A stretch of 64,000 nucleotides of DNA from Gemmatimonadaceae bacterium (GTDB lineage: Bacteria > Gemmatimonadota > Gemmatimonadetes > Gemmatimonadales > Gemmatimonadaceae): contig JAUQWM010000051.1 of assembly GCA_030835125.1 (NCBI GenBank), positions 1 through 64,000 on the forward strand, given 5' to 3'. Every line of letters starts with the position of its first letter. The first letter of the stretch is position 1. The notes below the pieces were generated by a model. That model was given only the letters and a program-made list of their open reading frames with translations, was not told where the DNA came from and did not search any database. Both the position numbers and the translations under genes were made by a program. Of the stretch, positions 1 to 64,000 are shown one piece after another.

Positions 1-22
1 CCAACGCCCCCCTGTTTCACCC

Positions 23-57
23 CTCGAGCCTCAAGCCTCCAGCCTCGACCCTCCCCT
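23..57. repeat. Degenerate heptanucleotide tandem repeat
   Basis: Five consecutive 7-bp units read on the plus strand: ctcgagc, ctcaagc, ctccagc, ctcgacc, ctcccct. They lie immediately 3' of tatA and reach its stop codon. This is one member of the family of 7-bp-period repeats found at many gene junctions in the window. Confidence 0.75.
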
Positions 58-310
58 ACCCGATCAGCCTTCTCGGCTCCACGGGCTCCTCTTCCTTCGC
101 CCGCGTGGGTGGCTGGACGCTCGAGTTCAGGCGATCCGTGCCGGAGTCCTCGTTGATGGCGCGCTGGGTCTCATTGATCCCGCGCTTGAACTCCTTGATG
201 CTCTTCCCGAAGGAAGCCCCGATCTCGGGAAGCCGCTTCGCCCCGAACAGGAGCAGCACGACTACGAGGATCAGCAGGATTTCCATGAACCCAAGGTTGC
301 CGAAATTCAT
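56..310 (-). CDS. tatA: Twin-arginine translocase subunit TatA
   Basis: An 84-residue single-pass membrane protein that forms the protein-conducting part of the Tat system, which exports folded proteins across the inner membrane. The N-terminal hydrophobic helix (about residues 8-24) is followed by the hallmark FGAKRLPEIG hinge and an amphipathic helix (GASFGKSIKEFKRG), then a charged, disordered tail. Length and order match TatA/TatE. The ATG at 310 follows the upstream DUF4321 stop by 9 bp, so the two are probably co-transcribed. TatC is encoded about 14 kb away on the same strand. No TatB-like gene is seen, so a minimal TatAC system is possible (inference). Confidence 0.96.
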   Translation of the reverse strand: MNFGNLGFMEILLILVVVLLLFGAKRLPEIGASFGKSIKEFKRGINETQRAINEDSGTDRLNSSVQPPTRAKEEEPVEPRRLIG

Positions 311-319
311 ACGACACTC

Positions 320-601
320 CTAGAAGAGCGATCGGGCGATGAGGTACGCCACGAGGACACCAACCAGACTGAGGAACGAGACGTCCAGGGCGACCGGGCC
401 CAAGGCGAACTTCAAGATAATCAAGTCGACGTGGAGCGGCCCCACCGAAGGCGTGAACCCCGTCGTCAGGAACTCCTTGGCCGCGCCCAGCGGGAGGAAC
501 TTCCGCGCCAGGAGGGTCAGGAATCCCCCCACCACGAAGCCTATCGACAGGACCACGGCATGGAAGAGGGGCCGTCGGGTCCGCGAGCTGCCTGTTTTCA
601 C
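320..601 (-). CDS. DUF4321 small membrane protein
   Basis: A 93-residue protein with two predicted membrane segments, about residues 13-33 (hydrophobic, with Gly-Gly) and 70-92, separated by a loop containing a conserved-looking GPLHVDLIILKFALG stretch. This architecture matches the DUF4321 family, whose function is unknown. The GTG start at 601 overlaps the stop of the polyprenyl synthase gene (GTGA), which indicates translational coupling. tatA follows 9 bp downstream. Its position between an isoprenoid enzyme and tatA suggests a membrane role, but no reaction can be assigned from the sequence. Confidence 0.75.
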   Translation of the reverse strand: MKTGSSRTRRPLFHAVVLSIGFVVGGFLTLLARKFLPLGAAKEFLTTGFTPSVGPLHVDLIILKFALGPVALDVSFLSLVGVLVAYLIARSLF

Positions 602-1602
602 GCCCTGCGCTCCATCACATAGGTGAGCGTGTCCTGCAGGGCCCGTCGGGCGGGACTGTCGGGAAGCCCTGCGAGGACCTCATCCGCCCGTGAAGCATAC
701 TCCTCGCCCCGCTCCCGCGCATAGTCCAAGCCGCCTTCTTCGAGCACGATCCCGATCACCCGGCTGATCTGGGTGTCGTCAGGCTCGCTGGTCGCGAAGA
801 GTGCGTCGACGGCCTCGCGCGAGGAGCGGGGCATGGTGCGAAGGGCGGCGATAAGCGGCAGGGTCACCTTGTGCTCCTTCAGGTCCAGGCCCGTGGGCTT
901 CCCCACTGTCTCAGAGGCGCCGGTGTAGTCGAGCAGGTCGTCTACCACCTGGAACGCCATCCCCAGGTGCGAGCCGTAGGCAGCCATCCGGTCGCGGAAC
1001 CTGGCGGCACCGCATAACGCGCCCACCTCGCACGCGCCGGAGAAGAGCGCCGCGGTCTTGGCGCGGATGAGGAACTCGTAATCGTCCTCCGAGAACTGGA
1101 GGGCATCGAGCGCGGACAACTGGCGCATTTCCCCCAGCGTCAGCTCGTTCGAGGCCTTCGCGAACACGCGCAACGCCTCCAGGTCACCCAACCGGACCAG
1201 TTCCTGGACGGCTCGCGAGTACAGGAAGTCGCCCGCGATCACCGCCACCTGGTGGGTGAACAGCGCATTGATCGTCGGCATCCCGCGCCGCAGCACCGAG
1301 TGGTCCACGGCGTCATCGTGCACCAGCGTCGCCAGGTGGATCAGCTCGACCACCGCCGCGTACGCCGCGGCGCGCGACTCCGCCGACTGCTCGACCTCCG
1401 ACGAGAGCAGGAGCAGCGTCGGCCGGAGCATCTTCCCCTTCATGAGCATCAGGTGCTCGCTGACCCCGTTCAGGAGCGCGCTGTCCACGGCCACGATCCG
1501 CCACATCTCGTCTCCCACCCGGGAGAGGGATGCCGCGACCGGCGCCTGGATGTCCCTGAGTGCTACCTGTCCGGCCGGTGTCGGCCGGGCCCGTGCTGTC
1601 AC
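598..1602 (-). CDS. Polyprenyl diphosphate synthase (IspA/IspB family)
   Basis: A 334-residue trans-isoprenyl diphosphate synthase that condenses isopentenyl diphosphate onto allylic diphosphates. The first aspartate-rich motif is DDAVD (about residues 96-100) and the second is DDLLD in the context FQVVDDLLDYTG (about residue 225); both bind Mg-diphosphate. KGKMLRP near residue 55 is the usual substrate lysine/arginine region. The reading frame stays open upstream, but the extension only shadows the TPR gene. The GTG at 1602 overlaps the TPR stop as GTGA, so I place the start there. The product could be a long-chain quinone side chain or an undecaprenyl-type precursor; chain length cannot be read from the motifs alone. 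Confidence 0.9.
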   Translation of the reverse strand: MTARARPTPAGQVALRDIQAPVAASLSRVGDEMWRIVAVDSALLNGVSEHLMLMKGKMLRPTLLLLSSEVEQSAESRAAAYAAVVELIHLATLVHDDAVDHSVLRRGMPTINALFTHQVAVIAGDFLYSRAVQELVRLGDLEALRVFAKASNELTLGEMRQLSALDALQFSEDDYEFLIRAKTAALFSGACEVGALCGAARFRDRMAAYGSHLGMAFQVVDDLLDYTGASETVGKPTGLDLKEHKVTLPLIAALRTMPRSSREAVDALFATSEPDDTQISRVIGIVLEEGGLDYARERGEEYASRADEVLAGLPDSPARRALQDTLTYVMERRA

Positions 1603-4600
1603 GTCGTGAGGTTCCCCATGGCGGCGACGCGTGCGGCTACGTCGCGGAACTCGATGTCCACCGCGAAGACCCGAAGATAATACGGCAGGGCTTCGGCCGG
1701 GTGACCCATTCGCTCCGTGGCAAAGCCGAGGAGGTAGAGCACCCCCACGAGCTGCTGGTCGTCGCTCCCGGGAACCTCGGTGGCCCGCTTCAGCAGCGCG
1801 GCCGCGATCGGGTACTGCTCCTTCTCCACGAAGCACTGGCCCAGTGCCTCGTACGACCGCACGCGATGCGTGCTGCCCCGGAGCGCCTTCTGGAACTGGG
1901 CGATGGCCTCGTCCACCAGCCCCATTTCCTTGAAGGCGACGCCCAGGTCGTAATGGGCCTCGTAGTCCTCGGCCTCGACGTTCTCGGCGACCCCGCGCTT
2001 GAAGCGGCGAAGGAGCTCCTCGAAGTCCGCCTGTTCGTCGCCGGTCGGCTTCGGGTCCTCCACCAGCATCCGGGTGGAGCGGGCGGGCTCGGTGTTGCGG
2101 AGCCACTCGCCGAGGTCCACGAAGTCCGCATCGGACCCGGGGGCCGGTGTCAGGCTTCTCGCGCGCTCGATCCGCGAGGTCTCGTCAGGCACCGCAGCGA
2201 ACCGCGGCGTGGGAGCCCGGGGTGATGCGGCGGCTTGTTCGGGCCGGGCAGCCTCCGGTTGCACGTCCGCGCGGAACGCGATGGGTTCCGGTTCGCCGAC
2301 TGCCGCTTCGAGTTCGGGTTCCGCGGACGAGTCGAGCGCCACCGATTCTTCGCTCGGAGCAAGCGGCTCCCCTGCCCCGGCGTTCACGACCGCCTGGAGG
2401 TCTTCCGAGACCGGGACGACAGGCTCCGCCTCCGTGGCGGCGATCGCGACCGGCTCCGGTTCCTCGGGGAGCGACTCCGGTCCCGGCTCCTGGTGGCCAG
2501 GGATCGACGCCGGCTCATCGGAGGCTGGTTCGGCCTCTGCGTCGCTGACGTCAGGCTGCGCCGCGTGCTCGTGTACGATCGTGGCAGGCGACGCGGGCAC
2601 GACCGTGGACATCTCCGGCTCGGCGGGCAACGGCTCCGGCTCCGTGACCGTCGCCTCGGCGCCGACGGCTTCATCGCCGTCGTGGAACTCGCCCGGCGGC
2701 ATCTCCCCGGCGTCGCCCGGAGACGTCCCCCGCCACGCTTCCCGCTCCTCTCCGGCGTCTGCTTCCCACCCGACGCGGGCGGGTTCCGGCTCCGGCGTCG
2801 CGACGGGTTCCGGCCAAGCCGCCTCGTCATCCACCGGGAAGCCAGCGACATCACCAGCAGGCTCGGCCGACGGGTGCACACCGTTCGATTCGGCGGAAGC
2901 CGCAACCTCGGTATCCTCGTCAGGCACTTCGCCTTCCAATTCCGGTCCCGGCACCGCCGGCTCCCCGCCGGTCTCCAACCCTTCGTCGACCGCAGGCTCC
3001 TCGGCCACGGCGGACATGCTCACCGGCCGGTCCAGGACGGTTCCGTCGATCGCGTCCAGCTCGTCGGTCCACCGATCGGGACGCGCCGACACACCGCGCA
3101 GCCGCACCAACTCGTCAGGCGCCAGGGTCGCCAGCGCGAACTCGGCACGCTCGTTCGTCGTGTCGAGTTCCAGGACGCGCGCGTAGACGGCGACGGCCTT
3201 GTCCCCGGCACCGGTGCGGAACAGCGCATCCGCGAGCTCGAGGTACGAATGCGCCAGCCGTGCCCGGTCGCGCGACCGGACGGCATACTCGACCCGCTTC
3301 TGGTGGTGGCGAACCGATCCCGGGAAGACGCCGAGGATCTCGTCCACGACCTCCTGCGCGCGATCGAGGTCGCTCTCCAGCTCGAAGCCCACCATCGCGA
3401 GCTCCAGCTCGTACAGGCCACCATCGCGATCGCCGGTGTCCAGGAGCGCCTCGCCCAGCAGGCGTCGCAGTCCCCAGTTCTCCGGTTCGAGCTCGAGGCG
3501 GCGGCGCAGGTGCGCCTCCGCGCTGCCGATCGAGATCGTCGAGCGCGGCGTGTGGATGGCAAACCTGGCCGTCGCGGCCGGCTCCGGCGCGAGTTCCTCG
3601 ACCGGTGTCGCGTCGGCGCGCGTGCGACCCGTGGCGTCCTCGAGCCCGAACAAGGGCGGGAAGGCGTGGTCCACGGGCGCACCCGACTCGCCGAAACTCG
3701 GTGGTGCGGCGAGGAAGTCATCGCGCACCGCGGCGGTCATGCCCGGCTCCTCCTCGATGGTCTCCGCATCCAGGTCGGCGGCGCCGAAGAACAACTCCTC
3801 CGTGTCCTCGGTGGCTTCTTTCACCTCGTCTTCGTCCTCGTCCTCCATTCCGGCCAGCGCGTCCCCGAAGGCGGCGCCCGGCGCTTCCGGTGCAACGAGC
3901 CCGCCACCCTGCCAGGCCTGACGCGCCTCGACGTCGGCGACGAGGTCCGCGGCTTCAGCCGCCGCGACCCGCGCATCGTCGGCGGCCGCTTCGGAGGCGG
4001 GAAGCGCTGCCGGGACCGTCGTCACTTCCTCGGGGGTGCCCGGCAATTGCCCCGGCAGCGCGAGGTCGTGGTCACGCGACAGCGCCTCGATGCGGGGCAC
4101 TTCAGCGAGTTCGATTCCGGCGAACTCGCTGCCCGAAAGCGGCGGCTGGTCGCGCAGCGGCCCCACGATGTCCGTGGGCGCCGGCGTCGGCTGCTCCGCG
4201 GTCGGCTCCAGGTCGTCCAGCAACGGGATGTCTTCGTCCAGCAGTTCCAGGTCGCGCGCCGGTCCCGACTCGTTCTGCACGAGGTCCGGCAGGAGTTCCG
4301 GCTCCTCGTCAGGCGGTTCGGCCGCAAGTGCACTGGTGGGCTCGAGGTCGACGACGGCGTCAACCACGGCCGGCGTCGGTGCCGAGGGCGCCGGTGGCGC
4401 TTCCCCCGATTCCAGGGGCTGCATCGAGGTCGCCTCGAACCCGTCCGGGCGGTCCGGCTCCAACTCGTCAGGCAGGAACGTCACCGCCAGGCCGGTCAGC
4501 GCGGGGACCGACGGGGCCTCGGGCGCGCGCGCCGACACGGGAGGCGCCGCGGGCGTGGCTGCCCGCAGGGTGCGCGGCTCGTCGTCGCTGAGGTCCAGGA

Positions 4601-5267
4601 AGACCAGGTCCCCCGCGCCGGCCGGCGGCTGCGATCCCCCGGACTGCGGTGTCACCGACGGATCGATCGCACGCATCCGGTCGATCGTCGCGCGTGCCTC
4701 GGCCCGACGCCCCTCGGCCTGCAGCTTCTGGTACAGCGACTGCAACTGCTCGAGGGCTTCGCCCTTCCGGTTCTCCTTCGACAGCAACTCGGCCAGGATC
4801 AGGCGCACGTCGTCCTGGTCCGGGTAGAGCGACGCGAATTCCTTCAACGCGCGGAACGCCTCGTCCGCCTGGCCGGCCTTCTGCATCCGGTCGGCGTACT
4901 CGAGGAAGTTCTTGCGCGCGTCGCTCTTGAATCCCTTGCGGGCGCTGATGCGGCCCAGCTTGTAGTAGACCGCCGCGCGGCCCGGGGACTGCCGGAGGAT
5001 CTTGCTGCAGAGCGCGATCGCGTTGTTGAGGAACCCGCGCTCCGCGTACATGTCGACCGCGCGTTCGTAGTACCCGAGCGCCTCGGTGACGCTGCCTTTC
5101 CGCATGAGCATGTCACCCACGCGATTGAACAGGGGCACGTCCTCGTCGCCGAGGTCCTTCCCGCCCTCGTCCAGGATCTGGATGTACACATCGAGCGCCT
5201 TGTCGAGCAACTTCTTCTGCTCGAACTCGGCGGCCCGCTTCCGCAACCTGGCGAGAGTGACCGACAT
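1599..5267 (-). CDS. Large acidic TPR-repeat protein
   Basis: A 1,222-residue protein with no signal peptide. The N-terminus (about 1-200) and C-terminus (about 1090-1200) contain tetratricopeptide repeats such as LFNRVGDMLMRKGSVTEAL and AHYDLGVAFKEMGLVDEAI, and another TPR block lies near residues 570-720. Between them are long Glu/Asp/Pro/Ala-rich stretches of low complexity, likely disordered. TPRs mediate protein-protein contacts; the partner is unknown. The start is the ATG at 5267 because it overlaps the hutI stop (TGATG); an upstream extension of 14 codons would lie inside hutI. It is coupled downstream to the polyprenyl synthase. Homologues of this style, fixed TPR ends around a variable acidic middle, are poorly characterised. 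Confidence 0.85.
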   Translation of the reverse strand: MSVTLARLRKRAAEFEQKKLLDKALDVYIQILDEGGKDLGDEDVPLFNRVGDMLMRKGSVTEALGYYERAVDMYAERGFLNNAIALCSKILRQSPGRAAVYYKLGRISARKGFKSDARKNFLEYADRMQKAGQADEAFRALKEFASLYPDQDDVRLILAELLSKENRKGEALEQLQSLYQKLQAEGRRAEARATIDRMRAIDPSVTPQSGGSQPPAGAGDLVFLDLSDDEPRTLRAATPAAPPVSARAPEAPSVPALTGLAVTFLPDELEPDRPDGFEATSMQPLESGEAPPAPSAPTPAVVDAVVDLEPTSALAAEPPDEEPELLPDLVQNESGPARDLELLDEDIPLLDDLEPTAEQPTPAPTDIVGPLRDQPPLSGSEFAGIELAEVPRIEALSRDHDLALPGQLPGTPEEVTTVPAALPASEAAADDARVAAAEAADLVADVEARQAWQGGGLVAPEAPGAAFGDALAGMEDEDEDEVKEATEDTEELFFGAADLDAETIEEEPGMTAAVRDDFLAAPPSFGESGAPVDHAFPPLFGLEDATGRTRADATPVEELAPEPAATARFAIHTPRSTISIGSAEAHLRRRLELEPENWGLRRLLGEALLDTGDRDGGLYELELAMVGFELESDLDRAQEVVDEILGVFPGSVRHHQKRVEYAVRSRDRARLAHSYLELADALFRTGAGDKAVAVYARVLELDTTNERAEFALATLAPDELVRLRGVSARPDRWTDELDAIDGTVLDRPVSMSAVAEEPAVDEGLETGGEPAVPGPELEGEVPDEDTEVAASAESNGVHPSAEPAGDVAGFPVDDEAAWPEPVATPEPEPARVGWEADAGEEREAWRGTSPGDAGEMPPGEFHDGDEAVGAEATVTEPEPLPAEPEMSTVVPASPATIVHEHAAQPDVSDAEAEPASDEPASIPGHQEPGPESLPEEPEPVAIAATEAEPVVPVSEDLQAVVNAGAGEPLAPSEESVALDSSAEPELEAAVGEPEPIAFRADVQPEAARPEQAAASPRAPTPRFAAVPDETSRIERARSLTPAPGSDADFVDLGEWLRNTEPARSTRMLVEDPKPTGDEQADFEELLRRFKRGVAENVEAEDYEAHYDLGVAFKEMGLVDEAIAQFQKALRGSTHRVRSYEALGQCFVEKEQYPIAAALLKRATEVPGSDDQQLVGVLYLLGFATERMGHPAEALPYYLRVFAVDIEFRDVAARVAAMGNLTT

Positions 5268-6535
5268 CAGCCCGTCGCGTGCCGACCGTCGACCCACGTG
5301 CGCCGACACCGATGGTCGCCGTACCAGTACGGCAGTTCGCGCACATCCTCGAGGTCGAAGAGCGCGAGGTCGGCGCGGAATCCGGGTGCCACCTGCCCGG
5401 TCTCGCCCGCCAGGCCGAGCGCGGCGGCGCCGTTCACCGTCGCCGCCAGCACCGCTTCCGCGGCCGACATCCGGAGCTGGCTCACGGCGAGCGTGAGGAT
5501 GAGCGGGAAGTTCGGGGTGGGCGAGGTTCCCGGGTTGAAGTCCGTGGCGAGGGCCACGGCTGCCCCTCCGTCGAGCAGCGCGCGCGCCGGTGCCTGGCGA
5601 TCCTTGCCGAGGAACAGGAGCGTTCCCGGCAGCAGCGTCGCGACGGTCTCCGATCCGGCGAGGGCGCGAATGCCGTCGTCGCTGATCGCGCCCAGGTGGT
5701 CGGCCGAGGTGGCGCCGAGTTCCGCCGCGAGTTCGGCGCCGCCTGACGAGCGCAGTTCGTCGGCGTGCAACTTGATCCCCAGCCCCGCGCGACGCGCGGC
5801 GCCGAGGATCTCGCGGGATTCGGCAACGGTGTAGACGCCCGGTTCGCAGAACACGTCGGCGAAACGCGCCAGTCCCTGCTCAGCGACGCGAGGGATCATC
5901 TCGTGCACGAGCAGGGAGATGTAGTTCTTACGGCCATCTGCAGTTGCGCGCGCTTCGAGGGGGACTTCGTGGGCACCGAGGAATGTCGGTACCAGTCTTA
6001 CTTGGACGATTGAGGACACCCTAGCGATTACACGAAGGGTCTTGATCTCGTCCTCAAGCGTAAGTCCATACCCTGACTTGACTTCCACGGTCGTAGTACC
6101 GTGGCTGGCGAGCCGCTGGAGGCGGGGCACCGCCATTGAGACGAGCTCATCCTCACTCCGGGCGCGCAGGTCGCGGACCGACGAGTGGATTCCGCCCCCA
6201 CGCCGGGCGATCTCCATGTAGTCGAGACCCGAGGCCCGCATCTCCTGCTCCTCGGCCCGGGGCCGGCCGAAGATGGCGTGGGTGTGCGAGTCCACGAGCC
6301 CGGGCATGAGGACCCCTCCGCCACAGTCCACCTGGTCCGCGGATGCATAACGACGCTCGACTTCGTCCCGGGGACCGACCGCCGCGATGCGTCCGTCCAC
6401 GACGGCAACGGCCGCGCCGGTCAGCACCCCCGCGTCGCGCATCTCGGCGCCGCGCCGCGCACGCGCCGGCCCCGCGCAGGTGACGACCTGAGCGGCGTTG
6501 ACGAAGAGTAGAGGCCTACCCAAGTCAGGAATCAT
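5267..6535 (-). CDS. hutI: Imidazolonepropionase
   Basis: A 422-residue amidohydrolase that hydrolyses 4-imidazolone-5-propanoate to N-formimidoyl-glutamate, the third step of histidine degradation. The metal-binding HxH sits in GLVDSHTHAIFG, followed by the family-typical GRPRAEEQEMR region. KLHADE carries a further metal/catalytic histidine, and ATDFNPG carries the metal aspartate. The ATG at 6535 is preferred over an in-frame GTG at 6553 that lies in the heptanucleotide repeat; neither has a clear Shine-Dalgarno sequence. hutU and hutH lie upstream on the same strand, with a radical SAM gene between. The stop overlaps the start of the TPR gene by one base. Confidence 0.95.
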   Translation of the reverse strand: MIPDLGRPLLFVNAAQVVTCAGPARARRGAEMRDAGVLTGAAVAVVDGRIAAVGPRDEVERRYASADQVDCGGGVLMPGLVDSHTHAIFGRPRAEEQEMRASGLDYMEIARRGGGIHSSVRDLRARSEDELVSMAVPRLQRLASHGTTTVEVKSGYGLTLEDEIKTLRVIARVSSIVQVRLVPTFLGAHEVPLEARATADGRKNYISLLVHEMIPRVAEQGLARFADVFCEPGVYTVAESREILGAARRAGLGIKLHADELRSSGGAELAAELGATSADHLGAISDDGIRALAGSETVATLLPGTLLFLGKDRQAPARALLDGGAAVALATDFNPGTSPTPNFPLILTLAVSQLRMSAAEAVLAATVNGAAALGLAGETGQVAPGFRADLALFDLEDVRELPYWYGDHRCRRTWVDGRHATG

Positions 6536-6546
6536 GAATCCGCGCA

Positions 6547-6609
6547 GAGTCACGAATCACGAGTCACGAATCACGAGTCACGAGTCACGAGTCACCAGTC
6601 ACGATTCCC
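6547..6609. repeat. Heptanucleotide tandem repeat (gagtcac/gaatcac)n
   Basis: About nine 7-bp units: gagtcac and gaatcac alternate and then become homogeneous gagtcac, ending cagtcac, gattccc. The array separates hutI from the radical SAM gene. It encodes the last residues and the stop codon of the radical SAM protein, and it abuts the hutI start region. The same unit recurs at 30611-30666. Confidence 0.9.
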
Positions 6610-7589
6610 CGATCCGGTCTCGCCATGACGTCGTGCACGCGCGACAGCCGCAGCGGGGCCTGCGCCTCGCCGCGACACGCGTAAAAACACCGGTTGCAGT
6701 CGATCGGCTCGTACCGCTTGAAATCGCGCCAGTGGAAGTCGGTCGGGAAGTCCGGGCATCGCTTCACGCGACCCGAGGGATCGATATGGATCGTCCGGAT
6801 GCCCGACTGGCAGGGTTCGGACACCTCACCGCGAAGGTACCGCGGGATCTGTTCGAGGTAGTAGTCGGAGTTCGTGATCACGCCGCGCTTGCGGCGCTTG
6901 AACTCGAGGAGCTTCCGGATCGCGGCATCGGCCTGCTCGATGGCCTCATCCGCGATGAGGTGGTCGCGGTTCCCGTTCTTGAAATCCGTGTACACGCTGA
7001 AGTTCACGCCGACACCCAGCTCGTCGGCAACCCGCACCACCTCGCCGAGGTGGTCGAGGTTCTCGCGCTTGATGACCGTGTTGAAGCGGATCGCGTTGAT
7101 GCCACCGTCGCGCATCGCACCGGCGGTGCCGAGGATCTTCCGGGTGAGACCCGGGATGCCGCGCTCGGCGTCGTGGCGCCCGTCGACATAATCGAGCGAG
7201 ATGTTGAACTGGCTCACCCCGGCGTCCCAGAGCGAGCGCCCGCGCTCGGGCGTCAGCATGCCGCCGTGCGTGATCAGCGTGATGTACTTGAGGTGGATCG
7301 CGTCACGCACGGACGCGACGAGGTCCTCGAGGTCCTTCCGCAGCAACGGCTCGCCGCCAGTGAAGGTGACGAGCATCGGGTTGAAGAAGCGCGCCGCCTC
7401 GGCGCAGCGCTCGGTTTCGTTCTCCCGGTCAGCAGCGGGGGTCTTCCAGTAATCGCAGAAGCCGCAGCGCGCGTTGCAGCGCATCGTGACCTCGAAATGG
7501 ACGAGCACCGGCCGTCGCGTCACCCCGAGCCACGCGTACTTGGCCAGGAAGAGCGGGACGTGCCACGGCCGGAACCTGGAAGACAACAT
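6585..7589 (-). CDS. Radical SAM protein with C-terminal cysteine region
   Basis: A 334-residue radical SAM enzyme. The 4Fe-4S/SAM motif is CNARCGFC (CxxxCxxC, about residue 38), followed by the GGEP motif in FTGGEPLLRKD. A C-terminal segment holds further cysteines (CQSGIRTIHID, RCPDF, CNRCFYACRG), resembling a SPASM/twitch auxiliary-cluster region with the usual IDPSGRVKRCPDF strand. The start is the ATG at 7589, ahead of SSRFRPWHVPL; a longer open frame would run into hutU. It sits between hutU and hutI on the same strand, so co-expression with histidine degradation is likely. The substrate is unknown. The final residues and stop are encoded by heptanucleotide repeat DNA. Confidence 0.85.
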   Translation of the reverse strand: MLSSRFRPWHVPLFLAKYAWLGVTRRPVLVHFEVTMRCNARCGFCDYWKTPAADRENETERCAEAARFFNPMLVTFTGGEPLLRKDLEDLVASVRDAIHLKYITLITHGGMLTPERGRSLWDAGVSQFNISLDYVDGRHDAERGIPGLTRKILGTAGAMRDGGINAIRFNTVIKRENLDHLGEVVRVADELGVGVNFSVYTDFKNGNRDHLIADEAIEQADAAIRKLLEFKRRKRGVITNSDYYLEQIPRYLRGEVSEPCQSGIRTIHIDPSGRVKRCPDFPTDFHWRDFKRYEPIDCNRCFYACRGEAQAPLRLSRVHDVMARPDRGIVTGDS

Positions 7590-7674
7590 CAGCGCGGGAG
7601 GCTGGGCGCAGGACGCAGAGGACCACCCTGCGCGCGCTGGTCCTCCTGTGGCCCGTGGCGTCTGGCCGGGGGCC

Positions 7675-9360
7675 TCATGTTTCGCGCATCGGTATCCGGA
7701 TCCCGTGCCTGTCCGCGGCGGCGACGGCGGATTCGTATCCCGCATCCGCATGCCTGGCGACGCCGATCCCCGGGTCATTCGTCAGGACGCGCTCCAGCCG
7801 GACCCGCATCTCCGGCGTCCCGTCGGCGACGATCACCTGTCCCGCGTGCAGCGAGTTGCCGATGCCGACACCTCCGCCGTGGTGGAACGAGACCCACGAC
7901 GCCCCGCTGGCCACGTTGAGCAGGGCGTTGAGGATCGCCCAATCGGCGATCGCGTCGCTGCCGTCCTTCATGCCCTCGGTCTCCCGGAACGGCGACGCCA
8001 CGCTTCCGGTGTCCAGATGGTCGCGCCCGATCACGATCGGCGCGCTCAACTCGCCCTTCGCCACCAGGTCATTGAGCGCCACGCCGAACTCCGCCCGCTG
8101 GCCCTGTCCCAGCCAGCAGATCCGCGATGGCAGTCCCTGGAACTGGATCCGCTCGCGGGCGAGGGTGATCCACCGCTTGAGGTGGTCGTCCCCGGGGAAC
8201 AGCTCGAGTACCAGGTCGTCGGTGCGGTGGATGTCGGCGGGATCGCCGGACAGCGCCACCCAGCGAAACGGCCCGCGCCCCTCGCAGAAGAGCGGCCTGA
8301 CGTAGGCCGGCACGAAGCCCGGGAAGTCGAACGCGTTCGTGACGCCGGCATCCAGCGCCACCGTGCGAATGTTGTTGCCGTAGTCGAACGTCACCGCGCC
8401 GCGCGCCTGGAGCGACAGCATCGCCTTCACGTGCTCGACGATCGACGCCACCGATCGCCGCACGTAGTCCGCCGGGTCCGACCGGCGCAGCTCCAGGGCC
8501 GCCGCCAGCGACAAGCCGTGCGGGACGTACCCATTGAGCGTGTCGTGCGCGCTGGTCTGGTCCGTCAGCACGTCGGGGTGGATGCCACGCCGCACCAGCT
8601 CCGGCAGCACATCCGCTGCGTTGCCGACGAGCGCGACCGACAGCGCGCGCCGCTCCGCCTTCGCCGCCGCGATCCAGCCGAGCGCCTCGTCGATCGAGTG
8701 CGTCTTGCGATCGCAGTACGCGGTCGCCAGTCGCTTGTCGACGCGCGACTCATCCACCTCGACCGCGAGGATCGCGGCGCCGCACATCGTCGCCGCCAGC
8801 GTCTGGGCACCGCCCATCCCGCCAAGGCCGGCGGTCAGGACGAACCGGCCGGCCAGCGTGCCGCCGAAGTGCTCGCGCGCAACGGCGCCGAACGTCTCGT
8901 AGGTGCCCTGGATGATGCCCTGCGAGCCGATGTAGATCCACGAGCCCGCCGTCATCTGGCCGTACATCGTCAGGCCGCGACGCTCGAGGTCCCGGAAGAC
9001 GTCCCAGGTCGCCCAGCGTCCAACGAGGTTGCTGTTCGCGATCAGGACGCGCGGCGAATGGGCGTGCGTGCGGAAGACCGCCACCGGCTTGCCGCTCTGG
9101 ACCAGCAGCGTCTCGTCGTCCGCGAGCGTGCGCAGCGTCCGCACGATCGCATCGAACGCTTCCCACGATCGTGCAGCCTTGCCGGTGCCGCCGTACACGA
9201 CGAGGTCCTCGGGACGCTCGGCGACGTCGGGATCGAGGTTGTTCATCAGCATGCGAAGCGCCGCTTCCTGCTGCCAGCCCCGGCAAGAGAGCACGCTTCC
9301 GCGAGGCGCACGAACCGTGCGCACCCCGGAGGCTGTATCGCCCAGCAACGTAGCCGTCAT
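7675..9360 (-). CDS. hutU: Urocanate hydratase (urocanase)
   Basis: A 561-residue urocanase, close to the usual ~557, which hydrates urocanate to 4-imidazolone-5-propanoate using tightly bound NAD+. The NAD-binding glycine motif is [11 protein letters not shown], preceded by the family signature [17 protein letters not shown]. The C-terminal active-site region with [12 protein letters not shown] is intact. The ATG at 9360 is preceded directly by a heptanucleotide repeat array and shows no recognisable ribosome-binding site. It lies 91 bp after the end of hutH, same strand, and its product feeds hutI two genes downstream. Confidence 0.97.
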
Positions 9361-9362
9361 GC

Positions 9363-9456
9363 GAGATTCGAGGTTCGAGGTCAGAGGTCAGAGGTCAGAG
9401 GCCAGAAGCACAATGGTGTTCCTCTGCGCCTTGCGCTTTGCGCTCTGCACTCAAAG
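9363..9456. repeat. Two adjacent heptanucleotide repeat arrays
   Basis: At 9363-9411: gagattc, gaggttc, gaggtca three times, gaggcca, gaagcac. At 9422-9456: ctctgcg, ccttgcg, ctttgcg, ctctgca, ctcaaag. Both have a 7-bp period but different unit sequences. The first abuts the hutU start codon and the second overlaps the 3' end of hutH, including its stop. Confidence 0.85.
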
Positions 9457-10953
9457 GAATTTCCCTTCGCCAATGCCACCCGCCACCAGCAAGATATCCC
9501 CCGACACGACCCGATCGCGCTCCATCATCGGCACGAGCGACCGCACCGTCGCGTGGGCCGCCTCGACGGCAGCGCTCGACGTGAGCGGGCGGCGGAAGTC
9601 GATCCCCTGCGCGGCGCACAACAATTCGATCGCGAGCACGTTCCGGACGTTCCCGACGATGCGCCGCAGCTTCCACGCCGCGCCCATCGCCATCGGCACC
9701 ACGTCCTCCCGGCTCCCATCCGTCGGGATCGAGTCCACACTCGCGGGATGGGAGAGCACCTTGCACTCGCTCGCCAGCGCGGCCGCGGTCACCTGCGCCA
9801 TCATGAAGCCCGAGCTGACGCCGGCGTCCTTCGTCAGGAACGGAGGCAGGCCCTGGTTCAGGTCGGGATGCACGAGCCGGTCGATCCGCCGCTCGGCGAT
9901 CACCGCGAGGTTGGTCATCCCGATGGCGAGCATGTCGAGTACCATCGCCACCGCCTGCCCATGGAAGTTGCCGCCGCTCAACAGCGACCCGTCCTCGAAC
10001 ACCAGCGGATTGTCCGTGGCGGCATTGATCTCCCGGCCGATGATGTCGCCCGCGAAGCGCAGCAGGTCGTGCACCGGACCGTGCACCTGCGGCATGCAGC
10101 GGAGCGCGTAGGCATCCTGCACGCGAGGATCGCCGTGCCGGTGCGATTCCCGGATCTCGCTGTTGGCCAGCAGCCGCCGCAGCAGCGCCGCCGAGTGCGC
10201 CTGGCCCAGTTGCCCGCGCACGGCGTGGATCCGCTCATCGAAGGCGACCGGCGTCCCCATCAGGGCCTCGAGCGTTGCCGCACCGGCCACGTGCGCCGTC
10301 TCCCACAGCACTTGGCAATCGGAGAGGGCGAGCGCGGCCACCGCGGTGTGCGCCTGGGTGCCGTTGGCGAGCGCGACGCCCTCCTTCGGTCCCAGCTCGA
10401 TCGGCGTCAGTCCATGCTCGGCGAGCAGCGCGGCCGCACCGGCTCGGCGGGTGCCACTGATCAGGTCGCCCTCGCCCAGCAGCGAAAGGGCCAGGTGTGA
10501 CAGCGGCGCGAGGTCACCGCTCGCCCCGACACTCCCCTGCTCCGGCACCGGCGGGTACAGGCCCGCATTGAGCATCTCCAGGAGAAGCTCGGCCAGCACC
10601 GGGCGCACGCCGGAGTGGCCCTTGGCCAGCACGTTCGCGCGCAGCAGCATCATCGCCCGCACCTCGTCCTCGGGCAGGAGCGGGCCCACCCCCGCGGCAT
10701 GGCTGCGCACGAGGTTGACCTGGAGTTCGGCCAGGCGATCGGGGGGAATCGCGACGTCGGCGAGCTTCCCGAAGCCCGTGTTCACGCCGTACACCACCTC
10801 ACCGCTGGCGAGCTTGCGGTCCACGATGTCCCGCACCCGCTGCATGCGGCCCCGCGCCGACTCGTCGAGCCGTACCGGTGCGCGCTGGCGCGCGACGCGC
10901 ACCACGTCCTGCAACGTCAGGGAATTGCCGTCGACGCCAAGGGTCGTTGTCAT
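9451..10953 (-). CDS. hutH: Histidine ammonia-lyase
   Basis: A 500-residue lyase that deaminates L-histidine to urocanate, the entry step of histidine catabolism. The Ala-Ser-Gly triad that cyclises into the MIO electrophile is present in GSVGASGDLAPLSHLAL (about residue 142), and the downstream NGTQAH signature is intact. The ATG at 10953 is chosen because it begins the family-typical N-terminus; ten further upstream codons are in frame but unsupported. It is the first gene of the hutH-hutU-(radical SAM)-hutI order. No hutG, hutF or hut regulator is seen nearby. The last codons fall in heptanucleotide repeat DNA. Confidence 0.97.
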   Translation of the reverse strand: MTTTLGVDGNSLTLQDVVRVARQRAPVRLDESARGRMQRVRDIVDRKLASGEVVYGVNTGFGKLADVAIPPDRLAELQVNLVRSHAAGVGPLLPEDEVRAMMLLRANVLAKGHSGVRPVLAELLLEMLNAGLYPPVPEQGSVGASGDLAPLSHLALSLLGEGDLISGTRRAGAAALLAEHGLTPIELGPKEGVALANGTQAHTAVAALALSDCQVLWETAHVAGAATLEALMGTPVAFDERIHAVRGQLGQAHSAALLRRLLANSEIRESHRHGDPRVQDAYALRCMPQVHGPVHDLLRFAGDIIGREINAATDNPLVFEDGSLLSGGNFHGQAVAMVLDMLAIGMTNLAVIAERRIDRLVHPDLNQGLPPFLTKDAGVSSGFMMAQVTAAALASECKVLSHPASVDSIPTDGSREDVVPMAMGAAWKLRRIVGNVRNVLAIELLCAAQGIDFRRPLTSSAAVEAAHATVRSLVPMMERDRVVSGDILLVAGGIGEGKFL

Positions 10954-10998
10954 GCGGGGAATGTCCCCACCCCCCGCGGGCAATTCAAGCCCGGATGC

Positions 10999-13900
10999 TC
11001 AGCGGCGCACGCCCGTGTACCCGCGGGGATCGAAGTCGCGTGTGTCCCAGTCGAACTTGATGTCCGGCTGTGCCTTGAGCGCGATGTGGAAGTTGAACGT
11101 GAAGTTGCCGTTCGGCGCTCTCATGAACGCGAACGTCGCATTCCAGTCGTGGAGTTCGCGCGTGAGGGTGAACAACTGGCTCGCGAATTCCTTGCGCGTG
11201 AAGTCGTACGTCGTCGCCCACTGGGCGCCCCACTTCTCGGTGATGTGGAACGACAGGCTCGACGTCGCGTTCGACTGCGCCGGGGTCACGAAGTAGGTCC
11301 CGCCCCCCGTCGACGGCGGCGGCGCGCCCTCGGGATCGGCGCTCGGCGACAGGCGCTGGATGCAGAGGTCGTACTGCAGCAGGTCTTCCCGGAACTGCTC
11401 GCACTGGACGGTGGGATCGACAGTGAGGAAGCCGGTGCCCGAGGGCGGCCGTGTGCGCTGCGAGGAGTATGTCAGGCTCCACTGCCACCCACGCCCGGAC
11501 GGAACCCCCATCTGCCCGGCGATCTGGCTGATCGATCCCGCGATCGGCTGGCCGGCCACGAAACCGGGCGACGCGCCCATCGGCGCACTCGGCGGCGGCG
11601 CGGTACCGGGCGCGCCCGAACTCGACGCGTCGCTGAGGCGGATGCCCACCAGGCGGGCAAGGCCACGCACGATCGGCGATGCCGGCCCCAGCGACAGGGA
11701 CCCGCGGATGGTCTGCCGGTACGGCTTGAAAACCGCCGTGTCCGAGATCGGGTTGCCCTGGAAGAGCGACCAGCCCACACCGATGTCGAAGCCGGGCAGC
11801 AGGTCCGAGCGCCCGGTCACGTCGAACGTCTGGTTGGTGAGGCCGGTCTTCTTCGTGACCTTGGCGCGCTCGAAGTCCCACCCTAACGACGTGAAGCCGA
11901 GCGACAGCAGCTTGATCTTCTGCCAGCGCTCCTCGGGGATGGTGTCGTCCGCCGGCCGCAGCTTCGCCTCGAAGATCGTGCTGAGGGTGAGGCCGAGCGT
12001 CTTCTGCTGGTTGGCGCCGAGGTAGCCGATGCGGGTCCCGCCGATGGCCTCGAGGTACTCGTCGCTGATCTCTCCCTTCGGCGTGTACTGGAACGAGAGC
12101 GCCGGCGTGATGGAGTGGCGGATCGCCGCGATCGGCCCGATGCCCGGGATCCGGCGATACAGCGTCGGCGAGATGCTCACCCCGAACGCCGGCCGCAGCG
12201 ACTGGGCCACGAACCGGTTGCCCGTCCGCTCCGATCGCACGAGCAGGCCATGCGGGTCCACCTTGTTGATCGAAACCGACGGGGAGAGGTTCCACGTCCC
12301 CTGGAAGACCGACGGGAGGGAGAAGCCGGTTTCCCAGTTCACCTCGGTGAGGTACGTGCGCTTGTAGACCCGCAGTTCGCGCTGTGAGGTGTCGTTCACC
12401 GCGACCACGGTGCGCCGCGACGGATAGTCCTCGAGGCGGTCGTTCACGCTGAACGAGTTGCGCCAGTTGAAGCCCAGGATCTCGACCGGCGTATCGAACC
12501 GCATCGTGGTGGTGCGGCTGTTCCGGTCGAGCAGCACGGAGTCGACCGCGCCGCCCGACCCGGTGATGTACCGGTAGGCGAAGTCGCCCACGCGGTCGAT
12601 GTGCAGGTTCTGGGTGTTGCTGAGCGACAACGTGGGAGTCCAGGTGAACCATTCCCCGGCGCGGATCGGCTTCGACGTGATCGAGAGCGTGGGGAACGTG
12701 CGGTCGATCGTCTCGCGACCCGGATACTGCCGCTGGCTGCCGCCGAGCGAGAGGTTGAACGGCCCACGCCCGGTGGAAAAGCTCAGCTGCGACGAGATGA
12801 CCTGCACCGCCGCGAAGGGGTTGAACTGCGTGTTCCGCTGGACGACGGTGTTCGTGACGTAGTTCAGGTTCGCCGTCAGCTTCGTCCGCTGGGAGAACTC
12901 CTGGTTGTGGTTGAGCGAGTACTGCTGGTTGGTGGACCCGTCGCGCAGGTAGTGGTACGACACCCCCAGCTCGCCGTTGATGAACCGGTCCTGCCAGTTG
13001 TAGCGGAAGCGGCTGTTGAACTTCACCCACCCCGGGTCGCCCTCGGCCGGGCGGGCGCCGCTGCGCCAGTCCATCGTCAGCTGCGCGTCGACGTAATCGC
13101 TCAGCGCGAAGTAATAGCCGAAGTCCTCCACCATCCGGCGGTATCCCGACCGGTTGCGGATGATGTCCGAGAAGCCGATGCGCGGGGGGATGATCCCGCT
13201 CCGTCGCCCGCTGCGCACGTCCTGGAAGATGAACGGCAGCCAGAACACCGGGATGTCGGCGATGTACATCACCGCGGGCCGGGCGACCAGGATGTTCTTC
13301 GAGATCATCTTGATCTCGGACGACGCGAAGTGGAAATGCGGGTTCGGGTCCTGGCAACTGGTGAACATCCCGCTCCGCGCGTAGAACGTCGATTCCCCGT
13401 CCGCGGTGGTGTCCCCCTTGAACGCGGCCACGCCGCCGTGGACGATCCATCGCTCGCCGCTCTCGACGGCCGTCGAGACGCCGCGCGCCAGGCCCTCGCG
13501 TGCCTTGACGTCATAGCGCAGCAGCTCGCGCCCGATGACGTCATCCGGCCCGCGTGACGGGTCGCGCAACACGACGGTGTCGCCGCGCGCCTCGATGATC
13601 TGCGTCGAATCGTTGAACGTGATCGTGTCGCCCACCAGCACGGCCGAGTCGCGCGAGACCTGGGCCTTCCCGCGCAGGTACATCTCGCGCTGCGTCGCCT
13701 GGAAGAGCACCGAGTTGCCCTGGTACCGCGTGACCGAGTACCCGGTCCGCCCGAGCAGCGCCGCCATCACCGAGTCGGGCACGTTCCAGCCGATGGAGCG
13801 TTGCCGGCGAACCGTGTCGCGCCTGGCAAGGAGGGGATCCAGCGCGCGGGCCACCGAGTCCGCGCGCGCGATGGAGTCCGAGCGGGCAATGGAATCGCGG

Positions 13901-14052
13901 CGGGCGATGCTGTCGGGACGGGTGGGGACTTGCGCCTGCGACGCCTGCGCCAGGAGCACCATGGCGAGGCCAGGCAGGCCGACCCTCCACCAGCGGACGG
14001 GGGACGGGGGACGGGAGACGGGAGACGGGAGACTCGATCCCACCCGCGTCAT
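10999..14052 (-). CDS. lptD: LPS-assembly outer-membrane protein LptD
   Basis: A 1,017-residue outer-membrane protein that inserts lipopolysaccharide into the outer leaflet. An N-terminal signal peptide (hydrophobic VGLPGLAMVLLAQ, cleaved after AQA) is followed by a short repetitive DSIAR linker, an OstA/LptA-like periplasmic domain (about 100-270), then a long beta-barrel rich in alternating aromatic strands (about 290-1017). The barrel begins with the family-typical ARPAVMYIADIPVFWLPF segment. The ATG at 14052 has an AGGGG ribosome-binding site and follows the tatC stop by 10 bp. A heptanucleotide repeat encodes the Ser/Pro-rich stretch before the signal peptide, an odd start. The LptE partner is not visible. 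Confidence 0.88.
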   Translation of the reverse strand: MTRVGSSLPSPVSRPPSPVRWWRVGLPGLAMVLLAQASQAQVPTRPDSIARRDSIARSDSIARADSVARALDPLLARRDTVRRQRSIGWNVPDSVMAALLGRTGYSVTRYQGNSVLFQATQREMYLRGKAQVSRDSAVLVGDTITFNDSTQIIEARGDTVVLRDPSRGPDDVIGRELLRYDVKAREGLARGVSTAVESGERWIVHGGVAAFKGDTTADGESTFYARSGMFTSCQDPNPHFHFASSEIKMISKNILVARPAVMYIADIPVFWLPFIFQDVRSGRRSGIIPPRIGFSDIIRNRSGYRRMVEDFGYYFALSDYVDAQLTMDWRSGARPAEGDPGWVKFNSRFRYNWQDRFINGELGVSYHYLRDGSTNQQYSLNHNQEFSQRTKLTANLNYVTNTVVQRNTQFNPFAAVQVISSQLSFSTGRGPFNLSLGGSQRQYPGRETIDRTFPTLSITSKPIRAGEWFTWTPTLSLSNTQNLHIDRVGDFAYRYITGSGGAVDSVLLDRNSRTTTMRFDTPVEILGFNWRNSFSVNDRLEDYPSRRTVVAVNDTSQRELRVYKRTYLTEVNWETGFSLPSVFQGTWNLSPSVSINKVDPHGLLVRSERTGNRFVAQSLRPAFGVSISPTLYRRIPGIGPIAAIRHSITPALSFQYTPKGEISDEYLEAIGGTRIGYLGANQQKTLGLTLSTIFEAKLRPADDTIPEERWQKIKLLSLGFTSLGWDFERAKVTKKTGLTNQTFDVTGRSDLLPGFDIGVGWSLFQGNPISDTAVFKPYRQTIRGSLSLGPASPIVRGLARLVGIRLSDASSSGAPGTAPPPSAPMGASPGFVAGQPIAGSISQIAGQMGVPSGRGWQWSLTYSSQRTRPPSGTGFLTVDPTVQCEQFREDLLQYDLCIQRLSPSADPEGAPPPSTGGGTYFVTPAQSNATSSLSFHITEKWGAQWATTYDFTRKEFASQLFTLTRELHDWNATFAFMRAPNGNFTFNFHIALKAQPDIKFDWDTRDFDPRGYTGVRR
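13845..13915 (-). repeat. 15-bp coding repeat encoding DSIAR units in LptD
   Basis: About four to five degenerate 15-bp units encode a run of Asp-Ser-Ile/Val-Ala-Arg pentapeptides just after the predicted LptD signal peptide. The repeat keeps the frame, unlike the 7-bp arrays, and looks like a flexible periplasmic linker. Confidence 0.75.
13996..14037. repeat. Heptanucleotide tandem repeat in lptD leader
   Basis: Six units with gac spaced exactly every 7 bp (gacgggg, gacgggg, gacggga, gacggga, gacggga, gactcga). The array lies inside the first 20 codons of lptD. Because 7 is not a multiple of 3, it is translated as a quasi-periodic Ser/Pro-rich peptide. Confidence 0.85.
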
Positions 14053-14062
14053 CACCAATCCC

Positions 14063-14839
14063 CTAGTCCGCGGTCTCGAGCGCCGCGGCCTCGCGTCGCC
14101 GCTTCCACCGGAACACCACCGAGGACAGCACCACGCTCAATTCGTAGAGCGCGTACAGCGGCCCGGCCATCAGGAGGAGGCTCATGGGATCCTGCCCCGG
14201 CGTGATGAACGCGCCGAGCACGATCGAGCCCACCATGGCGAAACGACGGAACCGGTGCAGCATCGACGGCGTCACGATGCCCAGGAGCGACAGCAGCAGG
14301 ATGACGGTCGGCAGCTCGAAGGCCACGCCCAGCGCCACGGTCATTCCCATCGCGAAGCCGAAGTACTCGCTGAAGCCGATCATCGGCTGCAGCGATTCCG
14401 ACTGGATCCCGGCGAAGACCTTCAGGGTCAGCGGGAGGATGACGAACCACGAAAGCGCGCACCCGGCCAGGAAAAGGAGGACGGCCATCATCAGGATGGG
14501 GATGACGACCTTTTTCTCGTGCTTGTACAGGGCCGGCGACAGGAAGCCCCAGAGGTGCCACACGATAACCGGCGACGCGAGGATGGTTCCGATGATCAGC
14601 GACAGGTTCATGATGATCCGGAACCCCGCCGCGGGATGGAACACCGTCAGCTTGCCGTCCTTGAGGTACGGCAGGATCGGCTTCGCCAGGAACGTGATGA
14701 TGAAATCGTCGTTCGTGAACAGGAAGTAGAACGTCAGCCCGACCGCGATGACGAGTGCCAGGAGTGACCAGAGGATGCGCCAGCGAAGCTCCTCGAGGTG
14801 ATCGAGGAACGGCATTTCCCCATGCTTGCCTGGTCCCAT
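14063..14839 (-). CDS. tatC: Twin-arginine translocase subunit TatC
   Basis: A 258-residue polytopic inner-membrane protein, the receptor for twin-arginine signal peptides. The N-terminal MPFLDHLEELRWRILW is the diagnostic cytoplasmic motif, with Glu and Arg residues that contact the signal peptide. Six hydrophobic segments follow, including the conserved periplasmic loop around FGFLSPALYKHEK-type sequence (here WGFLSPALYKHEK) and SLLGIVTPSMLHRFRRFA before the last helices. The start is ATG 14839. lptD follows 10 bp downstream and cpoB lies 55 bp upstream. Its partner TatA is about 14 kb away on the same strand. Confidence 0.97.
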   Translation of the reverse strand: MGPGKHGEMPFLDHLEELRWRILWSLLALVIAVGLTFYFLFTNDDFIITFLAKPILPYLKDGKLTVFHPAAGFRIIMNLSLIIGTILASPVIVWHLWGFLSPALYKHEKKVVIPILMMAVLLFLAGCALSWFVILPLTLKVFAGIQSESLQPMIGFSEYFGFAMGMTVALGVAFELPTVILLLSLLGIVTPSMLHRFRRFAMVGSIVLGAFITPGQDPMSLLLMAGPLYALYELSVVLSSVVFRWKRRREAAALETAD

Positions 14840-14894
14840 GTCGTGAAATCTGGCCTGGTGCGCTACCCGCTGCCGACCGTCCCCGCCCCTCGGG

Positions 14895-15716
14895 TCATCC
14901 GGGGTTCCGGGTCAGCCAGTCCGTCGCCAGGGTGGCAGGGTCCGACCCCGGGAAGTCCCGCACGACCTTCTGCATCGCGGCCCGCGCCTCGGCGCGCTTG
15001 CCTTGGCGGGCGAGCGACATCCCCAGCTTGTACTGCGATGTCGCCGCTGCCTCGTGGGACGGGTACTTCTCGACCACCAGCCGGTAGACGCTGTCGCCCT
15101 GCTGGGCGTTCCCCTCGGCGTCGAACGCGTCGGCGATCCCGGCGAGGGCCAGCGGCACGCGGTCCGACGTGGGATGGTTGGTGATCAGCTGGTTGAAGGC
15201 GTCACGCGCCGCCGACCAGGCGCGGTTGGAGAGCTGGTCGCGCCCAATCTGGTACAGGACGTGAGGACCCTCGCCAAGCGTTGGGGGCGGGATGACCGGC
15301 GTCGTGGTGTCCCCGGCCACCGGAGCCGTCGTGGACCGGACCGCCTGCTCCATCAACTGCCGGTTGCGCTCCTCCAGTTCCACGCGGAAAGTACGAAGCG
15401 CCGTCTCGCTCTGGCCCATGAGGGCGCCCAGCTGTCCCAGTTGCTGGCCCAGGTTGTACAGCTCCTGGCGGGTCGACCCCTGGAAACTCGTCAGGCGGTT
15501 GCTCACGTCACGAACCGAGTCCCGCATGACCCCGAGCGTGCTGGACAGCGACGCGGCGATGTCGGCCATCTGGCGGGCCCGCGCCGAGTCCGCCTGCGCC
15601 TGCTGGGTGCGGAGGGCGAAGATGTCCCCCTGCAGGATGCGGACGTCGTTGCGGGTTGCGAAGCAGCCGCTCGAGCCGATGAGCAGCATCACTGGGACGA
15701 GAAGACGAGGCTTCAT
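14895..15716 (-). CDS. cpoB: Tol-Pal system coordinator CpoB/YbgF-like lipoprotein
   Basis: A 273-residue exported protein. The signal peptide (MKPRLLVPVMLLIGSSGC) ends in a cysteine that suggests lipidation at residue 18, although CpoB is often simply periplasmic. A coiled-coil-prone segment with many Gln and Ala residues (about 30-115) is followed by TPRs (about 150-270) with GRDQLSNRAWSAARDAFNQ and YKLGMSLARQGKRAEAR. This is the CpoB/YbgF architecture, which links Tol-Pal constriction to peptidoglycan synthesis. The ATG at 15716 is chosen because upstream codons are heptanucleotide repeat. It sits directly downstream of pal, as in other Tol-Pal operons. Confidence 0.88.
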   Translation of the reverse strand: MKPRLLVPVMLLIGSSGCFATRNDVRILQGDIFALRTQQAQADSARARQMADIAASLSSTLGVMRDSVRDVSNRLTSFQGSTRQELYNLGQQLGQLGALMGQSETALRTFRVELEERNRQLMEQAVRSTTAPVAGDTTTPVIPPPTLGEGPHVLYQIGRDQLSNRAWSAARDAFNQLITNHPTSDRVPLALAGIADAFDAEGNAQQGDSVYRLVVEKYPSHEAAATSQYKLGMSLARQGKRAEARAAMQKVVRDFPGSDPATLATDWLTRNPG

Positions 15717-15725
15717 GGGACAGGT

Positions 15726-15753
15726 GGGGATAGGAGCCGGGAGATGGGAGACA
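15726..15753. repeat. Heptanucleotide repeat upstream of cpoB
   Basis: Four 7-bp units on the plus strand: ggggata, ggagccg, ggagatg, ggagaca. It lies in the pal-cpoB gap, about 10 bp before the cpoB start codon. Confidence 0.65.
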
Positions 15754-15810
15754 TGCGCTCCCACCTCCCGGCATCACGCACCGAATACCCTAAACTACCA
15801 GTACGTCTAC

Positions 15811-16404
15811 CTACGGTGTGGAGATCGTTCCCGCCGTAATCTCGAACTCGGCACGACGGTTGCGAGCCCAGGCGTTCTCATCCGATCCACCCATCGCCGG
15901 CCGCTGTTCCCCGTAACTGACGATCGCAATTCGCGACGCGTCGATGCCGTTGTCGGTGAGGTACCGCCTTGCGGAAGCGGCCCGGCGCTGTCCGAGGGCA
16001 TCGTTGTACTGATCCGAACCACGCTCGTCGGCATGACCCGAAATGCGGATCTGGAGGCCGGGGTTGCTGCGCAGGATGGAAAGCTTGGAGTCGAGCGCGG
16101 AGCGGGCGTCACTGCGGATGTCCGAGGCGTCGTACTCGAAGTAGATCGTCGCCGTCACCGTGTTGCGAGCCGCTTCCAGCGCCGCGGCACGTGCCCGCTC
16201 CAACTCTGCCGCTCGCACCAGCGAATCCCGGAGTGCGTTCGCCCGTGAGATCGAGTCCCGGCACGCGGCGTTGCACGTCTCGGCCGGTGGCGGAGTGTTG
16301 GTGGTCGGGTTCGTGGGCACGACTGTTTCGGGCTTCTTCTTGCACGCCGACACGGCAACAGCCGCGACCATCGCCAGGGCCATCCCTCGGTGGATGCGGT
16401 TCAT
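15811..16404 (-). CDS. pal: Peptidoglycan-associated lipoprotein Pal
   Basis: A 197-residue outer-membrane lipoprotein that anchors the outer membrane to peptidoglycan and binds TolB. The signal peptide ends in the lipobox VSAC (Cys about residue 21), followed by a Thr/Pro linker and a helical segment. The C-terminal OmpA-like domain (about 90-195) contains the peptidoglycan-binding signature ISGHADERGSDQYNDALGQR. The ATG at 16404 has a GAGGAAACGA ribosome-binding site. It lies 35 bp after tolB and before cpoB, all on the minus strand. Confidence 0.96.
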   Translation of the reverse strand: MNRIHRGMALAMVAAVAVSACKKKPETVVPTNPTTNTPPPAETCNAACRDSISRANALRDSLVRAAELERARAAALEAARNTVTATIYFEYDASDIRSDARSALDSKLSILRSNPGLQIRISGHADERGSDQYNDALGQRRAASARRYLTDNGIDASRIAIVSYGEQRPAMGGSDENAWARNRRAEFEITAGTISTP

Positions 16405-16439
16405 TTCGTTTCCTCTGCGCGGGGTGGGGAAGCTTACGG

Positions 16440-17774
16440 CTAGTGGACAACCAGGCGGGGAGACCAGGCGCCCCCCTTCGCGCCGCCAGCGGCGCGTGTC
16501 AATTGGCGGAATCGGTTCGTTTCGACATCCATCACCCACAGCTGCCAGCTGCCGGTGCGGTTCGATGTAAAGACGAGGTGACGGCTGTCGGGTGACCAGG
16601 ACGGGTCTTCGTTGCGGCTCCCGCTCGTGTACTGACGGATGGAACGCTCGCGGATGCTCACGGTGTGGATCTGTGTCTGCCCGTCTTTCTCGGCCTGGAA
16701 CGCCACCAGTCGCCCGTCCGGCGCCCACGACGGGTCAGTCCGCTGGGACTGGTCGCCGAAGCTGAACGGTGTCAGCGCCTCGGCATTCGTGCCGTCGGCG
16801 TCGGCGATGTACAGCCCGAGCCCACCCGGCCGGTTGGTCACGTAGACAATTCGACGCCCGTCGGGACTGAAGGTCGGGGACACCGCATCCATGCCACGAC
16901 TCACGGTCACGCGGCGGGGGGAATCCGTGCCGAAGGCCTGCGTTGCATACAGGTCGGTCCCGTTGTCGAGGCCATGCGCGTAGAGGAGCGTCTCGCCATC
17001 GGGCGAGAAGGCCGGCGAGGTATTCACCGAGCCGGCCGAGGCCCGCAACGTGCGTGACGCGTTGCCGGCGCCACCCATTTCGCGGATCACCACCCGGGTC
17101 CCGTCATCGGTCATCACCACATACGCGATGTGGGTCGCCCGGGGATGCCACGACGGGTAGAGCGCCACGCCCCGTCCGCCCTCGGTGATCGGGGTCGGGT
17201 TGGCGCCATCGCTGTCGATCTGGTAGACGCGGCCGCCCGACGTGTAGAGGATCCGCGTCGCGGCGATGCCGCGCTCACCGGTGGCCCACAGCTCGACGGC
17301 GTCGGAGATCGCGTGGACCTGCGCGCGCCAGTCGGGCGAGAGCGGCGCCGCGGTGAGCGCGAAGTCCCGCACCCGCTCGACCTTCTGCTCGCGCACGCTG
17401 TGCACCGCCACGTGCAGGCCGGTCCCCGTGGTCGTGGCATGGACCACGAGCATGGCGCCGAGCCTCGCGTACAGCGGGAAGTTGAACTGTCCGCGCGACC
17501 CGTCCGACGCGGTGTCCATCGGCGTCGCCTCGGTGAGGATCACGTTGATCCGGTCGCTGTAGTCCAGGTCCCGCTGCAGGATGGCGCGGACCGAGTCGCC
17601 GTTGGCGCCGTTCACGGGCAGGACCAGCACGCCGGGCTTGATCCCCGCGTTGTACTGGCCGCTGATACGCACCATCGTGGTGTCCTGGGCACGTGCGGTC
17701 GTGCCGCGCAGGACCAATGCCAGCGCAGCCATCAGTGCCAGGGCGCCCGGACGCCGGACCGACAGTCGCATCAT
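16440..17774 (-). CDS. tolB: Tol-Pal periplasmic beta-propeller TolB
   Basis: A 444-residue periplasmic protein that couples TolA and Pal during envelope constriction. The signal peptide (residues 1 to about 29, ending TTARAQ) is followed by an N-terminal alpha/beta domain and a C-terminal six-bladed propeller. The propeller is made of PD40/WD40-like repeats such as SPAFSPDGETLLY, SPTFSPDGRRIVYVT, DPSWAPDGRLVAF and DPSWSPDSRHLVF. The start region ATGATG overlaps the tolA-like stop (TGA inside), so the two are coupled. Order tolQ-tolR-tolA-tolB-pal-cpoB is intact. Confidence 0.95.
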   Translation of the reverse strand: MMRLSVRRPGALALMAALALVLRGTTARAQDTTMVRISGQYNAGIKPGVLVLPVNGANGDSVRAILQRDLDYSDRINVILTEATPMDTASDGSRGQFNFPLYARLGAMLVVHATTTGTGLHVAVHSVREQKVERVRDFALTAAPLSPDWRAQVHAISDAVELWATGERGIAATRILYTSGGRVYQIDSDGANPTPITEGGRGVALYPSWHPRATHIAYVVMTDDGTRVVIREMGGAGNASRTLRASAGSVNTSPAFSPDGETLLYAHGLDNGTDLYATQAFGTDSPRRVTVSRGMDAVSPTFSPDGRRIVYVTNRPGGLGLYIADADGTNAEALTPFSFGDQSQRTDPSWAPDGRLVAFQAEKDGQTQIHTVSIRERSIRQYTSGSRNEDPSWSPDSRHLVFTSNRTGSWQLWVMDVETNRFRQLTRAAGGAKGGAWSPRLVVH

Positions 17775-18499
17775 CGAATGAGTTTTGGGTCGAACGTGAA
17801 AATAACCGTAAGGACGTCGTCGCTGAACCCATCAGGCAAAGGTCCGAAGGCGCCGGCCGCACCGGCCGCCTCGATGGCGCCCTTGGCCTCGGTGTCGAAC
17901 CCGAAGCTGCCCGAGGGCTTCACGATCGACACGCCCATGATCGAGCCGTCCTTCCGGATCACGAACCGCACGTCGGCGGTCAGCAACTGCGCCTGGCGCG
18001 GCTTGAACCGCACCATGATCTGGGTGACGATGTTCCGCAGGTAGCCGGGGTACGCGAACGCCTTGCCGGCGATGTTCACGTTGGCGACATCGGTGCCCGT
18101 GCCGCCCGTTTCGCCGCCTCCCGCCCTGGGCGCGGGGGTGTCGAAGCGCGCGCTCTTCGCGTCAGGCACCTGGGTCGCCGCCGACGTTGTGGTCCGCTGC
18201 TTCTGGGCCGGCGGGCGCCGCACCGGGGGCGCCTTGGGCGCCACCTCGGCGCGCTTCGGGATCGGCGCGTCCGGCTGGGTCGCCGCCCCCGCGTTGGCCA
18301 GGCCGACCTGCCTCGGTCCCGCCTGGGCGGCGATGAGCTGGACCGCGTAAACCTCTCCCCCCGGCTCCCGGCCCCGCGCGGCATAGAGGACCAGCGCCAC
18401 CAGCCCGACGTGCACCACCGCCGACAGCGTCATCGGCACGCCCAGCCCGCGCGCACCGGTGCCTGACGAGCGGCCGTGTTCGAGCACGTCCGCGGTCAT
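17771..18499 (-). CDS. TolA/TonB-like energy-transducing protein
   Basis: A 242-residue protein with one N-terminal transmembrane helix (about residues 22-42, PMTLSAVVHVGLVALVLYAA), a Pro/Lys/Arg-rich periplasmic linker (about 70-135), and a C-terminal TonB/TolA-type domain (about 145-240). That domain contains the typical YPGYLRNIVTQIMVRF and VVxxSGSFGFDTEA-like elements. It should carry proton-motive energy from TolQR to TolB-Pal. The start ATG at 18499 overlaps the tolR stop (ATGA) and its stop overlaps the tolB start. It is shorter than E. coli TolA (421 residues), lacks the long helical stalk, and could equally be named TonB; context favours TolA. Confidence 0.88.
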   Translation of the reverse strand: MTADVLEHGRSSGTGARGLGVPMTLSAVVHVGLVALVLYAARGREPGGEVYAVQLIAAQAGPRQVGLANAGAATQPDAPIPKRAEVAPKAPPVRRPPAQKQRTTTSAATQVPDAKSARFDTPAPRAGGGETGGTGTDVANVNIAGKAFAYPGYLRNIVTQIMVRFKPRQAQLLTADVRFVIRKDGSIMGVSIVKPSGSFGFDTEAKGAIEAAGAAGAFGPLPDGFSDDVLTVIFTFDPKLIR

Positions 18500-18906
18500 C
18501 CCGGTGGCTCCATATCGAGCATGATGCCGAGTTTCGTCACGCCGGCGCCGCGAATGACGGACAGGACCTGCGCCACGACCTCCCAGGACGCCCCTCGATC
18601 GGCCTTGAGCGTAACACCCCGGTCCGCGTTCCCGCCCACCAGGCCCTTGAACGATCCGCGGAACTCGCCGTAGCTCATCCCGTCGCGATCGACGAAGATC
18701 CGCCCCCGCGTGTCGATCGAGACGACCATGCTGCTCTTGTCCTCGAGCGGCTGCGCCTGGGCCTCGGGCAGCTTCACGTCCACGCCGCCCTGCATCAGCG
18801 GCGCCGTGATCATGAAAATCACGAGGAGGAGCATCATCACGTCGATGAGGCTCACCACGTTGATCTCCGCGTTGAGATGAAGCCGCCCCGCCCTGCGCCT
18901 TCTCAT
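18496..18906 (-). CDS. tolR: TolR/ExbD biopolymer transport protein
   Basis: A 136-residue inner-membrane protein of the proton channel that energises Tol. The single transmembrane helix contains the essential aspartate in INVVSLIDVMMLLLVIFMI (Asp about residue 22), preceded by an Arg-rich cytoplasmic tail. The periplasmic dimerisation domain (about 45-130) includes KLPEAQAQPLEDKSSM and VTLKADRGASW, the usual ExbD/TolR signatures. It is coupled to the tolA-like gene by an ATGA overlap. The upstream gap to tolQ contains a heptanucleotide repeat. Confidence 0.94.
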   Translation of the reverse strand: MRRRRAGRLHLNAEINVVSLIDVMMLLLVIFMITAPLMQGGVDVKLPEAQAQPLEDKSSMVVSIDTRGRIFVDRDGMSYGEFRGSFKGLVGGNADRGVTLKADRGASWEVVAQVLSVIRGAGVTKLGIMLDMEPPG

Positions 18907-18951
18907 GTCGCCCGAATCCTCCGAGAAACCCCGCCTGGTCCCTCTCTACTG

Positions 18952-18986
18952 TTCTGCACTCTGCACTCCGCAATCCGCGATCTGCA
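18952..18986. repeat. Heptanucleotide repeat between tolQ and tolR
   Basis: Five 7-bp units on the plus strand: ttctgca, ctctgca, ctccgca, atccgcg, atctgca. The unit is the same as at 32925-32987 between rel and radC. The array ends exactly where tolQ ends. Confidence 0.85.
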
Positions 18987-19706
18987 CTATATCCGTCCTT
19001 CCCGCACCAGCAGCGCGATCAACTCCGATCCAAACCCCTCAAGCTCGCCATCGATCCCGTTGAGCCTGTTGGCGAAGATGTTGTACCCGAACACCGCCGG
19101 AATCGCGACCGCCAGCGCCAGCGCCGTCGCCGTCAGCGCCTGGGCCACGCCCGGAGCCACCGCGCCGATGTTCCCCGACCCGCTCTGCGTGATTCCCAGG
19201 AAGGCGCTGATCACACCCAGCACCGTCCCCAGGAGCCCGACCAGGGGGCTCACCGAGCCGATGGTCGCCAGCGCCGTCAGGTACCGGCCGAGCGCATCGC
19301 GCTCGGCATCCGTCTGGGAATCGAGGACCTGCCGCAACGCCTCGACCTGGGCCGCGCTCAGCCGGCCTCCCCGCTCACTCGTTGCGGCGAGGGCCGGGGT
19401 CGTCGCCGACAGGAACGTCTGCGCCCGCATGAAGACGCGCGTGAACGGGTTCGGCTTGCCCTTGGCGGCCAGGCGCGCGGCATCCTCGAGGCTGTGGGCG
19501 CGCTCGAAGTCGTGGACGAACTCCTTGCCCGCGCGCATCACCCGCCGGTATTCGATCCACTTCGCGAAGATGATCGTCCAGCTGATCGCCGACAGCACCG
19601 CCAGGAACGCGAGCACCACCTGCGTCACCGTGTCGGACGCGGTGATCAGCTGCAGCGGGGTCGTGGGGATCGGCTGCCCCTGCGCCGCCAGCGCGGCGGC
19701 GATCAC
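18987..19706 (-). CDS. tolQ: TolQ/ExbB proton-channel protein
   Basis: A 239-residue inner-membrane protein with three helices (about residues 30-50, 140-165 and 185-205), including the conserved cytoplasmic/TM2 stretch IGSVSPLVGLLGTVLGVISAF and TM3 ALTATALALAVAIPAVFGYN with the channel Thr/Ala residues. It forms the stator with TolR. I chose the GTG at 19706, which overlaps the epimerase stop (GTGA) and has GGAGG about 10 bp upstream; the longer open frame would lie in the epimerase gene. Confidence 0.93.
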   Translation of the reverse strand: MIAAALAAQGQPIPTTPLQLITASDTVTQVVLAFLAVLSAISWTIIFAKWIEYRRVMRAGKEFVHDFERAHSLEDAARLAAKGKPNPFTRVFMRAQTFLSATTPALAATSERGGRLSAAQVEALRQVLDSQTDAERDALGRYLTALATIGSVSPLVGLLGTVLGVISAFLGITQSGSGNIGAVAPGVAQALTATALALAVAIPAVFGYNIFANRLNGIDGELEGFGSELIALLVREGRI

Positions 19707-20668
19707 GATGCCGATCCTCCCTCGCGCTTCAGGAAGTACTCGTGGGTCATGCGGAGCCCGTCCTCCAGGTTCACCTCGGGCTTCCACCCGAGTTCGCGGA
19801 CCGCCTTGGCGTTCGACACCGCGGATCGCGGCAGTTCGCCCGCCCGCGCCGGCGTGTGGTTCACCGGGACCGTCGTTCCGGCGGCGCGCTGCAGCGTCGC
19901 GGCAAGCTCCAGCACCGAGGTCTCCCGCCCGGTGCCGATGTTGAACGCACGCACGTCCACCTGGCGCGCCGGCGGCAGGGGCCGGGTCGCCGCGGCGAGA
20001 TTCGCCCGCGCCACATCCCCGGCGAACACGTAGTCACGCGTCTGGAGCCCGTCGCCGTAGACGGTCAACGCCTCGCCGTTGATGACCCGCTTGCAGAAGA
20101 TGGCCACCACGCCGGCCTCACCGTGCGGATCCTGCCGGGGGCCGTACACGTTCGAGTAGCGCAGCGCGACCGTATCGAGCTTGTGCACGCGGGCGTAATA
20201 GGCGAGGTACAGCTCCACGCTGAACTTCGCGATGCCGTAGGGCGACTCCGGGTCCTTCGGCATGTCCTCGACGCTCGGGATCGGCACGAAGTCGCCGTAG
20301 ATCGCGCCGCCGGTCGACGAGAAGACCACCCGCGTCGCGTGGCCGCCGGCCCGCACGGCTTCCAGGAGGTTGAGGGAGCCGACGATGTTGATCCGCGCGT
20401 CGGCCGCCGGGTCGGTCACGCTCTTGCGCACGTCGATCTGCGCCGCGAGATGGCAGAGGACGTCGAAGCGCCCCTTCCGCACGACCTCCGCCGCCTCGTC
20501 CGACCCGATGTCGAGATGGTGGAGCTTCGCGCCCGCGGGCACGTTCTCCCGCCTGCCTGACGAGAGGTTGTCCAGGATCTCGACCTCGTACCCCTCGGCG
20601 AGGAGCCGGTCGGCGACGTGGGAGCCGATGAAGCCGGCGCCTCCGGAAACCAGGGCGCGCTTGGTCAT
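19703..20668 (-). CDS. NAD-dependent sugar epimerase/dehydratase (GalE-like)
   Basis: A 321-residue extended short-chain dehydrogenase. The Rossmann motif GGAGFIGSH lies at residues 9-17, the catalytic tyrosine-lysine pair is in SPYGIAKF (YxxxK), and the serine is in VVFSSTGGAIYGD. The C-terminal NVYGPRQDPHGEAGVVAIF resembles UDP-glucose 4-epimerase. The likely substrate is a UDP-hexose, but epimerase and dehydratase cannot be separated from sequence alone. Its stop is coupled to tolQ (GTGA), an unusual pairing of sugar metabolism with the Tol system. Upstream lies a 186-bp gap with no obvious promoter. Confidence 0.88.
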   Translation of the reverse strand: MTKRALVSGGAGFIGSHVADRLLAEGYEVEILDNLSSGRRENVPAGAKLHHLDIGSDEAAEVVRKGRFDVLCHLAAQIDVRKSVTDPAADARINIVGSLNLLEAVRAGGHATRVVFSSTGGAIYGDFVPIPSVEDMPKDPESPYGIAKFSVELYLAYYARVHKLDTVALRYSNVYGPRQDPHGEAGVVAIFCKRVINGEALTVYGDGLQTRDYVFAGDVARANLAAATRPLPPARQVDVRAFNIGTGRETSVLELAATLQRAAGTTVPVNHTPARAGELPRSAVSNAKAVRELGWKPEVNLEDGLRMTHEYFLKREGGSAS

Positions 20669-20854
20669 GCGACTCCCCCAGCGGGGCGTGAACGGTCAGG
20701 CGGTGTCAATCGGTGCTCCGTGCGTTCCGGTTCCCAGGGTCCGCCGCCCGGATGGACGAACGGCGCCGGGCGTTGCCCTGGCGCCGTGTGCGGCTGCAAT
20801 CGGCCTGAGCGAACGCGTCAGCAGTTCGCGCCAATCTAATCGCCTGTCAACTCG

Positions 20855-21988
20855 TTATGGGAGCTTTTCGGAAACACGCACCGGAAGGCCGGCCGCGAGC
20901 GAGCCGAGCGACTGGCGGGTGACGATGGCCGTCGAGCTGCTTGCATCGACGCGCGCGATGGTCGCGTGCGCGACGACGGTCGTGCCGTCCTCGAGGTAGA
21001 TGGTCACGCCATCTCCCGGGCGAACCCCTGCCGCCGGGCCGAGGTCGAGGATGAGTGCATGCTGCACGGTGGGGAGCAGCGACTCGCTCGCGACCCAGGT
21101 CACGTGGCCGCTGGCGCCGCCAGCAACCGGCCGCGCCGGTCCGGTGGGCCACGGCGCCGGTGCCGGCGCCGGGAGCACCATGTCGGAGCAGGCCATCGCG
21201 TCGAACTGCGCGACCACCTCGCCCGACGCGCCCGAGCCATCGCTTCCCGTGACCCGGACCAGGCCGGTCGGGATGCCCACGCTGCCGATCCCCGCCAGGA
21301 CGGGGCCCCGCCTGACGAGTAGCCAGCGGCTGCCCGGGGACGCGCTCACGCCCGGAGGCGCCGCGAACCGGATGGTGCCGTGCAGCAACACGCCGCCGGG
21401 GTCCGGGTTCGCCGAATCGCCAAGTGCGACGCACCGTCCGCCGCGATCCAGGCTTCCCGCCTCGGTGACGAAGGGCGCCGACAACGCCTCGAAGACACCG
21501 CGCGCCGGCGGCACCGTCGGGCTGCCGAGGATGCGCGCGGAATCCAGCGGGCTGAACCCGCCTCCCGGCCGCGCTCCGAAGAAGACCGTTCGCCGGCCCG
21601 TGTCGCGCGCCTGGACAACATCGGGGGACGGCGTCGGCGTCGGTGCAGCCACGCGAACGGAGTCTGCTGGAGGACGCGCCGGCGGCCCCGGTGCCCTGGG
21701 CGTTGGCCGTGCCGGGGCCGGAGTCCCAGCGGTCGCGGGGATCCGGATCGTGGATCCCACGACGAGCGACTCGGCGGAGCGGATGGTCCCGGCATTCACC
21801 TGCAGGATCTCGCGCCACCGTCGGCCGTTGCCGAGCAGGTCGTTGGCGATCTGCCACAAGGTCTCGCCGGGTCGCACCACGTGCGTGCGCAGGGTATCCG
21901 AACCCTGGGCCGCCAGCTGGACGGGGGTCGAGAGGACCCCCGCCAGCAGGACCGCGATCCAGCTAGAACGGCAGGTCGTCATCCTCAT
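20855..21988 (-). CDS. Exported LysM-domain protein
   Basis: A 377-residue exported protein. The signal peptide (residues 1 to about 26, ending QLAAQ) precedes a LysM domain (about 34-80) with THVVRPGETLWQIANDLL and the IRIP ending, which binds peptidoglycan. A Pro/Ala/Thr-rich linker follows (about 85-125), then a C-terminal region rich in Gly and Ser of unknown function, with short hydrophobic strands that could form a carbohydrate- or wall-associated domain. The ATG at 21988 overlaps the end of ssb by 26 bp; a second ATG at 21982 is possible. It is co-directional with ssb. Confidence 0.85.
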   Translation of the reverse strand: MRMTTCRSSWIAVLLAGVLSTPVQLAAQGSDTLRTHVVRPGETLWQIANDLLGNGRRWREILQVNAGTIRSAESLVVGSTIRIPATAGTPAPARPTPRAPGPPARPPADSVRVAAPTPTPSPDVVQARDTGRRTVFFGARPGGGFSPLDSARILGSPTVPPARGVFEALSAPFVTEAGSLDRGGRCVALGDSANPDPGGVLLHGTIRFAAPPGVSASPGSRWLLVRRGPVLAGIGSVGIPTGLVRVTGSDGSGASGEVVAQFDAMACSDMVLPAPAPAPWPTGPARPVAGGASGHVTWVASESLLPTVQHALILDLGPAAGVRPGDGVTIYLEDGTTVVAHATIARVDASSSTAIVTRQSLGSLAAGLPVRVSEKLP

Positions 21989-22475
21989 CTTCGAGCGCTC
22001 CCGGGAAGTCCTCGAAATCTCCGCCGCTCGCTTCACCGGTTGCTGCCGCTGACGACCGTGCCCGCTCCGGCGCCGCGCTGCGCGAACGGCCGCCGCCGTT
22101 CTCGTCGCCGCCGGCGCCACCACGACTGCCGCCGAGCATGATCATCTCCCGGACCTTGATCTCCGTCGTGTAGCGCGTCTGTCCTTCGCGGTCCTGCCAC
22201 TGGCGGTACTCGATGCTGCCCTCGATGTACAGCCGGTCGCCCTTGTGGACGTAGCGCTCGACCACATCCGCGAGGCCGCCCCCCGCCGCACGACCGTTCC
22301 ACAGCACGCACCGGTGCCACTCGGTCTTCTCCTGCTTGTCACCACTGGGACCGCTCCACGTCCGCGTGGTGGCAAGGTTGAATTGCGCGACCCGCGCCCC
22401 GTTCGGCGTGGCACGCACCTCGGGCTCGTTCCCGACGTTCCCGATCAACATGACCTTGTTCAGGCTGCGACTCAC
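21963..22475 (-). CDS. ssb: Single-stranded DNA-binding protein
   Basis: A 170-residue SSB. The OB fold (about 1-110) starts SRSLNKVMLIGNVGNEPEVR and includes the conserved TEWHRCVLWNGRA-type strand and GDRLYIEGSIEYRQW. A Gly/Ser/Arg-rich linker leads to the acidic C-terminal tail EDEDDDLPF, the site that recruits repair and replication proteins. The GTG at 22475 is preceded by a strong AGGAGG. That site is partly inside a hairpin in the 5' leader, so translation may be structure-dependent. Confidence 0.97.
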   Translation of the reverse strand: MSRSLNKVMLIGNVGNEPEVRATPNGARVAQFNLATTRTWSGPSGDKQEKTEWHRCVLWNGRAAGGGLADVVERYVHKGDRLYIEGSIEYRQWQDREGQTRYTTEIKVREMIMLGGSRGGAGGDENGGGRSRSAAPERARSSAAATGEASGGDFEDFPGALEDEDDDLPF

Positions 22476-22482
22476 GTTTCCT

Positions 22483-22529
22483 CCTGGCGAGTAAAGGTAC
22501 ACCGCTCGCCAGGCACAGTATGCCCATAC
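22483..22529 (-). promoter_or_regulatory. Hairpin and palindrome in the ssb 5' leader
   Basis: Perfect 9-bp arms, CCTGGCGAG and CTCGCCAGG (22483-22491 and 22505-22513), close a 13-nt loop directly upstream of the ssb GTG. The proximal arm ends in the first AGG of the AGGAGG ribosome-binding site. Just beyond lies a second inverted repeat, GTATGCCCATAC, at 22518-22529. Possible roles are translational control of SSB or an operator; no experimental support is claimed. Confidence 0.5.
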
Positions 22530-22571
22530 CGTCGGCGGCGCGCAAACGTCACAATGCACACAGTAGCAATT

Positions 22572-23078
22572 TCACGCACGTCCAGGTCCCCGTGCCCTGG
22601 CGCCCACGGCGGCGGGCTCCGCAACGAGGGGCGCGCGCATCACGATCGCATCCTCGATCGGCCGGGCATAATAGCGAATGCGCCGACCGACCGCCGTGAA
22701 GCCCACCGTCGAATAGAGATGGATCGCCGACGCATTCGACGCGCGCACCTCCAGGAACATCTCCGTGCAGCCGCGCTCGCGCGTGAGCTCGATGGCGCGC
22801 TCGAGCAGCCGTCGCCCGACCCCGCGCCCCTGGAGCAGTCGCGCGACCGCCAGGTTGGCGAGCTCTGACTGCTCCGCCGCCATCAGGACGATGGCATAGC
22901 CTGCCACCGCGCCCCCGGCGACCGCCACGAGAAAATGCACCTCCGGCGACGCCACGAGGTCGACGAACGAGCGCCGGCTCCACGGGTCGGCGAAGACCGA
23001 ACGCTCGATCGACGCAATGGCGTCGACGTCGAGCGGCCCGGCCGCACGGATGGTCAGTTCCCCGTCGCCCGTCGTCAT
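22572..23078 (-). CDS. rimI: Ribosomal protein S18-alanine N-acetyltransferase RimI-like
   Basis: A 168-residue GNAT acetyltransferase. The acetyl-CoA motif is LLQGRGVGRRLLERA (about residue 83), preceded by the beta-strand ANLAVA and followed by MFLEVRASNASAIHLYSTVGF, the RimI signature. RimI acetylates the N-terminal alanine of ribosomal protein S18; other N-terminal substrates are possible. The ATG at 23078 overlaps the tsaB stop (ATGA), and a tsaE-tsaB-rimI order is common in bacteria. Confidence 0.92.
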   Translation of the reverse strand: MTTGDGELTIRAAGPLDVDAIASIERSVFADPWSRRSFVDLVASPEVHFLVAVAGGAVAGYAIVLMAAEQSELANLAVARLLQGRGVGRRLLERAIELTRERGCTEMFLEVRASNASAIHLYSTVGFTAVGRRIRYYARPIEDAIVMRAPLVAEPAAVGARARGPGRA

Positions 23079-23725
23079 GCGTCGAGTTCGCGGCCATGTG
23101 CCGCTTCCCACTTCACCTGCGCCTCGGCCTTGCGGCCGTAGTCCGGCTCCCACGTCGCGACATCGACCTCGCGGGTGAGCCCGCCCGCGAGCAGGACGCC
23201 AAAGCCGCGCGCGTGCGGCGCGATCGGCGAATCCTCGACGGGCCCGACGATCCGGGCGTCGATGGCTGCCGCGTGGGCCTCGAGTTCGCTCCGCGGACAA
23301 CGCCAGGAGCGCCCCGGGTGGAGCGTCCCGCCGGTGCCGACCTGGATGTCGTGACAGAAGAAGTCGCCACGCATCGCGTCGAGAGCGACGACGAGGCGCT
23401 CGCCCGGTGCTCCAGCGAACTGGGCGGCGACAAGCAGTGTAGAGGGCGCGACCATCAGCGGGATCCGCCGTGCCTCGGCGATTCCCTTGCCGATCGACGC
23501 GGCGATGCGGAGCGACGTGAAGCTGCCCGGCCCGGCGCCGCAGGCAACGGCACTCAGGTTGGCGACCGTGACGCCATTGTGGGCCAGGATCGCGGCGACC
23601 GCGGGCATCAGGCGCTCCTCGTCCTGGCCACGCATCGCGACCACCTGGCTGGCGACGACCGACCCGTCGCGCAGGAGCGCGACGGAGCCGGCATAGGTCG
23701 CCGCGTCGAGGGCAAGGACGAGCAT
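23075..23725 (-). CDS. tsaB: tRNA threonylcarbamoyladenosine protein TsaB
   Basis: A 216-residue member of the ASKHA fold that partners TsaD and TsaE in making t6A at position 37 of ANN-decoding tRNAs. The N-terminal LALDAATYAGSVALLRDG and CGAGPGSFTSLRIAASIGKGIA segments are diagnostic. tsaE lies immediately upstream, with its stop 3 bp from this ATG, and rimI overlaps downstream, supporting a tsaE-tsaB-rimI operon. tsaD is not in the window. Confidence 0.95.
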   Translation of the reverse strand: MLVLALDAATYAGSVALLRDGSVVASQVVAMRGQDEERLMPAVAAILAHNGVTVANLSAVACGAGPGSFTSLRIAASIGKGIAEARRIPLMVAPSTLLVAAQFAGAPGERLVVALDAMRGDFFCHDIQVGTGGTLHPGRSWRCPRSELEAHAAAIDARIVGPVEDSPIAPHARGFGVLLAGGLTREVDVATWEPDYGRKAEAQVKWEAAHGRELDA

Positions 23726-23728
23726 GGC

Positions 23729-24217
23729 TTACGCGACGGTCACACGCCGGCAGCTTTCGTCGCCCGGCACGTGTTCGAGTGCGATCCTTGCGGCATCGGG
23801 CGGGAGCCTGTCACCGGCGCGATCCGGCCATTCGACGAAGACGATGGCGTCGCTGTTGACGATGTCGTCCCAGCCAAGATTCGTGAGATCGTCCGGTCCG
23901 CGCAATCTGTAGAGATCGAGGTGATAGACAGTTGCACGATCACCCTCATACTGATTCACGAGCGCGAACGTCGGGCTGGTCACATCCTGTGTGACTCCGA
24001 GACCTTTGCACATTGCCTGCACCAACGTGGTCTTGCCGGCGCCCAGGTCGCCTTCGAGGGCGACCACCGCTGGCGCGTCGAGCGCTGCTCCCATGCGGAC
24101 ACCCCAGGACCGAAGCTCCTCGAGAGTGAATTGGCCGGTGGTCCGGGAATCGAGAATCGGGAATCGGGAATCGGCCGTTCCCCCGCCCGCGTCCCGCGCT
24201 TTGCGGCCTGCGCTCAC
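23729..24217 (-). CDS. tsaE: tRNA threonylcarbamoyladenosine ATPase TsaE
   Basis: A 162-residue P-loop ATPase required for the t6A cycle. The Walker A motif is [13 protein letters not shown] (about residue 56), followed by the family motif [14 protein letters not shown] and the catalytic-type [10 protein letters not shown] near residue 125. The GTG at 24217 overlaps the uvrB stop (GTGA). The first ~30 residues are unlike other TsaE N-termini and are partly encoded by a heptanucleotide repeat; an internal start near TLEELRSWG cannot be excluded. Confidence 0.93.
24145..24172. repeat. Heptanucleotide repeat inside the tsaE 5' end
   Basis: Four 7-bp units: gggaatc, gagaatc, gggaatc, gggaatc. 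The array encodes part of the poorly conserved N-terminal extension of TsaE, close to the uvrB-tsaE junction. Confidence 0.8.
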
Positions 24218-26268
24218 TTCGACGCCCGGATCGCCGCAAACCCGTCCCGGCGGCGTGGAGCAGCATCCCGCTTCGCCTTCAGGTCGAACACCTCGTCCCG
24301 AAGCCTGGCGGCGGTCTCGAAATCCAGTTCGGCCGCAGCGACCTTCATCTCTTCCTCGAGCTGCTTGATCATCTCGTCGAGCTGCGCCGGATTGTACGTC
24401 GTGACGGTCTCGGCCACCTTGCGGAGCCGTTCGCGTTCCTCCTTCTCCGTTCGCGCGTCGGCCACACGGGTGATGAACCGCACCTCGTCCACGCTCTTCA
24501 GCACGCTGCGCGGGGTAATCCCGTGGTCGACGTTGTATTGCACCTGGATCGCGCGGCGCCGAGTCGTTTCGTCGATGCAGCGCTTCATCGAGTCCGTGAT
24601 CCGGTCGGCGTAGAAGATGGCGCGACCCCGCACGTGGCGCGCCGCCCGCCCGGTGGTCTGGATCAGCGACCGGTCGCTTCGCAGGAAGCCCTCCTGGTCC
24701 GCGTCGAGGATCGCGACCAGCGACACCTCGGGCATGTCCAGGCCCTCGCGGAGGAGGTTGATCCCCACCAGCACGTCGAACTCGCCCAGCCGCAACCCGC
24801 GGACGATCTCCATGCGCTCGATCGCGTCGATGTCCGAGTGCATGTACCGGACCCGCACGCCCATCTGCTGCAGGTAGTCGGTCAGGTCCTCCGACATGCG
24901 CTTGGTCAACGTCGTCACGAGGACGCGCTCCCCGCGCCGCTCGCGGAGCCGGATCTCGTTGAGCAGGTCGTCGACCTGGCCGCGCACCGGCCGCACCTCG
25001 ATCTCCGGGTCGATGAGGCCCGTGGGGCGGATGATCTGCTCGACCACCACGCCCTCGGACAGCTGCAGTTCCAGCTCACCCGGGGTCGCGCTCACGAACA
25101 GCGCGCGGGGCACCAGCGAGAGGAACTCGTCGAAGATCAGCGGGCGGTTGTCGAGGGCGGACGGGAGCCGGAACCCGTACTCGACCAGGACTTCCTTCCG
25201 GGCCCGGTCGCCGTTGTACATGCCGCGGATCTGCGGCAGGCTGACGTGCGACTCGTCGACGATGACCAGGAAGTCCGCCGGGAAGTAGTCCAGCAGGCAC
25301 GCCGGACGCTCGCCGGGCTTCCGGCCCGACAGGTGCCGCGAGTAGTTCTCGATGCCGGCGCAGGTGCCGATCTCCAGCATCATCTCGATGTCGAAGTTTG
25401 TGCGCGACTCCAGCCGTTGCGCCTCCAGCAGCTTGCCGGCGTTCCGCAGCAGCGGCAGCCGCTCGTTCAACTCCTCGCGGATCAGCGACACGGCGCGCTC
25501 GAGGCTGGGCCGGTTGGTGATGAAGTGCTTGGCGGGGTAGATCCCGGCGCGATCGAGCACCGCGATCGTCTCGCCCGTCAGCGCGTTGATCTTCGAGATG
25601 CGCTCGATCTCGTCACCCCAGAGCTCGACCCGCACGCCCTGTTCCTCGTACGCCGGGAAGATCTCCACCGTGTCGCCGCGCACCCGGAAGGTGCCGCGAT
25701 CGAACGCCACGTCGTTCCGCGAATACTGGATGTTGACCAGTTGCCGGAGGATCGTGTTCCGGGGAATCTTCTGCCCCGTCTCGAGCATGACCATCTGTTC
25801 CCGGTACTCGATCGGGTCGCCCAGGCCGTAGATCGCGCTCACGGTGGCGACGATGATCACGTCCTCGCGCTCCATGAGGCTGGACGTCGCGCGCAGCCTC
25901 AGGCGGTCGATATCCTCGTTGATCGACGCGTCCTTCTCGATGTACGTGTCCGTGGTGGGGACGTAGGCTTCGGGCTGGTAGTAGTCGTAGTACGAGATGA
26001 AGTACTCGACCGCGTTGTTGGGGAAGAAGCTCTTCAGCTCCCCGTACAGCTGCGCCGCCAAGGTCTTGTTGTGCGACAGGACCAGGGCCGGCCGTCCGTG
26101 CTGCGCCAGGGCGTGGGCCATGGTCATGGTCTTCCCCGACCCGGTCACCCCAAGCAGGGTCTGGAACCGATCGCCGCGTTCCAGTCCGGCGACCAGCTCC
26201 GCGATGGCCTTGGGCTGGTCCCCGGCAGGTTCGAACGGCGACTGCAGGGAAAAGGGGGCGCGTGACAT
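24214..26268 (-). CDS. uvrB: UvrABC excinuclease subunit B
   Basis: A 684-residue DNA helicase-like subunit of nucleotide excision repair. Walker A is [12 protein letters not shown] (about residue 41). The beta-hairpin region ([14 protein letters not shown]) that clamps the DNA strand is intact, as are helicase motifs IV-VI ([29 protein letters not shown]). A C-terminal UVR domain (about 640-675, [19 protein letters not shown]) contacts UvrC. The ATG at 26268 begins the conserved [14 protein letters not shown] N-terminus. It is coupled to tsaE downstream and is preceded by a 41-bp gap from the histidine kinase. Confidence 0.98.
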
Positions 26269-26309
26269 GACCCAAATTTATCGGGTTTTCTTCGGTCGAG
26301 CCAACCCCG

Positions 26310-27731
26310 TCAGGCCGTCGTCACCGGCGGCATGGCTCCGGCGATCGGGAGGGCCACCCAGAATTCTGTCCGGCCCGGCTCGGAGGTGAAGTCGATTTCC
26401 CCACCCTGCTGGAAGACCATCCGCCGGACGATGTCGAGCCCCATGCCCGTCCCCTCCCCCACCGGCTTGGTGGTGAAGAACGGGTCGAAGATCCGGCTCC
26501 GGATGTCCTCAGGGATCCCGTGACCGTCATCGACGATCCGCACCACGATCTGGTCGATCTCACGCCGTGCCTTCAGCGTCACCTGGCCGCCGTAGGGCAC
26601 GGCGTCGATCGCATTCTCGATCAGGTTGATCCAGATCTGGTTCAACTCGCTGCCGAACGCGCGCGCCTCGGGCAGGTCCGGCTCGATGTCCAGCGCGACG
26701 GTCACGTTCTTGTCCCGCGCCTTGCTCGCCACGATCCGCGCGGTGTCGCGGAGTCCACGCCCGACGTTCACGGGCTCCGGCACCGAGGCCCGGCCCATGT
26801 AGGTGAACCCCTTCACCGACGCGACGAGCTCGGAGATCCGCCTGGTCGAGTCCTGGAGTTCGCTCGCCGCCGACCGGACGGCGCAACAGGACGCGAGCCA
26901 GCGGAGTGCATCCTGCAGGGACTCGCCCGTCATGACCGCCGCCAGCCGGTCGAGTCCTTCCACGGTCACGGCGGTCTCCGCGAGCGAGGTCGCCTGGTCG
27001 ATGTCGCCGCCGCGCGCGTCGAGCCACTCGGCGATCGCGTCCACCCGGTCCGAGCGATCGAGGGGCGTGTCGAGGAAGGAGGGCGGGACGAGCGTGCACA
27101 TCTGCCGCGCCCCATCCAGCGCCGCCAGTTGCGCGTCGGACAGCCGCATCCCCATCAGCGCGCGCGACGCGTCCTCGGCCTCGCCCATCTGCTCGCCCAG
27201 CCGGCGCGAGCTGCGCGCGGCCGCGGACGCCGGGTTGTTCAGTTCGTGGGCCAGCCCCGCCGAGAACTTGCCTAACGACACCATCTTCTCGTCCTGCGAC
27301 CCGGTGCTGGTGAAGTGGCGGGCCCGGTCGAGCATCGTGTGCACGCAGATCGCGGTGAGCTCCGGGCACGTGATCGTCAGCTCGCGGAAGTGCTCGCGCG
27401 CCACCGTGAACAGCTCCACGTCCTCGTGGACGATCGTATTGCCGGGGGGCACCGTCATCCGCGAGTACGGGAGCGCGCCGGTCAGGTCCCCCGCATGCCA
27501 CTCCATCACCCGCCGCTTCACGCCCCCGCGCTCCACGTGGATGCTCACCATTCCCTTCAGCAGGACCGACATCCCGGGGATCGGGATGTTGTGCGGGCGC
27601 ATGATGGTGCCGGCCGCGAAGGCTTCGAACTCGCCGTGCGCGGCGACCCATTCCAGTTCCTCGCGCGGCACGCCCTTCAGCACGCGCACGCCCGCCAGGC
27701 GCTCGACCAGCTGCGGATCCACGGCGTTCAT
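26310..27731 (-). CDS. Cyclic-nucleotide-domain sensor histidine kinase
   Basis: A 473-residue soluble kinase with no membrane segment. An N-terminal cyclic nucleotide-binding-like domain (about 8-135) is followed by a dimerisation/phosphoacceptor helix with the H-box FSAGLAHELNNPASAAARS (His about residue 161). A ~150-residue helical insert comes next, then a HATPase domain with N-box NLIENAIDAVPYGG, G1 DDGHGIPEDI, F-box DPFFTTKPVGEGTG and G2 MGLDIV. Its ATG overlaps the stop of the upstream receiver/thioredoxin-reductase fusion (ATGA), strongly suggesting a dedicated pair. Whether the N-terminal domain binds cAMP, c-di-GMP or something else is not readable here. Confidence 0.93.
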   Translation of the reverse strand: MNAVDPQLVERLAGVRVLKGVPREELEWVAAHGEFEAFAAGTIMRPHNIPIPGMSVLLKGMVSIHVERGGVKRRVMEWHAGDLTGALPYSRMTVPPGNTIVHEDVELFTVAREHFRELTITCPELTAICVHTMLDRARHFTSTGSQDEKMVSLGKFSAGLAHELNNPASAAARSSRRLGEQMGEAEDASRALMGMRLSDAQLAALDGARQMCTLVPPSFLDTPLDRSDRVDAIAEWLDARGGDIDQATSLAETAVTVEGLDRLAAVMTGESLQDALRWLASCCAVRSAASELQDSTRRISELVASVKGFTYMGRASVPEPVNVGRGLRDTARIVASKARDKNVTVALDIEPDLPEARAFGSELNQIWINLIENAIDAVPYGGQVTLKARREIDQIVVRIVDDGHGIPEDIRSRIFDPFFTTKPVGEGTGMGLDIVRRMVFQQGGEIDFTSEPGRTEFWVALPIAGAMPPVTTA

Positions 27732-29389
27732 ACGGTCGCCAGGTAGGAGTGGACAAGACGAACGGTGGCCGACCCTTCACCCACCGCCGACGCAACGCGC
27801 TTCCCGGAGCCGCTGCGGGCATCACCCGCCGCGAACACCCCGGGCACGCTGGTCTCGAACAGGAACGGGTCCCGGTCGGGCATCCAGCCCCGGGGACGCC
27901 GACCGTCCCCCACCAGGTCGGGCCCGGTCAGGATGAAACCCTGCTGGTCGAGTTGCACGAGCCCCGACAGCATCTGGGTGCGCGGCGCGGTGCCGATGAA
28001 GATGAACAACCCGCAGGTCGGTTCATCGACGGACTCGCCGGTGACGTCGTTGGCGAGGCACACGCTGCCGAGCCGCGCCTCGCCGCTCACGCCCGTGACG
28101 CGCGTGTTCAGGCGGACCTCGATGTTCGGCGTGGCCTGGATCCGGTCGACCAGGTACTGCGACATGCCCGCGCCCAGCGAACCGCCGCGGAGCACCATCG
28201 TCACCCGGCGTGCATAACGCGAGAAGAACATCGCGCCCTGCCCGGCGGAGTTCGCGCCCCCGATCACCATGACGTCCTGCCCGCGCACCGCGGCCGCCTC
28301 GGTCATCGCGGCGCCGTAGAAGACCCCGGCCCCCACCAGACGGTCGAGCCCGGGGACGTCGAGCCGCCGCACCTCCATCCCCGGCGCCAGGATGACCGCG
28401 TAGGACGACAGCTCGGACCCGTCGGACAGCTTGACGACGCGGTACGGGTCATCGCGGCGGATCTCCACCACTTCCTGCGGCGCGACGATCTCGGCGCCGA
28501 ACCGGCGCGCCTGGGCCACCGCGCGGCGACTCAGCTCGGATCCCGAGATCCCGCTGGGAAAGCCCAGGTAGTTCTCGATCTGCGAACTGGTGCCCGCCTG
28601 GCCGCCCGGGGCGTGGCTCTCCACCAGCACGGTCCGCAGTCCTTCGGACGCGCCATACACCGCACCCGCCAGCCCCGCCGGCCCCCCACCGATCACGATC
28701 AGGTCGCAGAACGGCATGCTGGGCGTGAGGCGCATCCCGATCCGTTCCGCCAGGCTGCGGACGTCGGGCTGGACGAGCACCGACCCGTCCGGCAGGAAGA
28801 CGACCGGCAGTCGCTTCAGGTCCGGCGAGTGGAGCAGCGCCAGCTCGCGCATCGCCGCGTCGCGATCGAGGTCGATCCACTGGTACGGGTAGATGTTGCT
28901 GGAGAGGAAGTCCTTCACCGCGAACGACTCGGCCGACAGCGCGGTCCCCGCCACGCGCACCCCTTCCCAGCGCGGCCGGACGCGCGTGGCCCATTCGGCC
29001 AGCAGCTCGTCGAGGATCGGGTAGAGGCGCTCGGACGGCGGGTCCCACGGCTTGGTGAGGTACTGGTCGAGCCCGATCTTGTTGATCGCCGTGATGGCAG
29101 TCTCGGTGTCGGCGTACGCGGTGAGCAGCACCTTCCGCGCCTCCGGGTACAGCACGATCGCCTCGATGAGAAACTGGGTGCCCGTCATCCCGGGCATCCG
29201 TTCGTCGACCATGAACAGCGCCACGTCGGCGGCCCGCTGCTTGAGCTGCCGGACCACGTCGAGGGCCTCGGTGCCCGAGCCGACCTTCACGATGCGATAG
29301 TCGGTCCGCAGGTGCGAGCGCAGGTCACGCTCGATCGCGTTCAGGACATCAGGTTCGTCGTCGACTACAAGGACTACCGGCTTGCTCAT
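27728..29389 (-). CDS. Fused response regulator/thioredoxin-reductase-like flavoprotein
   Basis: A 553-residue three-part protein. The receiver domain (1-125) has acidic residues D10-D11, phosphoacceptor D62 (in VDERMPG), T90 and K113 (LTKPW). A Trx/Grx-like segment (about 140-215) has LPVVFLPDGS but no CxxC. The C-terminal pyridine-nucleotide oxidoreductase (about 222-553) has the FAD motif VIGGGPAGLAG and the second dinucleotide motif VMVIGGANSAGQGA. Where thioredoxin reductases carry CATC, this protein reads VFYGAAMTEA, so the redox-active pair is missing. The ATG at 29389 starts the receiver; upstream codons overlap the cox15 promoter side. It is coupled to the histidine kinase gene. Confidence 0.9.
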   Translation of the reverse strand: MSKPVVLVVDDEPDVLNAIERDLRSHLRTDYRIVKVGSGTEALDVVRQLKQRAADVALFMVDERMPGMTGTQFLIEAIVLYPEARKVLLTAYADTETAITAINKIGLDQYLTKPWDPPSERLYPILDELLAEWATRVRPRWEGVRVAGTALSAESFAVKDFLSSNIYPYQWIDLDRDAAMRELALLHSPDLKRLPVVFLPDGSVLVQPDVRSLAERIGMRLTPSMPFCDLIVIGGGPAGLAGAVYGASEGLRTVLVESHAPGGQAGTSSQIENYLGFPSGISGSELSRRAVAQARRFGAEIVAPQEVVEIRRDDPYRVVKLSDGSELSSYAVILAPGMEVRRLDVPGLDRLVGAGVFYGAAMTEAAAVRGQDVMVIGGANSAGQGAMFFSRYARRVTMVLRGGSLGAGMSQYLVDRIQATPNIEVRLNTRVTGVSGEARLGSVCLANDVTGESVDEPTCGLFIFIGTAPRTQMLSGLVQLDQQGFILTGPDLVGDGRRPRGWMPDRDPFLFETSVPGVFAAGDARSGSGKRVASAVGEGSATVRLVHSYLATV

Positions 29390-29553
29390 CTCCGGACGGC
29401 TTCGGGTCCTTTCCGGCCGCGGTCCCGCGGCCTCGCTCCCCCGCGCACGCTCGGGAACGGGAGACGAAGGTAACGCCGGTGGAGCGCCGGGCGCGACTCT
29501 GCCGAGGTATCTTCCGGCCCGGTCCGCCTCGTCTCCCTCCACCGCAGGTCCCG

Positions 29554-30558
29554 ATGGTCACCCAATCCAGGCACAGGCGCGCGCTGCAGCGCTGGCTCGT
29601 CGCAACGGCCCTGGCCGTCGTGGCGACCGTTGCCGTCGGCGGGGCGACCCGCCTTACGGAAAGCGGGCTCTCCATCACCGAGTGGAAGCCGGTCACCGGG
29701 GTCATTCCTCCCCTCACCGACGCGGCCTGGCGGGATGCCTTTGCGCAGTACCAGCGCATCCCGGAAGCGCAGACGGTCCATGCCGGCATCACGCTCGACC
29801 AGTTCCGGACCCTCTACTGGTGGGAATGGGCGCACCGGTTCGTGGCGCGCTTCGTGGGCCTGGTGGTCGCGGTGCCGTTCCTGTTCTTCTGGTGGCGCGG
29901 GTGGATCCCGCAGCCCCTGGTGCGCCGACTCGCATCGCTGCCGGTCCTGGTGCTCGCCCAGGGCGCGCTCGGGTGGTACATGGTCACGAGCGGTCTCTCG
30001 GAGCGGACCGATGTGAGCCAGTATCGGCTGGTCGCGCACCTGTCGCTGGCGCTGCTGATCTACGTGATCGCCGTCTGGACGGCGAGCGAACTGGCCGATG
30101 TCCCGTCCCGCGGCCGCGCGCCCGGAACGGTGCGGCGGAGCCTGACGGCCCTCACCACGCTGGCCATCGTGACGATCATGTCCGGTGGTTTCGTCGCCGG
30201 GCTCGACGCGGGGCACATCTTCAACGAGTTCCCGTTGATGGGCGGGCGTGTGGTTCCCGATGGATACGGCGCGGGCGTTCGCAACCTGTTCGAAAACCCG
30301 ATCGCCGCGCAGTTCAACCATCGGGTGCTCGCGGTGCTGCTTGCCCTGGCCGCGTGGGTGACCTGGGGCGCGGCGGAACGGGGCTGGCCAGCGGAAGCGC
30401 GGCGCTGGATGCGGTTGTCAGCCGCGATTGCCGTGCTCCAGGTGACGCTGGGCGTGTCGACGCTGCTGTTGGCCGTCCCCGTCGCCCTGGCGGTTGCACA
30501 TCAACTCGGCGCCGTCGGCCTGCTCACAGCGCTGGTCGTCGCGAGACAGCGTTCCTGA
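29554..30558 (+). CDS. Heme A synthase (COX15/CtaA family)
   Basis: A 334-residue inner-membrane enzyme that oxidises heme O to heme A for aa3-type cytochrome oxidase. Eight hydrophobic helices are visible. The paired heme-ligand histidines are in WEWAHRFVARFVG and VAHLSLAL of the N-terminal half, and QFNHRVLA and AVAHQLG of the C-terminal half. The N-terminal GGATRLTESGLSITEW is the COX15 signature. This is one of only two plus-strand genes in the window. It diverges from the receiver fusion across a 164-bp gap and converges on rel. The ATG at 29554 is preferred over an in-frame upstream extension lacking family similarity. Confidence 0.95.
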   Translation: MVTQSRHRRALQRWLVATALAVVATVAVGGATRLTESGLSITEWKPVTGVIPPLTDAAWRDAFAQYQRIPEAQTVHAGITLDQFRTLYWWEWAHRFVARFVGLVVAVPFLFFWWRGWIPQPLVRRLASLPVLVLAQGALGWYMVTSGLSERTDVSQYRLVAHLSLALLIYVIAVWTASELADVPSRGRAPGTVRRSLTALTTLAIVTIMSGGFVAGLDAGHIFNEFPLMGGRVVPDGYGAGVRNLFENPIAAQFNHRVLAVLLALAAWVTWGAAERGWPAEARRWMRLSAAIAVLQVTLGVSTLLLAVPVALAVAHQLGAVGLLTALVVARQRS

Positions 30559-30562
30559 ATCC

Positions 30563-30666
30563 AGAGGTCGGAGGTCGGAGGTCGGAGGTCGGAGGCCAGA
30601 GACCTGAGCCGAGTCACGAGTCACGCGTCACGAGTCACGAGTCACTAGTCACGACTCACGACTCCT
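30563..30666. repeat. Two adjoining heptanucleotide repeat arrays between cox15 and rel
   Basis: 30563-30604 holds agaggtc, ggaggtc three times, ggaggcc, agagacc. 30611-30666 holds gagtcac twice, gcgtcac, gagtcac twice, tagtcac, gactcac, gactcct. Both have period 7. The second unit is the same as in the hut region at 6547. The array fills the convergent gap and includes the rel stop codon. Confidence 0.92.
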
Positions 30667-32830
30667 CAGTGACCCGCTCCCGCCGTGCGACGTCCACGAT
30701 GCCTTTGACCCGCCGCACCGCCTTCATCACCTTCTGCAGGTGGGCGAGGTTCTCGACGTCGACCAGCGCCGCCCCCGTCACGCGGCCGTCGATCGACTTG
30801 AGTTCGAGGCTGCGGATGTCGGTGCCTGACGCGCTCACGGCCGCGGCCACGTCGGCGTAGAGGCCGCGCCGATCGTTGGCCTCGAGGCCGAGCCTGACGA
30901 GGAAGCGCTCCCCCGGCTGCTCCGTCCAGTCGATCTCGAGGCGCCGCTCCGGCTCGTGGGCGAGGTGGAGCAGGTTGGGGCAGTCGGAGCGGTGGATGCT
31001 CACACCGCGCCCGCGGGTGACGTACCCGACCACCGTGTCCCCGGGCACCGGCTGGCAGCACTGTGCATACCGGACCATGAGCCCGTCGGCGCCCTGGATC
31101 CGGATGCCGCGCGACGTGCCGCGAACACGGTCCATGAGGCGCTCGAGCGCCGACGGCTTGGAGGGCGGCTCTGGCGAAGCCTCCTGGTCCGGGTAGATCG
31201 CCTTCATCGCCTGGGCGATGGGCAGGTCCCCCTGGCCCACCGAGGCGATCAGGTGGTGCCCGTCGTTGAGGTTGAGGGTCCGCGCCGCGCGGAGGATCGC
31301 GTCGTCATCCAGCTTCGGGTACCGCCGCTTCCGCACCTCGCGCTCGAGGATCTCGCGCCCCACCCGCTCCGACGACTGGTTCTCCTCGATCCGCAGCCAC
31401 TGCCGGATCTTGTGCCGCGCCCGTCCCGTCCGCACGTGCGACAGCCAGTCCCGGCTGGGCTTGGCGTTAGGCGACGTGATGATCTCGACCGTTTCCGAGT
31501 TGCGGAGCTGCCGGCTGAGCGGCGCGATCTTCCCGTTGACCTTCGCCCCGGCGCAGTGCACGCCGACCTCGGTGTGCACCGCGAACGCGAAGTCGATCGG
31601 CGTCGCCCCCTTCGGGAGCTGGATCACGTCCCCCGTCGGCGTGAAGACGAAGATCTCGTCCTGGTACAGGTCGAGCTTCAGGAACTCGAGGAACTCGGCC
31701 GGGTCCTTGGCGTCGAGCTGGAGCTCGAGTACCTGGCGGAACCACTGGAGGTGGCGGTCGAGTTCATCCTGCGACTTGGCGTCCGTCTTGTAGCGCCAGT
31801 GCGCCGCGATGCCGATCTCCGCCGTGCGGTGCATTTCCCGCGTGCGGATCTGGATCTCGTACAGCTGCCGCCCCGGGCCGAAGACCGTCGTGTGCAGCGA
31901 CTGGTAGCCGTTCGACTTCGGCTGCGCGATGTAGTCCTTGATCCGCTCCTGCAGCGGCGTCCAGCCGTCGTGGATCACGCCCAGCGCGTGGTAGCAGTCC
32001 GGCACGGTGTTCACGAGCACCCGGATCGCGAGGAGGTCGTAGATCTCCTCGTAGGGGCGCTCCCGCTTCTCCATCTTGCTGAAGATCGACCACAGGTGCT
32101 TGGCGCGCCCCGAGACGTCGACGTTCGCGATGCCCGCGTCGGTGAGCACGCGCTGCAACGGCTCGGCCATCTGCCGGATCAGTTCCTCGCGCTCGACGCG
32201 GCGCGCCGCCACCAGCTTCGCCAGCTTCCGGTAGTCGGTGGGTTCGAGGAACTTGAAGGCCAGGTCCTCGAGCTCCCAGCGCATCTTCGCCATGCCGAAG
32301 CGGTGCGCGAGCGGCGCGTACAGGTCGCGCGTCTCCAGCGAGATGCGGCGCTGCTTGTCCTCGGGCAGCGATTCCAGCGTCCGCATGTTGTGCAGCCGGT
32401 CGGCGAGCTTGATGATGATCACCCGCGCGTCCTTGGCGATCGACACCAGCAGCTTGCGGTAGTTCTCGACCTGCCGCTCCTCGGTGCTGTGGAGCGGGAG
32501 CACCCCGATCTTGGTGAGCCCGTCCACGATCTGCGTAATCTCGGTGCCGAACTCGCGCTCCACGTCCTCGATGGTGACGGCCGTGTCCTCGACGACGTCG
32601 TGGATCAGCCCCGCGGCGACCGTGATCGAGTCGAGCTGCAGGTCCGACAGGATGCGCGCGACCTCGATGCAGTGCGTGACGAACGGGTCGCCGTTCTTCC
32701 GGAACTGCCCCTCGTGCGCGGCCGCGCTGAACCGGTAGGCGCGCGCCAGCAGCTCGACATCCAACCGCTCCAGGTTCGGATCGGTCGGCGCCCAGCCCGG
32801 GATGAACTCGGTACGAAGAGTAGAAGCCAA
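30656..32830 (-). CDS. Bifunctional (p)ppGpp synthetase/hydrolase (Rel/SpoT)
   Basis: A 724-residue Rel-Spo homologue controlling the stringent-response alarmone. The HD hydrolase domain (about 30-190) contains VTHCIEVARIL and the HD pair in GLIHDVVEDTAVT. The synthetase domain (about 230-350) contains the G-loop-type KMEKRERPYEEIYDLLAIRV and NGYQSLHTTVFGP. TGS (about 385-445; VFTPTGDVIQLPKGATPIDF), a helical/CC region, and a C-terminal ACT domain complete it. Both catalytic domains look intact, so the enzyme is probably bifunctional. The start appears to be TTG at 32830 (no ATG nearby); an internal start near LDVELLARAY is possible. Confidence 0.95.
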   Translation of the reverse strand: MASTLRTEFIPGWAPTDPNLERLDVELLARAYRFSAAAHEGQFRKNGDPFVTHCIEVARILSDLQLDSITVAAGLIHDVVEDTAVTIEDVEREFGTEITQIVDGLTKIGVLPLHSTEERQVENYRKLLVSIAKDARVIIIKLADRLHNMRTLESLPEDKQRRISLETRDLYAPLAHRFGMAKMRWELEDLAFKFLEPTDYRKLAKLVAARRVEREELIRQMAEPLQRVLTDAGIANVDVSGRAKHLWSIFSKMEKRERPYEEIYDLLAIRVLVNTVPDCYHALGVIHDGWTPLQERIKDYIAQPKSNGYQSLHTTVFGPGRQLYEIQIRTREMHRTAEIGIAAHWRYKTDAKSQDELDRHLQWFRQVLELQLDAKDPAEFLEFLKLDLYQDEIFVFTPTGDVIQLPKGATPIDFAFAVHTEVGVHCAGAKVNGKIAPLSRQLRNSETVEIITSPNAKPSRDWLSHVRTGRARHKIRQWLRIEENQSSERVGREILEREVRKRRYPKLDDDAILRAARTLNLNDGHHLIASVGQGDLPIAQAMKAIYPDQEASPEPPSKPSALERLMDRVRGTSRGIRIQGADGLMVRYAQCCQPVPGDTVVGYVTRGRGVSIHRSDCPNLLHLAHEPERRLEIDWTEQPGERFLVRLGLEANDRRGLYADVAAAVSASGTDIRSLELKSIDGRVTGAALVDVENLAHLQKVMKAVRRVKGIVDVARRERVTEES

Positions 32831-32924
32831 GGATGACGTGGAACGTGGAAAACAGCGGGAGTCAGTTCCGCCGTCGGGTCAAGCACCCCGCGGTTTTGCA
32901 GTCTGGCAGTTTCCGGTCTTTCGG

Positions 32925-32994
32925 TTCTGCACTCTGCAATCTGCACTCTGCACTCTGCACTCTGCACTCTGCACTCTGCACTCTGCACTCACCC
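32925..32994. repeat. Heptanucleotide tandem repeat (ctctgca)n
   Basis: Ten 7-bp units: ttctgca, ctctgca, atctgca, then six perfect ctctgca copies and a decayed ctcaccc. It lies in the rel-radC gap and ends at the radC stop codon. Weaker 7-bp periodicity continues leftward (for example acgtgga twice near 32835). It is the most regular array in the window. Confidence 0.95.
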
Positions 32995-33710
32995 TACCCC
33001 AGCAGTCCCGACTCAGCGAAGGAGGCATACCTCCCCCTTCCTATGATTACATGATCGTGCACCGGAATGTCGAGCAGTTTGCCCGCCGCGACCAACTGTG
33101 ATGTCACTTTTCTGTCGTCGGCGGAGGGCGTCGGGTCGCCTGACGGATGGTTGTGGACCAGGATGATCGACGCCGCGCGCTCGGCGATCGCCTCCCGGAA
33201 CACTTCGCGCGGGTGCACGAGCGAAGCGCTGAGGAGCCCGCGGGTCACCGTCACGTCGCGCTCCAGCCGATGCTGCGTGTCCAGGACAGCGACGTGGAAT
33301 TCCTCGACCGGGAGGTCCTCCAGGCGGGGGGCGAAGTACCGGTAGACATCCATCGGACCGGAGACCGGCGCGCCGATGCTCCGCGTCTCGGCGGCCAGCC
33401 GCCTCCCGAGCTCCAGCGCCGCATGCAGCACGACCGCCCTCGCCGGTCCCACGCCGTTCACAGCCTGGATGGAGGCCACCGGTGAGGAGGCCAGCCGCCT
33501 CAACGATCCACCGCTGCGCGCGAAGACCTGCTGGGCCAGGTCGAGCGCTGATCGACCACCGGCGCCACTGCCGATCACCAGGGCGAGCAACTCGACCGCA
33601 CTCAGCGCCGACGCCCCCAGCCTGGTCAGCCGTTCGCGGGGGCGCTCGGCGGCGGGCATCTCACTGATCCGCAGCCCCTGATGCGCATCGGCGGCGTCCC
33701 GATCCTCCAT
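32994..33710 (-). CDS. radC: RadC/JAB-domain protein
   Basis: A 238-residue RadC-family protein. A UPF0758 N-terminal helical/HhH region (VNGVGPARAVVLHAALEL, about 85-105) precedes the MPN/JAMM metalloprotease-like domain with EFHVAVLDTQHRL and the zinc motif HNHPSGDPTPSADD (HxHx7SxxD, about residue 187). Historically named for DNA repair, its biochemical activity is uncertain. The ATG at 33710 follows a 115-bp gap from secA. The stop codon lies in the ctctgca repeat array. Confidence 0.94.
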   Translation of the reverse strand: MEDRDAADAHQGLRISEMPAAERPRERLTRLGASALSAVELLALVIGSGAGGRSALDLAQQVFARSGGSLRRLASSPVASIQAVNGVGPARAVVLHAALELGRRLAAETRSIGAPVSGPMDVYRYFAPRLEDLPVEEFHVAVLDTQHRLERDVTVTRGLLSASLVHPREVFREAIAERAASIILVHNHPSGDPTPSADDRKVTSQLVAAGKLLDIPVHDHVIIGRGRYASFAESGLLG

Positions 33711-33825
33711 GTGCGACTCCTGTCGTCGGTGGAGTCACACCGATAGCGGATCGTCGCCGCAACCGCTTCATCCTGGTCGCGCCGGGCGTGTCATGGCAAC
33801 GCACCAGGAGAATGGAAGGCCGAGA

Positions 33826-37176
<3,351 letters not shown>

Positions 37177-37184
37177 GCCTGCCT

Positions 37185-37808
37185 CTATCGGTACAACCCG
37201 TTGGATTCGATGTAGCTGGCCACGGCATCGGTCACGAAGCCGCGGATCGGACGTCCGGCGCGGACGCGCGCGCGGATCTCGGTCGAGGACACATCCACCC
37301 GGCGCGTGGGAATGACCCGCGGCGCCGACGCCCCTGGCCCGCCGATCGCGCGCACCCGCGCGATGACGTCCTCGAGCGCCCGTTCATCCGGAGGCGCACC
37401 GGCGGCCGACGCCCGCGTCAGCACCACGACGTGGGCCAGGCTCACGACGCGGGCGGGATCGCGCCACTGGTCGAGCAGCGCGAACGCGTCCGCGCCCAGC
37501 AGCAGGAACCGCTCAGAGTCCGGCAAACGGCGGGCATACTCCTCCAGGGTCTCGACCGTGAAAGATAAGCCGGTTCGCTGGATCTCGATTTCATCCACCG
37601 AGAAGCGGGCATCCCCCTGGGTCATCACCTGCAGCATCCGGAGCCGGTGTCCGGCTGGCGCCGCTTCCTGGTGCTGCTTGAGCGGCTGCTGCGCTGCCGG
37701 GATGAACACCAGCCGGTCGAGGGCGAGGTGATCGACGGCGTCGGATGCGGCCAGCAAATGGCCCGTATGGGGAGGGTCGAATGTCCCGCCCATCAGGGCG
37801 ACGCGCAC
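37185..37808 (-). CDS. nadD: Nicotinate-nucleotide adenylyltransferase
   Basis: A 207-residue NadD that converts nicotinate mononucleotide and ATP to nicotinic acid adenine dinucleotide in NAD synthesis. The nucleotidyltransferase signature MGGTFDPPHTGHLLAA (GTFDPxHxGH, residues 6-21) and the C-terminal VDVSSTEIRARVRAG (SST motif with Arg) are intact. It is 8 bp from secA and 4 bp from bamD on the same strand, so co-transcription is likely although the functions differ. Confidence 0.96.
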   Translation of the reverse strand: MRVALMGGTFDPPHTGHLLAASDAVDHLALDRLVFIPAAQQPLKQHQEAAPAGHRLRMLQVMTQGDARFSVDEIEIQRTGLSFTVETLEEYARRLPDSERFLLLGADAFALLDQWRDPARVVSLAHVVVLTRASAAGAPPDERALEDVIARVRAIGGPGASAPRVIPTRRVDVSSTEIRARVRAGRPIRGFVTDAVASYIESNGLYR

Positions 37809-37812
37809 GATC

Positions 37813-38586
37813 CTAGCGCGTGCCCGGCACCGCCGGCGCAGTCACGACCGGGGTGCAGATGGCCGCGACCTCGGGGTCGTTCGGGTACTTCTCGCGCAGC
37901 GTCTTGCAGACGTCCGCCTTGTCGTCCTTGTACTTGATCGCCTCATAGGCCTGCGCCAGCTGCAGCAACGCATCCCGCGACCGCGCCGTGTTGGGGTACT
38001 TGGTCACCACGTCCCGCAAGTAGATGATCGCGGAGTCGTAGGCCTTTCGCCGCATGTAGTGCATGCCGGCTTCGTAGTCCTTGGTCGCGAACCACTCCTG
38101 CAGCAGGGAGAGTTGCGCGGTGGCCGAGTCGCGCCACTCACTGTCGGGATAAAGCCCGAGCAGGGTCTCGTAGGTCCCGGCGGCGACGCTCCCGTACTGG
38201 GCGTCCAGCACGGGACGGCGCCACATCGCCTGGTATTCCTTTGCCGAGCGGTACAGCGCGTCGTCGGCCAGCGAATCGGTCGCGAAGCTCTCGGACAACC
38301 GCCCGTACGACTGGGCCGCCAGCAGGTGCTCACCGCGAGACGAATACGCCTCGGCGAGGTGGAAGTGCGAGGGAGGCAGGAGCGTGTCGCGGGCCGGGAG
38401 TTCGAGCGTCAGCTTCTCGAAGATCTGGACTGCGTAGTCCCACTTCCGGAGCTGCAGTTGCTGCAGCCCGGCCACGTACAGCGCCTCGTTGTTCGGGTAC
38501 TGGCGCAGGTTGAACGTTCGCATGCAGCCGGCGAACGTTATCAGCGCGACTCCGACAGCGAGCGCGTGCTTTCTTGAAAGGGGCAT
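37813..38586 (-). CDS. bamD: Outer-membrane assembly lipoprotein BamD-like
   Basis: A 257-residue lipoprotein of the BAM complex that inserts beta-barrels into the outer membrane. The signal peptide ends with the lipobox FAGC (Cys about residue 21). The mature part is all TPR-like helices: YVAGLQQLQLRKWDYAVQIFEKL, HFHLAEAYSSRGEHLLAAQSYGRL and MHYMRRKAYDSAIIYLRDVV, the last typical of BamD. The start is the ATG at 38586; the upstream TTG at 38598 is weaker. It is adjacent to nadD. Other BAM components are not in the window. Confidence 0.87.
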   Translation of the reverse strand: MPLSRKHALAVGVALITFAGCMRTFNLRQYPNNEALYVAGLQQLQLRKWDYAVQIFEKLTLELPARDTLLPPSHFHLAEAYSSRGEHLLAAQSYGRLSESFATDSLADDALYRSAKEYQAMWRRPVLDAQYGSVAAGTYETLLGLYPDSEWRDSATAQLSLLQEWFATKDYEAGMHYMRRKAYDSAIIYLRDVVTKYPNTARSRDALLQLAQAYEAIKYKDDKADVCKTLREKYPNDPEVAAICTPVVTAPAVPGTR

Positions 38587-38747
38587 GGCGGGTGGCAAAG
38601 TACCCGTCGATCGGTCGGCGGTTCAGGAGCGGAAGCGCTTGTAAACACGGCGCTTCCGGCGAACCGCTAAAGATAATGCGTCGCCGTCGACGCCGCGGGA
38701 AAAGGACCGGACCTGGATCTGCGTCCTGGCCCCTCCCTGCAGTCGCC

Positions 38748-39680
38748 CTATCCCAGGACCCGGCGGAAGTGTTCGATGGTCTTCAGGACCCCTTCGCGGA
38801 GGGGGACCGCCGGCTCCCAGCCCAGCAGTGTCCGGGCGCGGGTAATATCCGGCTTCCGCACCTTGGGATCGTCGGTAGGCAGCGGCCGGCTGACGATCGG
38901 CGACGACGTCCCCGTCAGTTCCACCACCAGCTCGGCCAGCTGGCGGACGGTGAACTCGTTGGGGTTGCCAATATTGGTCGGGTCGGCATCCCCTTTCATG
39001 AAGAGCCGGTAGATCCCCTCGACCTCATCCGAGACGAAGCAGAACGACCGCGTCTGGGAGCCGTCCCCGTAGATGGTCAGCGGCTCGCCCGTCAGCGCCT
39101 GGACGATGAAGTTCGAGACCACCCGGCCGTCGCGCGGCCGCATCCGCGGCCCGTAGGTGTTGAAGATCCGGACGATCCGCGTGTCCACGCCGTGGTAGCG
39201 ATGGTACGCCATGGTCATGGCCTCGGCGAAGCGCTTGGCCTCGTCGTAGACGCCGCGCGGCCCGATCGGGTTCACGTTGCCCCAGTACTCCTCGGTCTGG
39301 GGGTGCACGAGCGGGTCGCCGTAGACCTCGGACGTCGACGCGAGGAAGAACCGCGCCCCCTTCGCCTTGGCCAGCCCGAGCGCGTTATGCGTCCCCAGCG
39401 CGCCGACCTTCAGCGTGGCGATGGGGTGCTCGAGATAGTCCACCGGGCTGGCCGGCGACGCGAAGTGCAGGATGCCGTCGAGCGGGCCGGCCACGTATGT
39501 GTACGTGGAGATGTTGTGGCGCACGAACTCGTACCGCTCGTGGCCCATCAGGTGGGCGATGTTGTCCGGGTTGCCAGTGATGAAGTTGTCGAGCCCGACG
39601 ACGGAGTGTCCGTCCGCGAGAAAGCGGTCGGTGAGGTGCGACCCGAGGAACCCGGCACCACCGGTGATCATCACCCTCAT
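38748..39680 (-). CDS. UDP-glucuronate decarboxylase (UDP-xylose synthase)
   Basis: A 310-residue extended SDR. It begins with the NAD motif GGAGFLGSH and has the family-specific [19 protein letters not shown], the catalytic region [14 protein letters not shown] and the Tyr-Lys pair in GVYDEAKR. It decarboxylates UDP-glucuronate to UDP-xylose. The ATG at 39680 overlaps the UDP-glucose dehydrogenase stop (ATGA), which places its substrate-producing enzyme directly upstream. The 161-bp gap to bamD downstream shows no recognisable terminator. Confidence 0.96.
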
Positions 39681-40984
39681 GCGCGCGACCTCCCGAAGGA
39701 GTGATACGTGAAGCCGAGCGACGACAGCTTGGCCGGGTCGTAGAGGTTGCGCCCGTCGATCACGATCGGGCGTCGCAGGGCTTCCTTCATGCGCTTGAAA
39801 TCGGGGTGCCGATACTCGTTCCAGTCGGTCACGATCACCAGGGCATCGGACCCCGCCAGGGCCTCGTAGTTCGTGGCGGCGTACCCGACCCGATCGCCCA
39901 GCCTCCGGTGTGCTTCCTCCATGGCGGCAGGATCGTGGGCCACCACCCGCCCGCCGCCGGCCAGCACGGCATCGATCAGGGCGAGCGACGGTGACTCGCG
40001 CATGTCGTCGGTGTTCGGCTTGAACGAGAGGCCCCACACGGCCACCTGGGCCCCGGCCACCTGCCCGTCCAGCGCCTGGGTGAGCTTGTCGAAGAGGCGC
40101 TGCTTTTGCCGGTCGTTGGCGGATTCGACCGCCTCGAGCACCATCAGGGGCGACTCGCAGGAGCGCGCGGTCTGCACGAGCGCCTTTACGTCCTTGGGGA
40201 AGCACGATCCGCCGTATCCCGGGCCGGGAAACAGGAACGAGGGCCCGATCCGCGCATCGCTGCCGACGCCCTTTCGCACCAGGTCCACGTTCGCCCCCAC
40301 GCGCTCGCAGAGCGCGGCGATCTCGTTCATGAACGAGATGCGCGTCGCCAGCATGGCATTGGCGGCGTACTTCGTCATCTCGGCGGACGGGATGTCCATG
40401 AAGATGATCGGCTTTCCCGTGCGCACGAACGGCGCGTAGAGCTCGGCCATCACGCTGCGCGCATGATCGGACTCGACCCCGAGCACGACCCGATCGGGCT
40501 TCATGAAATCGTCCACCGCCGCGCCTTCCTTGAGGAACTCGGGATTGCTGCAGAGGTGGAACGGGAGCGTGGCGTTCTTCGCGACGGCCGCGCCGACCTT
40601 GGCAGCCGTTCCCACCGGGACGGTGGACTTGGTGACGACCACCAGTTCGCGCCGCATGTGGCGGCCGATCTCCTCCGCCACGCCCAGCACGTGCCGCAGG
40701 TCGGCGGACCCGTCCTCGTCAGGCGGCGTGCCGACGGCGATGAACACCACGTCGGCCCGCGCGATCGCGCCGGCGACGTTGGTGGTGAAGGACAGGCGCC
40801 CCTGCTGCTGGTTGCGCTCGACCATCGCGTCCAGCCCGGGCTCGTAGATGGGGATGACGTTGCGCGTCAGCCCTTCCACCTTTTCGGCGTTGGTATCTGC
40901 GCAGACGACGTCGTTGCCCGTCTCCGCGAGGCAGGCGCCGACGACGAGCCCGACGTAGCCGGTGCCGATGACGGAAATGTTCAC
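39677..40984 (-). CDS. UDP-glucose 6-dehydrogenase
   Basis: A 435-residue NAD-dependent dehydrogenase that oxidises UDP-glucose to UDP-glucuronate. The N-terminal NAD fold has [17 protein letters not shown]. The catalytic cysteine is in [18 protein letters not shown] (about residue 262), and the NDDMRESP-type C-terminal UDP-binding motif ([15 protein letters not shown]) is present. The GTG at 40984 precedes [11 protein letters not shown]; the longer open frame overlaps the next gene. It is coupled to the UDP-glucuronate decarboxylase by ATGA, a complete two-step route to UDP-xylose. Confidence 0.97.
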
Positions 40985-41009
40985 GGGGAACCCGGGATCC
41001 TGGTGGTGG

Positions 41010-42350
41010 TCACGCCGTGGTGGCGGTGCCCCCGGCGGGCGATGACAGCTGGACGATGCGCGCGCGGGACGGCGCGAGGCGGGCCGTGGCGTTGCGCGTG
41101 TCGACGATGAGCCTGGCGTGGTCGGCCACCAGCTGGTAGTCGACCGCCGTGTGGTCGGTGACGATGACGACCGCGTCGGCGCGCTCCAGCACGTCCTGCG
41201 TGAGGGCGACGCCGGCCTTGGAGTGGCCATTCTCCCGGTACGACGCGACCCACGGGTCGTGATAGTCGACCTGGGCGCCGCGTTCCTCCAGCAGGCGCAT
41301 CACGTCGAGCGCCGGGCTCTCGCGCATGTCGTCGATGTCGCGCTTGTAGGCGATGCCCAGCACCAGGATCCGGCTTCCCTTCACCGAGCGTTCATCCTCG
41401 TTGAGGGCGCGCGCGACCTTCCGCACGACGTACTCCGGCATCTCGGAGTTGATCTCGCTGGCCAGGTCGATGAAGCGCGTCTTGTAGTTCAGCGTCCGCA
41501 TCTTCCACGCGAGGTAGTGCGGATCGAGCGGGATGCAGTGGCCGCCGATGCCCGGTCCCGGCGTGAACTTCATGAACCCGAACGGCTTGGTGGCCGCGGC
41601 ATCGATCACTTCCCAGACGTTGACGCCGAGCTTGTCGCAGACAATGGCCATCTCGTTCACGAGCCCGATGTTCACGGCGCGGAACGTGTTCTCCAGCAGC
41701 TTCACCAGCTCGGCGGCCTCGGCGGTGGCGACCGGGACGACGGTGTCGATGCAGGCCGCGTACAGCGCCGACGCGACCTCGGTGCAGGCCGGCGTGATGC
41801 CGCCCACGACTTTCGGCGTGTTCTTCGTGTGCCAGGTCGGGTTGCCGGGATCCACGCGCTCGGGGCTGAACGCGAGGAACGTGTCCTCGCCGATCCTGCG
41901 CCCCTCCTGCTCGAGCCGCGGCTGGAGGACCTCGCGGGTCGTCCCCGGATACGTCGTGCTCTCGAGGACCACGACCATGCCCGGGTGGCTGTTGCGCGCG
42001 ACCGTCTCGGTCGCCGCGTTCACGTAGCTCATGTCCGGGTCACGGGTCTTGGACAGCGGCGTCGGCACGGCGATGGAGACCGCATCGCACCGGCTGAGCT
42101 GCTTCTGGTCCGTGGTGGCCTCGAACAGCCCGCCGGCCACGTGGCGCGCCACCTGATCGGAGGGCACGTCCTGGATGTGGGACTTCCCCGCCATGAGCTC
42201 GCGGACCACGCGCTCGCTGACGTCGAAGCCGATGACGTGGAACCCCGCGTCGGCGAACTCCATCGCCAGCGGCAGGCCCACATAGCCCAGGCCCACCACG
42301 CCAACCACGGCCCGGCGGTCCCGTATCCTGGAGAGCAGTTCTTCTTTCAT
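41010..42350 (-). CDS. wbpA: UDP-N-acetylglucosamine 6-dehydrogenase WbpA-like
   Basis: A 446-residue member of the UDP-sugar dehydrogenase family but of the GlcNAc/ManNAc type. The motif GHCIPLDPHYLAWK (catalytic Cys about 266) replaces the CFPKD of UDP-glucose dehydrogenases, and the start VVGLGYVGLPLAMEFA is typical. The product would be UDP-N-acetyl-hexosaminuronate. UDP-ManNAc dehydrogenase (WecC) cannot be excluded, but wbpB-, wbpD- and wbpE-like genes nearby favour WbpA in the UDP-GlcNAc(3NAc)A pathway. It ends 26 bp before the UDP-glucose dehydrogenase start. Confidence 0.9.
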   Translation of the reverse strand: MKEELLSRIRDRRAVVGVVGLGYVGLPLAMEFADAGFHVIGFDVSERVVRELMAGKSHIQDVPSDQVARHVAGGLFEATTDQKQLSRCDAVSIAVPTPLSKTRDPDMSYVNAATETVARNSHPGMVVVLESTTYPGTTREVLQPRLEQEGRRIGEDTFLAFSPERVDPGNPTWHTKNTPKVVGGITPACTEVASALYAACIDTVVPVATAEAAELVKLLENTFRAVNIGLVNEMAIVCDKLGVNVWEVIDAAATKPFGFMKFTPGPGIGGHCIPLDPHYLAWKMRTLNYKTRFIDLASEINSEMPEYVVRKVARALNEDERSVKGSRILVLGIAYKRDIDDMRESPALDVMRLLEERGAQVDYHDPWVASYRENGHSKAGVALTQDVLERADAVVIVTDHTAVDYQLVADHARLIVDTRNATARLAPSRARIVQLSSPAGGTATTA

Positions 42351-42392
42351 GTCCTCGAATTTGTCGAAGCCAATCGTCCCGGCCTAGGACGC

Positions 42393-43505
42393 TCAGCGGC
42401 CATAGAAGGCACGGATGGCACCCACGACCTCGTCCAGCTGGCTGGAGGTCATCTCGGGGTAGATGGGGATGGAAAGGACCTCCTTCGCGGCCTTCTCCGA
42501 CTCGGGGAAGGCACCCTCCCCGTATCCGAGATAGGCGAAGCAGGGCTGGAGGTGGAGGGGCACCGGATAGTAGACCGCGGACCCGATCCCCTTCGCCTTC
42601 AGGTGCGCCTGCAGGTCGTCGCGGCGCTCGACCCGGAGGGTGTACTGGTTGAAGATGGACTCGTTGGCGGGGTCGATGACGGGAGTCCTGACCTCGGCCA
42701 CGTCCGCCAGGTTGGACGTGTAGTACGCCGCGTTGGCGCGACGGCCGGCGCTCCAGTGATGCAGGTGCGGCAGCTTGGCGCTCAGCACGGCCGCCTGCAG
42801 GGCATCCAGGCGGCTGTTGAAGCCCACCTCCTCGTGATGGTACATCTGCAGGCCACCGTGCACCCGGAGGCGCTTGAGGCGGGCGGCGAGGGCGTCATCC
42901 TGGGTCACCATCATGCCGCCATCGCCGTATCCGCCCAGGTTCTTCGACGGGAAGAAGCTGAAGGTTCCGATCGTGGCGCGTTCCCCGGCCATCACCCGCT
43001 CACCATCGATGACGCGCGACGCGCCGATCGTCTGGGCGGCGTCCTCGATGACCGGGATCCCCGGCGACATCGCCGCGATGCACTCGAGCGCGGCCATCTG
43101 GCCGAAGAGGTCGACCGGGATGATCGCCTTCGTCCGGCTGGTGCACGCGGCGCGGGCGGCCGCCGGCACCATGTTGAACGACACCGGGTCGATGTCGCAG
43201 AAAACCGGCGTGGCGCCGACGTTGTGGATCGTCCCGGCGGTGGCGAAGAAGGTGAACGGGGTCGTCACCACCTCGTCGCCGCGGCCAATATCGAGGGCGC
43301 GCAGGGCGAGCAGCAGCGCGTCGGTGCCGCTGGCGCACCCGATGGCATGACGGGTCCGGCTGAGGAGCGCGATCTCCTCCTCGAGCTTCTGGACCGGGGC
43401 GCCGAGGATGAACAACTGGTCGTCCACGACCTTCATCATGGCGCCGACCACTTCGTCCCGGATCAGGGAGTGCTGGGCGCGAAGGTCGAGCAGTGGGACA
43501 GGCAT
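42393..43505 (-). CDS. wbpE: DegT/DnrJ-family sugar aminotransferase (WbpE-like)
   Basis: A 370-residue PLP-dependent aminotransferase. The PLP lysine is in SFFPSKNLGGYGDGGM (about residue 184), with the AIGCASGTDALLLAL and GDEVVTTPFTFFATA signatures earlier. WbpE transfers an amino group to the 3-keto UDP-hexuluronic acid made by WbpB. The ATG at 43505 precedes VPLLDLRAQ. The gene starts 254 bp from the divergently transcribed sulfatase-like gene, so a shared promoter region lies at 43506-43759. The wbpA-like gene follows 42 bp downstream. Confidence 0.93.
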   Translation of the reverse strand: MPVPLLDLRAQHSLIRDEVVGAMMKVVDDQLFILGAPVQKLEEEIALLSRTRHAIGCASGTDALLLALRALDIGRGDEVVTTPFTFFATAGTIHNVGATPVFCDIDPVSFNMVPAAARAACTSRTKAIIPVDLFGQMAALECIAAMSPGIPVIEDAAQTIGASRVIDGERVMAGERATIGTFSFFPSKNLGGYGDGGMMVTQDDALAARLKRLRVHGGLQMYHHEEVGFNSRLDALQAAVLSAKLPHLHHWSAGRRANAAYYTSNLADVAEVRTPVIDPANESIFNQYTLRVERRDDLQAHLKAKGIGSAVYYPVPLHLQPCFAYLGYGEGAFPESEKAAKEVLSIPIYPEMTSSQLDEVVGAIRAFYGR

Positions 43506-43759
43506 TACCGGAGGTGGTTCGGGGACACCTCCGGGATCTCCGGCGGCGCCCCGAAATCTGGACACCGTGAGGGTCGAATTCAACGAACCGGACGTGTCCC
43601 GGGCATTCTGCCGTTAGGCGTCCGCCTCCTGGACGGCTCGGGGCGGCAGGGTTGCGCGGCCACGGCGTCGCGACGACGATGACGGCTGTCGGGGAAGTCC
43701 CCCGGCCCGCCCGGGCACGCTCCTGGCGCGGCGTGCCCCTTGCACCATGGCCGGGTCCA

Positions 43760-45574
43760 ATGGCAATCGACTCCCGGGAACGACCCCGCGACCACCCCGA
43801 ATGGCCGGTCCTGTCGCCGGCGCAGCGGGCATTCCTGGTCCTCCGACTCGGCCTGGCCGCCGGGGTGGCAACCGGACTGGCCCATGCCGTCGTGCTGCAG
43901 GTCATGTGGCTCGGGTTCGACCGCATGACCTGGTATCCCCGCGGGTTCTACTGGATGGCCCCAGTGGCGTACTCGGCCGTGCTTCTCCCCGGCGTGGTCG
44001 TCCTGGCCGCCCTGGCGGCAGCCGTGCGGCATCGCGGGGTCATCGGCTTCGCGATTGTCGCCATCGCGGCCACCTGCGTCTTTGGCCTGCTCCTGCCCTT
44101 CACGCAGGTGTCGCGGACGGCGGCCCTGATCCTTTCGGCTGGCGTGGGCTGGCGCCTCTCCGTGGCGACCATGCGACACCTCCGTGCACGGTCCCTCCGG
44201 CCCGGCCGGTTTGCCATGGTCAGCATCGCGCTTATCGGAGTGGTCGCCGGCGGCCAGTGGGTTACCCGGGACCGCGGGCCCGTCGGTGCTGCTCCGCTGG
44301 ACAGCCCGAACGTGCTCGTGTTCATGCTGGACGCGGTTCGCGCGCGAAACGTGGACCTCAGCCCGTCCGGGCGCACCCCGGGATTCGCCCGCCTCGCCGC
44401 GGAAGGCGCGGCGTTCACGCGCGCCTTTTCCCCCGCGCCGTGGACGCTGCCGTCCCACGCCTCGATGTTCACCGGGCTGCCGGCGCTGGCCCAGTCGGGC
44501 GACTGGTACGCCCCCCTGGGCGACGGGGCCCGCACCATCGCCGAATCGTTAGGCGATCGCGGGTATGCCACCGGCGCCTTCGTCGCCAACCTGCACTACA
44601 CGGGGTGGGACTCGGGCCTGGCGCAGGGCTTCGACCGGTACGACGACTACCCGCTCGACTGGGACCAGGTGCTGCGGTGTTCGTCGTACACGCAGACGAC
44701 GCTCTACTCGGAAGTGCGGGACGCGCACTCCGTGAGGGACATCGTGCGCGCCTTCCTGCGGCCGAACCTGTCGATGATCCCGCAGCACGTCTATGAGGCC
44801 CGCCTGGCCGACGGGATCGGCGGCGCCTTCCTCGAGTGGCAGGGCCGGCTCGGCGACCGGCCGTTCTTCGCGTTCCTCAACATGATGGACGCCCACCTGC
44901 CCTTCTTCGATCCCGAGCCGGTTCGGCGCCGGTACCCGCCGACACACCGCGATGAGCGGGCGTACGACGCGGCCATTGCCTTCATGGACGCCCAGGTCGA
45001 CAGTGTGCTCGCCACGTTGCGCCGACGCGGGGCGCTGGACAACACGATCGTGGTCGTCACCTCGGACCACGGCGAGCTGTTCTCGGAACACGGCCTGTCG
45101 GGCCACGCCAACAGCCTGTACCTCAACGTCCTCCACGTCCCGCTGGTGGTGCGCTTTCCGGCGGCCGTTCCCGCGGCCACGGTGGTCGATGCGCCGGTGT
45201 CGATGCGCCGCCTCGCCGCCACGCTGGCCGACCTGACCGGTGCCAGCGACACGTTTCCCGGCCCCTCGCTGCGGACGGCATGGAGTACGTCGGACGACCC
45301 GGATGTCGTGCTGGCCGAAGTGAGGCGTCAGCCGAACCCGCTGTCGGAGACGCCGGCGAGCCGGGGCACCATGCGGTCCCTGCTGGACGACACGCACCAC
45401 TACATCCTCAACGAGGGGACGGGTGGCGAGGAGGTGTACGCCTACACGACCGACACCCTCGAGTCCACGAACCTCGCCACGACGGCAGGCGGCGACTCGC
45501 TGGTGGCCGCATGGCGTGTCCGGCTTGCCGACGCGCTGCGCCGTTTCGGCTCGCCGCCTACGTCGCGACCTTGA
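43760..45574 (+). CDS. Membrane-bound sulfatase/alkaline phosphatase-superfamily protein
   Basis: A 604-residue protein with about five N-terminal transmembrane helices (residues about 20-175) and a periplasmic sulfatase-like domain (about 185-600). Metal/active-site elements are VFMLDAVRARNVD, PWTLPSHASMFTG and VVTSDHGELFSEHG. The nucleophile site of sulfatases (C/S-x-P-S-R) reads T-L-P-S-H, so a Thr nucleophile and non-sulfatase activity, as in phosphoglycerol or phosphoethanolamine transferases, is plausible. It sits on the plus strand between wbpE and wbpB, and its 3' end overlaps the wbpB stop by 17 bp. It probably modifies the surface polysaccharide (inference). The start at 43760 is the best ATG; an upstream in-frame extension is unsupported. 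Confidence 0.88.
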   Translation: MAIDSRERPRDHPEWPVLSPAQRAFLVLRLGLAAGVATGLAHAVVLQVMWLGFDRMTWYPRGFYWMAPVAYSAVLLPGVVVLAALAAAVRHRGVIGFAIVAIAATCVFGLLLPFTQVSRTAALILSAGVGWRLSVATMRHLRARSLRPGRFAMVSIALIGVVAGGQWVTRDRGPVGAAPLDSPNVLVFMLDAVRARNVDLSPSGRTPGFARLAAEGAAFTRAFSPAPWTLPSHASMFTGLPALAQSGDWYAPLGDGARTIAESLGDRGYATGAFVANLHYTGWDSGLAQGFDRYDDYPLDWDQVLRCSSYTQTTLYSEVRDAHSVRDIVRAFLRPNLSMIPQHVYEARLADGIGGAFLEWQGRLGDRPFFAFLNMMDAHLPFFDPEPVRRRYPPTHRDERAYDAAIAFMDAQVDSVLATLRRRGALDNTIVVVTSDHGELFSEHGLSGHANSLYLNVLHVPLVVRFPAAVPAATVVDAPVSMRRLAATLADLTGASDTFPGPSLRTAWSTSDDPDVVLAEVRRQPNPLSETPASRGTMRSLLDDTHHYILNEGTGGEEVYAYTTDTLESTNLATTAGGDSLVAAWRVRLADALRRFGSPPTSRP

Positions 45575-46595
45575 GCGGGATGGGTACGTCGTGCCCGGTC
45601 TTGGCCGACTCGTAGATCCCGAGGATCAACTCGAGCGACTTGCGGCCGGCGCGGCCGTCGGTCTCGGGCTGCGCCTCGCCACGCAGGACCGCCAGCACGT
45701 TCCGGTAGTAGCCGGCGTGGCCGAAGCCGTACACACTGGCCGGGTTGGTGGCCGTGCTGTCGACGAGCTTGTCGTCGTCGTCGTAGTCCGCGAACGACCA
45801 GTGCTCGATCCGGTTGACGGCCGTGCCGCCGATCTTCACGGTGCCCTTCTCGCCCAGCAGCGTGAGGGATCCCTCGAGGTTCTTCGGGTAGGTCAGCATG
45901 GTGACCTCGATGACGCCGAGCGCGCCGGAGCGGAACCTGAGCACCGCGACCCCCGTGTCCTCGGTCTCGATGCGCCGGGCGAGCGTCGCGGTCTTCGCGA
46001 TCACGCTTTCCACCGGCCCCGCCAGCCACTGGATCAGGTCGACGTAGTGCGATGCCTGGTTCATGAACGCGCCGCCGTCGAATTCCCACGTCCCGCGCCA
46101 CGGCGCCTGGTCGTAGTACTCCTGCGGCCGCGTCCACCGCACCGTGGTGTTGGCCAGGTACAGCCGACCGAAGCGCCCCTTGTCGAGCGCGCGCTTCACC
46201 AGTTGCACCGCGGGATTGAGCCGGTTCTGCTTCACCACGAACAGCTGGACGCCGGCGTCGTCGCAGGCATGGACCAGTTCATCGGCCGCCGCCAGCGCGA
46301 TCGCCATCGGTTTCTCGCAGATCACGTGCTTCCCCGCCCTCGCCGCCTGGATGCCGTGCTGCGGGTGCAGGCCCGAGGGCGTGCAGACCGCCACGGCGTC
46401 GCAGGCCGCGTGCTCCAGCATCTTCGGGTACGAGGTGTACCAGGCGACGCCGTTCTGCTCGCCCGCCAGCCGGGCGCGTTCCTCGACGGTGTCGCACACC
46501 GCCACGAGTTCGATCCCGTCGACCTCGCGGATCGCGTTGAAGTGCGTACCGCTGATCCGTCCACAGCCCACCAGGGCCAGCCGCACGGCGCTCAT
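45558..46595 (-). CDS. wbpB: UDP-GlcNAc-uronate 3-dehydrogenase WbpB-like (Gfo/Idh/MocA)
   Basis: A 345-residue Gfo/Idh/MocA oxidoreductase. The N-terminal Rossmann fold has [15 protein letters not shown], and [14 protein letters not shown] carries the catalytic-type Lys. The stretch [19 protein letters not shown] with [21 protein letters not shown] is characteristic of WbpB/WlbA, which oxidises the C3 hydroxyl of UDP-GlcNAcA. Its start lies within 4 bp of the wbpD-like stop, so the pair is co-translated. It converges with the sulfatase-like gene. Confidence 0.92.
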
Positions 46596-47208
46596 GCCGG
46601 GATCCTCCGCAGGGTGTCACCCTCCAGGCGGTACCGGCTGCCGCACCCTGCACAGGTGATGGGGGTGGGGTCCGCCAGTGACGTGGCGCCCTGCGCCTTG
46701 CGCATGGCGCCGTGCAGCATCTCCCCGCACTGGCAGGCCCATCCCGTCCGGCGCGCCGGCACGCCGGTCACCACCGCGAAGTCGGGTACGTCCCGCGTCA
46801 CCACCGCCCCCGCGCCCACGAACGCGTACTCGCCCAGCGTCACGCCGCACACGATCGTCGCATTCGCCCCGATCGACGCCCCGCGCCTGACGAGGGTCTT
46901 CCGGTACTCGTCCTTCCGGGAGACGTGGCTGCGCGGGTTCATCACGTTGGTGAAGACCATCGACGGGCCGCAGAACACGTCATCCTCCAGCTCGACGCCC
47001 TCGTAGATCGACACGTTGTTCTGCACCTTCACGTTGTTCCCCAGCCGCGTCCCCGGCATCACGACGACGTTCTGGCCCAGGTTGCACCGCTCGCCGATGA
47101 CGGCGCCCGGCATCACGTGGCAGAAGTGCCAGACCTTCGTGCCGTTCCCGATGACGGCGCCGTCGTCCACGTAGGCCGACTCGTGGACGAACGGCGGCGG
47201 CAGCGTGC

Positions 47209-47212
<4 letters not shown>
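46592..47212 (-). CDS. wbpD: UDP-2-acetamido-3-amino-glucuronate N-acetyltransferase WbpD-like
   Basis: A 206-residue left-handed beta-helix acetyltransferase. Hexapeptide repeats run from about residue 8 to 165 with [56 protein letters not shown] and [28 protein letters not shown], the WbpD/WlbB pattern. A ~40-residue C-terminal zinc-ribbon-like tail with CQCGEM and CAGCGSRY is an addition. The GTG at 47212 overlaps the carB stop (GTGA). With wbpA, wbpB and wbpE it completes the route to UDP-GlcNAc(3NAc)A. Confidence 0.92.
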
Positions 47213-50547
<3,335 letters not shown>

Positions 50548-50559
50548 TTATTCAGGGTC

Positions 50560-50580
50560 GAGGCTTGAGACACGAGGCTC
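50560..50580. repeat. Short heptanucleotide repeat upstream of carB
   Basis: Three 7-bp units on the plus strand: gaggctt, gagacac, gaggctc, 13 bp before the carB start codon. Weak, but positioned as in the other junction arrays. Confidence 0.5.
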
Positions 50581-50605
50581 GTGGAATGCGCGGCGAGGCG
50601 GGGAG

Positions 50606-51574
50606 TCATGCATCGCCCGTCCCCCGTGTCCCGACTCCCATCTCATCGTCCACCATCATCGCGACCAAACGACTGAAATCTACTTCAGGTGTCCAGCCGA
50701 GTCGCGCCCGGGCGCGGGCGGGATTGGCGAGGCGAAGCGGCGCGTCGCCGCGCCTGACCAGCGCCGGGTCGCTGCGGACGTGATCCAGCCAGTCGAGGCC
50801 GACATGGCGGAACGCCGCCTCGCAGAACTCGGCCACCGAGTGGGCGACGCCGGTGCCGATCACGAGGTCCCCGGGTTCGTCCTGGAACATCATCAGCCAC
50901 ATCGCCTGCACGAAGTCGCCGGCGAAACCCCAGTCGCGCCGCACGTCGACGTTCCCGAGCAGCAGTTCCCGCTCCTCGCCTCGCGCGATGCGCGCGGCGG
51001 CGCGCGCGATCTTTCGCGTCACGAAATCCGGTCCCTTCCGCGGACTCTCGTGGTTGAACAGGATGCCCGTGACCGCATACACGCCGAAGCGCTTCCGCAC
51101 GTGGGTCACGATCTCCATCGCCTCGAGCTTTGCCTGGCCGTAGGGCGTGGTGGGTGCGTGCGGCGATGACTCGTCCTGGGCCCGATCCTCCGGCCCGAAC
51201 ACCTCGGCGGATCCCGCGAGGAAGAACCGGGGCGAGGGGAGCTCCTCGGCGATCCACGCGGCCAGCGCGGCCGTGGGCAGCACGATGGCGGAGCGTGTGC
51301 CGGCGGGGTCCTTCCACGACGCCGCAACGCTCGAGGGTGCGGCGAGATGATAAACCTCGTCCGGCTTCTCACGCCGCGCGAGCTCGACCAGGGCGTCGCC
51401 ATCGGCCGGGAGCTCGTGCAGTTCGACGCCGAGCAACGCCGTCGCGTAGCGACTGTCGAGGGCGCGCCGGACATCGCGCGTGGTCCCGATCACGCGGTAG
51501 TCGCGGGCACGCAGGAACTCGGCGAGGTAGCTGCCGTCCTGTCCGCTGACCCCGGTGATCAGCGCGGTCGGCAT
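50606..51574 (-). CDS. GDP-mannose 4,6-dehydratase-like SDR enzyme
   Basis: A 322-residue extended SDR. The N-terminus ALITGVSGQDGSYLAEFLRARDYRV is characteristic of GDP-mannose dehydratases, the active-site region is FLAGSAEVFGPEDRAQ with the Tyr-Lys pair in TTPYGQAKLEAMEI, and NHESPRKGPDFVTRKIA is the GDP-sugar motif. It would give GDP-4-keto-6-deoxymannose for fucose or rhamnose-type sugars. The ATG at 51574 is chosen over a longer frame that lacks family similarity. It lies 58 bp upstream of carB. Confidence 0.9.
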   Translation of the reverse strand: MPTALITGVSGQDGSYLAEFLRARDYRVIGTTRDVRRALDSRYATALLGVELHELPADGDALVELARREKPDEVYHLAAPSSVAASWKDPAGTRSAIVLPTAALAAWIAEELPSPRFFLAGSAEVFGPEDRAQDESSPHAPTTPYGQAKLEAMEIVTHVRKRFGVYAVTGILFNHESPRKGPDFVTRKIARAAARIARGEERELLLGNVDVRRDWGFAGDFVQAMWLMMFQDEPGDLVIGTGVAHSVAEFCEAAFRHVGLDWLDHVRSDPALVRRGDAPLRLANPARARARLGWTPEVDFSRLVAMMVDDEMGVGTRGTGDA

Positions 51575-51602
51575 TGGCCTCCCCGCCGGTCCGTCGGCGC
51601 CG

Positions 51603-51639
51603 GGAGAAAGAAAAGGGGAGCGCTGGCGGCGCTCCCCTT
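51603..51639 (-). terminator. Rho-independent terminator after rpmB
   Basis: A GC-rich stem (AAGGGGAGCG and CGCTCCCCTT, arms at 51613-51622 and 51630-51639) with a short loop is followed on the minus strand by TTTTCTTT. It closes the ribosomal protein operon about 30 bp after rpmB. Confidence 0.85.
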
Positions 51640-51668
51640 GATCTTCGGCACCATTGCCCGGTGTTCGG

Positions 51669-51887
51669 TCACGCCACCCGGGGAGCGCGCGGCGCGCGCT
51701 GGATCTTGCCGGCGCCGAGGCACCGCGTGCAGACGCGAACCTTGGTGATCTTGCCGTCGACCAGGATGCGCGCGGTCTGGAGGTTGGGCCTCCAGGTGCG
51801 GCGGGTGCGGTTGTTGGCGTGCGAGACATTGTTGCCGTAGGCGACGCCCTTCTCACAGACGTAGCAGCGGCTGCGATTGATGGCCAT
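51669..51887 (-). CDS. rpmB: 50S ribosomal protein L28
   Basis: A 72-residue L28 with the N-terminal CYVCEKGVAYGNNVSHANNRT and a second cysteine pair CTRCLGAGKI, so this is the zinc-binding (C+) form. It is the last gene of the run rpmJ-rpsM-rpsK-rpsD-rpoA-rplQ-rpmB, 2 bp after rplQ and before a strong terminator. rpmB in this operon is less usual than in other phyla. Confidence 0.97.
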   Translation of the reverse strand: MAINRSRCYVCEKGVAYGNNVSHANNRTRRTWRPNLQTARILVDGKITKVRVCTRCLGAGKIQRAPRAPRVA

Positions 51888-51889
51888 GG

Positions 51890-52246
51890 TCAGCTCTCCA
51901 CCAGTTCGATGCGCGCCATCTCCGCCCCGTCACCCTTGCGGTGCCCGATCTTGAGGATGCGCGTGTAGCCGCCGGCCCGCTTCTGGAACTTCGGGCCGAC
52001 CTCGGCGAAGAGCTTGTCGGCGATGGCACGCTGCTGCACGTGCCGCAGCGCCTGGCGGCGGTCGTGGAGGGTGCCGCTGCGGGCGCGGGTGATGAGCTTC
52101 TCGACGAAGGGACGGAGTTCCTTGGCCTTGGCCTCGGTGGTCTCGATCGCCCCGTGCTGGATGAGGGACATGGCCAGCCCGCGCATCAGCGCGAGCTTCT
52201 GCTCGCCGGTGCGCCGAAGCTGCCGTCCCGCCTTGCGGTGCCGCAT
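51890..52246 (-). CDS. rplQ: 50S ribosomal protein L17
   Basis: A 118-residue L17 beginning MRHRKAGRQLRRTGEQKLALMRGLAMSLIQHG, the family signature, and ending GHRKGDGAEMARIELVE. The ATG at 52246 overlaps the rpoA stop (TAATG), the conserved rpoA-rplQ coupling. Confidence 0.97.
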   Translation of the reverse strand: MRHRKAGRQLRRTGEQKLALMRGLAMSLIQHGAIETTEAKAKELRPFVEKLITRARSGTLHDRRQALRHVQQRAIADKLFAEVGPKFQKRAGGYTRILKIGHRKGDGAEMARIELVES

Positions 52247-53328
52247 TACTCCAGGTCCTCCATGGGCTCGTCATCGGGCGCATTCGCGGCGGCCTGGCTG
52301 GGCGCGGTCCCCCAATCGAGGATCTTCACGCCTTCGCCGTTCTCCTCGTAGCGCATGCCGAAGTTGAGCCCTTCGCTTTCGAGCAGGTGGGCGATTTCCT
52401 GCAGCGACTTCTTGCCGAAGTTCTTGACCTGCAGGATCTGGTTTTCGGTCTGCCGCACGAGGTCGCCCAGCGTGCGGATGTTCGAGTTCTTGAGCGAGTT
52501 CACCGACCGGACCGAGAGGTCGAGGTCGTCGATGAGCGTCTTGAGGCGCTGGGCGAGCTTGGCGGCGTCGCCGGTCTGGGCCTCGCCACCCGGGGTCACG
52601 GTGGCCGACGCGCTGGACCCGAAGCCGGCGAAGTACTGGAAGTGCGTCTGCGCGAGCGCGGCGGCGTAGCTCACCGCTTCCTCGGGCGAGATGGTGCCGT
52701 TGGTCTCGACCGTCAGCGTGAGGCGGTCGTAGTCGGTGCGCTGGCCGACGCGCGTTTCCGCCACCAGGAAGTTTGCCCGGCGGACGGGATTGTAGAGCGC
52801 ATCGATCTTGACCAGGTCGACGGGCAGGCCGCGATCGGCGACGTGCTGGTCGGCCTCGAGATAGCCGCGGCCCTTGTTCACGTACAGCTCGACGCTGACG
52901 TCGCGGTCGTCCTGGAGCGTGAACAGGTGGTGGCGCGGGTCGATGACGCGGACGTTGGCGTTCGACTCGATGTGGCCGGCCGTGACCGGGCCCGCCGTCG
53001 AGCGCGAGATGCGCAACACGACGTCCTCGGTGTCGTCGGCCAGCGCGAGGACGAGCGTCTTGAGGTTGCCGATGATCAGGTGCACGTCCTCGACGACGCC
53101 GGCGACGGTCTGGTGTTCGTGCACCACCCCGTCGATGCGGAAGCCCCAGACCGCGCTGCCGCGGAGGGAGGACAGCAGCATGCGGCGGATCGCGTTGCCG
53201 AGGGTGTGGCCGTAGCCACGCTCCAGGGGCTGGACGCGGAACTCCGCGATGTTGGCGTTATCCTCGCGGCGGTGAACTTCGACCAGCTGCGGAAGGATGA
53301 GGCCCTTGAGATCGATTGCCTTGCTCAT
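52246..53328 (-). CDS. rpoA: RNA polymerase alpha subunit
   Basis: A 360-residue alpha subunit, slightly longer than E. coli (329). The N-terminal assembly domain (about 15-245) contains GYGHTLGNAIRRMLLSSL and the beta-binding loops. The C-terminal domain (about 275-345) has DLVRQTENQILQVKNFGKKSLQEI, which binds UP elements and activators. It follows rpsD across a 175-bp gap carrying a heptanucleotide array. The position after rpsD and before rplQ is conserved in bacteria. Confidence 0.98.
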   Translation of the reverse strand: MSKAIDLKGLILPQLVEVHRREDNANIAEFRVQPLERGYGHTLGNAIRRMLLSSLRGSAVWGFRIDGVVHEHQTVAGVVEDVHLIIGNLKTLVLALADDTEDVVLRISRSTAGPVTAGHIESNANVRVIDPRHHLFTLQDDRDVSVELYVNKGRGYLEADQHVADRGLPVDLVKIDALYNPVRRANFLVAETRVGQRTDYDRLTLTVETNGTISPEEAVSYAAALAQTHFQYFAGFGSSASATVTPGGEAQTGDAAKLAQRLKTLIDDLDLSVRSVNSLKNSNIRTLGDLVRQTENQILQVKNFGKKSLQEIAHLLESEGLNFGMRYEENGEGVKILDWGTAPSQAAANAPDDEPMEDLE

Positions 53329-53432
53329 GTACGCGTTGTCCTGTCGTGGTCATGCCGGGCCATCGGCCTCGGCAACGCCCCACCCCGCCCCTGGCGCGCG
53401 GTGGGTTCGTGAGGGATCCAGGGTCCCTGACG

Positions 53433-53509
53433 CTGCAAACTGCAAGTTGGGAGTTGAGCGTTGAGAGTTGCGAGACTCCCAACTCCCAACTTTCAACTCT
53501 CAACTACTT
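53433..53509. repeat. Heptanucleotide array forming an imperfect hairpin between rpsD and rpoA
   Basis: Eleven consecutive 7-bp units: ctgcaaa, ctgcaag, ttgggag, ttgagcg, ttgagag, ttgcgag, then actccca twice, actttca, actctca, actactt. The left half is the near reverse complement of the right half, so the transcript can fold. The last unit covers the rpsD stop codon. Confidence 0.9.
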
Positions 53510-54136
53510 CGAATAGAGCTCCACCACCAGCTGTTCCTGCGCCGCGATCGGGATATTCGGCCGCGTGGGCCGCTCCAGCATCCGGCCGCTGAACGTGCCG
53601 CGATCGACGGCGAGCCACGACGGCGAGGCGCCGCGCGATGCATGCTCCATCGACTGCACCACGAAGACGTTCTCGCGCGAACCCGTGTGGACCCGGATCT
53701 CCTGGCCCGGCAGGACCACGAAGCTCGGGATGTCCACCGTGCGGCCGTTGACCTCGATGTGCCGGTGGCGCACCAGCTGGCGCGCCGCCTTGCGGCTGGA
53801 GGCGAAGCCGAGGCGATAGACCATGTTGTCCAGCCGGCTCTCGAGGGCCGCCAGCAGGTTGTGGCCCGTGATGCCCGGGAGCGTGGAGACGTGCTCGAAC
53901 GTGTTGCGGAACTGCTTCTCCGACACGCCGTAGATCCGCTTGATCTTCTGCTTCTCGCGCAGCTGCTTGGCGTATTCGGACGCCTTGCGCCGGCGCGCGG
54001 TGGCCTGGCCGTGCTGCCCAGGCGCATAGGGACGACGCTCCACCGGGCACTTCTCGGTGAAGCACTTGGTGCCCTTCAGGAACAGCTTGGTCCCTTCACG
54101 ACGGCACTGGCGGCAGCTCGAACCCGTGTAGCGCAT
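53504..54136 (-). CDS. rpsD: 30S ribosomal protein S4
   Basis: A 210-residue S4. The N-terminal four-cysteine cluster (CRQCRREG, KCFTEKC) indicates zinc. The S4 RNA-binding domain is near residues 95-160 (LESRLDNMVYRLGFASSRKAARQLVRHRHIEVNGR), with conserved GVSEKQF before it. The start is ATG 54136. It is 3 bp from rpsK and in the alpha operon. Confidence 0.98.
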   Translation of the reverse strand: MRYTGSSCRQCRREGTKLFLKGTKCFTEKCPVERRPYAPGQHGQATARRRKASEYAKQLREKQKIKRIYGVSEKQFRNTFEHVSTLPGITGHNLLAALESRLDNMVYRLGFASSRKAARQLVRHRHIEVNGRTVDIPSFVVLPGQEIRVHTGSRENVFVVQSMEHASRGASPSWLAVDRGTFSGRMLERPTRPNIPIAAQEQLVVELYSK

Positions 54137-54139
54137 CGG

Positions 54140-54517
54140 TCAGACTCTCCGGCGCTTGGGGGGACGGCAGCCGTTGTGCGGAATCGGCGTGACGTCCTTG
54201 ATCGACTTGACCTGCAGCCCGGCGGACGCCAGCGCCTGGATGGCGGACTCACGACCGCTGCCGGGCCCCTGCACTCGCACGTGGACGCGACGGACGCCGA
54301 CGGAGAGCGCCTCGCGTGCCGCCTGCTCGGCCGCCACGGTGGCGGCGAAGGGCGTCGACTTCTTGGAGCCCTTGAAGCCGGCCTTGCCGGCCGATCCCCA
54401 CGCGACGGTGTTCCCGCCCATGTCGGTGATGGTGATCGTCGTGTTGTTGAACGTGGCCGCGATATGCGCCACGCCCTCGGACTCGATCACGCGCTTGGTC
54501 TTCTTTCCAGTAGCCAT
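54140..54517 (-). CDS. rpsK: 30S ribosomal protein S11
   Basis: A 125-residue S11 with the conserved [24 protein letters not shown] and [23 protein letters not shown] regions and the [11 protein letters not shown] terminus. The ATG at 54517 is directly preceded by a heptanucleotide array (gagatgg units) and lacks a recognisable Shine-Dalgarno sequence. Confidence 0.97.
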
Positions 54518-54523
54518 TGAAAC

Positions 54524-54558
54524 GAGATGGGAGATGGGAGAGGGGAGATGGGGAGTGA
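54524..54558. repeat. Heptanucleotide repeat (gagatgg)n in the rpsM-rpsK gap
   Basis: Five units: gagatgg twice, gagaggg, gagatgg, ggagtga. It fills much of the 66-bp spacer between rpsM and rpsK, six bases upstream of the rpsK start. Confidence 0.85.
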
Positions 54559-54583
54559 ACCGCCCCGGCCTCCTCGCCCCTGA

Positions 54584-54961
54584 TTACTTCGTCACTTTCT
54601 TCTTGCCGGCGATCGCGCGGCGCGGACCCTTCTTCGTGCGCGCGTTCGTGTGCGTGCGCTGGCCGCGGACCGGCAGGCCCCGGCGATGCCGGATCCCCCG
54701 ATAGGACCCGATGTCCATCAATCGCTTGATGTTCATCGCGACCTCGGTGCGCAGCGCGCCCTCGACGCGGTAGTCCTTCTCGATCGCCTGGCGCAGCTTG
54801 TTCACGTCCGCGTCCGTCAGGTCGCGCACGCGAAGCGCGGCGCTCACGCCGGTCTTCTCGAGGATTTCGCGCGCGGTCGTCCGCCCCACGCCGAAGATGT
54901 ACGTCAGTCCGATCTCGACCTTCTTGTCGCGAGGGAGATCGACGCCAGCAATACGAGCCAT
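54584..54961 (-). CDS. rpsM: 30S ribosomal protein S13
   Basis: A 125-residue S13 beginning [26 protein letters not shown] and containing [19 protein letters not shown] with the Lys-rich tail, both signatures of S13. The ATG at 54961 follows the rpmJ stop by one base, continuing the operon. Confidence 0.97.
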
Positions 54962-54962
54962 G

Positions 54963-55079
54963 TCAGCCTTGTCGCTGCTTGTGCTTGGGGTTTCGCTTGC
55001 AAATGATGCGTGTCACGCCGTTGCGCTTCACCACGACGCAGTGTTCGCAAATGGGCTGCACGCTCGTCCGGACCTTCAC
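54963..55079 (-). CDS. rpmJ: 50S ribosomal protein L36
   Basis: A 38-residue L36 reading [19 protein letters not shown] then [19 protein letters not shown] from a GTG start at 55079. Cysteines and histidine (C..C..C..H) bind zinc, so it is the C+ form. It stands at the head of the alpha operon segment. infA is not present upstream. Confidence 0.95.
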
Positions 55080-55123
55080 CGTCGTCTCCGTTGCTGTCTG
55101 GCGGTTAAATCGGCCAAGACGCT

Positions 55124-55147
55124 GAAAATAGGCGCCTTAGGGCGCCT
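55124..55147 (-). terminator. Rho-independent terminator after pyrF
   Basis: A perfect 7-bp stem, AGGCGCC and GGCGCCT (55130-55136 and 55141-55147), with a 4-nt loop is followed on the minus strand by TATTTTC. It lies 33 bp beyond the pyrF stop and separates it from rpmJ. Confidence 0.8.
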
Positions 55148-55180
55148 GTGCAAGGGACGATGTTGCGTTGCGAAAACGGG

Positions 55181-55882
55181 TTAGACCCCGGACGCGGAAA
55201 GCTCGTCCAGCACCCGCCGCATCGCCAGTCGAGGCTCGCCTCCCGCCGTCACGGTACGACCCAGGATGATGTACGTCGCACCAGCCTCGGCGGCCGCGCG
55301 AGGGGTCACGATCCGGCTCTGGTCGCCCGCGGAATCACCAGCCAGCCGGATCCCGGGAACGAGGGTCCCGAAGTCGGGACCGAACTCGCGCCGGATCCGG
55401 CCAGCCTCCTGCCCCGAGCAGACGACCCCGTAGGCACCCGAAGACCTGGCCAGTTCGGCCAACCGCATAACCTCGTCTGCGACAACGACCTCGCGGCCGA
55501 TCGCTTCTGACGCCGTGCTCGCGTCCATCGACGTCAGGATCGTGACCGCGAGGACCCGGCAGGTCGACCCTGCCCCTTCGACCGCCGCCTCGATCATCGC
55601 CCGTCCGCCGAGCGCGTGGACCGTGATGAGCGATGCCCCGCCGGTAGACGCCGATCTCGCGGCTGCCCGGACGGTGTTGGGGATGTCGTGGAACTTGAGG
55701 TCGAGGAAGACCTGCTTCCCCTCGCCCCGTACCGCGTCCACCACCGACGGGCCGGCCGAGGTAAAGAGTTCACTGCCGACCTTGTAGAAGCCGCACGAGT
55801 CGCCCAGCTCGCCGATCATCGACATCGCGCGTGCGGTGTCGGGCACATCGAGCGCAACGATCGGGATTGGACCGTGGTTCAT
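55181..55882 (-). CDS. pyrF: Orotidine 5'-phosphate decarboxylase
   Basis: A 233-residue OMP decarboxylase that makes UMP in the last step of pyrimidine synthesis. The N-terminus IPIVALDVP and the catalytic D-x-K-x-x-D motif in FLDLKFHDIPNTV (about residue 65) are intact. The phosphate-loop end YIILGRTVTAGGEP matches the family. The start is ATG 55882; a longer frame to 55912 is unsupported. A decayed second pyrF copy follows pyrD at 62003-62243. Confidence 0.97.
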   Translation of the reverse strand: MNHGPIPIVALDVPDTARAMSMIGELGDSCGFYKVGSELFTSAGPSVVDAVRGEGKQVFLDLKFHDIPNTVRAAARSASTGGASLITVHALGGRAMIEAAVEGAGSTCRVLAVTILTSMDASTASEAIGREVVVADEVMRLAELARSSGAYGVVCSGQEAGRIRREFGPDFGTLVPGIRLAGDSAGDQSRIVTPRAAAEAGATYIILGRTVTAGGEPRLAMRRVLDELSASGV

Positions 55883-56231
55883 TCGAATCCGTGAAATGGG
55901 GTGATCTGCCAAGGGTGCGGAGTCACGCGAAACCTACGGGGTGGAAAGGGGATTGCAGTGCCGGCTCGTTTCCTCGGGAGCACCCCGCGAGGCGTTGAAA
56001 GAACGCAAGACCGCGATTGAGGCGTAGCGCCGCTGATTGATCCCAATCCGCAAGACCAGGCCGGCGGTACCGTCTCCGGAACACAGCACCTGCTCGTGAT
56101 TGACCGCGGATCCGCACAAAGACAATCAGGTCCGGTTTCGCGGAAGCACGCACCTCATTCGAGTCGCGTGATCCCGGGGGCGAAATGCCATGTCGGATTC
56201 GACGCGAATCCATCGCCAGAGATCAGCGCAC
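55883..56231. other. Intergenic stretch with no recognised gene
   Basis: About 350 bp between pyrF and the 3' fragment of the interrupted lipoprotein gene. Short open frames exist on both strands but none resembles a family I know. No terminator or tRNA is visible. It may hold more decayed sequence of the accessory region. Confidence 0.5.
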
Positions 56232-56424
56232 TCAGTCTTCAGGTACCGGGTACGTGGCTGTCAGGACCTCACCTCCGGCAGTTTCGTAACGGACTCTTAC
56301 CCAACCACCATGAGACCGCGATGGAATCCAGTCCAGGTGAGGCCGAGAAGGAATACCGGAGGTATGCCCTCAGCCGCCAGGGTGGGCACGGCGGCGGCGG
56401 GAGCGCGTCGCTCAAGGCGCACTG

Positions 56425-57321
56425 TCAACACCGGCTGAAAATGGGACACTTTCCACCGGGTGAAAATGGGACAGTCGGGGGGGGAGCCCTCAGGGCGCCG
56501 TGACCTCCCGGTCGTGCTGTTGTTTCCGATCGGGGGGTGCACCTGAGACGTGGATCGACGGGCCAGGTCAGCATGCTGCCGGAGTCGGTAGCTGTTCCGC
56601 GGATGTTCACGATGTGGCAGTGATGCACGAGCCGGTCGATCAGCGCCGCGGCCATGACGTCATCGCCGAAGATCTCCCCCCAGGCCTCGAAGCCCTTGTT
56701 CGAGGTGAGGATCGTCGAGGCGGATTCGTAGCGCCGGCTGAGGAGCTGGAAGAAGAGCATCGCCCCGGTCCGCGTGATCGGCAGGTAGCCGATCTCGTCG
56801 ATCACCATCAAGCTCGGGAAGACGAGCGTGCGGAGGCGGTGGGTGAGACGCCCCGCGCTCTGGGCGTCCTCGAGGGAGTGGAGGAGGTCGGCGAGGGTCG
56901 TGAAGTACACGCGCCGGCCCCGTTCCGCGGCGGCGACGGCGAGACTGAGCGCCAGGTGGGTCTTGCCGACGCCCGGGGGGCCCAGGAGCACCACGTTCTC
57001 CTTGCGCTCGATGAAGCCGAGCGTGTGGAGGCTCTCGATCTGCTCCCGCTTGACGCTGGGCTGGAAGCTGAAGTCGAAGTCGGCGAGCGTCTTCACAGCG
57101 GGCAGGCGCGCCGAGCGCATCGCCGTCTGGAGGCGCCGGGCATTTAGCAGCTGGATGTGCGCGTTCAGCAGATGGTCGATGGCCTGCGGTCCCGCGAGGT
57201 CACCGGCATCGCAGCGCCGCAGGATGTCGTCGAGGGCTTCGAGCGCCCCCGGCATCTTGAGATCGGCGAGTTGCGTGCGCAGCCGTTCGCGGAGCGAGGC
57301 ACTGGTCGCGGTGCGTTTCAT
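56425..57321 (-). CDS. istB: IS21-family helper ATPase IstB
   Basis: A 298-residue AAA+ ATPase that targets IS21 transposition. Walker A is VLLGPPGVGKTHLALSLA (about residue 107), Walker B VIDEIGYLPI and sensor ILTSNKGFEAWGE. The body ends near residue 250; the last ~45 residues are read through the terminal repeats of the element to its tip, so an unusually long tail. The ATG at 57321 overlaps the istA stop (ATGA), the normal IS21 arrangement. Probably functional in sequence, but the partner istA is truncated. Confidence 0.93.
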   Translation of the reverse strand: MKRTATSASLRERLRTQLADLKMPGALEALDDILRRCDAGDLAGPQAIDHLLNAHIQLLNARRLQTAMRSARLPAVKTLADFDFSFQPSVKREQIESLHTLGFIERKENVVLLGPPGVGKTHLALSLAVAAAERGRRVYFTTLADLLHSLEDAQSAGRLTHRLRTLVFPSLMVIDEIGYLPITRTGAMLFFQLLSRRYESASTILTSNKGFEAWGEIFGDDVMAAALIDRLVHHCHIVNIRGTATDSGSMLTWPVDPRLRCTPRSETTARPGGHGALRAPPPTVPFSPGGKCPIFSRC

Positions 57322-57891
57322 GGCTCCCCTCCCGCCGCGGTGAGCTGGGCGTACGCGGCGAGGCTGCGGCGCTCCACGGGCACCACCGGCACGACGGCCG
57401 CGCGGGCCGCGGCGCCAGGCTGCGTCGGGGGCAGGACGAGGGACCGATAGGGGCGCGCGGCCAGCGGCTGCAGCGCGTGCTGTTCGTCCGCCCGGAAGCG
57501 CTCGATTGGCGGCACATGGGTGGTCCCATGATCCCGCGGATTCGCCACGGTGGTCAGCCAGTCGAGGACCTGCGCATTCAGGTCCGCGTCGGACAGAAAC
57601 GTGCGGCCGTAGAGGAAGTTCTCGCGGAGATAGCGGATCGGACGCTCGACTTTGCCCTTCGTCTTGGCTCGATACGGCCGACACACGCGCACCCGGAAAT
57701 GATGATGCCGGGCGAAGCGGAGGAATTCGAGATTCTGTCGCAGGCCACCGCCGCCGAGGCGCTCGTCGCGCGTGACGACCGACCGCATCTGGTCAAACAG
57801 GACTTCGTGCGGCACCCCACCCCACGCGGTGAAGCAGGTCTCGAGTCCCAGCATCAGCGTCCGGAGATCCTGTCGGGGATAGAACTGGACA
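57318..57891 (-). pseudogene. istA: 5'-truncated IS21 transposase IstA
   Basis: About 190 C-terminal residues of IstA (a full-length protein is roughly 500). What remains includes VQFYPRQDLRTLML, WGGVPHEVLFDQM (second catalytic-acid region) and KGKVERPIRYLRENFL (the DDE glutamate). The helix-turn-helix and first aspartate are missing. The cut falls exactly at the element boundary, so the truncation preceded or accompanied insertion rather than following it. Confidence 0.88.
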
Positions 57892-58670
57892 CGCACCACG
57901 GAATCGCCGACGAGTGATCGGCGCCGAGGGTCTCTGGCTGCAGAACGAGTCGTCTCAATGCTTCGCGGGTCGCGGCTCGCCCAGGGGGAACAAGAATCGA
58001 GTATTGAGCGCGCGCACCCGGAAAGGGCCCATCCTGCGGAAGCGGCTTGGGCAACACCGTTCGTTCAGAGAAGGACCCGTGCACAAGAGTCGCCAACGAA
58101 GCCACTCGACTGTCGGACAAGACCGCGGTCGTTACGAGGACCACTCTGTCGCACTGGTACCATTCGTAGTTACGGGGATAGCTGGCGCTCCCAGTGACTT
58201 CCGTCAGGCAGGAGACCGGCATCATAAGCACGGTGTCGCGCGCGCGGCGACTCGTCTCGACGACGAGGACTGACGGTCTCCATTCGAGACCGAACGATGA
58301 GTCGGGTACGTCGACCGTCACGTACAGCATGGACGAATCCGGATCTGACGCATGCACGATGCGAGGCGCCCCCAGCGCGATCGCCTGGCGACGCGTGGAA
58401 GCCACGATCGCCGGCAACGTATCCGGACCGGTGGCCGACCGGCACGTCAGGAGGACCAGGGCGACAGAACCTAACGACTTCCGCGAGTGGCGCACGCTGG
58501 GGTCTGGAAGCGGGTTCACTCCCAACGTATCAGGGCGCCCGGGACAGGCAAGATGGGCAACCCACGCGATTCAGGGTGCGTCGCGGCGGCCGTGCCGATT
58601 GACGTCAATCCCGCCGTCGTCCGGCGTCGCTACGGCCCTTCCAGCGCCCCGTCAACGTCGACACCTGCGT

Positions 58671-58826
58671 GTCACTACCCCCCGCACCTCGCACCACGAC
58701 GCCAGGTCGCGCGGGAGGCGCGGCGGCAGGCGCGGTCCCGCATCACCCCCCTTCCCGATCGAGAACGCCGTCGCCCCAGCCATCAGGTATTGAAGCGCAT
58801 CGGTGGCACTCGCGATGCCCCCCATC
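58671..58826 (-). pseudogene. Decayed pyrD 3' fragment
   Basis: About 155 bp closely matching the 3' part of the intact pyrD at 62240-63181: cgcacctcgcaccacgacgc and gcgatgcccccca are shared, with scattered differences. It is flanked by non-coding sequence to 58496 and to 59006 in which I recognise nothing else. It marks an old partial duplication of pyrD. Confidence 0.85.
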
Positions 58827-59006
58827 CACCTCGGTTCAGCTTATCCGATACGACGACGGGAATCGGCCTTGCAATCCCCATGTCGGCGAATTCAGTCGCT
58901 TGCGGAGCATCTCGGCGCCACGCCGAGGCGCGTATCGATGACCGAGAGGTCACGCGACATGACTCCTACTGGACCGCTCAGAAGCCTTGTCGAACACGTG
59001 ACACGT

Positions 59007-60692
59007 TCACTCGCAATAGGCGCCTGACTGGATCTCAATGACAAAGGAATCGATCGCTGGCGGCGAAAGGCCATCATTGACCGTCACCTGAAGCGTGAAC
59101 GACGATCCGCTGTTGCTTGTGGTTAGATAGTCAATGTCACCGCCCACAGCGGACCCATTCTTCTTCCAGGCATACGAGTAGCTGCCGGTTCCGCCCGACG
59201 GAATCGCCCACCAAGTGCAGCTGATTCCCGAAGCCACCGAAGGCTGCCCGACGATCGTAACGGAGAGCGGAGGAGGAGTATACTGGTAGTTAACTGCAGC
59301 TTTAGCGTTTATCAGGCCATAGCCGCTACGTTGAAAGCTCGCCATCGTGGTTGCAGTCTGCCGGACCCTGTAACGCAGTTGGGCGGCAGTTTCAGAAGGA
59401 TGCGCCTCACGAAGCAGCATGAATACACCAGCAGCGACTGGCGTGGCATACGAAGTGCCACTGACGGTGCCGGTCTTCCCTCCCTTGCAGACCCCCACAA
59501 CCGACTGTGCGGGAGCTGAGATTTCGACGTTCCCTTCACCGTAGTTGTTGTAGACGGCCGTATCCCCAGTCAGCGACGTGCCTCCGACTCCCACTACTTC
59601 TGGAAACGCGGCAGGCCAATTCCATTTGCCGGAGTTCGAGGTGTTCCCAGTCGAGTTCAAGAAGACCACATCATAATCGTAGTAGGCATTCAGGATCGTA
59701 GAGTACAGCGTGATGAGGTCCTCTGGTGGGGTACTATTCGACGTTACGTTCGACCAAGAGAGACTCATTACGCTCGCGAACTCGACTTCGTTGTCAACGG
59801 CGATCGCAACCGATGTCCAGTCAATTGCGCTGGTACTCGAGTCAGTGTACCAGGCTATCCTCGCTATCCGCGTCGGAGCATTGGGAGCGATCCCAATAGT
59901 TCCAATTGAGTTCCACCTTGCAGCTGCCACACCAACCACCGCGGTTCCGTGCAACCCTTCGTATGCGACATGGGTTGTGTCGTATATCGCGTACTCGTTC
60001 GCGTAGAGGTCGGGACCCGCTGGCAGGTACTGGCCGAAGGTGTGCGAAGCCTCGTCGACCCCGTCGTCGAACAACACCAGCGCCCGATCACTGTCTATAT
60101 CACCAGTGGTAGTCACCCATACCGAGTCAGCTCGCACTTTGGTGACCTGCCAAGGCAACACTTCCGGGTCGGTTGGTGATCCCGAAGACGTCGGAGTGCC
60201 TTCGTAGAAACACTGCCAGACATCGTCAGCCCGAGCCTCGGTGCTATTGCCATGTATGTAGTCAATCCAAGGCCGGTTCCGCAGTGCGAGCACGTTTGCT
60301 GGATCATTGACTCTTACAACTACCGCCGGGATGTGTTTGAAACGATACACCACTTCTCCCGCTGCCTCCGCCACCGTGTCCGAATAGGCCGATGCTGCCT
60401 CCTGGCTCAGAAGGCTGTGCCCGAAACGCGAAACCCCCGCTGTCTTTCCCGGAGACCTAAATGCCACCGTAACAATATTGCCGCCGCGAGTGATACTCCG
60501 TCGAAGTGTCTCCTCATTCTGCGAGCGCAGCCTCAGCCGCATCTTCATCGCAAGGTCGGTTGATCTTAACTCACTCATCGCTGTTCCTGGGCGCGACCCG
60601 AGAACCACCGGCCTAACCTCGACGGGTCCGGGATCTTTGCAGGCTGCTCCGAGCAGCAGCACCACCAACGCGCGCTCTGCACGTCCGTTCAT
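59007..60692 (-). CDS. S8-family serine protease, putative lipoprotein
   Basis: A 561-residue subtilisin-like protease. The signal peptide ends in the lipobox LGAAC (Cys about residue 18). A pro-region-like segment (about 20-160) precedes the catalytic domain: Asp in VLFDDGVDEASH, His in YEGLHGTAVVGVAA, Ser in GTVSGTSYATPVAAGVF. The C-terminus (about 460-561) looks like an Ig/PKD-type beta domain (SYSYAWKKNGSAVGG). The ATG at 60692 has a GGGGGAG ribosome-binding site. Base composition is lower in GC than surrounding genes, consistent with acquisition. It lies between two paralogous lipoprotein genes and two pyrD-related sequences. Confidence 0.9.
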   Translation of the reverse strand: MNGRAERALVVLLLGAACKDPGPVEVRPVVLGSRPGTAMSELRSTDLAMKMRLRLRSQNEETLRRSITRGGNIVTVAFRSPGKTAGVSRFGHSLLSQEAASAYSDTVAEAAGEVVYRFKHIPAVVVRVNDPANVLALRNRPWIDYIHGNSTEARADDVWQCFYEGTPTSSGSPTDPEVLPWQVTKVRADSVWVTTTGDIDSDRALVLFDDGVDEASHTFGQYLPAGPDLYANEYAIYDTTHVAYEGLHGTAVVGVAAARWNSIGTIGIAPNAPTRIARIAWYTDSSTSAIDWTSVAIAVDNEVEFASVMSLSWSNVTSNSTPPEDLITLYSTILNAYYDYDVVFLNSTGNTSNSGKWNWPAAFPEVVGVGGTSLTGDTAVYNNYGEGNVEISAPAQSVVGVCKGGKTGTVSGTSYATPVAAGVFMLLREAHPSETAAQLRYRVRQTATTMASFQRSGYGLINAKAAVNYQYTPPPLSVTIVGQPSVASGISCTWWAIPSGGTGSYSYAWKKNGSAVGGDIDYLTTSNSGSSFTLQVTVNDGLSPPAIDSFVIEIQSGAYCE

Positions 60693-60729
60693 GACTCCCC
60701 CTGTTAAGGTTCTCTTCGCTGGACAGGCC

Positions 60730-60747
60730 CCTCCGGAATTCCGGAGG
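60730..60747. repeat. Perfect 18-bp palindrome
   Basis: cctccggaattccggagg is perfectly self-complementary. It lies between the stop of the intact lipoprotein gene and the S8 protease start. No T-run follows, so it may be an operator or a processing site rather than a terminator. Confidence 0.7.
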
Positions 60748-60750
60748 TGT

Positions 60751-61542
60751 TCACGGCATCGTGTACGTCGTGGAACGGATTTCACCGCCCTCGTCCGCGT
60801 AGCTGACTCGCACCCACCCCCCAGGAGCGACAGCGACGGAGTCTAATCCCGGCGACTCCGAGTAGGATAACCGCAGAAGCGCCCTGAGTCTCCAAGGGGG
60901 GCAGGCTGGTGGCGGCACATCATCGCTTGCCACGCACAAGGGGCTGGAGAGGGAGTTGCCAACGCTCACAGTTTCTGGCTGAGACAACAGCCTCCTCATC
61001 GCCTCGGCCGTGGATTTGAGTCCCGGTGGTACCAAGATTGTGTACCGTGCTCGAACGCCGGGGTAAGGCCCGTTCAACGGGAGTGGGTCTGGCAGCACGA
61101 ATCGGTACGCGAATGAGCCGGTCACGAGCCGCGACAAGGACGCGATTCGACTGTCAGTGAGCGGAACGTCTGTCAGGAGCACCACGCTGTCGCACAGGTA
61201 CCATTCGTACTCGTGTTGCCACCAAGGCGACCCCCCCGACTCTAGGGGACTCAGGCACGATTCTGGTACCATGAGCACGGTGTCGCGCGTTCCGCGACTG
61301 CTCTCGACCATCAGAATCGATGGTCTCCACTCGAGACTAAACGATGAGTCAGGCACGTCGACCGTCACGTACAGCATGGACGAATCAGGATCTGCCACAT
61401 GCACGATACGAGGCGCCCCAAGCGCCATCGCCTGACGGGGCGTGGCGGGCGCTATCGGCGGCAATGCATCCGGACCGGTGGCCGACCTGCACTGCACGAG
61501 GACCAGAGCCGCCAACCCTAACGACTGTCGCAAGTAGCGCAA
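60751..61542 (-). CDS. Putative lipoprotein, intact paralogue of the IS-interrupted gene
   Basis: About 263 residues. The N-terminus has a hydrophobic stretch ending in LVLVQCRSATGPD (possible lipidation at Cys). The mature part has conserved blocks GAPRIVHVADPDSSMLYVTV, RYTILVPPG, QPETVSVG, ACPPWRLRALLR and GGWVRVSYADEGGE. I recognise no domain. The start is uncertain: TTG at 61542 is the first plausible codon near the signal peptide, and the frame is open to 61731. It precedes the S8 gene with 58 bp between, suggesting the two work together. Confidence 0.7.
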   Translation of the reverse strand: MRYLRQSLGLAALVLVQCRSATGPDALPPIAPATPRQAMALGAPRIVHVADPDSSMLYVTVDVPDSSFSLEWRPSILMVESSRGTRDTVLMVPESCLSPLESGGSPWWQHEYEWYLCDSVVLLTDVPLTDSRIASLSRLVTGSFAYRFVLPDPLPLNGPYPGVRARYTILVPPGLKSTAEAMRRLLSQPETVSVGNSLSSPLCVASDDVPPPACPPWRLRALLRLSYSESPGLDSVAVAPGGWVRVSYADEGGEIRSTTYTMP

Positions 61543-62002
61543 TCCGATGCTCGCCGTAATGTCTTTCCCAGTATACGTCGACGCCTGCCTCCGCACCAGA
61601 CGGGACGTATTTGGCAACGGGCCGCCTTTCGTCCGCGGTTTTGTGATTCGGGGAGCCCGCTCAATCGGAAAGGCACGCGCGCAAGCCGGGTCCCGACTGG
61701 ACGCGCCTTCTTGGGATCCGGCACATTGCATCGCCCCGCTGCCTAACGCCTTCCGCTCAGCGCGCCAAATGCCTCTGAGGGCACCCTTGCGGTTCGAGAC
61801 TCACGGCAGTGATGCGGAGCCTTTGGCACTGACAAAATAGCGCCGCCGCAATTTCAACCATAACGGGCTGCAGTCCGCTAGTTGACCGGATCGATTCGCT
61901 GAAGGGAGGCGCTTCCATCGCCTCTATACGCGTTTCTACTGTCCTAGGGAACAACAATTGCGCATGAACGCGCGTTCCCCAGAAGGGGCCGTACACTTCC
62001 AT
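61543..62002. other. Gap with no recognised gene
   Basis: About 460 bp between the paralogous lipoprotein and the pyrF remnant. Only short, family-less open frames are present. It includes one copy of the gcctaacgcc variant of the dispersed motif (near 61741). Possibly degraded accessory DNA. Confidence 0.5.
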
Positions 62003-62243
62003 CTCCGCCTCGATCATCGCCCGTCCGCAGAGCGGCTCGTCCGCCGAGCCCGTGGACCGTAGTCAGCGGTGCCCCGCCGGTCGCCGCGGAACGCGCGGCC
62101 GTCAGACCGCGTTTGGGATGTCGTGGACTTTAGTCGACGAAAGCTGTTTCCCTGCACCCCGCACAATGGCACGGCTCGCGTGAAGACTCCACGGCGCGAA
62201 AGGTGTCAGGGAGGTCAAGCATGACGATCGGGATCGGTGTCAT
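62003..62243 (-). pseudogene. Decayed pyrF remnant directly after pyrD
   Basis: Matches the 5' half of pyrF: start ATG at 62243 overlaps the pyrD stop (ATGA), then TPIPIVMLDLPDTFRA parallels the functional N-terminus, a deletion follows, then sequence for the FLDLKFHDIPN and GGRAMIEA regions is recognisable but frameshifted. A ~16-bp internal duplication is also visible. The 3' half is missing. This was the original position of pyrF. Confidence 0.85.
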
Positions 62244-63181
62244 GTGGGCCATTCGACCGAACCGGTCAGAGAGCCGACACTCGTCACCCCCCGCACCTCG
62301 CACCACGACGCCAGGTCGCGCAGCAGGCGTGGCGGCAGGCGCGGGTCCCGCATCGCCGCCGTCCCGACCGCGAAAGCCGTCGCCCCGGCCATCAGGTACT
62401 GCAGCGCATCGGTAGCACTCGCGATGCCCCCCACCCCGATGATTGGCGCCTTCGTCGCCCGGTATACCTTCCACGTCGCCAGCACCCCGATCGGCAGCAG
62501 GGCGCCGCCGCTCATCCCGCCCGTCCCGAAGCCTAACGCGGGCTTCCGTGCCTCCACGTCGACCAGCAGCCCGGGCATCGTGTTCACCAGCGTCAGCCCC
62601 GTCGCCCCCGCGTCCAGGGCCACCTGCGCCGCCCGCGCGATGTCCGGCAGCGCCGGCGACAGCTTCACGAACATCGGCCGCCGCGTCGCGGCCCGCGCCC
62701 GGCTCACCACCTCGCGCAGCGCCTCCGGGTCGGCGCCGAACTCCATGCCCCCGGCCCGCACGTTCGGACAGCTCACGTTCAGCTCATAGCCCGCGAAGCC
62801 CGCCGAGCCCTCCAGCCGCGCCACCACCTCGGCGAACTGCTCCACGCGGCTTCCTACCACGTTCACCAGGATCTTCGCGCGCTTCACGTGCGTCGCCAGC
62901 CACGGCAGGTGCTCATTCCGCACCGCATCCACGCCGGGATTGGCGAGCCCGATGGCGTTGAGCATCCCCGACGGGAACTCGGCCACCCGGGGCGCCGGAG
63001 CCCCGGCGCGCGGCTCCATACTCACCGCCTTGGTCACCAGGCCGCCGAGCCGCTCGAGGTCCATGACGCCCTCGAGCTCCCGGCCGTAGCCGGCGGTGCC
63101 CGAGGCGAGGAACAGCGGATTCTGGAGTGGGATCCCGGCCAGCTCGACGGCGAGTCGCGACGTCGGCCCGGGAGCGTTCAT
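62240..63181 (-). CDS. pyrD: Dihydroorotate dehydrogenase (class 1B catalytic subunit)
   Basis: A 313-residue flavoenzyme that oxidises dihydroorotate to orotate. The catalytic cysteine is in YELNVSCPNVRAGG (about residue 138), the substrate asparagines are in LNAIGLANPGVD, and the FMN-binding end reads IIGVGGIASATDALQYLMAGA. The class 1B type normally pairs with a PyrK electron-transfer subunit, which is not in the window. The ATG at 63181 overlaps the amidase stop (ATGA). Downstream its stop overlaps the start of a decayed pyrF. Confidence 0.96.
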   Translation of the reverse strand: MNAPGPTSRLAVELAGIPLQNPLFLASGTAGYGRELEGVMDLERLGGLVTKAVSMEPRAGAPAPRVAEFPSGMLNAIGLANPGVDAVRNEHLPWLATHVKRAKILVNVVGSRVEQFAEVVARLEGSAGFAGYELNVSCPNVRAGGMEFGADPEALREVVSRARAATRRPMFVKLSPALPDIARAAQVALDAGATGLTLVNTMPGLLVDVEARKPALGFGTGGMSGGALLPIGVLATWKVYRATKAPIIGVGGIASATDALQYLMAGATAFAVGTAAMRDPRLPPRLLRDLASWCEVRGVTSVGSLTGSVEWPT

Positions 63182-64000
63182 CGACCGCCGATCGTCGCGC
63201 CGCCGCGACGCGCGTAGTCGGTGAGGTACCTGCCCGTCGCGTCGGCGATCGCCACGGCCAGCTGTTGCTGCCCCTTGGCGCTGGCCAGCCAGGACGCCTC
63301 CGCCGCGTTGGTCCCGAAGCCGACCTCGACCAGCACCGCCGGCATGTGGGCCGCGATCAGGACCGCGAAGCCTGCCTGCTTCACCCCCCGGTCCAGGCCG
63401 GACGGGTGTACCGGCTTCAGGCCCGCCTGCACCGTCGCGGCGAATTCGCTCGACTCGCGGAGGTACAGGTTCTGGACCATGTCGTTGAGGAGGAACGAGA
63501 GCGGGTCGCCGGGCTCGGCGTCGACATCCAGGAATCGGTCCGCCTCGTTCTCCATTTCGGCCACGCGCCGTTCGTCCTCGGTCTTGGCGTCAGAGAGGAA
63601 ATATGTCTCGAAGCCACGCGCTGAACGAGGGTTCCGCCACCGGGGATTCGCCGCGTTCACGTGGATCGACAGGAAGAGCGTCGCGTTCGCATCGTTCGCG
63701 ATCTTCCCCCGGTCCCGCAGCGCGATGAGGGTGTCCTTGCTCCGCGTCATCAGGACGTCGATGCCGCGCGCCTTGAGCGCGTCCCGAACCCGCCGCGCCA
63801 GCGCCAGCGTGATGTCCGCCTCGTGAACCCTGGTCCGGGCCGTGGTGAGCCCGCTCATGCCACGGTCCGGCCCGCCATGGCCGGCATCCACCACCACCAG
63901 GGCCTTGTTGGCCGGATCGCGAACGGTCGAGCGCGCTTCGCCCGCCGCGCCGGAACCGGCAGGGGACCGTGAGCCATTGCCGGCTTCCTGCGTCGCAGGA
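63178..64000 (-). CDS. N-acetylmuramoyl-L-alanine amidase (AmiC type), 5' end outside window
   Basis: A Zn-dependent amidase_3 domain that cleaves the amide bond between the sugar chain and peptide of peptidoglycan, acting in septal splitting. Metal ligands are visible in VDAGHGGPD (His), RVHEADITL (Glu) and LFLSIHVNA (His), with the catalytic Glu in LVEVGFGTN. The reading frame continues past the right edge, so the N-terminus is missing (at least 270 residues seen, including a Ser/Gly/Pro-rich linker). It ends with an ATGA overlap onto pyrD. Confidence 0.93.
   Translation of the reverse strand, partial: PATQEAGNGSRSPAGSGAAGEARSTVRDPANKALVVVDAGHGGPDRGMSGLTTARTRVHEADITLALARRVRDALKARGIDVLMTRSKDTLIALRDRGKIANDANATLFLSIHVNAANPRWRNPRSARGFETYFLSDAKTEDERRVAEMENEADRFLDVDAEPGDPLSFLLNDMVQNLYLRESSEFAATVQAGLKPVHPSGLDRGVKQAGFAVLIAAHMPAVLVEVGFGTNAAEASWLASAKGQQQLAVAIADATGRYLTDYARRGGATIGGR

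Follow-up and report, generated by a model that had tools for sequence, protein, structure and literature searches.

A receiver–glutaredoxin–thioredoxin reductase fusion without redox cysteines: members of a widespread clade with a putative thiol-independent flavoprotein output

The joining of a receiver domain to a protein that resembles thioredoxin reductase (TrxR) is an architecture already present in the literature: a census of archaeal two-component systems records REC-TrxR fusions, described as a 'Mycobacterium-like combination', in two Heimdallarchaeota (PMC5847659). The census assigns no function to these fusions, and its passages on them do not mention a degenerate glutaredoxin domain, the loss of cysteines or partner proteins. 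A literature search on the function of receiver-TrxR proteins found nothing beyond this census, and the open literature, to which the search was largely confined, subscription journals lying mostly outside it, gave no paper dealing with the lost thiols, the glutaredoxin domain, the intact sister fusions, the origin or the partners.

The protein that is the subject of this work is encoded by a Gemmatimonadaceae bacterium (assembly GCA_030835125.1, contig JAUQWM010000051.1), and the window, by which we mean the whole stretch of DNA analysed, comprises positions 1 to 64,000 of the forward strand (64,000 nucleotides). A preliminary description of this DNA had located the open reading frame by its coordinates only; it lies on the minus strand, and its features and those of the kinase gene that overlaps it are as follows.

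27728..29389, minus strand: whole protein of 553 aa, a response regulator with a degenerate glutaredoxin domain and a Cys-less flavoprotein domain resembling thioredoxin reductase (intact ORF, Pfam, 61 homologues)
29030..29389, minus strand: receiver (REC), residues 1-120 (Pfam PF00072, 53.7 bits; D10, D11, D62, T90 and K113 present)
28724..28978, minus strand: degenerate glutaredoxin/mycoredoxin-like domain, residues 138-222 (profile match to PDB 2lqo; model pLDDT 88.6)
28925..28936, minus strand: S152-A-E-S155 at the glutaredoxin CxxC position (CPDC/CSDC here in intact relatives)
27731..28714, minus strand: thioredoxin-reductase-like FAD/NAD(P)H domain, residues 226-553 (PF07992, 113.8 bits; VIA-align Z 35 to TrxR)
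28298..28315, minus strand: G359-A-A-M-T-E364 where TrxR has its CATC-Asp active site (aligned with intact relatives, which read CATCDG)
26310..27731, minus strand: partner histidine kinase, 473 aa (Pfam; CNB-like N-terminus, H162 in AHELNNP, HATPase_c)
27728..27731, minus strand: ATGA overlap between the stop of the response regulator (RR) gene and the start of the kinase gene (translational coupling)

Pfam places Response_reg at residues 6-117, above the cut-off, and Pyr_redox_2 at residues 229-539, and gives a mere 13-bit hint of a glutaredoxin at residues 157-199. A gene that we take, from reading its translation, to be uvrB starts 41 bp past the kinase gene on the same minus strand (the two genes lie in window 24214-27731), so the RR-kinase pair may be cotranscribed with it; a divergent gene upstream of the RR gene is presumably, on the same basis, heme A synthase-like.

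When contigs of GTDB genomes were scanned once with the window protein, 61 loci were retrieved, many of them from MAGs. Their record titles place them in Chloroflexota, Actinomycetota, Marinimicrobia, KSB1, Spirochaetota, Planctomycetota, Acidobacteriota, Pseudomonadota, Bacteroidota and Gemmatimonadota, with one in a Heimdallarchaeota MAG (L094); the alignment discussed below joins the window protein to 61 full-length relatives from these loci and from Gemmatimonadota genomes, for a total of 62 sequences. The 61 homologues are 49-66% identical to the window protein and share its Cys-less pattern, and since they keep it across many phyla, a chance origin of the pattern is excluded. Plasmid homologues from Nostoc, Deinococcus, Streptomyces and Caballeronia, annotated 'FAD-dependent oxidoreductase', also display it; a search for viral relatives returned none. 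Apparent fusions of the regulator to a kinase or to other domains in three loci (L088, L091, L106) were traced to overlapping open frames or to an over-long choice of start.

The full set of residues that characterizes the receivers of two-component response regulators (acidic pair, phospho-Asp, Thr/Ser, Lys) is found in the window protein, and D10, D11, D62, T90 and K113 are invariant in 62/62 sequences, which bears out the preliminary description of a complete receiver based on D62 and K113. The cysteines present a different picture: there is no conserved Cys column among the 62 aligned sequences, nine of the proteins are free of Cys, CxxC occurs just once, as a stray motif in L101, and the window protein itself carries three scattered Cys. 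A CATC-type redox CxxC in the NADPH domain is seen in 0/62, and a conserved Cys pair elsewhere in the homologues, the finding that had been named in advance as one that would speak against loss of thiol chemistry, does not appear in the 62. By these absences, the protein does not perform disulfide reduction via its own cysteines, and the earlier suggestion that disulfide exchange is probably impossible gains strong support.

The middle domain has a glutaredoxin rather than a thioredoxin fold. A profile of residues 136-226 built from 18 family members matches PDB 2lqo, the glutaredoxin-like mycobacterial Mrx1 (Rv3198.1), at 2.6e-10 and other glutaredoxins more weakly, and when folded alone (pLDDT 88.6), the domain finds its best structural matches in 2lqo and glutaredoxins. 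The assignment to a thioredoxin-like fold in the preliminary description thus has to be replaced, and its observation that a CxxC is missing stands. The window protein has S-x-x-S in place of a glutaredoxin CxxC or CxxS active site, and SxxS prevails in the family, with Ser at residue 152 in 60 of the 62 sequences and Ser (47), Cys (7) or Thr (4) at residue 155.

Pfam, motifs and structure all recognize, in the reductase portion, the dinucleotide-binding folds for FAD and NAD(P)H, with G234/G236/G239, GGQAG, N380-S-A, G-D523 and RVA-x-AVG-x-G invariant or nearly so. At the former CATC site, where GAAM had initially been reported, the window protein reads Y-G-A-A-M-T-E, which holds no Cys under either reading of the alignment; due to a one-residue insertion with respect to intact relatives, the counterpart of CATCDG is better read as AAMTEA. 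G359 and E364 are present in 62/62 sequences, as are R401, M409, S410, Y412, R531 and G537, and in the alignment Glu364 occupies the position of the catalytic Asp (E. coli TrxR Asp139). The residues that are fixed in the Cys-less clade but differ from those of both TrxR and the intact Grx-TrxR fusions include the replacements D to E364, E to Q384, Q to R531, R to S248 and P to L275, together with H547 and the new M409, Y412 and W502, the last located in a clade-specific insert, an extra segment of 20 residues with respect to TrxB. Such concerted replacement, fixed over many phyla, argues for remodelling of the FAD/NAD(P)H core; as judged from these sequences, the core of the Cys-less clade is not decaying. 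In TrxR, the three arginines of the HRRxxxR motif bind the 2'-phosphate of NADPH. Two of the three are absent in the Cys-less clade and R401 is kept; the resulting R-G motif is also found in most intact relatives. The NCBIfam model TIGR01292 scores 232 bits on the window protein, below its cut-off of 343 bits. As far as thiol chemistry is concerned, the Cys-less clade is misnamed where databases use labels like 'thioredoxin-disulfide reductase'.

Structure prediction, which had been proposed at the outset along with comparison to TrxR, recovered the TrxR fold. The AlphaFold2 model, generated from 39 sequences and in the absence of FAD or NAD(P)H, has a mean pLDDT of 89.2 and a pTM of 0.76, and VIA-align relates it to TrxRs at Z 35; TrxR-type ferredoxin reductases appear in the same ranking at Z about 28, below true TrxRs. 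The model lies 2.0 A from the flavin-reducing (FR) state of L. lactis TrxR (5mh4) and 7.2 A from its FO state (5mjk), and the corresponding values for the E. coli enzyme are 2.2 A (1f6m) and 7.4-7.5 A (1tde/1trb). These distances suggest that the ligand-free model adopts the FR conformation, with a predicted nucleotide site that faces the flavin.

The origin of the clade can be approached through two related architectures. In the first, a cyclic-nucleotide-binding (CNB) domain replaces the receiver before the Grx-TrxR core, which also lacks CATC; these CNB-type proteins are common in Gemmatimonadota and on plasmids. The second is represented by 17 intact Chloroflexota fusions (L213-L229), 394-501 aa long and for the most part lacking an input domain, whose glutaredoxin site reads CPDC/CSDC and whose reductase site reads CATC. 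A maximum-likelihood tree unites the Cys-less proteins, with the CNB type as the sister group of the RR type, in one clade (100/100). This clade is sister to the intact Grx-TrxR fusions (97/86), and TrxR and AhpF are placed away from it. Cys loss is clade-wide, and the simplest reading of these sequences is a single loss of both sites in an intact Grx-TrxR ancestor. The intact fusions themselves (for example, L213:5040-6272, minus strand) could be one-polypeptide thiol-reducing systems; conserved neighbors of the short intact forms, sought as a clue to an acceptor, were absent.

The association with a kinase is recurrent. Of the 45 loci whose contigs extend beyond the RR gene in both directions, 39 have a kinase next to or near the RR gene, and in 34 it is on the same strand and within 400 bp. 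An AHELNNPAAA-type core is common to 53 kinase sequences, and the window kinase has an intact His and ATP-binding boxes; the N-termini, as read from the alignment, are swapped between CNB, receiver, PAS-like and membrane segments. The CNB motif of the window kinase lacks the canonical GE...PRxA, so cyclic-nucleotide binding is not predicted for it. In one locus, to which this Pfam result is limited, a C-terminal CoA_binding_2 domain follows the kinase core and a CNB domain precedes it (L058:9667-11493), and kinases of about 610 aa that resemble it are seen elsewhere. In six loci (L061, L078, L085, L092, L097, L105), proteins of 923-1345 aa that resemble class III nucleotide cyclases, a domain assigned by eye, lie near RR-TrxR genes on the same strand and could feed CNB domains. 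No ferredoxin or flavodoxin recurs among the conserved gene clusters, and, at GC-rich loci, opposite-strand clusters of neighbors were rejected as antisense ORF artefacts.

We tentatively favor, at a little under an even chance, the interpretation of the window protein as a response regulator that has for its output an NAD(P)H flavoprotein independent of thiols, gated by phosphorylation and passing electrons to a putative non-thiol acceptor. The histidine kinase encoded by the overlapping gene would phosphorylate D62, and the ensuing change in the receiver would pass through the degenerate glutaredoxin domain, once an electron shuttle and now probably a coupling or gating domain, to the two-domain flavoprotein. 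The latter is predicted to rest in flavin-reducing geometry, with flavin and nucleotide site opposite each other. FAD would take up electrons from NAD(P)H and hand them on to O2, a quinone, a metal or a protein that carries single electrons, whenever the receiver allows it. The genome of the window also encodes an ordinary TrxR (CAIC), and a TrxR match is present in 26/26 sampled genomes, including this one; the Cys-less protein is therefore not the enzyme for housekeeping thioredoxin reduction. If this proposal is true, bacteria of many phyla have response regulators that, in place of binding DNA, directly control redox chemistry at a flavin or sense the state of NAD(P)H.

A somewhat less probable, though still quite possible, role is that of an NAD(P)H/flavin redox sensor or adaptor, which would report the NAD(P)H state by altering receiver phosphorylation or docking to a kinase or zf-UBP partner. 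The facts that fit phosphorylation-gated electron transfer fit a pure sensor equally. The same Grx-TrxR core is preceded by either a receiver or a cyclic-nucleotide domain, the kinase is dedicated, the CoA_binding_2 Rossmann domain of some kinases hints at metabolic sensing, and operon partners such as zf-UBP are regulatory rather than metabolic; however, the newly fixed residues near the active site (E364, R531, Y412) suggest chemistry, and the protein carries neither a DNA-binding domain nor any other conventional output. The preliminary description had offered both alternatives, a phosphorylation-gated NAD(P)H or flavin sensor and a reductase of another acceptor; this pair agrees with the dedicated kinase and with a receiver and cofactor motifs (FAD, nucleotide) that are fixed, and sequence accommodates the two alike.

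Loss of both redox-active pairs could also be accounted for by a catalytically dead scaffold, in which the reductase fold would persist for no purpose other than dimerisation or structure, but the FAD and nucleotide motifs are invariant over many phyla and are common to the intact, Cys-bearing relatives, which makes this explanation unlikely.

The zf-UBP genes evoke a further scenario. Such genes occur in 20/22 Gemmatimonadota genomes with the CNB type vs 8/128 others (Fisher 1.8e-16, a value that ignores phylogeny), and in genera g3 and g4 zf-UBP and the CNB type are present or absent together. In 11 of the 20 genomes zf-UBP lies, by its coordinates, within 2 kb of a family gene: in ten beside the CNB-type gene and in one (G032) beside its RR-type gene. 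In Chloroflexota the counts are 11/15 RR-type genomes vs 22/136 others (9e-6). The operon order RR-kinase-UBP is found in Streptomyces fungicidicus and in G032, and a UBP-CNB type operon follows dnaK-clpB-trxA in Rhodococcus DK17. Small UBP-type zinc-finger genes (for example, L117:10062-10415, L122:6280-6546, L045) are often in the same operon as Cys-less Grx-TrxR, and plasmid pDK2 of Rhodococcus sp. DK17 (L122) carries the row dnaK-grpE-dnaJ-cbpM-clpB-trxA-UBP-CNB/TrxR-like, a heat-stress-like island. An obligatory partnership is ruled out, however: zf-UBP is missing from the genome of the window, and is thus not essential to the RR type, and from RR-only Gemmatimonadota genomes. It is improbable that a thiol-less NAD(P)H flavoprotein, gated by phosphorylation or by a cyclic nucleotide, acts directly on a UBP-type zinc-finger protein as part of a widespread signalling module; if true, this would tie a bacterial domain related to a ubiquitin-binding one to the redox state of the cell. 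Finally, fold, ancestry and the Cys kept at position 155 in 7/62 sequences would be in line with a disulfide reductase after all, employing a Cys elsewhere or a separate redoxin, a role made barely credible by the missing Cys column, the Cys-free homologues and the scattered Cys of the window protein.

Comparison with described proteins places the favored phosphorylation-gated flavoprotein among the following systems. TrxR-type ferredoxin/flavodoxin-NADP reductases, one of which is encoded in the same genome as the window protein (L003), also have a TrxR fold without a redox CxxC, but are much more distant in sequence and have neither receiver nor glutaredoxin domain. AhpF shares the fusion of a redoxin-fold N-terminal part to a TrxR core, but keeps CPHC, has no receiver and is placed apart in the tree; its model, TIGR03140, gives 147.6 bits on the window protein, where CPHC is lacking, against a cut-off of 502.9. 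Low-Mr TrxB has the fold and the FAD and nucleotide domains in common with the window protein, at about 28-35% identity, and differs in that the latter has no CATC, Glu instead of Asp, an extra 20-residue segment with W502 and two added N-terminal domains. The REC-TrxR fusions of the archaeal census have the same broad receiver and TrxR-like architecture (PMC5847659). The stand-alone Grx-TrxR fusions of Chloroflexota (such as L213), members of the sister clade, share the Grx and TrxR core but keep both CxxC motifs and have mostly no input domain and no conserved neighbors; these intact fusions and the Cys-less clade form a before-and-after pair for the change from dithiol enzyme to signalling flavoprotein.
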